DNA from: a bacterium
GTDB taxonomy: Bacteria > Electryoneota > AABM5-125-24 > Hatepunaeales > Hatepunaeaceae
Direction of reading: 5' to 3'
DNA: 41,705 nucleotides
Assembly: GCA_013202285.1 (NCBI GenBank)
Contig: JABMRV010000120.1
Coordinates: 1-41,705 of the forward strand
Under the pieces are notes generated by a model, which worked only from the letters and a program-made list of their open reading frames with translations, made no database searches and was not told the origin of the DNA. Below are positions 1 to 41,705 of this stretch, piece after piece; position 1 is the first letter of the stretch; each line of letters begins with the position of its first letter. The position numbers were made by a program, and so were the translations under genes.

Positions 1-365
1 CACCGGTAGGACCGGCGCTGGGTCAACGCGGCGTCAACATCATGGAGTTCTGCAAGGCTTTCAACGCACGTACAGAAAGCCAGATGGGGATGATCCTGCC
101 GGTTGTTATCACCGTGTACAAAGACAAATCCTTCACTTTTATTGTCAAGACTCCGCCTGCTGCGGTTCTGTTGAAGAAGGCAATCGGTGATATAAAAGGT
201 TCCCCGGAACCAAACCGTGTCAAGGTGGGTTCAGTAAATAAATCCCAGATTCGTGAGATTGCAAAGATTAAGATGCCGGATCTGAATGCTCATACTATAG
301 AGGCTGCTGAGGCGATTATCGAAGGCACCGCACGTAACATGGGCATCACGGTTGAAGGAAATTGA
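1..365 (+). CDS. rplK: Ribosomal protein L11 (uL11), 5' truncated by the window edge
   Basis: The frame is open from base 3 and reads [22 protein letters not shown], the proline-rich N-terminal helix region of L11, so only about the first 20 residues are missing. The rest covers the end of the N-terminal domain and the C-terminal 23S rRNA-binding domain, ending in GITVEGN. L11 forms the base of the GTPase-associated centre next to the L10-L12 stalk encoded two genes downstream. The stop (363-365) lies one base before the rplA ATG, so the two are probably translationally coupled. An internal ATG at 42 is not the true start, because conserved L11 residues precede it. Confidence 0.97.
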
Positions 366-366
366 T

Positions 367-1068
367 ATGAAACACAGCAGACGTTTCCGTGAAATAAATG
401 ATAAACTTGAACCCGGCAAAGAGTACGAACTCGATGAGGCGATTGTCATGGTAAAAGAAGCCGCCACCGTCAAGTTTGACGAGACCATCGAGATGTCGCT
501 CAACCTCGGCGTGGATCCGCGCAAGGCAGACCAGATGATCCGCAGCACGGTTAGCCTGCCTCATGGTGTCGGTAAGGTTGTGCGGGTGCTTGTCTTGTGC
601 AAGGAAGAACGTGAGAAGGAAGCTCAGGACGCCGGTGCGGATTATGCCGGTCTGGATGAATACATCGAGAAGATAAAGGGAGGCTGGCTTGAGATCGACT
701 CCTGCCTGGCGACTCCCGATGTTATGCCGCAGATTGCCAAGATCGCCCGCATACTCGGTCCGAGAGGGCTGATGCCAAATCCGAAGACCGGCACTGTTAC
801 CAACGATATAGAGGCTACCGTCAAGGAGATCAAGGCTGGGAGGCTTGCTTTTCGAGTCGATAAGTACGGTATCCTGCATCTGCCGGTGGGCAAGGCTTCA
901 TTTGATAAAGATAAGCTGAAGGATAACATCAAGTCGCTGGTTCAGGTTGTACAGCGGCTTCGCCCGCCGACCGCCAAGGGGCAGTATTTCAAACGGATTT
1001 CGCTGACCAGCAGCATGGGACCGGGGATCAGGTTGAGCAGAGCGAGTGTGATGGCGGCGATTAGGTAA
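367..1068 (+). CDS. rplA: Ribosomal protein L1 (uL1)
   Basis: The 233-residue protein has normal length for L1. It carries the family signature PRGLMPNPKTGTVT and the C-terminal stretch FRVDKYGILHLPVGKASFD. L1 forms the mobile L1 stalk that helps release deacylated tRNA, and in many bacteria it represses its own L11-L1 mRNA. I chose the ATG at 367 because GAAGGA at 354-359 sits at good spacing and the L11 stop is one base upstream. An in-frame TTG at 352 would overlap rplK and place extra residues before the conserved MKHSRRF start. Confidence 0.97.
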   Translation: MKHSRRFREINDKLEPGKEYELDEAIVMVKEAATVKFDETIEMSLNLGVDPRKADQMIRSTVSLPHGVGKVVRVLVLCKEEREKEAQDAGADYAGLDEYIEKIKGGWLEIDSCLATPDVMPQIAKIARILGPRGLMPNPKTGTVTNDIEATVKEIKAGRLAFRVDKYGILHLPVGKASFDKDKLKDNIKSLVQVVQRLRPPTAKGQYFKRISLTSSMGPGIRLSRASVMAAIR

Positions 1069-1211
1069 GGATGGATTCCCATTGCCTGATGCGCATTTTA
1101 ATATTCAAGTAATGACAGTATAACAAAAAGAGCAATTATTAGACAAGTTGGTCTCAGCGTTGAAGCCTTTACTGACTTGCTTAAGGGATTACCAATATAA
1201 GTGATTTTGAA

Positions 1212-2156
1212 ATGATACGCGCACAACAACCCGCAACGTACAAGGTCGAGCAAACTGAAGAGCTGGAAGAGATTCTGAAGAGATCCAGCTCTGTGCTGCT
1301 GGCAGACTTTACAGGTATGCCGGTGGCTGACTTTGACAAGCTGCGATTAGAGTGTTTCAAAAATGAGATCACCTTTCGTGTCGTTAAGAACACGCTGACA
1401 AAATTAGCGTTTGAAAGGCAGGGATATGATGATCTGGGTGAACTGCTGACCGGTCCGACTGGATTATGTTTCGGTTTTGACGATCCGATCGTTCCTTTCA
1501 GACTGCTCGCCGAATTCATCAAACAAAACAAGCGGCCTGAAATCAAGGGCTGCCTGATTGAAGGAATATTCTACGGACCTGAGAAGGTCAAAGAACTAAA
1601 AGACATTCCGCAGCGTGAGGTGCTTTTAGCATTAATTGTCGGCGCAATCGCCGGACCACTTAGCGGTTTTGTAAATGTAATCAATGAAATTGTTCGTTCA
1701 TTCGTTTCCGTTATCGATTCCATAGCCCTGAAGGCTGAAGAGAATCCAGCGGGACGTGATGGATTAACTGCTGAAGGAGAATCCGTGCAGAAGATAATTG
1801 ACGCAATAGAGAAAATGACAGTTCTCGAGCTGGTTGAACTCAAGAAAGCCCTCGAGGAGAAATTCGATGTTACCGCAGCAGCTCCGATGGCGATGGCTGG
1901 ACCTATGCCAGGCGCAGCAGAAGCTGTGCAGGATGTCGAAGAACAGACAGAATTTACCGTTATTCTTACATCACCCGGTGATAAGAAAATCCAGGTAATT
2001 AAGGAAGTCCGATCTATCACCAGTCTCGGACTGAAGGAAGCAAAAGCCCTTGTGGATGAACATCCTAAAGCGATTAAAGAGGATATCTCCAAGGAGGAAG
2101 CCATGGCTATCAAAGCGAAAATCGAAGAAGCCGGTGGTCAGGTAGAGCTGAAGTAA
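1212..2156 (+). CDS. rplJ-rplL: Ribosomal stalk protein: L10 (uL10) joined in frame to L7/L12 (bL12)
   Basis: This single 314-residue frame holds two normally separate stalk proteins. Residues 1 to about 175 are L10: the N-terminal 23S rRNA-binding domain ([32 protein letters not shown]) and a full-length C-terminal helix ([21 protein letters not shown]) that binds L12 dimers in other bacteria. A linker of about 15 residues follows. From residue 192 the sequence is L12: dimerisation domain ([19 protein letters not shown]), an Ala/Met/Pro/Gly hinge (about 225-245), and the factor-binding domain (246-314, with [11 protein letters not shown] and a VELK end). No stop separates the parts. L10 anchors L12 copies that recruit EF-G, EF-Tu and IF2. 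The junction also contains a possible internal start (see 1785). A sequencing error is unlikely, since both halves are intact and in one frame, but a single-base substitution of a stop codon cannot be excluded. Confidence 0.93.
1773..1787 (+). promoter_or_regulatory. Internal ribosome binding site and GTG start for free L12
   Basis: GAAGGAG (1773-1779) is followed after 5 bases by an in-frame GTG (1785-1787). This matches the spacing and strength of the SD sites of undisputed genes in the window, such as rplV, rplW and rplF. It falls exactly at the L10/L12 domain boundary. Its use for initiation is inferred. Confidence 0.6.
1785..2156 (+). CDS. rplL: Possible free ribosomal protein L7/L12 from internal initiation
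   Basis: Starting at the internal GTG gives a 123-residue protein, the usual length of bacterial L7/L12 (about 120-128). Its start, (V/M)[18 protein letters not shown], lines up within a few residues of normal L12 N-termini. Known biology favours a separate product: each ribosome needs four to six L12 copies per L10, which a strict 1:1 fusion cannot supply. In this reading the gene pair has simply lost the rplJ stop codon, while rplL kept its own ribosome binding site. Whether the fusion, free L12, or both accumulate cannot be told from DNA. Confidence 0.55.
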
Positions 2157-2159
2157 GGA

Positions 2160-2198
2160 ACTGATTATCGTTCTGAATTATTCCGGACGATAATCGGT
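2160..2198. promoter_or_regulatory. Strong hairpin just downstream of the L12 stop
   Basis: GATTATCGT (2163-2171) pairs perfectly with ACGATAATC (2187-2195). The stem extends both ways to 14 pairs with two G-T wobbles and an 11-base loop. It begins 4 bases after the stop codon. No T-run follows, so it is not a simple intrinsic terminator; an RNA processing site or attenuator is more likely. Confidence 0.55.
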
Positions 2199-2342
2199 AT
2201 CAAGTTGACTGGGAGATGACAGAGTCTCGCCCTTTATTCGGGTTTTACTGTTGAATTATAAACCGGCAGCATTCGTGAAAAGTGCGAAACTGAATCCACC
2301 AGCAACAGTCATATCGAACAGATGTCCATTATGGTTGATTTG

Positions 2343-2370
2343 TAAGGAGTATTAATCTTAATACTCCTTA
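2343..2370. promoter_or_regulatory. Perfect 12-bp hairpin in the rpoB upstream region
   Basis: TAAGGAGTATTA (2343-2354) is the exact reverse complement of TAATACTCCTTA (2359-2370), with a 4-base ATCT loop. Downstream is only mildly T-rich (CCATTATTT), so a weak terminator or attenuator is possible. The left arm contains an SD-like AAGGAG with no start codon at proper spacing. Confidence 0.55.
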
Positions 2371-2391
2371 ACCATTATTTGGCTTGTGTTA

Positions 2392-2475
2392 ATACCGTTT
2401 ATTTTGGTTATTCAAATCCATTTTCATTCGTCAACCGACGGATGGCAGAATTATCAAATCGATTATAAACGGTAT
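2392..2475. repeat. Long-range 11-bp inverted repeat
   Basis: ATACCGTTTAT (2392-2402) and ATAAACGGTAT (2465-2475) are perfect reverse complements separated by 62 bases. The right arm overlaps the first bases of the TATAAT at 2473-2478. It could be a paired operator or an RNA long-range stem; AT-rich chance pairing is the alternative. Confidence 0.4.
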
Positions 2476-2478
2476 AAT
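2451..2478 (+). promoter_or_regulatory. Candidate sigma-70-type promoter for rpoBC
   Basis: A perfect TATAAT (2473-2478) is preceded at 16 bases by TTATCA (2451-2456), four matches of six to TTGACA. Predicted transcription would begin near 2485, giving an rpoB leader of about 22 bases that still includes the GGAG at 2498-2501. It would let polymerase genes be expressed apart from the upstream stalk gene. Confidence 0.45.
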
Positions 2479-2506
2479 TCCTTCGGTCACCTTCCATGGA
2501 GTAAGG

Positions 2507-5500
2507 TTGAAGAATAAAAACAGCATTCAGAGGATCAACTTCTCGAACACTCAGACGATCCTCGACATGCCCGACCTTCTCGAAGTTCAGGTACTATCAT
2601 TCGAGAACTTTCTGCAAGCAGATGTCCCGCCGGACAAGCGTGAGCGAAAAGGACTTCAGGCGGTTTTTCTGAATATCTTCCCCATTCTGGACAACAGGGA
2701 AGAACACGTCGTGGAGTTTGTGGAGTATTACATCGCTCCGCCCAAGTATTCCATTGCAGAATGCCGTGAGCGGGGAGTGACATTCTCTGCGCCACTCAAA
2801 GCTAAGCTCAGGCTTTCAAGCCGGGACGATTACAGCGAGGAAGTCGATTACGGTCAGACTATCGAGTCCGATGTATATCTCGGCAATCTCCCTCTGATGA
2901 CACCAGAAGGCACGTTTATCATAAACGGTGCCGAGAGGGTAATCGTCAGTCAACTTCACCGTTCCCCCGGGGCGTTCTTCGGTGAATCGATTCACCCAAA
3001 TGGAACTCGTCTTTTCTCGGCGCGTGTTATCCCGTTTCGTGGCTCCTGGATCGAGTTTACAACCGATATAAATGATGTTCTCTATGTCTATATCGATCGG
3101 CGTAAACGATTTCCCGTCACCACCTTACTGCGCTCGATTGGCTTTTCAAGAGATTGGGACATCTGGGATCTCTTCGGTTACACGGAAGAGGTCGCTCTCG
3201 GCAGTAAGACCATTAAAAACCATTTCGACAGGGAGATACTGAGAGAGGAAATTGACAAGGAAACCGGCGAAGTGTTTGTTAAAACCGGTGACGTCTTTGA
3301 TGCCGACATCCTCAAATCCATGCGCAAAGCCGGACTTAAACGAGTGCTCTTCAAGAAGAAATCGGACACCGATATTGCTCACTCCATTATCTCTAATACT
3401 ATGCATAAGGATCGTTCCAGCGATGAGGACGAGGCTTTGGTACAGCTTTACCGTGAACTGAGAAACGGTGATCCACCTGACATTGAAACGGCACGAAAGC
3501 TTCTCAATCGGATGTTCTTTGATGAAAAACGGTACGATCTTGGCTTGGTAGGTCGCTATCGTATCAACAATAAACTGAACCTGGATATACCACAGGACAA
3601 AACACTACTCACGAAGGAAGATATTGTTGCTATCATAAAGTATGTGATAGACTTACGACAGGGTAAAGAGACTACGGACGATATCGATCATCTCGGCAAT
3701 CGACGGATTCGGACTGTTGGCGAGCAACTTGCAAACCAGTTCTCAATCGCACTTTCTCGGATGGCTCGAACCGTCAAAGAACGAATGAATATCAGGGATA
3801 CTGAGAATCTTACTCCTCAAGATCTGGTGAATGTGCGAACGGTATCATCGGTAATTAATACTTTCTTCGGAACTAATCAGCTCTCGCAGTTCATGGATCA
3901 GGTTAACCCATTAGCAGAGCTTACGCATAAGCGGCGGTTATCGGCTTTGGGTCCCGGTGGATTAACCCGTGAACGTGCCGGATTCGAGGTGCGCGACGTT
4001 CATTACACGCATTACGGCAGACTCTGTCCCATTGAAACACCTGAAGGACCAAACATCGGATTGATTTCGTCGTTATGTACATATGCCAGAATCAATCCAC
4101 TGGGTTTTGTTGAGACGCCCTATCGAAAGGTCCGAAATAAGAGAGTAACGAAACAGATACACTATCTCACCGCTGATGATGAGGACAAAGTAGTCATCGC
4201 TCAGGCAAATGCCCCGCTGAATGAAAAAGGTGAATTTATCAGGGATCGCGTCAAAGCCAGGAGTCGAAGTGACTATCCTGTAGTAACACCCGATCAGACT
4301 GATTATATGGATGTCTCTCCCAACCAGATTGTTTCTGTTGCCGCCGCATTGATACCTTTTCTTGAACATGACGACGCTAACAGAGCCCTGATGGGTTCCA
4401 ACATGCAACGCCAGGCGGTTCCGCTGCTCGTACCACAGGCGCCACTCGTTGGTACCGGTATGGAGAGCAAGGCAGCGCGTGATTCGAGAACATTGCTGAT
4501 TGCCGATCAGGATATGGATATTATAAGTGTGTCAGCAGATGAGATAGTCGCCCAAGTCAGGCTGTACGATCCGCGTATCAAGGATGATTCTGCTCCAATC
4601 GATACGAAGAAGTTCAAACTTCGTAAATTCTTCAGAACGAATCAGGATACCTGTGTCAACCAGAAACCGATTGTTGAAGCAGGCGAACATATTCGCAAGG
4701 GAGAAGTCCTTGCTGACGGTTGTGCAACGGAAAAAGGTGATCTGGCACTGGGAAGAAACATCCTCGTTGCCTTCATGCCTTGGAATGGATACAACTTTGA
4801 AGACTCAATAATTATCTCGGAACGACTGGTCTCTAATGATACTTTCACTTCGATTCACATTGAAGAGGTTGAACTTCAAGTCAGAGAGACTAAGCGTGGT
4901 CAGGAGGAGTTAACACGTGAGATTCCCAACGTAAGCGAAGAGGCAACACGGAATCTCGATGAGAACGGTATCGTGTGTGTCGGCGCCCAGGTTCGTGAGG
5001 GTGATATTCTCATTGGAAAGGTCACTCCGAAAGGTGAAACGGAACTGACACACGAGGATAAACTCCTTAAAGCAATCTTCGGCGATAAAGCCGGTGACGT
5101 TAAGAATGCCTCAAAAACCGCCCGACCGGGAATGCTGGGAACGGTCATTAATTCTCAATTGTTTAGCCGGAAGCAGAAAGACCCTGAATCGCGCAAGGAA
5201 GATAAACGGCGTATCGAGAGACTCGATAGAGAATTCGAGGAGATCTGTCACGGGATTGAAGAAGAAACCAGGAGCGAGTTAACCAATACACTTACTGGCA
5301 AGACATCAAACAGGATCACCGACCGCAGCGGTGAGATGGTACTTATACCAGAGGGAACAAAATACGACGCCGAGATCATTGCATCTATTCCACTGATTGA
5401 GCTGCCTTCCGAAGTAGAATGGTGTAAAAACAAGGATTCAAATAAAGTTGCTGACTTTCTCCTTGAGAGGTATCTCGGGAAGATCTACCGGGAGGATACT

Positions 5501-6280
5501 CAGTATCGCAATGCCAGGCATAAGATCCAGGTTGGTGATGAGTTACCAAGTGGTATAGTCCAGCTGGCTAAGGTGTTCATCGCTCAGAAGAGGAAGATCG
5601 CTGTCGGTGACAAGATGGCTGGTCGTCATGGCAATAAGGGTGTTGTCGGAAAGATAGTACCCATTGAAGATATGCCCTTCCTTGAGGATGGCACACCTAT
5701 CGATATGATTCTGAACCCGCTCGGAGTACCTTCACGGATGAATCTTGGTCAATTGCTTGAAACGGCACTCGGTTGGGTAGCAGCTGAACTCGGTGTACAT
5801 TTCGCGACACCGGTTTTCGACGGTGCGGAAACGGAAGATGTCGTAGAATACATGAAAAAGGCAGCACTTCCCAAAGACAGCAAGACGCGTTTATATGACG
5901 GTCGAGCCGGTGAACCGTTTGATCAGGATGTGACCGTAGGAGTTATCTACATGATGAAACTGTCTCACCTGGTTGAGGATAAAATCCATGCCCGTTCAAT
6001 CGGACCGTATTCACTCATCACGCAGCAGCCGTTAGGTGGGAAAGCCCAGTTCGGTGGACAGAGATTCGGTGAGATGGAGGTGTGGGCGCTGGAAGCCTAC
6101 GGTGCATCTCATATACTCCAGGAGATATTGACTGTAAAGTCGGATGATGTATCCGGCAGATCACGAAGTTACGAAGCTATCGTTAAAGGTGACATCATGC
6201 CGGTTCCAGGTGTACCGGAATCGTTTAATGTGCTGATAAACGAGTTGATGGGGCTCGGTCTGGAAATAACGCTGGAGTAG
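2507..6280 (+). CDS. rpoB: DNA-directed RNA polymerase subunit beta
   Basis: The 1257-residue protein is the beta subunit, which with beta-prime forms the catalytic cleft. Visible signatures include SQLHRSPGAFFGE, the rifampicin-region block QLSQFMDQVNPLAELTHKRR, YGRLCPIETPEGPNIGLI, KVTPKGETELT, and GDKMAGRHGNKGVVGKI near the C-terminus. In the rifampicin region the contact residues Q461, D464, H474 and S479 are conserved (E. coli 513, 516, 526, 531), while E. coli N518 is V466. The start is TTG at 2507, with GGAG at 2498-2501 five bases upstream; no ATG or GTG fits the conserved N-terminus. rpoC follows after 51 bases. Confidence 0.98.
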   Translation: MKNKNSIQRINFSNTQTILDMPDLLEVQVLSFENFLQADVPPDKRERKGLQAVFLNIFPILDNREEHVVEFVEYYIAPPKYSIAECRERGVTFSAPLKAKLRLSSRDDYSEEVDYGQTIESDVYLGNLPLMTPEGTFIINGAERVIVSQLHRSPGAFFGESIHPNGTRLFSARVIPFRGSWIEFTTDINDVLYVYIDRRKRFPVTTLLRSIGFSRDWDIWDLFGYTEEVALGSKTIKNHFDREILREEIDKETGEVFVKTGDVFDADILKSMRKAGLKRVLFKKKSDTDIAHSIISNTMHKDRSSDEDEALVQLYRELRNGDPPDIETARKLLNRMFFDEKRYDLGLVGRYRINNKLNLDIPQDKTLLTKEDIVAIIKYVIDLRQGKETTDDIDHLGNRRIRTVGEQLANQFSIALSRMARTVKERMNIRDTENLTPQDLVNVRTVSSVINTFFGTNQLSQFMDQVNPLAELTHKRRLSALGPGGLTRERAGFEVRDVHYTHYGRLCPIETPEGPNIGLISSLCTYARINPLGFVETPYRKVRNKRVTKQIHYLTADDEDKVVIAQANAPLNEKGEFIRDRVKARSRSDYPVVTPDQTDYMDVSPNQIVSVAAALIPFLEHDDANRALMGSNMQRQAVPLLVPQAPLVGTGMESKAARDSRTLLIADQDMDIISVSADEIVAQVRLYDPRIKDDSAPIDTKKFKLRKFFRTNQDTCVNQKPIVEAGEHIRKGEVLADGCATEKGDLALGRNILVAFMPWNGYNFEDSIIISERLVSNDTFTSIHIEEVELQVRETKRGQEELTREIPNVSEEATRNLDENGIVCVGAQVREGDILIGKVTPKGETELTHEDKLLKAIFGDKAGDVKNASKTARPGMLGTVINSQLFSRKQKDPESRKEDKRRIERLDREFEEICHGIEEETRSELTNTLTGKTSNRITDRSGEMVLIPEGTKYDAEIIASIPLIELPSEVEWCKNKDSNKVADFLLERYLGKIYREDTQYRNARHKIQVGDELPSGIVQLAKVFIAQKRKIAVGDKMAGRHGNKGVVGKIVPIEDMPFLEDGTPIDMILNPLGVPSRMNLGQLLETALGWVAAELGVHFATPVFDGAETEDVVEYMKKAALPKDSKTRLYDGRAGEPFDQDVTVGVIYMMKLSHLVEDKIHARSIGPYSLITQQPLGGKAQFGGQRFGEMEVWALEAYGASHILQEILTVKSDDVSGRSRSYEAIVKGDIMPVPGVPESFNVLINELMGLGLEITLE

Positions 6281-6331
6281 CAAGCATTTTTAGCGCTCTC
6301 TATTTGAAATTAACTTTTTCGAGAGGTCAAT

Positions 6332-9300
6332 TTGCCCTTGAGAAGCAGCATGTTTGAGACTGACACGGAGAGTTTCAGCAAGATCACAATAGGTCTTGCT
6401 TCGCCGGAGTCAATTCTTGATCGCTCTCATGGTGAGGTTACCAAACCTGAGACGATCAATTACCGCTCTTATAAACCGGAAAAAGACGGTTTATTCAGCG
6501 AGCGGATATTCGGACCGACGAAGGACTGGGAGTGTTTCTGTGGTAAGTACAGAGGAATACGTTATAAGGGTATAATCTGCGACCGGTGCAGCGTAGAGAT
6601 CACCAGGAAGGATGTCCGTCGCAAACGAATGGGGCATATTGAACTTGCCGTACCTGTCGTTCATATCTGGTTCTTTAAGTCACCGCCTTCAAAGATCGGT
6701 AATATTCTGGGCATTAACATACGCAACCTGGAAAAACTGATCTATTATGAGGCTTATGCTGTTGTGAAATCCGGGAAATCCAGTTGTAAAGAAGGCGATC
6801 TGCTGACCGATTCCGAGTATCTTGGTATTGTTGATGAGCTTGGACCGGAGAATGAGGAACTGGCGGACGATAATCCCGATAAGTTCATCGCTCTTATGGG
6901 TGGTGAAGCGGTTCAACGACTGCTCCATCAGGCGGATGTCATGCAGTTGTCGCAGGAATTCCGTCAGACGATATTGACTGAGAATTCTCATCAGCGTAAG
7001 ACCGATCTGATTAAGCGACTGCGTGTTATAGAAGCATTTATGCAAAATGATGGTCCCACCGAAAACCTGCCTGAATGGATGGTGCTGAAAGTTATCCCGG
7101 TTGTTCCCCCGGATCTCAGACCGTTGCTGCCGCTCGATGGAGGACGGTTTGCAACCTCCGATCTCAATGATCTATACCGGCGTGTTATCATCCGTAACAA
7201 CCGCCTGAAGCGTTTGATCGACGTCAATGCTCCCGACGTGATCCTGCGCAACGAAAAACGGATGCTGCAGGAAGCGGTTGATTCCCTTTTCGATAACGGC
7301 AGGAAATCTGTCGCCATGCGTTCAGACGGCAACCGACCGCTGAAATCTCTGTCCGACAATCTGCGCGGGAAACAGGGTAGATTCCGCTATAATCTGTTGG
7401 GGAAGAGGGTTGATTATTCCGGCAGGTCGGTCATTGTTGTCGGTCCCGACCTTAAAATGCACCAGTGTGGTCTTCCCAAGGATATGGCGGTCGAACTTTT
7501 CAAACCTTTCATCATTCGCAAGCTGATTGAACGAGATTATGCCAAGACGGTTAAGTCCGCCAAGAGGATGGTAGAGAGGAAGCTTGACTATGTATGGGAT
7601 ATCCTCGAAACGATCATACAGGATCACCCGGTTCTCTTGAACAGAGCGCCGACGCTGCACCGCCTTGGAATTCAGTCATTTCAGCCGATCCTGATCGAAG
7701 GTAAGGCAATTCAACTGCATCCGCTTTCTTGTGCAGCGTTTAACGCTGACTTTGACGGCGACCAGATGGCGGTGCATATCCCGCTTTCATACGAAGCGCA
7801 GATCGAGGCTCGCCTGCTGATGCTGGCGCCGCGCAATATCATGCACCCGGCAAGTGGCAGACCGATAGCAATTCCCTCGCAGGATATGGTACTTGGATGT
7901 TATTACCTGACTAAAATACTCCCCGGAGATAAGGGTGAAGGCAAGATTCTCTCAGGTCCACGTGAAGCGCTGATCGCTTACAACAATGGTGTAATCGGAT
8001 TACATGCCGAAGTCAAGATTCGAATCCACGATGAAATGAAGATGACTACCGTGGGAAGAGTATTATTCAACCAGGTTCTGTCGGAGGAAATGCAGCAAGA
8101 TCATTACTTCAACGAATTATTGACCAAGAAGGGAATTGAGCAAATTGTAGCGAAAGTGTACAAAACGGTCGGTTTTGACGGAACCGCTACCTTTCTTGAC
8201 AAGCTGAAGAAGCTCGGTTTCTTCTATGCGACAAAAGGGGGATTGTCCATATCGCTACGTGAAATAGAGGTACCGCCCGAAAAGAATGAGATGGTTAATG
8301 AAGCTCAGCGCCGTGTTGAGGATATCCAGAGCCAGTATGAGATGGGATTGATTACCGACGGTGAGCGATATAACATGATCATCGACACCTGGACACACAC
8401 TACTCAGGAAGTTGCCGAGATGATGTTCAAGCATCTGCGGAATTCACAGGCTGGTTTTAATCCTCTTTACATGATGGCTGATTCCGGCGCTCGAGGATCG
8501 AAGGAACAGATCCGGCAGTTAGCCGGCATGCGCGGGCTGATGGCTAAACCGCAGAAAACAATGACCGGTCAAAAGGGTGAGATCATTGAATCACCGATCA
8601 CTGCTAATTTCAAGGAAGGTCTCTCTGTTCTGGAGTATTTCATCTCCACGCATGGCGCTCGTAAAGGTGTAGCCGATACAGCGCTGAAAACCGCTGATGC
8701 AGGTTACCTCACGAGGCGTCTTGTCGATGTGGCTCAGGATATTATTATTAGTGTAGAGGACTGCGGTACGGTGCGCGGTATCATCGTTGAGGCTGCCAAG
8801 GAGGGGGAGGAGGTTGCCGAACAGCTCTTCGACCGCATCATGGGAAGGGTAAATGCAGAGGATCTGTTTCATCCGGTTTCAGGCGATCTGATTCTCGCAG
8901 CCAATACATTGATCGGGGACGAAGAAGCCAAGTTGATTTCTACTTCAGGTATTGCAAAAGTCCGCATCAGGTCGGTACTGACATGTGAGGCTGACACCGG
9001 TGTCTGCGCGATGTGTTATGGCGTCAACATGACCGACGGTAATCTGGTCGATATCGGAGAAGCTGTTGGAGTGATGGCTGCGCAATCTATTGGTGAACCA
9101 GGTACACAGCTCACCCTGCGAACATTCCATATCGGCGGTACTGCCTCACTTATCGAGACAGAGTCCCAGGTTACTGCGAAAAGTGACGGTCGTGTCGAGT
9201 ATGAGAACATGGAATTCATCGTCATGGAGAATGGGAATTGTATAACACTTCGCCGCAATGGAATTATCAAACTTGTCGATAAAAACAACCGAGTGATATC

Positions 9301-10801
9301 GCGCTATTCCGTCCCGTATGGCGCTACAATTTTCATGAGGGATGGCGATATGGTATCCGTCAACGAGGTGATATTTACCTGGGATCCTTATTCTGCGGTC
9401 ATACTTGCCAGCAACTCGGGCAAGGTTGAATTTCATGATATAAAAGAAGGAATAACGGTTGTTCAGTCGGTCGATGAAGCCACCGGTCAACGTAAACAGG
9501 TGATCATCGAGTCGAAAGACCGTAAGATAAATCCGCATATCCATATCATCGATAAACGAGGCAAATCGACAGGGCAGTACATTCTGCCAATCGGAGCTAT
9601 TCTAATGATTCAGGATGGCGATGATGTCAAAGCCGGCGCCACACTGGTGAAGATTCCGCGTGAAGCTTCGAAAACCAGGGATATTACAGGTGGATTACCG
9701 CGTGTTGCCGAACTGTTTGAAGCACGTAAACCCAAAGAACCTGCGGTAGTCTCGGAAGTTGACGGTATTGTGAAATTTGGACAGATAAAGCGTGGTGTGC
9801 GGGAACTGACCGTCACTCCAATCCTGGAAGGAGATGCGACGGATGACTCCATCGAGCCGAAGAAATACCATATCCCAAGTGGTCGTCACATCCTCGTTCA
9901 TGACGGTGAATATGTCAGCGCCGGTGAACGTCTGATCGAAGGTTCCGTTTCACCTCAGGATATTCTGATGATTCTGGGACCATCCAAGGTTCAGGAGTAT
10001 CTGGTTAATGAAATCCAGGATGTCTATCGTCTTCAGGGTGTAAGAATCAATGATAAACATATAGAGGTTATCGTCCGACAGATGATGCAGAAAGTAAGAG
10101 TGGAGGACCCGGGTGATACGAAGTACCTCGAAGGAGATCAGGTAGATTACGGCAATTTGCTCAAGCTGAACCGTCGCATGGCGAAGAAAGTTGTCATTCT
10201 CGATGCCGGTGAATCCAAGTTCGATACCGGTCAGATCGTTGACAGGAGCGCTTTTAATCGCGAAGTAAGAAAACTAAAAAAACAGGCTGAAAAAGAGGAG
10301 GAGCTGAGCGAAGAAGCACTCAAGGATGTTGAACCGACATCTCGTCCGGCTCATCCAGCAGTTTATCAACAGATACTTCTTGGTATCACACAGGCATCAC
10401 TGGCGACAGAGAGCTTTATATCCGCCGCTTCTTTCCAGGAGACAACACGTGTTTTAACTGATGCAGCAATCCGCTGCAAGACCGATATACTGCGAGGGTT
10501 GAAAGAGAATGTCATTATGGGGCATCTTATTCCGGCGGGAACGGGAATAAAGAAATACCGTGCTCTTATGGTTGAACCTTCTGAAGACGAGTATGAAGCA
10601 ACTAAGGTTATTGTTGAAGATGAAGATCTTGAACTTCAGGTTGAACTGGTTGGATACAATTCCGATAAAACTATACAAGAAGACTCACCGAAAACGGATG
10701 AGTTGATCGCTGGTGGAATTCCGACGGATGGTAAAGATTCAATTACTGCAGATATTGCTAAATCCGCCGTGAAAGAGAAAGTTATCGGTGAAGATGGTTG
10801 A
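6332..10801 (+). CDS. rpoC: DNA-directed RNA polymerase subunit beta-prime
   Basis: The 1489-residue protein is slightly longer than E. coli beta-prime (1407). The N-terminal zinc ribbon uses C68, C70, C83 and C86. The catalytic loop NADFDGDQ places the Mg-binding aspartates at D473, D475 and D477. A second zinc site is formed by C811, C885, C892 and C895 ([14 protein letters not shown]). The bridge/trigger region is followed by [16 protein letters not shown]. After the conserved end ([14 protein letters not shown]) comes an acidic tail of about 80 residues of low complexity. The start is TTG with GAGAGG at 6321-6326; a second TTG at 6338 is less well spaced. Confidence 0.98.
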
Positions 10802-10948
10802 CAAACGGGTTTCCGAGCGATAGCTTCTTAGGTTATAGTTTGGATGGTATCTTCACATTCGAGATATATTTAACTTTACAGACAGCATTGCTGCTGATAT
10901 TTGAGAAGTTTAATCTCTCTTAATAATCAATAATACGAGGTACATAGT

Positions 10949-11326
10949 TTGCCGACACTGAACCAATTGGTTCGCAAGGGGCGCTGGACGAAAAATACGA
11001 AAAGCATGGCTCCTGCATTACAGAGCTGTCCACAGAAACGCGGCGTTTGTGTGAGGGTTTACACAACCACTCCCAAGAAGCCGAATTCCGCACTGCGCAA
11101 GGTTGCCAGAGTCAGATTGTCGAACGGAATCGAAGTAACCAGCTACATTCCCGGTGAGGGTCATAACCTGCAGGAGCATTCGATTGTACTCATTCGCGGT
11201 GGACGTGTGAAAGACCTTCCCGGCGTTCGTTATCATGTAATTCGTGGCGCACTGGATGCCTCAGGTGTCGAAGATCGTAATAAAGGACGATCAAAGTACG
11301 GCACTAAACGCAAGAAGAAAGCATAA
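10949..11326 (+). CDS. rpsL: Ribosomal protein S12 (uS12)
   Basis: The 125-residue protein aligns without gaps to E. coli S12 over its first 50 residues. It has the decoding-site loop [12 protein letters not shown] (K43 and K44 present, the usual streptomycin-sensitive form) and the second loop [17 protein letters not shown]12 sits at the 30S decoding centre. It starts at TTG with GAGG at 10937-10940, eight bases upstream. The 147-base gap after rpoC has no convincing promoter; the TTGACA at 10798-10803 lacks a good -10 at normal spacing. rpsG follows after 11 bases. Confidence 0.97.
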
Positions 11327-11337
11327 AGCAGGGTATT

Positions 11338-11808
11338 ATGTCAAGGCGCAAAAGAGCAACTGTACGGGTAATACTCCCTGATCCTAAATTCAATGATGTT
11401 CTGGTTTCAAAGTTCATCAACTGTCTGCTTCGAAAAGGCAAGAAGAGTACGGCAGAACGGATTTTCTATGATGCTATCGACCTGATCAAAGATAGAACCA
11501 AGAAGGATGGACTGGAGCTGTTTCATCAAGCCGTTGAGAATGTCAAACCTATGCTTGAAGTGAAGTCGAGACGTGTCGGTGGATCTACATACCAGATACC
11601 TGTTGAAGTTAGATCGCAAAGGCAATTGGCGCTTGCTATTCGCTGGCTGATAGGTTTCGCCAAGGCACGTCATGAGAAAACGATGGCTGCCAACCTTGCT
11701 TCCGAACTGATAGCTGCAGCCAACAAAGAAGGTCCGACAATCAAGAAGCGTGAAGATACATTGAAGATGGCTGAAGCCAACCGTGCATTTGCACATTTCC
11801 GCTGGTAG
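11338..11808 (+). CDS. rpsG: Ribosomal protein S7 (uS7)
   Basis: The 156-residue protein has the S7 features [10 protein letters not shown] at the start, [22 protein letters not shown], and [25 protein letters not shown]7 nucleates assembly of the 30S head by binding the 3' domain of 16S rRNA, and in E. coli it represses its own operon. It lies 11 bases after rpsL. The following 279 bases carry the fusA leader and a terminator. Confidence 0.97.
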
Positions 11809-11954
11809 TAAAACTCTTCACACTCAGGGGAGAGTGTCGTTATTTCAAACAGACGTCTTCAAGCATTTGATAAGCACTGTTGAAAAGTGGTGTTCGTCGT
11901 CTATGGCGTCCATCGGATTTCTTGATCTTAAATGTGTCAGTTCATATAATCAGA

Positions 11955-11982
11955 TTGTGATTATGCATTCAGGCAGTATTAT
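11955..11982 (+). promoter_or_regulatory. Candidate promoter upstream of fusA
   Basis: TTGTGA (11955-11960, four of six matches) and TATTAT (11977-11982, five of six) are separated by 16 bases. Transcription would begin near 11989, giving a leader of about 100 bases that contains the terminator at 12040-12065. The remainder of the 11809-12087 gap shows only a weak 6-bp hairpin (11820-11837) and a 5-bp one (11998-12012). Confidence 0.35.
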
Positions 11983-12039
11983 AAAATTGTTTTCAAACAG
12001 CTGTTGTAGCTGATTATCTCAGTATGTTGAATTTTCCAC

Positions 12040-12065
12040 AAAAAGCAGCCTGGTGGCTGCTTTTT
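12040..12065. terminator. Intrinsic terminator directly upstream of fusA
   Basis: AAAAAGCAGCC (12040-12050) pairs perfectly with GGCTGCTTTTT (12055-12065) around a TGGT loop, and a CTC follows the T-run. By sequence this is a textbook rho-independent terminator. It ends only 22 bases before the fusA start codon, so any fusA transcript must read through it. Confidence 0.85.
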
Positions 12066-12087
12066 CTCTCAGGTTAGGTAGAACAAG

Positions 12088-14193
12088 TTGAAATCGAACG
12101 GCGAAATAGAAGTCATACCCAAATACAGTCTCTCGAAGGTGCGTAACATCGGGATAATGGCGCATATTGATGCGGGGAAGACAACCACAACAGAGCGGAT
12201 GCTCTATTATACCGGCAAGACTTATAAGATGGGTGAAGTCCACGAGGGCACAGCGGTAATGGACTGGATGGACCAGGAGCGTGAACGAGGTATTACCATA
12301 ACTTCCGCTTCAACCACCTGTCCCTGGAAGGGACACCAGATCAACATCATCGATACACCGGGTCATGTTGATTTCACTGCTGAAGTTGAACGATCGCTAC
12401 GTGTGCTCGACGGTGCAGTGGCGATTTTCTGCGGTGTCGGCGGAGTGGAGCCTCAATCGGAAACCGTCTGGCGACAGGCTTCCAAATACGGTGTACCGAA
12501 CATTGCATACGTAAATAAAATGGATCGTGCCGGTGCGAATTTTTTCCGCGCTGTCAAGATGATGAAAGAACGTCTTGGCGCCGTTCCGATTCCGGTTCAG
12601 ATACCACTCGGTCAGGGAGAATTATTCAACGGGATGATCGATCTCATTCGGATGAAAGCCGTGACATTTGTTGAGGACAGTCTCGGTGTGAAGTGGGAGG
12701 AAGACGAAATTCCTCAGGATATGATCGAGGATGCGAACCAGTGGCATGAGAAACTGCTGGAATCGGTTTCCGATATAGATGATTCGTTGATGGAAAAGTT
12801 TCTCGGAGGAGAGACTATCGCCCCGGAAGAGATTATCGCTGCACTTCGGAGAGCAACAATTGAGTGCAAAGTTACACCTCTTCTCTGTGGTTCTTCATTC
12901 CGGTACAAGGGTGTACAGCGTCTAATGGATGCGATAGTGAACTTCCTGCCAAGTCCTTTGGATGTTAAGGCGACAGTGGGAATCAATCCGCGCAACGGAC
13001 GCGAAGAGACGCGGGAGCCGGACCCTAAAGCGCCTTTTTCAGCCCTCGCTTTCAAAATCGTTACTGATCCGTACATGGGAAGGTTGACTTATCTAAGGAT
13101 TTATTCCGGTACTATTCCTTCTGGAGGAACAGTACTCAATTGTAATAATAACAAGAAGGAGCGGATCAACAGGATTGTCAGGATGTTCGCTAATAAGCGT
13201 GAAGAACTGAAACAGGCACGAGCCGGTGACATTGTGGCGGTGATCGGATTGCGAAACACCAGAACCGGTGAATCTATCAGTGATCCAAAGAAACCTATTC
13301 TTTTTGAGCGAATGAGTTTCCCCGTACCTGTAATCTCCGTTTCAGTCGAACCGCATGCTCATCAGGAGCAGGAGAAGTTAATCGAAGCTCTCCACAAAAT
13401 ATCAGATGAAGATCCAACCTTTATGGTTAAACAGGATTCTGAGACCGGACAGACTCTGATCGCCGGGATGGGCGAATTGCATCTGGAGGTTCTCGTTGAG
13501 CGCATCAGACGTGAATTCGGTTTGAAAGTCACCCAGGGCAAACCCCGTGTCTCATACAGGGAGACAATTATCCGACCTGCAACCGGTGAAGGTAAATTCA
13601 TCAGGCAATCGGGGGGGCATGGTCAGTACGGTCATGTAGTGATCGAGGTTGAACCTTCCAAGCGGGGCAGCGGTTACCAGTTTGAGGATCGCATCGTCGG
13701 TGGAACTATACCGAAAGAGTTTATTGGACCGGTTAACAGGGGAATTCGTGGAGCGCTCGACAGTGGACCTCTTGCCGGATTTCATGTGACCGACCTGAAG
13801 GTAACGTTGATTAACGGGAGCTTTCATGAGGTTGACTCGTCGGAAGTGGCATTCAAGATTGCCGGTTCTATAGCATTGCAGGATGCAATCAAGAAGGCAG
13901 AACCCATTCTGCTTGAGCCTCTGATGAGGCTTGAAGTTACTCTGCCGGATGTTTACCTGGGAGATGTGGTCGGTGATCTTAATGCGCGCCGCGCAAAGAT
14001 CCTTGGTATCGTTGTTCGGGATGACGCCCAACTGATTTCAGCGGAAGTTCCTTTAGCAACGATGTTTGGGTATGCGACTCAGCTCAGGTCTTTATCCCAG
14101 GGCAGAGCGCTGTTTACCATGGAATTCCTTCGTTATGAACAGATTCCGCCTCAAAAACAGGCGGATGTGCTTGAGAAAATAAGAGGGTATTAA
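12088..14193 (+). CDS. fusA: Elongation factor G
   Basis: The 701-residue GTPase has normal EF-G length. It has the P-loop AHIDAGKT (25-32), the switch region [19 protein letters not shown] (G3), NKMD (G4), and the later EF-G blocks [20 protein letters not shown] and [14 protein letters not shown] drives translocation and, with RRF, ribosome recycling, docking on the L11 base and L12 stalk encoded upstream. The start is TTG at 12088 with only a weak SD (AGGTAG). The canonical next gene, tuf, is missing; a 248-base gap leads to rpsJ. Confidence 0.97.
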
Positions 14194-14291
14194 AGAGCAC
14201 CCTGAAAGTATGGTTGTCTTAATTTCGACTACATTAGATTTTATGCAAAGACCGATGTTGTATATTAAATTCCAGCAGGCAAATTTTTTCA

Positions 14292-14330
14292 TCTGAAGCC
14301 AAAATAGCTGTAGAATTTTTGGCTTTCAGA
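14292..14330. promoter_or_regulatory. Hairpin in the fusA-rpsJ gap
   Basis: TCTGAAGCCAAAA (14292-14304) pairs with TTTTGGCTTTCAGA (14317-14330), 13 pairs with one bulged T. There is no T-run after it. It could mark a processing site or partial terminator between the str-like and S10-like units. No clear promoter for rpsJ was found in the 14194-14441 gap. Confidence 0.45.
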
Positions 14331-14441
14331 GTAATAGGCTATTAACTTAATTGGATGTTACAAATTGGATTGACCGGACGCTGTTGATACTGCAATCCGG
14401 TGATCTCTTGAAATCCAAAATCAGAACAGATAAACACGATA

Positions 14442-14750
14442 ATGGCTGGACAAACGATTCGTATAAAACTCAAGGCTTACGATCACAACCTGATCGACAA
14501 GTCAACCGAGAAGATTATTCGTACTGCCAGGGCGACTGGAGCGGTAATATCGGGTCCGATCCCGCTGCCGACCAAGCGCCGGGTGTACACGGTTCTGCGC
14601 AGCCCGCATGTGGACAAGAAATCCCGCGAGCAGTTTGAAACCCGTGTACATAAACGATTAATCGACATTCTTAATTCATCTACACGTACTATCGACGCAT
14701 TGATGCGGCTTGAATTACCTGCCGGTGTGGATATTGAGATAAAAACATGA
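14442..14750 (+). CDS. rpsJ: Ribosomal protein S10 (uS10)
   Basis: The 102-residue protein carries the S10 core [39 protein letters not shown] and [19 protein letters not shown]10 belongs to the 30S head and, as NusE, also joins NusB in antitermination complexes. It is the first gene of the S10 cluster. Its ATG has no strong SD. The last four bases (ATGA) overlap the rplC start, so the two are coupled. Confidence 0.97.
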
Positions 14751-15364
14751 TTGGTCTGTTAGGACGAAAAAAAGGTATGGCGGCTGTCTTTGAAGATGGC
14801 AGGCATACAGCGGTGACGGTTCTGGAGGTTGGTCCATGTCCGGTCGTACAGGTTAAGACTTCCGACAGGGACTCTTATAATGCCCTTCAGCTTGCTTTTG
14901 AACCTGTTCGTCCAAAACTGGTAACAAAGCCTCGATCTGGTCATTTTGATAAATCAGGTGTCGAACCGCATCGGGTGTTGAGTGAGTTTCGAGACTTCTC
15001 CGGTGATTACAAACCGGGAGACATCCTGAAAGTCGATCTGTTTGAACCGGGTGATACTGTACATGTTACAGGTGTCAGTAAAGGGCGGGGATTTACAGGC
15101 GTTGTTAAAAGATACGGCTTCAAAACCCCTAATCAGACGCATGGAACACATGAAAGCTTCCGAGGTACAGGCTCAATCGGCGCTGCCTCGTATCCGGCTC
15201 GTGTCTGGCCCGGAAAAAAGATGCCCGGCAGAATGGGTGGAGTCAGGGTTACTGCGAAGAACCTGAAAGTTCTCAGGGTGGACAGCGAGAATGGACTTAT
15301 AGTGGTTAAGGGAGCTGTTCCGGGGGCGACAGGCAGCTTGATAAGAATACGAAAAGCGGATTAA
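14747..15364 (+). CDS. rplC: Ribosomal protein L3 (uL3)
   Basis: The 205-residue protein begins [19 protein letters not shown] and contains [17 protein letters not shown] and [24 protein letters not shown], the loop that reaches the peptidyl transferase centre and carries the usual site of glutamine methylation region. L3 is one of the two proteins that start 50S assembly. It overlaps rpsJ by ATGA and leads rplD by 9 bases. Confidence 0.97.
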
Positions 15365-15373
15365 AACATAGAT

Positions 15374-16066
15374 ATGGCTGAAAAGAAAGACACCGCGACT
15401 TCACAATCCGATCTCCAGCAGGATTTCTCCTTAAAACTCCCTGTTAATCGCATGGATGGGACTCCTACCGGTGAAGAGGTTTCACTTGATCCGCGCCTGT
15501 TCGGTCTGCAGCGTAACGATCATGTCCTTTACCTCGCAGTAAAGGCTGAGCTTAAGAACCGCCGACAGGGAACCCGTTCCACATTGACTCGCAGCATGGT
15601 CAGGGGCGGCGGGCGTAAACCGTTTCGGCAGAAGGGCAGAGGTGGTGCACGCGCAGGGACAACGAGTTCACCGATTTGGCGTGGAGGTGGAGTCACCTTC
15701 GGACCGGAACCGCAATACTTTCGGATGAAACTGTCGGCAAAGGTCAGAAAGCTGGCAAGGAAGATCGCTCTCAGCGTTAAAGCGCAGTCAGATTCGATAA
15801 GATTGGTTGAAGACTTCGATCTAAAAGAACCGAAAACTGCCACGATTGCTTCGATGATGAAAAGCTTTGATGCATCGGGAAAATCGGCACTGCTACTGGT
15901 TGACGGTTGTAAACCGACTGTCGTTAAATCATGTCGGAACATCCCAAGACTGGAAGTCAGGGAAGCCGTGAACGCTTCCGCTTATGATATACTGCGTGCA
16001 AGGCGGCTTATTATAAGCCGGTCTGCAATCGATAGTCTGGTTGGAGGATTAGCCGGTGAAAAGTAA
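15374..16066 (+). CDS. rplD: Ribosomal protein L4 (uL4)
   Basis: The 230-residue protein has the L4 tunnel loop ([46 protein letters not shown]) that lines the peptide exit tunnel, followed by the globular domain. The first 20 or so residues, rich in acidic and polar amino acids, precede the usual L4 start and form a short extension. In E. coli L4 represses the S10 operon through the leader; no equivalent leader can be recognised here. It overlaps rplW by 11 bases. Confidence 0.96.
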
Positions 16067-16346
16067 TTTAGAGATTATCCGCCGACCGCTGATTACGGAG
16101 AAGGTTACCCGTTTACAGGAAGAACTTAATCAATATGTATTCGAGGTCGATCCTCGATCCAATAAGATAGAGATCAAGCGAGCGGTGGAAGAGCGTTTTA
16201 ATGTCAGAGTTACCAAGGTCTGCACGATTAATGTACCTGGAAAGGTTAAGACGCTGGGTAGGTTCTCCGGACGCCGACCGGATTGGAAAAAGGCTATTAT
16301 TACGCTCGTCAAAGACGATAAGATAGAATTATTCGAGGGAGCATAG
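16056..16346 (+). CDS. rplW: Ribosomal protein L23 (uL23)
   Basis: The 96-residue protein has the L23 pattern [41 protein letters not shown] and the end [14 protein letters not shown]23 sits at the tunnel exit and binds trigger factor and SRP. The start is GTG at 16056, chosen for GGAGG at 16043-16047, eight bases upstream. The gene begins inside the end of rplD and ends four bases before rplB. Confidence 0.96.
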
Positions 16347-16350
16347 AGAA

Positions 16351-17193
16351 GTGCCGGTAATAAAACGCAAACCTGTGACGCCCTCGCAGCGCTTTATGAG
16401 TGTGCTGGACTACAGTGAACTCAGCAAGAAACCACCGGAAAAGAAGCTCCTTAAAGGTCTGAAGAAGACCGGCGGGCGAAACAATCGTGGACGCTTGACC
16501 AGTCGTCATCGCGGCGGAGGTCACAAGAGGCGCTACCGTATTATCGATTTCAAGCGGAATAAACTGGGTATCCCAGCGAGGGTTTCCTCGATAGAATACG
16601 ATCCCAATCGATCCGCTAATATCGCTCTGCTCGTCTATGCTGACGGCGAGAAGAGGTATATACTTGCTCCGAACGGACTGAAGGTTGATGATACTATTCA
16701 AGCCGGCACCGGACTTGACATTCATCCGGGTAATGCCATGCCGTTGTCCGAAGTACCGCTTGGTACAACCGTGCACAACGTGGAGATCAAACCCGGTAAG
16801 GGCGGTCAAGTTGCCAGAGGCGCCGGGACTGGTGTTCAAGTGATGGCGAAAGATGGAGCGTTTGTACTCTTGAGGATGCCCTCCACTGAGATCAGGTTAT
16901 TTCACCGGGAGTGTTTTGCTACGATCGGTCAGGTCGGCAATCAGGATCATGAAAAAGTATCGGTTGGAAAAGCCGGCAGGAATAGGTGGAAGGGACGCAG
17001 ACCGCATGTTCGCGGTGTAGCGATGAATCCGGTTGATCACCCGATGGGCGGTGGCGAAGGAAAAGCATCTGGGGGGCGTCACCCTTGTACACCATGGGGA
17101 AAACCGACGAAGGGATTTAAAACCCGTCGTCGTAAGCATTCCGATCGGTTGATTCTTCAAAGAAGATTAAATAAGAGACTTTCATCAAGGTAA
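16351..17193 (+). CDS. rplB: Ribosomal protein L2 (uL2)
   Basis: The 280-residue protein shows [21 protein letters not shown] near the N-terminus and the strongly conserved [18 protein letters not shown] block, whose histidine lies close to the peptidyl transferase centre. L2 is needed for subunit association and peptidyl transfer. It starts with GTG ([14 protein letters not shown] in sequence, Met when initiated), four bases after rplW. An 85-base gap follows before rpsS. Confidence 0.97.
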
Positions 17194-17278
17194 GAAGTAC
17201 TGATTGTCTTTGGTTTCAGTCGGTGCAGGTTCAGATAAGCGCTGATGTCTCTTGGCAAGCATATTTATAGGCTCATTT

Positions 17279-17566
17279 ATGGCAAGGTCTCTCAAAAAAG
17301 GACCATACATTGACAGCAAGCTTCTCAGTCGGGTTGAGGAGCTTAGCAAAACAAGACAGAAGAAGGTCATCAAGACTTGGGCAAGACGATCGATGATTCC
17401 ACCGGAATTCGTTGGTCATACTTTTGCCGTACACAACGGCAGGAAATTTCTCCCGGTTTTTGTTACCGAGAATATGGTCGGGCACAAGTTAGGTGAATTC
17501 TCGTTGACTCGCACCTTCCGGTCGCACGGTGGTAAAAAGTCCGAACGCGGTACTAAGGTAAAATAG
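17279..17566 (+). CDS. rpsS: Ribosomal protein S19 (uS19)
   Basis: The 95-residue protein begins [16 protein letters not shown], the standard S19 start, so I take the ATG at 17279 with AGG at 17269-17271 rather than an upstream in-frame TTG at 17252 that would add nine unconserved residues. It also has [27 protein letters not shown] and ends in the basic tail [12 protein letters not shown]19 with S13 contacts the 50S at the top of the 30S head. Confidence 0.97.
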
Positions 17567-17585
17567 CAGCCATGGAGGATATGTA

Positions 17586-17957
17586 ATGACTTTGGAAGCT
17601 AAAGCCGTGGCACGCTGGGTACGGGTATCTCCGCGAAAGATGAGGCTGGTAGTCGATATGGTTCGCGGTCAGAATGTCAGAAGCGCTGTCAACCAACTGC
17701 ACTTCTCGACGAAGCGGGCAGCGGAACCGGTGGAAAAGACTATTCGTTCAGCTCTATCGAATCTCATGACCATGGACGAAGCGACTAAGTTGGATCCGAC
17801 CGATGTGTTCATTAAGGAGATACGAGTTGATGAAGGTCCCACTCTCCGTCGCTGGAGAGCCAGGGCTATGGGCAGAGCGACCAGAATTCGGAAGCGCACC
17901 AGTCATCTGACCGTAGTGGTTGCAGCGAGACAGGTTTCTGAAGACACTAATAAGTAA
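17586..17957 (+). CDS. rplV: Ribosomal protein L22 (uL22)
   Basis: The 123-residue protein has the L22 motif RVSPRKMRLVVDMVRG and the conserved hairpin region VDEGPTLRRWRARAMGRATRIRKRTSHLTVVV, whose beta-hairpin lines the exit tunnel. The ATG at 17586 follows GGAGG (17574-17578) by seven bases; the earlier ATG at 17581 runs straight into TAA and cannot be used. Confidence 0.97.
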   Translation: MTLEAKAVARWVRVSPRKMRLVVDMVRGQNVRSAVNQLHFSTKRAAEPVEKTIRSALSNLMTMDEATKLDPTDVFIKEIRVDEGPTLRRWRARAMGRATRIRKRTSHLTVVVAARQVSEDTNK

Positions 17958-18000
17958 TTTAGAGTAACTGAATTACATATACGACTGAAGAGGAATTAGT

Positions 18001-18714
18001 TTGGGACAGAAGACAAATCCGATTGGATTAAGATTAGGAATTAATCGCACATGGTTTTCCAACTGGTTTGACGAACGCCGGTTTTCGGAAAAGCTCTCTG
18101 AAGATTTACTGCTTCGGCGCTATCTTGAGCAGCGATTGCATAATGCCGGTGTTGCCTGTGTCGAAATTGAACGTACACTTAAACAGATTACGATTAATAT
18201 TCGTACCGCTCGACCGGGCATTGTCATCGGACGCAAGGGTGCCGATGTTGAGAAACTACGTGCCGAGCTGAAGTCTCTGACAGGTAAAGAGGTTCAGTTG
18301 AACATCCTCGAAGTAAAAGTTCCTGAACTTGAGGCTTCGCTGGTGGCGGAGAACCTTGCACAGCAATTGACAGGTCGAGTATCCTTCAGACGGGCGATGA
18401 AAAGAGCATTGCAGGCAACTCGACGCATGGGAGCCGAGGGTGTGAAGATATCGTGCAAAGGACGCCTGGGAGGCGCTGAAATGGCTCGTCGCGAAACGTA
18501 CAAGGATGGACGTATTCCACTGCATACGCTGCGTGCCAACATCGATTATGCGCTCAAGGTTGCTTTTACAACTTATGGTACGATCGGTGTTAAAGTCTGG
18601 ATATGTAAGGGTGAAGTTCTTGGTAAAGGTGAAGTCGGTTCCCAGGATATAGATGAGGCGCCTCGCCATATGAACAGGAGAGGTAACTCGCGACCGAGTC
18701 GTCGCAGTAGATGA
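18001..18714 (+). CDS. rpsC: Ribosomal protein S3 (uS3)
   Basis: The 237-residue protein begins GQKTNPIGLRLGI after a TTG start, the invariant S3 N-terminus. The KH domain motif IVIGRKGADVEKLRAEL lies near residue 75, followed by the C-terminal domain (GRLGGAEMARRETYKDGRIPLHTLRANIDYA). S3 lies at the mRNA entry and contributes to helicase activity. An AGAGGA upstream (17989-17994) supports the TTG. The tail RRGNSRPSRRSR is basic and short. Confidence 0.97.
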   Translation: MGQKTNPIGLRLGINRTWFSNWFDERRFSEKLSEDLLLRRYLEQRLHNAGVACVEIERTLKQITINIRTARPGIVIGRKGADVEKLRAELKSLTGKEVQLNILEVKVPELEASLVAENLAQQLTGRVSFRRAMKRALQATRRMGAEGVKISCKGRLGGAEMARRETYKDGRIPLHTLRANIDYALKVAFTTYGTIGVKVWICKGEVLGKGEVGSQDIDEAPRHMNRRGNSRPSRRSR

Positions 18715-18758
18715 ATCTCAATCAACTCGTTTAGCGCCCGGAATAATCGGTAAGCATA

Positions 18759-19169
18759 ATGTTATCACCAAAACGCGTTCCACATCGGAAAGTACATCGA
18801 GGACGGATGAGGGGAAAGTCATACCGAGGATCTACTGTATCTTTCGGTAAGTATGGACTTAAAGCGCTCACTCCTGCATGGATTACAGCTCGTCAGATTG
18901 AAGCGGCTCGTATTGCCATTACAAGACATATCAAGCGCGGTGGTAAAGTCTGGATTCGGATCTTTCCTGATAAACCCTGTACAAAGAAACCAGCCGAGAC
19001 GAGAATGGGGAAGGGTAAGGGCAATCCTGAATTCTGGGTCGCTCCTGTTAAAGCCGGCAGGATTATGTTTGAGCTTGAAGGGGTTAGTGAGGATCTCGCC
19101 CGCCAAGCAATGAAACTGGCATCGGCAAAACTTCCCATACCATGCCGTTTTGTTACTCGAATCGATTGA
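18759..19169 (+). CDS. rplP: Ribosomal protein L16 (uL16)
   Basis: The 136-residue protein begins [19 protein letters not shown] and has [45 protein letters not shown], the most conserved part of L16. It binds near the A-site tRNA elbow and helps shape the peptidyl transferase centre. It lies 44 bases after rpsC and 8 bases before rpmC. Confidence 0.97.
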
Positions 19170-19177
19170 GGTAGTTA

Positions 19178-19417
19178 ATGAAGACGAGTGAAATACGTGA
19201 GCTTTCAGCTCAGGAATTAGAGGATAAAGTTGCTGAGAAAGCCGAAGAACTTGCAAATATCAAGTTTCAGCATGCTCTGCATCAATTGGATAACACCGCC
19301 AGGGTGAGAATAACCAGACGTGAATTAGCAAGAATGAGAACCATTTTGAAAGAGCATAAAACGGGAGTTCGCCCGTTGAAAGACGAGATGTCGATGAATA
19401 AAATGGAGAACCGTTAA
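19178..19417 (+). CDS. rpmC: Ribosomal protein L29 (uL29)
   Basis: The 79-residue protein has the two-helix L29 pattern: MKTSEIRELSAQELEDKV, then LANIKFQHALHQLDNTARVRITRRELARMRTILKE. L29 sits near the tunnel exit beside L23. It is a little longer than the usual 63-72 residues because of a polar C-terminal extension. Its TAA abuts the rpsQ ATG. Confidence 0.95.
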   Translation: MKTSEIRELSAQELEDKVAEKAEELANIKFQHALHQLDNTARVRITRRELARMRTILKEHKTGVRPLKDEMSMNKMENR

Positions 19418-19675
19418 ATGGAGCGGCGTGGCAATAAAAAAGTCCAATTCGGAGTGGTTACTTCGACTTCGATGGACAAAACCATCACTATTAAGGTGGA
19501 ACGCAAACTGCCGCATCCGCGCTATCGGAAGTATGTGACACTCTCAAAGAAGTTCATGGCGCACGATCCTGAGAACAGCTGCAATGTTGGCGATAAGGTA
19601 CGGATCGTCGAATGCAGACCGTTGTCAAGACGTAAAAGGTGGCGTCTTTTCGAGATAGTTGAACGAACTGCCTGA
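19418..19675 (+). CDS. rpsQ: Ribosomal protein S17 (uS17)
   Basis: The 85-residue OB-fold protein has GVVTSTSMDKTITIKVERKLPHPRYRKYVTLSKKFMAHD and ends with EIVERTA. S17 is a primary 16S rRNA-binding protein. The start codon follows the L29 stop with no gap. The L29-S17-L14 order is that of the canonical spc/S10 region. Confidence 0.96.
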   Translation: MERRGNKKVQFGVVTSTSMDKTITIKVERKLPHPRYRKYVTLSKKFMAHDPENSCNVGDKVRIVECRPLSRRKRWRLFEIVERTA

Positions 19676-19711
19676 GCAACCTGCTTTGAAACAAGAGATT
19701 AATAGCTGATC

Positions 19712-20080
19712 ATGATACAGGAAGAAACCAAACTTATCGTAGCTGACAATACCGGAGCAAAAAGGGTTAAATGTTTCCGAATCCTTGGTGGCACCGGTCG
19801 CAGATACGCCTCTCTCGGTGACGTTGTCGTCGTCTCCGTGCGTAGCGCTACGCCAACGAGCCGTATAAAAAAGGGAACGGTCTCCAAGGCGGTGATCGTG
19901 CGTGTCAAGAAGGAGGTTCGCCGGAAGGACGGTTCTTACATCCGTTTCGATGAGAATGCTTGTGTGTTGCTCGATGAAGATCTGGAGATGATCGGCAACC
20001 GCATCTTTGGTCCTGTCGCCCGTGAATTGCGCGAGAAGAAGTATATGAAGATCGTTTCACTGGCACCGGAAGTGTTGTGA
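19712..20080 (+). CDS. rplN: Ribosomal protein L14 (uL14)
   Basis: The 122-residue protein begins [21 protein letters not shown] and has the signature [37 protein letters not shown], ending in [14 protein letters not shown]14 forms intersubunit bridges with 16S rRNA and is the docking site of the silencing factor RsfS. It has the standard length and lies 36 bases after rpsQ. Confidence 0.97.
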
Positions 20081-20093
20081 GAGGATATAACCA

Positions 20094-20453
20094 ATGATCA
20101 AACGCATAAAAAAAATCAAGGGCAACCGGCTGTTCGTGCGCAAGGGTGATATGGTGCTGGTTTTGTCGGGGAATGACCGCGGAAAGCGCGGTAAAGTATT
20201 GAAGGTCTTTCCTGAGCTTAACCGTGTCGTTGTCGAGGGTATTGCCTTTATGAAGCGGCACACCAAACCGTCGCCAAAGGCGCCGCAGGGTGGTATCATT
20301 GAGCGTGAAAGAGCGATCCATGCCTCCAAGGTCATGGTTATCGATCCCAAGACAGGAGAACCGACCCGCATCGGACATAAGATATTACTTTCAGAAGGCA
20401 GGAAGCAGCGGGTTCGATTTTCTAAGAAATCTGGTGAAACATTAACCGGATAA
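20094..20453 (+). CDS. rplX: Ribosomal protein L24 (uL24)
   Basis: The 119-residue protein carries the KOW motif ([35 protein letters not shown]) and the L24 segment [28 protein letters not shown]24 is one of the two initiators of 50S assembly. GAGGAT upstream serves as SD. It ends six bases before rplE. Confidence 0.96.
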
Positions 20454-20459
20454 AAGGTT

Positions 20460-21149
20460 ATGGCAAAGAGTACTCAGGATAAACAACAAAAATCGAAGGC
20501 AGCCAGGAGCAAGACTGCGGCTGCGGAAAAATCCTCGGGAAAGAAGGACAAGGCTAAGGTCGAGATTCCGCCTCTACCGGATGATTACGTACCGCGAATG
20601 TTAAAGCTGTACACTGATAAGGTCGTACCGGCGTTGAAGAAGAAGTTCAATTATACCAACGTGAACCTCATCCCGCAGCTGGATAAAATTGTATTGAATG
20701 TCGGCGACGGAACGCTGCACCAGGATGCGAAACTTGCGGAATCAATCGCCAGGGAACTGACTCTTATCAGCGGTCAGAAGCCGGTTTTCACAAAGGCAAA
20801 ACAGTCGATTTCCAATTTCAAGCTGCGTGAAGGAATGGTTGTCGGTTGTCGGGTTACACTTCGCAGAGCTATGATGTACGAATTCTTTGATCGTTTGGTC
20901 ACTTTCGTAATCCCCCGCATCCGAGACTTCCGAGGTATGAATGATCGTTCTTTTGACGGCAGGGGTAATTATACGTTCGGCGTTCTCGAACAGATTATTT
21001 TCCCTGAAATTGATTATGACAAGGTCGTCAAGATCCACGGAATGGATATCACCATTACCACAACTTCCAGGAATGATGAAGAAGCGCTGGAACTGCTCAG
21101 GGGATTCGGTTTTCCCTTCCGTCAACGGACTGAGACAGAAGCCGCCTGA
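20460..21149 (+). CDS. rplE: Ribosomal protein L5 (uL5) with a lysine/alanine-rich N-terminal extension
   Basis: The core, from about residue 45 (PRMLKLYTDKVVPALKKKF...LDKIVLNVG), matches the complete L5 of other bacteria (about 180 residues), including FRGMNDRSFDGRGNYTFG and the end FGFPFR. The first 42 or so residues are extra and mostly Lys, Ala, Ser and Gln (KQQKSKAARSKTAAAEKSSG). L5 binds 5S rRNA and contacts S13 and P-site tRNA. The ATG follows AAAGGTT and rplX by six bases, and no later start fits the core better, so the extension is probably translated. Confidence 0.95.
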   Translation: MAKSTQDKQQKSKAARSKTAAAEKSSGKKDKAKVEIPPLPDDYVPRMLKLYTDKVVPALKKKFNYTNVNLIPQLDKIVLNVGDGTLHQDAKLAESIARELTLISGQKPVFTKAKQSISNFKLREGMVVGCRVTLRRAMMYEFFDRLVTFVIPRIRDFRGMNDRSFDGRGNYTFGVLEQIIFPEIDYDKVVKIHGMDITITTTSRNDEEALELLRGFGFPFRQRTETEAA

Positions 21150-21197
21150 GAACTTTAGAGCATAGAAAAGAATATACTTCAAGGTATAAACGACGAT

Positions 21198-21383
21198 ATG
21201 GCAAAAAAAGCATTAATTGCAAAGCAGAAGCGCACTCCGAAATTCAAAGTTCGTAAATATAACCGTTGTCGGCGCTGTGGTCGCCCGCGAGCTTATATGC
21301 GCAGGTTCGGCCTCTGCAGGATTTGTTTCCGTGAACTCGCTCTTGGGGGAATGATCCCGGGCGTTACCAAGGCGAGCTGGTAG
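21198..21383 (+). CDS. rpsN: Ribosomal protein S14 type Z (uS14, zinc-binding)
   Basis: The 61-residue protein is the short, zinc-binding form of S14. Four cysteines, C24, C27, C40 and C43, sit in [20 protein letters not shown], and it ends with the conserved [11 protein letters not shown]. The zinc-free S14 of E. coli is about 100 residues and lacks this set. The gene is in its usual place between L5 and S8. Confidence 0.97.
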
Positions 21384-21404
21384 AATGACAGGGAGGAAGA
21401 TAAC

Positions 21405-21803
21405 TTGACTATGACTGATCCTGTCGCTGATTTCCTGACTCGCATACGGAATGCAGCGCTTGCCGGACATACTTCAGTGGATATCCCGGAATCACGCTTG
21501 AAGCGCGAGTTAACTAAAGTTTTGCTTCGAGAAAAATTCATTTCTCGCTATATCCGTATTCGTGACGACAAGCAGGGAATACTGAGACTCTATCTGAAAT
21601 ATTCTGAAGACGGCGTGAGTGTTATTGACGGATTACATCGTGTCTCCCGCCCAGGTCTGAGGATTTACTATGGTGTTGATGAAATTCCGCGCGTTCTTAA
21701 CGGACTCGGCGTGATGATACTTACTACTCCGAAGGGCATTATAACCGATAGACAGGCTCGTCGGTTGAGAGTTGGCGGTGAACCGTTATGCAATATCTGG
21801 TGA
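21405..21803 (+). CDS. rpsH: Ribosomal protein S8 (uS8)
   Basis: The 132-residue protein begins MTMTDPVADFLTRIRNA, the usual S8 start, when initiated at TTG 21405. GGAGG at 21392-21396 is eight bases before this TTG and 14 bases before the alternative ATG at 21411, favouring the TTG. The C-terminal signature TPKGIITDRQARRLRVGGEPLCNIW is present. S8 organises the central 16S domain and in E. coli represses the spc operon by binding near the L5 start. Confidence 0.96.
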   Translation: MTMTDPVADFLTRIRNAALAGHTSVDIPESRLKRELTKVLLREKFISRYIRIRDDKQGILRLYLKYSEDGVSVIDGLHRVSRPGLRIYYGVDEIPRVLNGLGVMILTTPKGIITDRQARRLRVGGEPLCNIW

Positions 21804-21816
21804 GGAGGCGATAGGT

Positions 21817-22356
21817 ATGTCGAGAGTTGGACGCGAACCGATACCCGTTCCTGAAGGTGTGAAAATAAGCATCGACAGCAGCTTGTTGAAAATCAATGGT
21901 AAACTTGGCGAACTGGAACATTCACTGCCGAACGGTATTACTGCTGTTCTTGAAGATAATGTACTGCGGTTAAATCGCAAGAATGACACTCATGACCAGA
22001 AAGCATTGCACGGTCTATCGCGTGCACTCCTTGCCAATATGGTTCACGGTGTTTCCCATGGCTATAAAAAGGACCTGGAGATTATCGGCGTCGGTTACCG
22101 CTGTGATAAGAAAGGAAAAGCCATACAGTTTGCGGTCGGTTTTTCACACCGTGTGGTGTTTATACCGCCTGATGAGATTGAGATCAAGGTAACCGATACC
22201 ACCAAATTCAACGTGAGCGGTATTGATAAGCAATTGGTCGGTGATGTCTCCGCAAAGATTCGCGCAATCCGCCCACCAGAGCCCTATAAGGGCAAGGGTA
22301 TCAGGTATGTAGGCGAGAAGGTTCGTCGAAAGGCAGGAAAGACAACAGTTAAGTGA
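21817..22356 (+). CDS. rplF: Ribosomal protein L6 (uL6)
   Basis: The 179-residue protein starts MSRVGREPIPVP, typical of L6, at the ATG 21817 preceded by GAGGAGG (21802-21808). The frame is open further upstream (from 21772), but that would overlap rpsH. The C-terminal signature RPPEPYKGKGIRYVGEKVRRKAGKT is intact. L6 lies at the base of the stalk near the sarcin-ricin loop. A 122-base gap to rplR, unusual in this cluster, contains a small ORF. Confidence 0.97.
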   Translation: MSRVGREPIPVPEGVKISIDSSLLKINGKLGELEHSLPNGITAVLEDNVLRLNRKNDTHDQKALHGLSRALLANMVHGVSHGYKKDLEIIGVGYRCDKKGKAIQFAVGFSHRVVFIPPDEIEIKVTDTTKFNVSGIDKQLVGDVSAKIRAIRPPEPYKGKGIRYVGEKVRRKAGKTTVK

Positions 22357-22379
22357 ACCCCATTTACAGGGGAAAGACT

Positions 22380-22478
22380 GTGATTTCGGAACTGTTGTCT
22401 CCGATTGAATTCAGAAATAAAAGACCCGGTCGCGTCTTCGATCAAGAGGACATACGACCCGGCGCATGGAGTTTATAA
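22380..22478 (+). CDS. Possible 32-codon small ORF filling the rplF-rplR gap
   Basis: A GTG at 22380 preceded after six bases by AGGGGA (22368-22373) opens a frame that reads MISELLSPIEFRNKRPGRVF and then DQEDIRPGAWSL, stopping at TAA 22476-22478. The rplR ATG begins at the very next base, a typical coupled junction. I do not recognise the peptide and it has no obvious domain. It may be a translated spacer, a coupling peptide for L18, or a chance frame; the SD, the exact fit and the abutting stop/start argue mildly for translation. Confidence 0.35.
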   Translation: MISELLSPIEFRNKRPGRVFDQEDIRPGAWSL

Positions 22479-22862
22479 ATGGCTGACAGAAGAGTTGCCC
22501 TAAGGGCGAAAAAGAAGCAGCTTCTCCGACGGAAAAAGCACGGTCGAAAACGATTATACGGCTCAGCCGATCGTCCCCGTCTGGTTGTTTACCGCAGCAA
22601 TCGTCATATCTATGTTCAGCTGGTTAACGATATTGACAGACGGACAATCACCGGATGCTCGACGTTAACACCTGTCCTGCTTGATAAATTAGCCAAATTC
22701 TCCAGTAAGATTGAACAGGCAAAGCTGGTCGGTGAGAATATATCTGTTCTTGCCAAAGAAAAGGGAATCAGCTGCATTGCTTTCGATCGTAACGGTCGAA
22801 AGTATCACGGTCGATTGAAGGCTTTGGCGGATGCCGTTCGCGCTGGCGGGCTTGATTTTTAA
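22479..22862 (+). CDS. rplR: Ribosomal protein L18 (uL18)
   Basis: The 127-residue protein has GSADRPRLVVYRSNRHIYVQLVNDIDRRTI and the conserved end AFDRNGRKYHGRLKALADAVRAGGLDF. L18 binds 5S rRNA with L5 to form the central protuberance. GGAG at 22467-22470 provides an SD eight bases before the ATG. The upstream small ORF ends at the adjoining base. Confidence 0.96.
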   Translation: MADRRVALRAKKKQLLRRKKHGRKRLYGSADRPRLVVYRSNRHIYVQLVNDIDRRTITGCSTLTPVLLDKLAKFSSKIEQAKLVGENISVLAKEKGISCIAFDRNGRKYHGRLKALADAVRAGGLDF

Positions 22863-22897
22863 CTGTGTCAAGATAATAAGTTAGAGAGTGGATAACT

Positions 22898-23428
22898 TTG
22901 GAACGAGCTAATCAAGATGAACTGACTCTTAATGAGAAGGTGGTCAATATCAACAGGGTTGCCAAGGTAGTTAAGGGTGGACGGAACTTCAGTTTTAATG
23001 CTCTGGTTGTTGTTGGCGATGGTAAAGGTCGGGTAGGTTTCGGTCTCGGTAAGGCTCGTGAAGTTGTCGATGCCATCGAAAAGGGCACAGAAATTGCCAA
23101 ACAAGCCATGAAACGCTATCCTCTTGCTGGAACCACAATTCCACACAAGGTGCTCGGGAAGTTCGGAGCCGGCAAGGTAGTACTCAGACCGGCGTCACCC
23201 GGTACGGGTATCATCGCGGGAGGACCGGTACGAGCGGTGCTTGAATGTCTGGGTGTGCATGACGTGTTATGTAAATCTATCGGAACAAGCAATCCCGTTA
23301 ATGTAATCAGGGCTACTGTTAACGGATTGGGTCAAATGTATGATGCTGTAAGAATGGCTCGGAAACGCGGTATTTCAGTTTCCAGATTACTTGGATTACA
23401 ACAGACTCAGGAGATAACCGATGCCTGA
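22898..23428 (+). CDS. rpsE: Ribosomal protein S5 (uS5)
   Basis: The 176-residue protein has the S5 dsRBD-like motif [33 protein letters not shown] and the C-terminal domain [41 protein letters not shown]5 lies at the mRNA entry and influences fidelity. It starts with TTG ([20 protein letters not shown]). The last eight bases overlap the rpmD start, so L30 is coupled to it. Confidence 0.97.
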
Positions 23429-24038
23429 GTACATCCGGATAACCTACGTACGAAGTAGAATTGGACGGAACTATAGACAAGGAAGGGTTCTTAAGGCACT
23501 TGGTTTGCGCAGATTACAGCAGAGCCGTGTTGTGGTTGACAACCCGTCAATACGAGGGATGATTCGCAAGATTCCGCATTTACTGACAATTGAAGCTGCC
23601 GATAAACCTGTTACGGCTGTAAAAACGAAAGCTGTAATCCCGAAAGTCACTGAAACGCCAGTTAAGGCAAAGCCGAAAACCGTGAAGAAACCGAAAGACA
23701 CTGAAACGCCGGTTAAGGCAAAGCCGAAAACCGTGAAGAAACCAAAAGACACAAAACCGACAGTTAAAACAGAACCCAAGACTAAGAAGAAACCAAAAGA
23801 CACCGAACCGTTGGTTAAGGCAGAACCTAAGACTAAAAAGAAACCCAAAGCTGCTAAACCTCCGGTTGAGGCAAAGCCGCAGACCAAGAAGAAATTAAAA
23901 GCTGAAAAGCCCGATAAATCTGAAGTGAGTAAAGACTTGATCAAGGATGATGCTGTAGCGCCGGTAATTGAAGCAAAGACGACCGAAGAACCAACCGATG
24001 TAAAAGATGTAGATACGGAGACAGGTAGTAATGCATGA
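23421..24038 (+). CDS. rpmD: Ribosomal protein L30 (uL30) with a long repeat-containing C-terminal tail
   Basis: Residues 1 to about 60 are an ordinary complete L30 ([44 protein letters not shown]). Typical bacterial L30 stops there. Here 145 residues follow: a linker, five tandem 17-residue units (77-161) of the type [17 protein letters not shown], and a mixed to acidic end (162-205). The tail is rich in Lys, Pro, Thr and Ala, has no aromatic residues, and resembles the disordered tails of histone H1. L30 lies on the 50S surface near 5S rRNA. The frame is uninterrupted and is followed by an 8-base overlap with rplO, so the tail is truly in frame. Confidence 0.95.
23649..23903 (+). repeat. 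Five 51-bp tandem repeats in the rpmD tail
   Basis: Units run 23649-23699, 23700-23750, 23751-23801, 23802-23852 and 23853-23903, each coding 17 residues with no change of phase. Units 1 and 2 differ at only two of 51 bases, while units 3 to 5 are more diverged, consistent with a recent duplication at the upstream end of an older array. Confidence 0.92.
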
Positions 24039-24564
24039 AGATACAGGTGATCTTGGCAGGTTGAAACCTGCACCAGGTTCAATTAAAAAGCCGAAACGTA
24101 TAGGACGCGGTCGAAGCTCCGGTCACGGTGATACCGCCACAAGAGGTCATAAGGGTGCCAAGAGCCGCTCAGGATACAGCAGACCGTTATGGTTTGAAGG
24201 CGGGCAAATGCCCATTCATCGCCGTCTTCCCAAACGGGGTTTTCGTGTTCCAGACAGGACGAAATACCATGAGTTTAAGCTGTCCGATCTTGGCAGAATC
24301 AAAGACGACGTGGTTGATCCTGACAGTGTGCGAGCAGCGAGATTGGTGAATGGTCGCGGTCCGATCGTTCTCCTCGGCAACGGAGAAGTAGATCGTTCTT
24401 TAAAAGTATCAGTGCATCGCATCACCAAGAGCGCTCAGGAGAAGATTACTGCTGCAGGTGGTTCCGTTGAGATACTTCCTCTCGATCCGGTTGAAAGACG
24501 GGTAAAGAAGGGTCCGTCCAAGCGGAATAAATATCGTCCTAAAGCAAGAACTCAGGACATTTAA
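24031..24564 (+). CDS. rplO: Ribosomal protein L15 (uL15)
   Basis: The 177-residue protein starts with LGRLKPAPGSIKKPKRIGRGRSSGHGDTATRGHKGAKSRSG, the L15 N-terminal rRNA-binding stretch, and has FEGGQMPIHRRLPKRGF. It is somewhat longer than E. coli L15 (144), largely through a basic C-terminal extension (RRVKKGPSKRNKYRPKARTQDI). L15 binds late in 50S assembly. The ATG lies within the last codons of rpmD. Confidence 0.96.
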   Translation: MHEDTGDLGRLKPAPGSIKKPKRIGRGRSSGHGDTATRGHKGAKSRSGYSRPLWFEGGQMPIHRRLPKRGFRVPDRTKYHEFKLSDLGRIKDDVVDPDSVRAARLVNGRGPIVLLGNGEVDRSLKVSVHRITKSAQEKITAAGGSVEILPLDPVERRVKKGPSKRNKYRPKARTQDI

Positions 24565-24612
24565 TTCTTTGTTAATCCAGATCTGAATATAAAAGACGGC
24601 TGATACCGATAT

Positions 24613-25944
24613 ATGCTGCAGAAATTTCAGAATATATTTAAGATTCCCGAGCTTAAAAGGCGTATTCTCTTTACGCTGCTGATATTTATCATCTACCGCA
24701 TCGGTGGACATGTGCCCATTCCAGGGATAAATGCTTTTGCACTTGGCGAATTCATGGAACAGCAGAAGGGCACGCTGTTCGGGTTATATGACATGTTTGC
24801 AGGGGGTAACTTCGGTCGTGCCACCGTCTTTGCCCTGGGGATTATGCCATACATCAGCGCTTCGATTATCCTCCAGTTGATGGGCACGGTACTTCCCGTT
24901 CTGCAGAAGCTGCAGCAGGAAGGTGAAGAGGGACGGAAAAAAATAACACAGTGGACCCGCTACCTGACGGTAGCCATCTCCTCGATGCAGGCGCTCGGCG
25001 TCAGTGTGTTCCTGGCACAGATCCCGATAACGGCAAACGGTAATATCGTGGTGCCCAATCCGGGCTTGGATTTCATGTTTTTGACCATGATCACACTTAC
25101 CGCCGGTACGGTCTTCATAATGTGGCTTGGTGAACAGATCACCGATCGAGGGATCGGCAACGGGATCAGTCTGATTATTTTTATCGGCATCATCGACAGG
25201 ATTCCACAGGCGTTTCTTGAGGAGATAAAATACCTGTCCGAGGGAATGCGCCAGCCGATGATGGAACTGGTTCTGCTCGCAATGTTCTTTCTCACTGTTG
25301 TGGCGGTCGTTGCACTTACACAAGGTCAACGGAAGATAAACGTTCAGTATGCAAAGCGAGTAGTTGGACGAAAGGTTTACGGCGGTCAAGCGACGCACAT
25401 TCCACTGCGCATCAACACTGCCGGTGTCATGCCGATAATCTTTGCTCAGACGATAATGTTTCTACCGACCACACTCGCAACGTTTCTACCGGATGGTGAA
25501 GTCAGAATCTGGATGACGAATGCTTTCAGGTTTGATTCCTATGTATATATGATGGTCTATTGGTTGCTGATCGTTTTCTTCACTTACTTCTATACTGCCG
25601 TAGCGTTCAATCCGGTCGATGTAGCCAACAATCTTAAAAAGAACGGTGGGTTGATACCTTCGGTTAAACCCGGTAAACGGACTGCGGAGTACCTTGATAA
25701 TATCCTGACCAAGATAACGCTCCCGGGCGCTGTCTTTCTTGGTTTCATCGCGGTATTTCCAACACTGATACCCAAATGGCTGGATGTATCATATACTTTC
25801 GCCTCCTTTTATGGAGGGACAGGTCTGTTGATTATAGTAGGTGTTGCTCTCGATACGCTCCAGCAGATAGAAGCTCATCTGCTGATGAGGCATTATGACG
25901 GTCTGATGAAGACAGGAAAGTTGCGCGGCAGGAGGAGGATGTAG
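24613..25944 (+). CDS. secY: Protein translocase subunit SecY
   Basis: The 443-residue membrane protein has about ten hydrophobic segments. Signatures include RILFTLLIFIIYRIGGHVPIPGI in TM1, the plug-proximal FAGGNFGRATVFALGIMPYISASIILQL, and the cytosolic loop QGQRKINVQYAKRVVGRKVYGG. A later region reads DVANNLKKNGGLIPSVKPGKRTAEYL. SecY is the channel of the SecYEG translocon. It follows rplO by 48 bases, its usual place, and precedes adk by 57 bases. Confidence 0.97.
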   Translation: MLQKFQNIFKIPELKRRILFTLLIFIIYRIGGHVPIPGINAFALGEFMEQQKGTLFGLYDMFAGGNFGRATVFALGIMPYISASIILQLMGTVLPVLQKLQQEGEEGRKKITQWTRYLTVAISSMQALGVSVFLAQIPITANGNIVVPNPGLDFMFLTMITLTAGTVFIMWLGEQITDRGIGNGISLIIFIGIIDRIPQAFLEEIKYLSEGMRQPMMELVLLAMFFLTVVAVVALTQGQRKINVQYAKRVVGRKVYGGQATHIPLRINTAGVMPIIFAQTIMFLPTTLATFLPDGEVRIWMTNAFRFDSYVYMMVYWLLIVFFTYFYTAVAFNPVDVANNLKKNGGLIPSVKPGKRTAEYLDNILTKITLPGAVFLGFIAVFPTLIPKWLDVSYTFASFYGGTGLLIIVGVALDTLQQIEAHLLMRHYDGLMKTGKLRGRRRM

Positions 25945-26001
25945 GCTGGCGCAATCGTTTTTTCTCAATGGAATTAATCTCAACTCAGGACAGAAGAATA
26001 G

Positions 26002-26631
26002 ATGATACTCATACTGCTCGGCGCACCGGGTGCAGGTAAGGGAACACAGGCGGAGAAGATAGCCGCACATTACAACCTGAATCATCTCTCAACGGGCGAT
26101 CTTCTGCGTACTGCCGTTGCTGAAGGAAGTGAACTTGGCAGGCTGGCAAAAGGATATATGAATAAAGGGCAGTTGGTGCCTGATGATGTGATCCTGGGAA
26201 TAATTCGCGATTATCTTGATGAGCATGCCGGTGTAAGTGTCTTATTTGATGGTTTTCCCCGTACAGTTACCCAGGCTGAGGGTCTGGACGGCTTATTAAA
26301 AGGTGATTCTGTTCGTACGGTTTCCCTCGAAGTGGATGATGAGCAGGTAATTAAAAGACTGTCCGCACGAAGGAGTTGCCGGGTTTGCGGAAAGATATAT
26401 AATACGGCGCTGGGCATTAATCCCGCGCCGGATGGCAGATGCACCTGTGGTGGCGAGATATATCAGCGCGATGATGACCAGGCTGAGACGATTACCAGCC
26501 GCCTCATGATCTATCATGATCAGACCGAACCGGTTATCTCATTCTATCGTGGGAAAGGACTTCTAATAGAGATCGAGGGAACCGGCAGTCCTGACGATGT
26601 TTTCGGTAGGATCAGGGAAGTCTTAGGTTGA
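26002..26631 (+). CDS. adk: Adenylate kinase, zinc-LID type
   Basis: The 209-residue kinase converts AMP and ATP into two ADP. It has the P-loop GAPGAGKGT (7-15), LSTGDLLR for AMP binding, and the FDGFPRT motif. The LID domain carries four cysteines, C126, C129, C147 and C149 (CRVC...CTC), a pattern that binds structural zinc in Gram-positive and thermophilic enzymes. The stop overlaps the TTG start of map by four bases (TTGA). Confidence 0.96.
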   Translation: MILILLGAPGAGKGTQAEKIAAHYNLNHLSTGDLLRTAVAEGSELGRLAKGYMNKGQLVPDDVILGIIRDYLDEHAGVSVLFDGFPRTVTQAEGLDGLLKGDSVRTVSLEVDDEQVIKRLSARRSCRVCGKIYNTALGINPAPDGRCTCGGEIYQRDDDQAETITSRLMIYHDQTEPVISFYRGKGLLIEIEGTGSPDDVFGRIREVLG

Positions 26632-27422
26632 TCCACCGCAAGAGCCCTCGAGAAATCGAGAAGATGCAGAGGGCGGGAAAGCTTCTTGCATCACTGTTTC
26701 CGAAGATATCAGAACTTATTAAACCCGGTGCGATCACTGCTGACATTGACAGATTAGCAGAACAGATTATTATAGAAGGCGGAGCCAGACCGGCTTTCAA
26801 GGGTTACAGGGGAAGCGGTAGGAAACCGTTTCCCTCGGCAACCTGTATTTCGATCAACGATGAGATTGTTCATGGAATTCCATCCCAGCGCAGGCTAAAA
26901 GAGGGACAAATTGTAGGGATTGACTGCGGTCTTGAACTCGATGGCTGGTATGCCGATATGGCGGTGAGTTTTCTAATTGGTGACGTGCATTCCACTATCA
27001 GGATGCTGTGGGATGTGACACGAAAGGCTCTTTATAAAGGAATCGAACAGGTTCGACCGGGAAACAGGATCAGCGACATCGGTTCCGCCATTCAGAGGTT
27101 GGCGGAAGCCAACGGATTTTCCGTTATCAGGGAACTTGTCGGTCATGGCATTGGTTCGAGTTTACACGAGGATCCGGCTGTTCCCAACTATTATTCATCC
27201 AAGGGAGATGGTTTTCTTCGACCCGGGATGACAATCGCGATTGAACCAATGATTTCGACAGGACATTGGAAGATTGAAACCCTGAGTGATGGTTGGACGG
27301 CAGTAACGGCTGACAGGTCGCCAACTGCTCATTTTGAACATACGATTCATGTAACCGAAGACGAACCTGAAATTCTTACTCTGCTCGAAGACGGATCGGA
27401 TCCGTGGGATTTGATCCGGTAA
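26628..27422 (+). CDS. map: Methionine aminopeptidase, type I
   Basis: The 264-residue enzyme removes the initiator methionine from new proteins. The five metal ligands can be assigned as D99, D110, H173, E206 and E237 in GIDCGLELDGWYADMAVSF, GHGIG, IEPM and HFEHTI; H82 is the usual substrate-site histidine. The start is TTG in a TTGA overlap with adk, placing MIHRKSPREIEKMQRAG at the N-terminus as in homologues. infA follows after 16 bases. Confidence 0.96.
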   Translation: MIHRKSPREIEKMQRAGKLLASLFPKISELIKPGAITADIDRLAEQIIIEGGARPAFKGYRGSGRKPFPSATCISINDEIVHGIPSQRRLKEGQIVGIDCGLELDGWYADMAVSFLIGDVHSTIRMLWDVTRKALYKGIEQVRPGNRISDIGSAIQRLAEANGFSVIRELVGHGIGSSLHEDPAVPNYYSSKGDGFLRPGMTIAIEPMISTGHWKIETLSDGWTAVTADRSPTAHFEHTIHVTEDEPEILTLLEDGSDPWDLIR

Positions 27423-27438
27423 ACTTAGGGAATAGCAT

Positions 27439-27657
27439 TTGGCGAAGGAAGAAGCAATAAAGGTCGATGGCACCGTTCTGGAAACACTGCCCAATGCCAC
27501 CTTCCAGGTCAAACTGGAACAGGGGCATGTTGTTCTGGCTCATATCTCCGGGCGGATGCGGATGCACTATATTAAGATTCTCCCAGGTGACAAGGTAACG
27601 GTTGAACTCTCACCTTATGATCTCTCGCGGGGAAGAATTGTTTATCGTTACAAGTAA
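27439..27657 (+). CDS. infA: Translation initiation factor IF-1
   Basis: The 72-residue OB-fold protein has the family pattern [69 protein letters not shown]-1 occupies the A site during initiation. It starts with TTG, as several neighbours do. It is followed by rpmJ after 13 bases, the typical infA-rpmJ-rpsM order. Confidence 0.97.
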
Positions 27658-27670
27658 AGAGTGTTAAATT

Positions 27671-27784
27671 ATGAAAGTACGAACCTCAGTCAAACGCATG
27701 TGTGATAATTGCAAGATTATCCGTCGCAGAGGAGTGGTCAGGGTGATCTGCAAGAATCCCAAACATAAACAACGTCAGGGGTAG
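27671..27784 (+). CDS. rpmJ: Ribosomal protein L36 (bL36), zinc-ribbon form
   Basis: A 37-residue frame reads [20 protein letters not shown] then [17 protein letters not shown]. It has the zinc ligands C11, C14, C27 and H32 of the C+ type of L36, and the standard length. It lies between infA and rpsM as expected. Confidence 0.96.
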
Positions 27785-27820
27785 TTTTGACGGTATGTCC
27801 GGTTATGGTGATCAAACGTA

Positions 27821-27855
27821 ATTTTGAATTCAAAATTCAAAATTCAGAATTTTCA
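27821..27855. repeat. 16-bp palindrome and short direct repeats before rpsM
   Basis: ATTTTGAATTCAAAAT (27821-27836) is a perfect palindrome. It is followed by overlapping copies of the unit CAAAATT and then GAATTTTC, which is partly complementary. The stretch ends a few bases before the rpsM SD. It may be an operator or an AT-rich repeat expansion; function is unknown. Confidence 0.6.
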
Positions 27856-27868
27856 AGAAGGTGTATTA

Positions 27869-28246
27869 ATGCCACGTATCTCAGGAGTTGACCTACCGCG
27901 CAACAAACGGGTGGAAATTGCTTTGACCTATATTTATGGTATCGGTCGGGCATTGTCAAAAGGTATTTTGACGAAGACAGGTATAGATCTGGATATTAAA
28001 ACCGATGATCTTACCGAGGCTCAGGTCAAGCAGATTCGCGATCTCATAAATGATGAGTATAAGGTCGAAGGTCCCAAGCGCACTGAAGTGCAGATGAGTA
28101 TTAAAAGACTTATCGATATTGGATGTTATCGTGGGATACGCCATAAACGCGGCATGCCTGTTCGAGGACAGAATACCCGCAATAACTCACGCACGAGACG
28201 TGGCAGGCGAAAAGTTTCTGTTTCGATTGCCAAGAAAAAGGAATAG
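27869..28246 (+). CDS. rpsM: Ribosomal protein S13 (uS13)
   Basis: The 125-residue protein begins [26 protein letters not shown] and ends with the basic stretch [23 protein letters not shown]13 lies at the top of the 30S head and contacts the P-site tRNA and L5. The frame extends upstream to an ATG at 27824, but that would add 15 residues encoded by the AT-rich repeat; AGAAGG before the ATG at 27869 supports the shorter form. Confidence 0.97.
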
Positions 28247-28280
28247 GACAAGAGCAGCTTGGATGTCTTTATCGTTCTTA

Positions 28281-28332
28281 TTGTCATTCTGCACTAAGCA
28301 AAGCGTTAGTCTTTCACGAAATCAAGAATCTT
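28281..28332. repeat. Degenerate TTGTCATT-type intergenic element
   Basis: This copy begins TTGTCATTCTGC, contains AAGCAAAGCG, and ends AAGAATCTT. A shorter relative occurs at 31645-31674 (TTGTCATTGAGAGC...GCGAAGCAATCTC). Elements of this general form are scattered in intergenic DNA of many bacterial genomes; the family assignment is from memory and tentative. Confidence 0.4.
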
Positions 28333-28356
28333 CCCGACGATGATCGAATTTAATCT

Positions 28357-28382
28357 GGCAAGGCGGACGCCCTCGTCCTCCA
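28357..28382. repeat. Short intergenic repeat, copy upstream of rpsK
   Basis: The 26-base sequence beginning GGCAAGGCGGACGCCCTC matches 20 of 26 bases of the sequence at 28802-28827. The two copies flank rpsK on both sides, in the same orientation. Confidence 0.4.
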
Positions 28383-28399
28383 AGTAAAGGAATACCACT

Positions 28400-28789
28400 T
28401 TGGTAAAAGGCGAAAAGAAAAAAGCGCGAAAAAAGGAAAAGGTCGATGCTACAGGTGTAGCTCACATCAAGGCTTCCTTTAACAATACGATAATTACTTT
28501 AACCGACGTTTACGGCAATGTAATAGCCTGGGCGTCCAGTGGCAGATCCGGTTTCAAAGGATCGCGGAAGAGTACGCCCTATGCTTCCTCGCAGGCGGCT
28601 GGCGAAGTAGCTAAAAGAGCCATGGATATGGGTTTGGAGAAGATTTCAGTCGAGGTCAAGGGACCCGGATCAGGACGGGAATCCGCGATTAGATCGCTTG
28701 CGGCTGCCGGGCTCGAGATCACATCTATCCGTGATGTAACGCCGTTACCGCATAATGGATGTCGCCCGAAGAAGAAACGTCGAATCTGA
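28400..28789 (+). CDS. rpsK: Ribosomal protein S11 (uS11)
   Basis: The 129-residue protein has [57 protein letters not shown] and the universal end [19 protein letters not shown]11 lies on the 30S platform near the mRNA exit. It starts with TTG; AAAGG at 28386-28390 serves as SD. The genes on both sides are separated by short repeat-bearing gaps (153 and 89 bases) unlike the tight spacing earlier in the cluster. Confidence 0.97.
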
Positions 28790-28801
28790 GAATGTAGATT
28801 A

Positions 28802-28827
28802 GGCAAGGCTGGTGCCCTCTTCCGTCA
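28802..28827. repeat. Short intergenic repeat, copy downstream of rpsK
   Basis: The 26-base sequence beginning GGCAAGGCTGGTGCCCTC is related (20 of 26 bases) to 28357-28382. It starts 12 bases after the rpsK stop. Confidence 0.4.
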
Positions 28828-28878
28828 GTATGTGATTGTTATTACATTAACTTTGATTTATAATTAGATGAGGTATAG

Positions 28879-29508
28879 ATGGCCCGAGATACGGGACCTG
28901 TTTGTAAACAATGCCGACGTGAAAACGCAAAGCTTCACTTGAAAGGTGAACGGTGCTTCTCGCCGAAGTGTGCCTTTGAGCGCAAGGGTTATCCTCCCGG
29001 GCAGCACGGTTTGAATCGTCGCTTCAAACAGTCGAATTACGGAATCCAGTTGCGTGAGAAGCAGAAGATTCGGCGAATGTATGGGCTTTATGAGCGACAG
29101 TTCAGAAACACATACAAGAAGGCTTCAGCTGAAAAAGGTGTAACCGGTGAGAATATGCTGGTCAAACTTGAAAGTCGGTTTGAAGTGGTTATATACCGGC
29201 TTGGAATGGCCAGTTCACTGAGAGCGGCGCGTCAACTTGTCAGTCATGGTCACTTTGAAATTAACGGGCGTAAGGTGGATATTCCATCTTACATTCTTCG
29301 ACCGGGTGATGTTGTGCGCGTTAGAGAAAGCGCTCGCAAGCTTGAAATTATCCATGACGCGATGCGTCGTTTGCATCAGGATCGAATAGTACCATATCTA
29401 TCGCTGGATAAAGCCAGGATGGAAGGTACATATGTCTCGCGTCCGAAACGAGAAGAGATTCCCGTTACCGCTAATGAACAGCTCGTTGTTGAGCTGTATT
29501 CGCGTTAA
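28879..29508 (+). CDS. rpsD: Ribosomal protein S4 (uS4), zinc-binding form
   Basis: The 209-residue protein has the N-terminal zinc site C9, C12, C26 and C31 (VCKQCRRENAKLHLKGERCFSPKC) found in many but not all bacterial S4. It also has YGIQLREKQKIRRMYGLYERQFRN and the S4 RNA-binding domain (VIYRLGMASSLRAARQLVSHGHFEINGRKVDIPSY). S4 is a primary 16S binder and a fidelity factor, and in E. coli it represses the alpha operon. rpoA follows after 26 bases. Confidence 0.97.
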   Translation: MARDTGPVCKQCRRENAKLHLKGERCFSPKCAFERKGYPPGQHGLNRRFKQSNYGIQLREKQKIRRMYGLYERQFRNTYKKASAEKGVTGENMLVKLESRFEVVIYRLGMASSLRAARQLVSHGHFEINGRKVDIPSYILRPGDVVRVRESARKLEIIHDAMRRLHQDRIVPYLSLDKARMEGTYVSRPKREEIPVTANEQLVVELYSR

Positions 29509-29534
29509 GCGAATCAATCCAGAGGTTTACCTGT

Positions 29535-30542
29535 ATGAACGGTTCAAGTTTTCAGATGCCGGAATCAATCGAAGTAGATCACACAACCTACTCATTGAAT
29601 TACGGCAAGTTCATCATTCAACCGCTCGAAAGGGGCTTCGGCATTACTATCGGGAACACCATGCGCAGAGTGTTGCTCGCATCACTATCGGGAGCGGCGA
29701 TTACATCGATAAGAGTTGATGGTGCAATGCATGAGTTCACAACAATTCCCGGCATCAAAGAGGATATAACCGAAGTCATTCTGGCTCTTAAAGGAGTCCG
29801 GTTGAAGTTGTTGAATAATCAGCCTGTGAAGGCAAAGCTGAATCTCCAGGGTCCAATGGTCTTCACGGCTGGAGAGATACAGAAGGGCACGACTGAGGTG
29901 GAGATTCTCAATCCTGATCATGTTATTGCAAACCTGAATGAGAATGCCGACGTCAGGATGGAACTCATTATGAAGCGTGGTCGTGGGCTCATTCCATCTG
30001 AGGAAAACCGCGATCAGGATCTGCCAATCGGCACTATTCCTATGGATGCAATTTATACTCCGATAGAGAAGGTGAATTATTCCGTTGAGAATACTCGTGT
30101 CGGTCAGAGAACGGATTATGAGAAACTGATCCTCGAAGTATGGACGGATGGTTCCATTGCTCCCGATGACGCTCTGACTTATGCCGGCAAGATCGTTCGC
30201 GATCACTTACAACTGTTTATTAATTTTGAAGTCAAACCCAGCGAAGAGGATACCGGTATCGAAACCGATGAGGAGATTCTCAAGGTCAGAAGACTGTTAC
30301 GCAAGCCGGTGGACGAGCTGGAATTATCTGTCAGGTCTGCTAATTGCCTGAAGGAAGCCAAGATAAGAACAATCGCTGATCTGGTTTCCAAAGACGAATC
30401 GGAGATGTTGAAATTCAAGAACTTCGGTAGAAAATCGCTGAACGAATTGAACGAAATTCTACACGAACACGATCTCCATTTCGGATTTGACATTGACAAG
30501 TATCTCGGATTAGATATGCAGAAAAAGGTTGCTCAATCCTGA
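29535..30542 (+). CDS. rpoA: DNA-directed RNA polymerase subunit alpha
   Basis: The 335-residue protein has the N-terminal dimerisation domain (FIIQPLERGFGITIGNTMRRVLLASLSGAAITSIRVDGAMHEFTTIPGIKEDITEVILALKGV), a linker around residue 240, and the C-terminal domain (LELSVRSANCLKEAKIRTIADLVSKDESEMLKFKNFGRKSLNEL). That domain contacts UP elements and activators. Length and gene order (S4, alpha, L17) are typical. Confidence 0.98.
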   Translation: MNGSSFQMPESIEVDHTTYSLNYGKFIIQPLERGFGITIGNTMRRVLLASLSGAAITSIRVDGAMHEFTTIPGIKEDITEVILALKGVRLKLLNNQPVKAKLNLQGPMVFTAGEIQKGTTEVEILNPDHVIANLNENADVRMELIMKRGRGLIPSEENRDQDLPIGTIPMDAIYTPIEKVNYSVENTRVGQRTDYEKLILEVWTDGSIAPDDALTYAGKIVRDHLQLFINFEVKPSEEDTGIETDEEILKVRRLLRKPVDELELSVRSANCLKEAKIRTIADLVSKDESEMLKFKNFGRKSLNELNEILHEHDLHFGFDIDKYLGLDMQKKVAQS

Positions 30543-30658
30543 TATTTCTGTTTCTCCGAAGTAATTATAAATTTTGATTTATCACTGTTTAGCTGGTGAG
30601 TACCGACTTCAATCGGTGAATATGCTGTCTGGCAGTGTGAAGTGAATTTAGGAAGACA

Positions 30659-31459
30659 ATGAGACATCTTAACGATAAAGCACGTCTGAACCGTTCGAAG
30701 AGTCATCGCAAGGCTTTGTTGGGAAACCTGTCTGCAGCATTGTTTACGCACAAACGGATAATCACAACACTCGCCAAGGCGAAATATGCTCGCCGTTTTG
30801 CTGAGCGAATGATCACGTTTGCCAGGCGCGGGGATGTAGCAGCTCGAAGACATGTAGTAGGTTTTATACGCGATAAAGAAGCTGTAAAGCTTCTCTTTAC
30901 CGATCTCGGACCACATTTCAAACATCGTGATGGCGGTTATACGCGCATCATCAAGATAGGTCCGCGACTGGGAGATGCAGCGCCGATGGCGATCCTCGAA
31001 CTGGTGGGATTTGACGATGTAGGCGAGGTCGCGGCTCCGAAGAAGGAGAGCAAGTCACGGCTTAAAGCAGCTCAGAAGGCTGCCGTTGAAGAGAAACCGG
31101 AGAAAAAGGACAAAAAGAAACCTGTTGAACCGGAAGAAGCAGTCGCTGAAGTGCAGGAGACAGTGACAGAATCCGAAGATGTAACAACCGGTGCGGAGGC
31201 TGCGACTGAAGAAGCTCAGGAAACCGCTGTCAGTACTGAGGAGACAGGGGTGGAACAGGTTGTAGATAAAGAACCCGAAGAGGTTTCTGCCGAACCGTCG
31301 GTTGAAGAGCCTGTAAAGACCGATGAAGTGATTGAAAAAACTGATAATAAGATGGAAGAAACCGATGCAAGTTCGGATGATTCATCCGGTGAACCCGAGG
31401 AATCTGCATCCGACGAATCAGGGGAGATCAAAGACTCAAAGGATTCATCCAAAGAGTAG
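30659..31459 (+). CDS. rplQ: Ribosomal protein L17 (bL17) with a long acidic C-terminal tail
   Basis: Residues 1-121 are a complete L17 (MRHLNDKARLNRSKSHRKALLGNLSAALFTHKRIITTLAKAKYARRFAERMIT, KHRDGGYTRIIKIGPRLGDAAPMAILEL). The remaining 145 residues are low-complexity: first lysine-rich (KPEKKDKKKP), then dominated by Glu, Asp, Ser, Thr and Val, with no Phe, Trp, Tyr, His or Cys. L17 lies near the tunnel exit on the solvent side. Longer L17 forms with tails are known in other bacterial groups, but this one is among the more acidic. It ends the cluster, ahead of a terminator. Confidence 0.95.
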   Translation: MRHLNDKARLNRSKSHRKALLGNLSAALFTHKRIITTLAKAKYARRFAERMITFARRGDVAARRHVVGFIRDKEAVKLLFTDLGPHFKHRDGGYTRIIKIGPRLGDAAPMAILELVGFDDVGEVAAPKKESKSRLKAAQKAAVEEKPEKKDKKKPVEPEEAVAEVQETVTESEDVTTGAEAATEEAQETAVSTEETGVEQVVDKEPEEVSAEPSVEEPVKTDEVIEKTDNKMEETDASSDDSSGEPEESASDESGEIKDSKDSSKE

Positions 31460-31610
31460 GATTTACGACCGAGCGGATTATGTACAGAGCTGATTCTGCT
31501 GAGGTTTCTGTTAGATTCTTAACGATGACCGGTTATCCGGTGACCAGCCAAATTCAGATTAATGATTGTTTTAACATTTTCATAGTATATCAGTAGTTTT
31601 CGGATTTTAT

Positions 31611-31640
31611 AGAAGGCAACTCCATGCGGGTTGCCTTTTC
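31611..31640 (+). terminator. Intrinsic terminator after rplQ
   Basis: AAGGCAAC (31613-31620) pairs with GTTGCCTT (31630-31637), extended by a G-T and an A-T pair, around a 9-base loop, and is followed by TTTTC. It closes the ribosomal cluster; the genes beyond are metabolic. Confidence 0.8.
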
Positions 31641-31644
31641 ATTA

Positions 31645-31674
31645 TTGTCATTGAGAGCTTAGCGAAGCAATCTC
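31645..31674. repeat. Degenerate TTGTCATT-type intergenic element
   Basis: TTGTCATTGAGAGC followed by TTAGCGAAGCAATCTC. The inverted GAGA...TCTC ends suggest a small palindromic element. It sits between the terminator and the hutU start and resembles the copy at 28281-28332. Confidence 0.45.
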
Positions 31675-31693
31675 ATTTAATCAGGTGAATTAA

Positions 31694-33352
31694 ATGATGG
31701 ACATAAGGAACTGGACTATCCCCAGAGGAACCGAGAAGCGCTGCCGTGGCTGGATTCAGGAAGCGGCGCTCAGGATGTTGCTGCATAATCTCGATCCGGA
31801 GGTGGCGGAAAACCGGGATGAACTCATCGTTTACGGAGGAACGGGCAGAGCAGCGCGAAGTTGGGAAGCGGCGGGAGCCATTGCTGAGAGCCTGATAAAC
31901 CTTGCCGATGATGAAACTCTGCTTGTTCAGTCTGGGAAACCGGTCGGTATTGTCCAGACTCATTCTGATGCTCCGAGGGTAATAATCGCTAATTCAAACC
32001 TTGTACCGAACTGGGCAAACTGGGATTACTTCCGTGAACTCGAGAAGCAAGGACTGATAATGTTCGGTCAGATGACGGCGGGATCATGGATATATATCGG
32101 TACGCAGGGGATACTACAGGGCACATATGAAACCCTTGCTGAGCTGGCTCGTCGGCATTTTAACGGCAGCTTGAAGGGCACTCTGACCGTCACGGCTGGA
32201 CTGGGCGGCATGGGAGGCGCTCAACCGTTGTCGATCACCATGAATGAAGGTGTTGCCCTGATCGCTGAAGTGGATCCCGTGAGAATCGAACGTCGTGTTG
32301 CCACGAAATATCTTGATCGCTGGACTGAGGACATCGATACTGCGATAGGATGGTGCCTGGAAGCAAAGGAGAAGAATCAGGCTATGTCAGTGGGAGTACT
32401 GGCTAATGCTGTTGATCTCCTCGACCGTTTAATCGAAAGGGAAATCACTCCCGATGTACTCACCGATCAGACCTCAGCTCATGACGAACTCAACGGCTAT
32501 GTCCCCGTCGGTTTGACCTTCAACGAAGCTCTCGAATTGCGAGAGAAGGATTCACAGGGGTATATCAAGCGGTCATATAAAACTATGGTCAGGCATGTCG
32601 AGGATATGATAGTGCTTCTTGATCGTGGTTCGATTACTTTTGACTATGGCAACAACCTGCGTGCGCAGGCGGAGAAAGGCGGCGCTAAGCGTGCTTTTGA
32701 TTTCCCCGGGTTCGTTCCCGAGTACATCAGACCTCTGTTCTGTAAGGGTAAGGGTCCTTTCAGATGGGTGGCGCTGTCGGGTGATCCGGAAGATATACAT
32801 AAAACCGATCGGAAAGTGCTTGAGTTGTTTCCCGAAGACGAGCAGTTGGGACGCTGGATTAGGCTGGCAGGTGAGAAGGTAGCCTTCCAGGGGTTGCCCG
32901 CGAGGATATGCTGGCTGGGTCTTGGGGAACGACATAAGCTGGGTCTTGCCTTCAATGAGATGGTTGCTTCGGGAGAGGTTTCAGCTCCGATTGTCATCGG
33001 ACGAGATCACCTGGACTGCGGTTCAGTTGCCTCGCCGTACCGCGAAACGGAGGGGATGAAGGATGGCAGCGACGCCATCGCCGATTGGCCCATCCTCAAC
33101 GCTCTTGTTAATGCTGTTTCCGGCGCAAGCTGGGTGTCATACCATCACGGCGGCGGCGTGGGTATCGGTTATTCACTCCATGCAGGTTTGGTCATCGTTT
33201 GCGACGGCACACATCAGGCGGCTGTAAGGTTGAAGCGCGTACTGTGGAATGATCCGGCTACCGGCGTTATCCGGCATGTCGATGCCGGCTACGATGAAGC
33301 TATTGACACAGCGAAAAGGCTTGGTGTTAAAATACCGATGTTAAAGAAATGA
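31694..33352 (+). CDS. hutU: Urocanate hydratase (urocanase)
   Basis: The 552-residue cytosolic enzyme adds water to urocanate to form imidazolone propionate, the second step of histidine breakdown. It has the NAD-binding stretch [20 protein letters not shown] and the family signature [10 protein letters not shown], whose C406 is the active-site cysteine equivalent to P. putida Cys410. Further blocks are [30 protein letters not shown] and the C-terminal DAGYDEAI. Length is normal. No other hut genes (hutH, hutI, hutG) are in the window. The next gene starts 4 bases after the stop. Confidence 0.97.
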
Positions 33353-33356
33353 GACA

Positions 33357-33776
33357 ATGAAAATCCATAACGAAACAATCGAACTGCAGACCGGAGGCTT
33401 CCCAGATATTATCGATCTCAGCCATCAGATCGATGAGGTTCTGACCGGATCCGGGATTAGAAACGGTGTTATGACCATATTTGTGCCCGGTTCGACAGCG
33501 GGTGTGACGACAATCGAGTATGAACCAGGTCTGCTCAAGGATCTTCCCGCACTGTGCGAGAAGTTAGCTCCGCGTGGTGTAACTTACCAGCATGATGAAA
33601 CCTGGCATGATGGTAACGGTTATGCGCACCTTCTTGCCGCTCTCTTCAAACCGTCTCTGCAGGTTCCTGTAATCGATGGAAGTTTGACGCTTGGCACATG
33701 GCAGCAGGTTGTGCTCACTGATTTTGATAATCGTTCACGCCGTAGAAAACTGATTATTCAGATCATGGGAGAATAG
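33357..33776 (+). CDS. yjbQ: YjbQ/UPF0047 family protein
   Basis: The 139-residue protein matches the YjbQ (UPF0047) fold: VPGSTAGVTTIEYEPGLLKDL, YQHDETWHDGNGYAHLLAALF, then LTLGTWQQVVLTDFDNRSRRRKLIIQI. Some members replace thiamine phosphate synthase genetically (E. coli YjbQ, weak activity), but the physiological role is not settled. The histidine found in many members before the S/T-A-G motif is proline here. It lies four bases after hutU and five before an rRNA methyltransferase gene, probably in one operon, with no obvious pathway link. Confidence 0.88.
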   Translation: MKIHNETIELQTGGFPDIIDLSHQIDEVLTGSGIRNGVMTIFVPGSTAGVTTIEYEPGLLKDLPALCEKLAPRGVTYQHDETWHDGNGYAHLLAALFKPSLQVPVIDGSLTLGTWQQVVLTDFDNRSRRRKLIIQIMGE

Positions 33777-33781
33777 AAACG

Positions 33782-34636
33782 ATGCCGCCACAGGATCGCA
33801 TATCTTCAAAGTCGAGACCGATATCGGTCAGCGGAGATATAACTCCGGTAAAAACCCTGACTAAGTTCGACAGGAAACTGGTCAAATGGGGAAAACGGGT
33901 CGGCAGACGAGAAGGTGAAGAAGGTATCCTGCTCGAAGGGATAAAGCTGATCGAGGAGGCTTTAACCGCCGGTCACCCGCTTATCAGAGCCTGGTACACC
34001 ATGGCATTGCATGAGGCATACTCTGGGTTGATTTCAAGGTTGGTTGCCGTAGATTGTGAGGTAAAACCGGTCTCTCAGCGGATTATGAAGTCGATATCCG
34101 ATCTTGAGACTCCACCGGGTATAGTCGCAGTTGCTTCACAACCCGGTTTTATTCATCGAAAGCCGGGTGATCCGTTTTCACTGATTATCGCCATATCGAG
34201 GATACAGGATCCGGGAAATCTGGGCGGTATTGTTCGAACGGCTGATTATTTCGGAGCGGATGAAGTATGGCTTGGACCGGGCTCTGTCGATCCATATTCT
34301 TCCAAAGTGATAAGAGGAACGATGGGAGCAACGTTCCGCATGCCGGTACTGAAACATAGCGATCTGATAGAGCGGATAAAGATTTTCAGGAAGGCTGGAG
34401 CCAGAGTCTGGGCAGCGGTGGTTCATGACGATAAAGCCACGTCGCGGATATCTTCATCCGGTGCGCGCATTCTTTTAATGGGCGGCGAGAGCGGCGGGCT
34501 TGGTGGAGATTATCTGGAAATGGCTGACAAGTCTGTTTCCATTCCGGGCGCTCACCGTTCGGAATCCCTCAACCTCGCTGTCGCTGCGGGGATTCTCATC
34601 TACGGCGCGACATCGGGCAGGTTTAAAAAGGAGTAA
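33782..34636 (+). CDS. SpoU/TrmH-family RNA 2'-O-ribose methyltransferase
   Basis: The 284-residue protein has an N-terminal substrate-binding region (EEGILLEGIKLIEEAL) and a SPOUT methyltransferase domain with all three motifs: motif 1 IQDPGNLGGIVRTADYFGAD (N146, R152), motif 2 LLMGGESGGLGG (E236), and motif 3 SIPGAHRSESLNLAVAAGILIY (S262, N264). These form the trefoil knot that binds S-adenosylmethionine. RlmB- or TsnR-like 23S rRNA methylation is likely; the exact target cannot be named. It is five bases after yjbQ and six before the next gene. Confidence 0.9.
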   Translation: MPPQDRISSKSRPISVSGDITPVKTLTKFDRKLVKWGKRVGRREGEEGILLEGIKLIEEALTAGHPLIRAWYTMALHEAYSGLISRLVAVDCEVKPVSQRIMKSISDLETPPGIVAVASQPGFIHRKPGDPFSLIIAISRIQDPGNLGGIVRTADYFGADEVWLGPGSVDPYSSKVIRGTMGATFRMPVLKHSDLIERIKIFRKAGARVWAAVVHDDKATSRISSSGARILLMGGESGGLGGDYLEMADKSVSIPGAHRSESLNLAVAAGILIYGATSGRFKKE

Positions 34637-34642
34637 TTTAAC

Positions 34643-35191
34643 GTGAAAGTACCTGTAAGAAAATCTTTAATACTCCTGATCGCACTGATCTGCGGATGCA
34701 CACTATCACCCGAAGAGGCAATGCAGAAAGGCTTGGATCTTTATAATGACGGAAAGATAACCAAGTCATATCAATACCTGATGAAAGCTCACGCCGGTGG
34801 TATTCAAGATCCTGAGCTATTTCTCCGTACCGCCTACTGCATGGTGGCAATTGAAGATGATCCTTCAGCGGCGATTAAGATATTATCCCTGAGCGTTCAA
34901 CTTTTTCCGGAATATGCTCCCACCTACGATCTGCTTGGAGTTATAGCGCAGCAGTTCGGTCCTGTACAGGAGGGTAAAAACCTTCAACAGGCGATTTACT
35001 ATGCGCGCAAAGCGGTAGAACTCGAACCGGATGAGTGGAAATTCAAGGATAACCTCGGTGGATACTATTACCTGATTGGCAAACCGGATTCGGCTTTGTT
35101 CTGGTTCAAAGCTGCAAGTGAGCTTAACCCGACTGATGAGGATATCCTCCGGCGTATTCGGCAGGTTGAGGTGAGTTTAGAGCGTGAATAA
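34643..35191 (+). CDS. TPR-containing lipoprotein
   Basis: The 182-residue protein has a short lipoprotein signal (KSLILLIALICGC) with lipobox LICGC and acylated C19. The rest consists of helical TPR-like units, for example QKGLDLYNDGKITKSYQYLMKAH, APTYDLLGVIAQQFG and AIYYARKAVELEPDEWKFKDNLGGYYYLIG, KPDSALFWFKAASELNPTDEDI. Such proteins scaffold complexes at the envelope. The start is GTG with AAGGAG at 34628-34633. Specific function unknown. Confidence 0.8.
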   Translation: MKVPVRKSLILLIALICGCTLSPEEAMQKGLDLYNDGKITKSYQYLMKAHAGGIQDPELFLRTAYCMVAIEDDPSAAIKILSLSVQLFPEYAPTYDLLGVIAQQFGPVQEGKNLQQAIYYARKAVELEPDEWKFKDNLGGYYYLIGKPDSALFWFKAASELNPTDEDILRRIRQVEVSLERE

Positions 35192-35279
35192 TTGATATAC
35201 AGTCAAGAAATTGTTAACTTGAGCGGATATCTGATTGAAAAAAAGCCATCAATAATAAATTAGGAGGCAGGGAGTTATA

Positions 35280-37589
35280 ATGAACCATAAATCGTCAAAT
35301 CTTATCAGAGTCTTCCTTCTCTGCGCAGTTATTACCTGGACAATAGCAGGCTGCGGAGGCGGCGTTAAAAAAGAAGAACAGGTTTCCAGAAGTACTGTCA
35401 CTTATGAGAATCTACCGCCCGGAGCGCTGCCGGATGTTCCGGCTGAACTCGGCGGCGAGGGATTCACCGGTGAGGGCTGGCTGAGCAATGATGATTACAT
35501 ACCGTCCGGTGATCCACGAGGAAAGGTCGGTGGTTCGATAACCTGGGCGATCTTCGAGTTTCCATCCACGCTCAGGACAAACGGAAAGGATGCCAACAGC
35601 CAGTTTGTCAGGTTGATCGGTGGTATGGTTTATCAGAGCCTTATAGGAAACCATGCCACGACTCTTGAATTCGTTCCCAACCTTGCCACGCACTGGAAGG
35701 TATCGGAGGATTTCCGGACCTACTGGTTCCGTATCAATCCCAATGCCAGGTTTTCTGATGGCAGCCGCCTCACCTCTGAAGATGTTATAGCTTCCTGGAA
35801 ATTGCAGGTAGATCCGGGAATCCTTGCCCCATATACTAACATGATCTGGAGTCAGTTCGAGGAACCGATTGCCGAGAGTCCATACATTGTAAGAATTCAT
35901 GCTAAGGAACTTAACTGGAAATTTTTCCTTTACTTCGGTGGAATGTACATCCTGCCGGGAAAGTATATCGGTTCAATACTGTTCTACAATCGTGACATTA
36001 TGGAATCCACCGATCTGGCGCTGAGAATTCAAAAGGCGGCAGATCCACTCTCTGAATATGTCAAGGATGAGATACCGGCAGAGAAAATTCAATTGCTGGA
36101 GGATTGGGATGGAACAACTGAACCTTCTTATGATGTTCGCAGTGTTTTGCTCCACGGATTTAACCGCGCCATGCAGGGAGAACTGATTTACAACGCTGAA
36201 CGGTTCGCGAATCTGGATACGACAGGTGAACTGTTTGATGAGATAAAGAGTAATCCCGAAGACTTTGAACTTGTCAAGCTGAATAAAAAGCTCCTTGAGT
36301 ATGCCTACCCGGGTAACTTCGCGGAGAGTAAAAGCCCCAGCGTGATGACCGGCGCTGACTATATGAAAGTATATCAATTCAAGATGCCTCCCGGCACAGG
36401 TCAGTATATCCTTGAGGAAAAGGACATCAAGAAGGGAAGATCGCTTACTATCCGGAGGCGTGACGATTACTGGGACGAAAACAATCCCCTGGATAAGGGT
36501 ACCGGCAACTTTGAACGGCTTAAATTCAGTGTTGTTAATGATGAACGTTTAACTTTTGAGAAATTCAAAAAGGGAGAATATGACTTCTATCTGGTGGGTC
36601 GAGCCCAATGGTGGAAAGAGGAATGTGACTTTGAAAACGTTCAGAGAGGTCTTGTTCAGAAGAGAAAGATATTCAATGATGAACCGCAGGGCGTCTCGGG
36701 TTTCGTTTTCAATATGCGTAAACCCCCGTTTAACGATAAACGGATGCGACAGGCTTTCACTTACCTGTTCAATCGTCAGAAGTTGATTAACCAGCTCTTC
36801 TTCAACGAATACATCCATACGGACAGCTATTATCCCGGCAGCGTTTACGAAAACCCTGACAATCCGAAGTACCGCTACAATCCCGACAAAGCCGTTAAAC
36901 TGCTCGAAGAGTGTGGTTGGAAAGAACGCAACAAGGAAGGACTACTGGTGAACGATAGTGGTGAGATTCTCGATTTGACAATCTCGTATAGTGCAATATC
37001 CTTCGAGAGGATTCTCACGGTTTACCAGGAAGACCTCGCCAAGGTGGGGATTAAAATCAACCTGAAACGATCCCAGGGAAGTACCCTGTTCAAGATGGTG
37101 AACGAGCGGAAATTCAAATTATATTTCATGAGTTGGGGTGGTTTGCTGTTCCCGAATCCGGAGAATGATGTATCATCCTGGACTGCCGATCCTGATAATA
37201 CCAACAATCTTTCCGGTATTAAAAACGCTCGAATCGACAAACTTATCAATGAATACAATGTATGCTTTGATCAGCAGAAACGAATTGAGATGATTCGTGA
37301 AATCGATTCAATCCTGATGCAGGAAATGACGTTCGCCCTTGGCTGGTATGCTCCAAATCAGCGTATTCTGTACTGGAACCGGTTCGGTCATCCCGATTTC
37401 TATCTATCCCGTTATGGCGACTGGCGAAGTGTTATCGGCTACTGGTGGGTAGATGAGGCGAAAGAAGCAAAGCTGAAGGAGGCAAAGAAGGATAAGAGCA
37501 TTCAGCTTGAAGTAGGACCTATTCAAATTCATTACTGGGAAGAATACACCAAAGAACATGGCGCTGGTGGAGAACTGAAAGGGATGTAA
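35280..37589 (+). CDS. Peptide/nickel-type (family 5) ABC substrate-binding lipoprotein
   Basis: The 769-residue protein carries a signal with lipobox TIAGC (C25). It then has family 5 extracellular binding blocks: THWKVSEDFRTYWFRINPNARFSDGSRLTSEDVIASWKL, FNMRKPPFNDKRMRQAFTYLFNRQKLINQLFF, and NPDKAVKLLEECGW. Family members are normally about 500-600 residues; the extra length is mainly an inserted segment around residues 230-380, rich in charged and aromatic residues. Tandem SDs (GGAGG 35263-35267, GGAG 35271-35274) precede the ATG. The ATPase at 39670 may belong to the same importer, but no permeases are in the window. Ligand unknown. Confidence 0.9.
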   Translation: MNHKSSNLIRVFLLCAVITWTIAGCGGGVKKEEQVSRSTVTYENLPPGALPDVPAELGGEGFTGEGWLSNDDYIPSGDPRGKVGGSITWAIFEFPSTLRTNGKDANSQFVRLIGGMVYQSLIGNHATTLEFVPNLATHWKVSEDFRTYWFRINPNARFSDGSRLTSEDVIASWKLQVDPGILAPYTNMIWSQFEEPIAESPYIVRIHAKELNWKFFLYFGGMYILPGKYIGSILFYNRDIMESTDLALRIQKAADPLSEYVKDEIPAEKIQLLEDWDGTTEPSYDVRSVLLHGFNRAMQGELIYNAERFANLDTTGELFDEIKSNPEDFELVKLNKKLLEYAYPGNFAESKSPSVMTGADYMKVYQFKMPPGTGQYILEEKDIKKGRSLTIRRRDDYWDENNPLDKGTGNFERLKFSVVNDERLTFEKFKKGEYDFYLVGRAQWWKEECDFENVQRGLVQKRKIFNDEPQGVSGFVFNMRKPPFNDKRMRQAFTYLFNRQKLINQLFFNEYIHTDSYYPGSVYENPDNPKYRYNPDKAVKLLEECGWKERNKEGLLVNDSGEILDLTISYSAISFERILTVYQEDLAKVGIKINLKRSQGSTLFKMVNERKFKLYFMSWGGLLFPNPENDVSSWTADPDNTNNLSGIKNARIDKLINEYNVCFDQQKRIEMIREIDSILMQEMTFALGWYAPNQRILYWNRFGHPDFYLSRYGDWRSVIGYWWVDEAKEAKLKEAKKDKSIQLEVGPIQIHYWEEYTKEHGAGGELKGM

Positions 37590-37648
37590 GTGTTCTTCTC
37601 ATTTCCCTTTTCTATTTGAGGTGGAAATAAAGGGGAGTAGCGAGACAA

Positions 37649-37672
37649 TCCCCCCTTCTATTGAAGGGGGGA
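37649..37672. repeat. G/C-run palindrome downstream of the binding-protein gene
   Basis: TCCCCCCTTC (37649-37658) pairs with GAAGGGGGGA (37663-37672) around TATT. A second run, AAGGGGGGTTGG, follows at 37677-37688 as a direct repeat of the right arm. The stem may end transcription of the preceding gene, but no T-run follows. Confidence 0.7.
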
Positions 37673-37730
37673 ATATAAGGGGGGTTGGATTCTTATCTCA
37701 CGATCAAGACTGGAGATAAGTTTGTTAGTG

Positions 37731-37754
37731 CCGCAGGGTGTCCTCACCCTGCGG
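37731..37754. repeat. Palindromic element, copy 1
   Basis: CCGCAGGGTG (37731-37740) pairs perfectly with CACCCTGCGG (37745-37754) around TCCT. Its sequence is a near copy of the next element read on the opposite strand. Confidence 0.75.
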
Positions 37755-37773
37755 TTGCAAAATTATGTTTTAA

Positions 37774-37799
37774 GCTGCGGGGTGGGGACACCCCGCAGC
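37774..37799. repeat. Palindromic element, copy 2, inverted
   Basis: GCTGCGGGGTG (37774-37784) pairs perfectly with CACCCCGCAGC (37789-37799) around GGGA. Its reverse complement has the core GCGGGGTGTCCCCACCCCGC, closely matching copy 1 with its GTGTCCTCAC centre, so the two are inverted copies of one repeat family. Confidence 0.75.
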
Positions 37800-37854
37800 A
37801 CGCGTGTTGATCTTAGAGCTGGATTAGAGTTTACAACTTAACCACTTAAATATA

Positions 37855-38676
37855 ATGTTCAAAGTATCACTTCAAGAACTCGAAGAGAAGGCTTATCGGA
37901 TCCGCAGGAATCTGATCGACCTGATGTATCAGAGCGGATCGGGGCATCTTGATACATCGCTGAGCCTGGTGGAAATATGGCTGGCGCTGGTCTATTCGGA
38001 GTTCTTTCGTCTCAATCCGCAGAACGGCGCATGGGACGGGAGAGATCGAGTGTTTCTCTCCGAGGGTCATGCCTGCCCGGTTCAGTACATGGTCAATGCA
38101 GACCTTGGATACTGCACTGTTGAGGATGTCTTCGCTGGTTTTCGCAAGCCGAATACACCTTATCAGGGACATACAAAACGTGATCTGAAATATGGACTTG
38201 AGAACTCGAACGGCAGCCTGGGTATAGGTTTATGGCAGGCATACGGTCAGGCACTGGTAATCGATAGATTCGTTTTCTGTATCGCAGGCGACGGCGAGTT
38301 TCAGGAACCGTCAAGCCAGTCACTTCTGTCGGTAACGCATAATCTCAAACCTGCCCCGAACTATATCCTGATATTGAATGATAATAAGCTGGCTCAGGAT
38401 TCACAGGTGGACATCGGTCCGATCGGCGAGGTTGCAGGATTGTACGGCTGGCAGGTTATCCGGGTCGATGGGCACGATTTCCACGGGTTGGGGGAGGCGT
38501 ACATTCAGGCAGTGAATGAAAAGAGGAAACCATCTCTCCTGATCTGTGATACCATAAAGGGAAAAGGCGGTGATCCGCAAAATGAAGCGCAGCTCGGTTT
38601 TCATGGACGTCCACCCAAGGATGAAGCTGAGTACAGGGCATATATCGATGGTCTTGAAGCGGCACGGGAGGCTTAA
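37855..38676 (+). CDS. Transketolase-like protein, N-terminal (TPP-binding) half
   Basis: The 273-residue protein matches the first domain of transketolases encoded as two genes. It has IRRNLIDLMYQSGSGHLDTSLSLVEIWLAL (H31), FLSEGHACPVQY (H72), the TPP/metal motif GDGE (145-148) with NDN (175-177), and KGKGGD near the end. It departs from the common GHPGGSLS and GDGELQEG patterns (here GHLDTSLS and GDGEFQEP), so the substrate may differ from that of standard transketolase. No SD is visible before the ATG, and a TATAAT overlaps the start codon. The next gene begins in the stop codon. Confidence 0.88.
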   Translation: MFKVSLQELEEKAYRIRRNLIDLMYQSGSGHLDTSLSLVEIWLALVYSEFFRLNPQNGAWDGRDRVFLSEGHACPVQYMVNADLGYCTVEDVFAGFRKPNTPYQGHTKRDLKYGLENSNGSLGIGLWQAYGQALVIDRFVFCIAGDGEFQEPSSQSLLSVTHNLKPAPNYILILNDNKLAQDSQVDIGPIGEVAGLYGWQVIRVDGHDFHGLGEAYIQAVNEKRKPSLLICDTIKGKGGDPQNEAQLGFHGRPPKDEAEYRAYIDGLEAAREA

Positions 38677-39617
38677 TCACGGAAACATACGGTAAAGAAT
38701 CACTGCGCGAGGCGTTCGGTCATGCGCTGGTCGATGCCGGAGAGAGATGGTCTGATCTGCACGTCCTCGATGCGGGTACGAAGAACTCGACCTATAGTCA
38801 ATCATTCCAAAAGGTCTATCCCGACCGATTTATCACGCCGGGTATAAATGAGCTTGGTATGATCGGACTGGCAACCGGTATCGCCATGGCAGGTAAGAGG
38901 GTAGTCGCCTGCGATATGTCGGTATTTCTGCACCATGCCTACGGTCAAATTCGCACTGCTGCACGGCAGGGAGACGATCTGCATCTGGTGATTGCAGCCA
39001 GTCACACGGGTATCGCCGTCGGTCCGGACGGGTCATCTGCACACGACATAACCGACCTGGCGAGAATGCGCCTCGTTCCGAACTTCAAGATAATAACTCC
39101 TTGGGATGGTCGGCATGTACGGCAGATAGTTAAAGTAATACTTGAAGAAAAAGGATACTACTATGTGCGGCTTAACAGACCCAATGTTCCGATATTCTTA
39201 AAGGAACCGATGAGCTTTGAAATCGGTCGCGCATACAGATTAAACGAAGGAGAGCGCGTTACGATTATCGCTTCCGGAGATAAGGTGTTTAACGCACTAC
39301 AGGCGGCTGAGGAGCTTGGTGAAGGCTTTGCTGATGTGATTGGCATTGCAACACTCGAACCGCTTGATTCGGATACGATACTGGCGTCAGCCTCTCGAAC
39401 GGGGCGGGTGATTACCTTTGAAGATCACATGTATGTAGGTGGATTGTACGAGTCGGTTGCCGGTCTGCTGGCGCAACATAAGCCGACTCCTATGCGACGG
39501 ATAGCCCTGAACCGTATATTCACAACCTCCGGTGAACCGGATGAACTGGCGAAGATGTTCGGTCTGACTACAGAAGCTCTTGTACGGTTTTGCCATGAGT
39601 TTGTCGAAGATCGCTGA
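38676..39617 (+). CDS. Transketolase-like protein, C-terminal half, apparently starting at ATC
   Basis: The frame holds the pyrimidine-binding and C-terminal domains of a split transketolase: KESLREAFGHALVDAGERWSDLHVLDAG, RFITPGINELGMIGLATGIAMAGK (E59 is the TPP-activating glutamate), ASHTGIAVGPDGSSAHDITDLARMRLVPNFKIITPWDG. Conserved sequence begins well before the first ATG (38859). The only position with a good SD (GGGAGG 38666-38671) is ATC at 38676, in TAATC, where a TAATG overlap would be usual. I assign a start there with 313 residues; ACG at 38679 is the alternative. A frameshift joining it to the N-half or a base error are other explanations. Confidence 0.75.
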   Translation: MTETYGKESLREAFGHALVDAGERWSDLHVLDAGTKNSTYSQSFQKVYPDRFITPGINELGMIGLATGIAMAGKRVVACDMSVFLHHAYGQIRTAARQGDDLHLVIAASHTGIAVGPDGSSAHDITDLARMRLVPNFKIITPWDGRHVRQIVKVILEEKGYYYVRLNRPNVPIFLKEPMSFEIGRAYRLNEGERVTIIASGDKVFNALQAAEELGEGFADVIGIATLEPLDSDTILASASRTGRVITFEDHMYVGGLYESVAGLLAQHKPTPMRRIALNRIFTTSGEPDELAKMFGLTTEALVRFCHEFVEDR

Positions 39618-39669
39618 AGTTTTATGTCTCAGCAGAAAAACTTAATGAAACGAATTAGCTTTATCTAAA

Positions 39670-40680
39670 GTGTCAAAACTACTTGAAGTAAAGAACCTGT
39701 GCACCTATTTCCATTCTGATGATGGTGTGGCAAAAGCCGTCGATGGCATTTCCTTCGATATTGCTCCCGGTGAAACGCTGGGAATTGTTGGCGAATCGGG
39801 ATGCGGCAAGACAGTAAGCTGCCTTTCCATACTGAGATTAATTCAGATTCCACCCGGTGAGATTGCAGCCGGTGAGGTCATATTCAATGGCGCTGATCTT
39901 TTATCGGTAACTGAGGAGGAGATGCGTTCCATCCGCGGCAAGGATATCGCCATGATCTTCCAGGAACCGATGACCTCTCTGAATCCTGTTTTCTCATGTG
40001 GTAACCAGGTGATTGAGGCGATTACGCTGCACCAGAAGGTAACGACTGATGAAGCTCGTTCACGTGCTCTGGAGATGTTCAAACTGGTCGGAATCCCTGA
40101 TCCGGAGAGACGCCTCGACGAATATCCTCACCAGCTCTCCGGTGGGCTCCGGCAAAGGGTGATGATCGCCATGGCTCTCTCATGCCATCCCAGTTTACTC
40201 ATCTGCGACGAACCGACCACAGCTCTCGATGTTACGATTCAGGCGCAGATACTTGCCTTATTACTCAGGTTGCAGAAAGAGCTGGGGATGTCGATTATCA
40301 TGATCACTCACGACCTTGGTGTGATAGCTGAAACGGCTGACAGGGTTGTAGTGATGTATGCCGGGAAGGTTGTTGAGACCGCTGATGTTAGTTCAATTTT
40401 TCATCATCCACAGCACCCTTACACAACCGGCTTGCAGCATGCCATTCCCCGCATGGGAAAACGCAAAGACCGGCTTTACCAGATTGAAGGAACAGTACCG
40501 AGCCCACTGGATTTTCCCAGCGGCTGCAAGTTTCATCCACGCTGTCCATTGATGGATGATAACTGCATGCAGAATGAACCGGAACTGAAGCTCGCAGCGA
40601 GTGGCAGCATGGTGGCATGTTGGAAGACCGGTCAGTTTGAGGCTGAGGAGTTGTTCAATTCTGAAGTAATAGAAAAATAA
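39670..40680 (+). CDS. Opp/Dpp-type ABC transporter ATP-binding protein
   Basis: The 336-residue ATPase has Walker A GESGCGKT (41-48), Q-loop [11 protein letters not shown], signature LSGGLRQR (156-163), Walker [13 protein letters not shown] (D180, E181), and the switch H214. The C-terminal oligopeptide-ABC extension ([15 protein letters not shown]...) contains a four-cysteine set C286, C292, C299, C317, found in many DppD/OppD proteins and able to hold an iron-sulfur cluster in the one well-studied case I recall. It starts with GTG. A matching binding protein lies at 35280, but no permeases or second ATPase are in the window. Confidence 0.92.
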
Positions 40681-40692
40681 GGGAATAAATAA

Positions 40693-41601
40693 ATGCAGGT
40701 GAAAACCTTTTTTGCCGCACTCAGAGCGCCTTTTTTCACCGCGGTAATTGTTCCGGTAATTCTCGGCAGTGTAATTGCCTGGCATCATGGCGCTGACTTC
40801 CATTGGGGGTTGTTCTTCATGGCGCTATTTGGTGCAATCGCTCTCCATGCCGGAGCGAACACCATCAACGATTATTTCGACCACCACAGCGGTAATGATG
40901 AACTGAACAAGGAGTACATCAGACCTTTCACCGGCGGAAGCCGGTTGATACAGACCGGAGCATTGACTCCGAAAGGCATGCTGATGATCTCGATTGCAAC
41001 TTACGTCATCGGCATCAGCATCGGTCTTTACCTGACATATCTGAGAGGCATGACGATTTTCTGGATCGGATTGATAGGTGTTTCATGCGGTGTTTTATAC
41101 GTTGCACCCGGCATAAACCTGGTGGGACGGGGCATTGGTGAGTTCATGATCGCTCTTGCCTTCGGACTGTGCAGCGTGAATGGGGCTTATTTCGTCCAGA
41201 CACAGACGCTCAGTATCGAGGTCATTATCGCTTCTCTGGCAATAGGTGTTCTTATTACGCTGGTGCTTTACATAAACGAGTTTCCAGATTATAAAGCCGA
41301 CAAGGCGGTAGGGAAGAACCACTGGGTTATCAGGCTTGGCAGGAAGCGCGCCGCAACGGGATATATGGTGATGATGATTCTTAACTATGTGATTATCCTC
41401 GCGCTGGCGTTGATCTTTGATAAAATGTGGCTGTTAATCAGCCTGCTGACCCTACCGCTCGCATTGAAAGCGATTCGAAATACTCTTGTAAACTATGATA
41501 ACGTTTCTGCACTGGTTCCATCGTGCGCCGGAACGATAATGACACACCTCCTGACCGGATTACTGCTTGCCTCAGGATATGTTCTTCAGACTTTGTTGTA
41601 G
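40693..41601 (+). CDS. UbiA-family prenyltransferase, MenA-like
   Basis: The 302-residue integral membrane protein has about eight to nine hydrophobic segments. The first aspartate-rich motif is NDYFDHHSGND (N59, D60, D63, D69) and the second is EFPDYKADKAVGK (D199, D203). These bind Mg and prenyl diphosphate in the UbiA superfamily. The NTINDYFDHHSGND form resembles 1,4-dihydroxy-2-naphthoate prenyltransferase (MenA) of menaquinone synthesis more than UbiA or heme O synthase, but no menaquinone genes are nearby to confirm it. It follows the ATPase gene by 12 bases. Confidence 0.85.
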   Translation: MQVKTFFAALRAPFFTAVIVPVILGSVIAWHHGADFHWGLFFMALFGAIALHAGANTINDYFDHHSGNDELNKEYIRPFTGGSRLIQTGALTPKGMLMISIATYVIGISIGLYLTYLRGMTIFWIGLIGVSCGVLYVAPGINLVGRGIGEFMIALAFGLCSVNGAYFVQTQTLSIEVIIASLAIGVLITLVLYINEFPDYKADKAVGKNHWVIRLGRKRAATGYMVMMILNYVIILALALIFDKMWLLISLLTLPLALKAIRNTLVNYDNVSALVPSCAGTIMTHLLTGLLLASGYVLQTLL

Positions 41602-41649
41602 TCTATATGAGAATGTTAACTAATTAGTTTCTGTTGAAAAGTATTCATT

Positions 41650-41662
41650 TTGTCATTCCCGC
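41650..41662. repeat. Start of a possible TTGTCATTCCCGC repeat
   Basis: TTGTCATTCCCGC opens in the same way as the elements at 28281 and 31645. The sequence after it does not form a clear palindrome before the window ends. The 104 bases after the prenyltransferase gene show no gene. Confidence 0.25.
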
Positions 41663-41705
41663 GCAGCAGTCTGTCTGAGAATATCATCTGTCCGCTGGAA
41701 GACGC

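Follow-up and report, generated by a model that had tools for sequence, protein, structure and literature searches.

A probable ACG start codon at the C-chain gene of a split transketolase in the Hatepunaeaceae

As a working rule, natural bacterial start codons share with ATG either its last two bases (NTG) or its first two (ATN), and the ACG starts of eukaryotes are used by scanning ribosomes. A close described parallel to the locus reported here is infC with its AUU, AUC or AUA starts, which resembles it in combining a conserved non-canonical start with a G-rich Shine-Dalgarno sequence. However, infC starts keep AU, whereas the ACG considered here differs from AUG at the middle base, and infC encodes the initiation factor itself, whereas the present gene encodes an enzyme subunit. 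According to a study of Staphylococcus aureus (PMC13009471), conserved weak starts occur there together with strong Shine-Dalgarno sequences, with AUA in infC and ccpN and AUU in cvfC1, and in poor medium the ccpN (AUA) and cvfC1 (AUU) starts give approximately 10% of the expression obtained with AUG. The ccpN and cvfC1 genes are similar to our locus in pairing a weak start with a strong Shine-Dalgarno sequence outside infC; they differ in that their codons are of the AU type and were shown by ribosome profiling and reporters, whereas the present codon is an ACG, known from sequence alone and located two bases after a stop codon.

ACG itself has been placed at the start position in several settings. 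In a kinetic study of IF3 (PMC8266586), a model message is used in an ACG version beside AUG and AUU. Plastid and eukaryotic ACG starts have ACG at the start position, as in our locus, and in the cases that PMC9845219 describes, chloroplasts edit their ACG starts to AUG. In a limited literature search, whose coverage left most subscription papers outside, no naturally occurring ACG start turned up for any bacterium. The pairing of a conserved weak start with a strong Shine-Dalgarno sequence is already known, and what would be new here is the ACG codon, which would add an unexpected member to the short list of bacterial start codons. If such ACG starts are real and have been kept for long, the NTG/ATN rule is too narrow.

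The window analyzed here is a stretch of 41,705 nucleotides (contig JABMRV010000120.1 of assembly GCA_013202285.1) from a draft genome of 3.0 Mb in 261 contigs, which we call G000. Two other contigs of this genome (C17 and C18; L069 and L070) consist entirely of N. The comparison set comprised nine genomes of the window's family, Hatepunaeaceae, from nine genera (G000 to G008, with G000 being the window's own genome), all of them draft assemblies in many contigs. The relatives with named records are Calditrichaeota and related metagenome assemblies, namely AABM5.125.24, co234_bin30, Candidatus Hatepunaea meridiana and Tobar14m-G34. The features of the locus are collected in Table 1.

Table 1. 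Features of the split transketolase locus, in positions of the window.
Feature	Position	Strand	Evidence
N-half of split transketolase, TPP-binding domain, 273 aa, ATG to TAA	37855..38676	+	Pfam PF00456, 1e-31; orthologue in 9/9 family genomes
TGA in the C-half frame, closing the frame upstream	38655..38657	+	read directly
Shine-Dalgarno GGGAGG, within the end of the N-half	38666..38671	+	duplex -10.3 kcal/mol, gap 6 to ACG
TAA, N-half stop, two bases 5' of ACG	38674..38676	+	stop present here in 9/9 family genomes
ATC, start proposed earlier, judged not to be the start	38676..38678	+	ACT in G002; Shine-Dalgarno gap 3
ACG, likeliest C-half start codon	38679..38681	+	aligns with ATG in 6 relatives and ACG in 2
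C-half of split transketolase, pyrimidine-binding and C-terminal domains, 312 codons including ACG	38679..39617	+	Pfam PF02779, 1.8e-28; PF02780, 2.8e-24
First canonical start, ATG, 60 codons into the conserved C-half, right behind the GINELG segment	38859..38861	+	read directly

Judged by their domains and homology, the two neighboring frames encode the two chains, N and C, of a split transketolase. The C-half contains PF02779 and PF02780, both above the Pfam cut-off, without PF00456, a domain make-up that identifies it as the C chain of a split-gene transketolase, while PF00456 is found in the adjoining N chain partner, within 37855-38673. By their coordinates, the two halves adjoin each other in all nine family genomes. 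The nearest solved chain to the C-half is 6yaj, the C chain of the Carboxydothermus hydrogenoformans split transketolase (2.4e-58, residues 6-302). That enzyme (PDB 6yaj and 6yak), which was compared by chain sequence only, likewise has a separate C chain. In our locus, the N and C chains would be read from one shared message.

Read in the frame of the C-half, the codons that follow the upstream TGA are AGC GGC ACG GGA GGC TTA ATC ACG GAA ACA TAC GGT, and the conserved C-half protein starts at the second ACG of this series. ATG, GTG and TTG are absent from the frame between the TGA and position 38859, 67 codons downstream, which bears out the non-canonical start claimed in a preliminary description of this DNA. 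Taken alone, the seven start-free codons between TGA and ACG are nothing unusual; the unusual feature is a conserved, selected protein without a canonical start over its first 60 codons. Gene finders limited to ATG, GTG and TTG would lose these 60 residues of the C-half, cutting through the GINELG segment.

In the full protein alignment of the C-half, the start column holds ATG in six of the nine family genomes and ACG in the other three. The locus thereby shows what defines a conserved non-canonical start, the absence of ATG, GTG and TTG at the start of the gene, kept in relatives (ACG in 3/9, ATG in 6/9). The junction reads stop, two bases and ACG in G000, G002 and G003, and stop, two bases and ATG in G004, G006 and G008; it is TAATG in G005, TGATG in G007, and stop, one base and ATG in G001. 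ACG is the sole triplet common to the three ACG genomes at the start, the codon before it being ATC in G000 and G003 and ACT in G002. In G000 and G002, the stretch that runs from the upstream stop to ACG (in the latter, approximately 60 codons after TGA) contains no in-frame ATG, GTG or TTG. In G003, one in-frame TTG is located two codons 5' of ACG, only 2 bases behind the GGAGG Shine-Dalgarno sequence of that genome.

The ACG genomes represent three genera, and the window's C-half shares 76% identity with its counterpart in G002 and likewise with that in G003. Among the codons that can be compared between the ACG genomes, 60-68% have a different base at the fourfold site (0.60-0.68), and the dS of the C-half is 2.39 or out of range by NG86, a method for which many dS values fell outside the range and are given as beyond it. 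By these measures, the neutral (synonymous) sites between the ACG genomes are close to saturation. Within codons 2-61 of the C-half, 43, 49 and 44 of 60 residues are identical in the pairwise comparisons among G000, G002 and G003, a conservation about like that of the rest of the protein, with dN of 0.12-0.21 and dS of 2.35 or beyond the NG86 range. Codons 2-61 are, by these estimates, under purifying selection, and because of this selection we do not regard the ATG at 38859 as the true start of the C-half. Were the triplet an ordinary Thr codon, a chance agreement of the three genomes on ACG would be possible, if uncommon: ACG stands in all three genomes at 6 of the 99 Thr columns that they share (16 genes).

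The trees place G000, G002 and G003 around the ATG-bearing G006 and G008, not as one clade on either tree. Both trees, which were built with treekit after a first FastTree tree (27 of the 30 loci in the C-half tree, without L017, L031 and L032, which have full-length frames, and with L022 and L030 from outside the family), imply that the codon changed between ATG and ACG two or more times, and a single ACG clade is not rejected by either (p-AU 0.235 and 0.137). Either ACG is old and reverted once, or it arose several times, or the trees are slightly wrong. Across the phylum, a search with a pattern of the site matched 2 of 39 genomes (G002 and G003), a weak negative result given that the pattern misses G000 itself, where the spacing is one base shorter.

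All three ACG sites have the strong, well-spaced Shine-Dalgarno sequence expected of a non-canonical start. Computed against the canonical anti-Shine-Dalgarno sequence, which was assumed, the energies are -10.3 (G000), -9.5 (G003) and -10.0 (G002) kcal/mol, with gaps of 6, 7 and 7 bases, respectively; at the six ATG sites, the energies lie between -5.8 and -11.0 kcal/mol, with gaps of 6-10. For orientation, among 274 sampled G000 genes, each scored at the best of several possible starts, 12% have an energy of -9 or stronger, and none of an equal number of random internal G000 codons does. These values agree with a picture in which weak starts persist only beside a strong Shine-Dalgarno sequence, although three against six sites are too few for a test.

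Several other explanations of the junction have to be weighed against an ACG start. The preliminary description placed the start at ATC, one codon before ACG, on the basis of GGGAGG and of the overlap of ATC with the N-half stop as TAATC, both of which we confirmed by direct reading. Both the window and G003 have this codon, which is of the same ATN kind as the AUA given for S. aureus infC in PMC13009471. However, G002 has ACT at this position, the ATG of the relatives sits one codon further, and ATC would leave a Shine-Dalgarno gap of only 3-4 bases, versus 6-7 for ACG, all of which makes an ATC start unlikely. The proposal of a non-canonical start is thus upheld, but its codon was probably one off, since the ATG of the relatives aligns with ACG. 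An ordinary start in relatives, which had been named as evidence against the proposal, does exist in six of them, but at the position of ACG and not at that of ATC. A gene decaying after the loss of its start, with the C chain not made, or a start at the internal ATG, would agree with 38859 being the first canonical start; we consider both quite unlikely, as the frame contains no stops, orthologues exist in all nine genomes, and codons 2-61 are under purifying selection like the rest. We know of no bacterial system of C-to-U start-codon editing, and a conversion of ACG to AUG in the message before translation, as in plant plastids, ranks below gene decay in our assessment. In its favor, ATG and ACG differ by exactly this one change, and PMC9845219 describes chloroplast start codons that are edited from ACG to AUG.

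The preliminary description also offered a programmed -1 frameshift that fuses both halves, a proposal that finds some agreement in the C-half frame, which is -1 relative to that of the N-half and stays open over the seven codons 5' of ACG. We abandoned it in view of the N-half stop, which is kept in all nine family genomes, so that no fusion is needed, as well as the ordinary ATG in six of the nine and the different frame relation in G001. Moreover, the X XXY YYZ slippery heptamer that characterizes members of this class was not seen by eye in G000, G002 or G003, and we hold a frameshift to be less probable again than editing. Lowest of all, we place an assembly or sequencing error that hides a true T. 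The draft state of the assemblies, in many contigs, speaks for it, but the same C is found in three genera whose proteins are about 75% identical, and an error is very unlikely because of the nearly saturated synonymous sites, the purifying selection on the first 60 codons and the strong Shine-Dalgarno sequence before each ACG.

The absence of a canonical start, the homology with the ATG of the relatives, the occurrence in three genera, the strong and well-spaced Shine-Dalgarno sequence, the kept stop and the selected first 60 codons together argue that the C chain of the split transketolase quite probably starts at ACG, read by the initiator tRNA. Ribosomes terminating at the N-half TAA, two bases upstream, would supply 30S subunits; a subunit held by GGGAGG would have ACG placed in its P site, and ordinary fMet-tRNA would decode this codon despite the mismatch at the middle base. 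Coupling may help this process, its efficiency may be low or IF3-dependent, and it might serve a regulatory purpose. If this mechanism is true, stop-coupled reinitiation with a strong Shine-Dalgarno sequence offers a testable reason for tolerating a middle-base mismatch. Against an ACG start, a weak start is odd for an enzyme made of two chains, which are presumably required in equal amounts, and in the survey of all 64 codons in E. coli by Hecht in 2017, ACG was reportedly a poor start, poorer than ATC.

The initiator tRNA of G003 is normal, with a CAT anticodon, so that in this genome at least there is no need for a changed anticodon. A pattern search identified initiators with CAT in six of the nine family genomes, G003 included, and none in G000, G002 or G008; a looser pattern matched only G003 among four genomes, and a DNA search with the G003 initiator tRNA gene revealed no initiator in G002 or G008. 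In G000, two partial matches at contig ends (C246:1-28 and C145:1-19; L108 and L116) suggest that the initiator tRNA gene is cut by these ends, which hides the anticodon. ARAGORN was run on 12 further loci from the tRNA search, and those that could be named are Pro, Lys, Gly and Ala tRNAs.

The comparison with infC, already drawn in the preliminary description, proved apt. The IF3 gene is present in all nine family genomes, and in each of them no ATG, GTG or TTG is found between a G-rich stretch and the first conserved IF3 residues, save for GTG or TTG inside the protein; in G003 and G006, canonical triplets occur farther upstream, before the G-rich stretch. Behind the G-rich stretch, seven of the nine (G000, G001, G003, G004, G005, G006 and G008) have ATA, and G007 has ATC ATT. 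In this family, infC seems to begin at a non-canonical codon, which is ATA in most of the genomes. In G002 (match G002:C144:12743-12952), TAG is followed only by AGG AGC GAC ACG AAG, with AGGAG at the beginning; the next canonical triplet is a GTG at codon 13, and the Shine-Dalgarno spacing is ambiguous. The infC of this genome may hold a second start with a middle-base mismatch, ACG or AAG. Taken together, the bacteria of the window's family seem to use weak, presumably IF3-sensitive starts. A wider reading, which we put forward tentatively, is that ACG is the true and selected start of the C chain, reached by stop-coupled reinitiation with a normal initiator tRNA, with the output of this central carbon enzyme tied to the IF3 level in step with the ATA-started infC, and that the infC of G002 may have moved to a start with a middle-base mismatch (ACG or AAG).

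We also searched for non-canonical starts elsewhere. The 30 orthologous frame groups derived from the window contain 241 start triplets, comprising 200 ATG, 22 GTG, 9 TTG, 3 ACG and 7 others, where the start column is the one with most starts and is misplaced where N-termini vary. Five of the 30 groups were flagged. Four of these alignments were inspected, those of the C-half and of three groups in which the chosen column is no shared start; the fifth group (20454) has one AGA, with an ATG near by.

A scan of a heuristic gene set covered the frames with a visible 5' end, 285 in G000, 152 in G002 and 37 in G003, among which the first canonical start lies at least 15 codons in for 50, 41 and 8 frames, respectively. 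No further ACG start stood out when the flagged list was examined by eye and two frames were opened, in a scan that sees only genes without ATG, GTG or TTG in their first 15 codons and would miss many. In G002, a 458-codon frame on the minus strand (L147, C5 820-2193), which we take to resemble a magnesium transporter, lacks a canonical start over the first 71 codons as well as a clear Shine-Dalgarno sequence. In G000, infC also stood out, by conservation rather than by score, and the top three frames by coding score of the upstream part are L063, the transketolase C-half and L057, which has a 17-codon gap. L063 (G000:C11 13933-15960), for which read-through, decay or an error are candidate explanations, is a long frame with an N-terminus resembling a secretion signal, split by one in-frame TGA.
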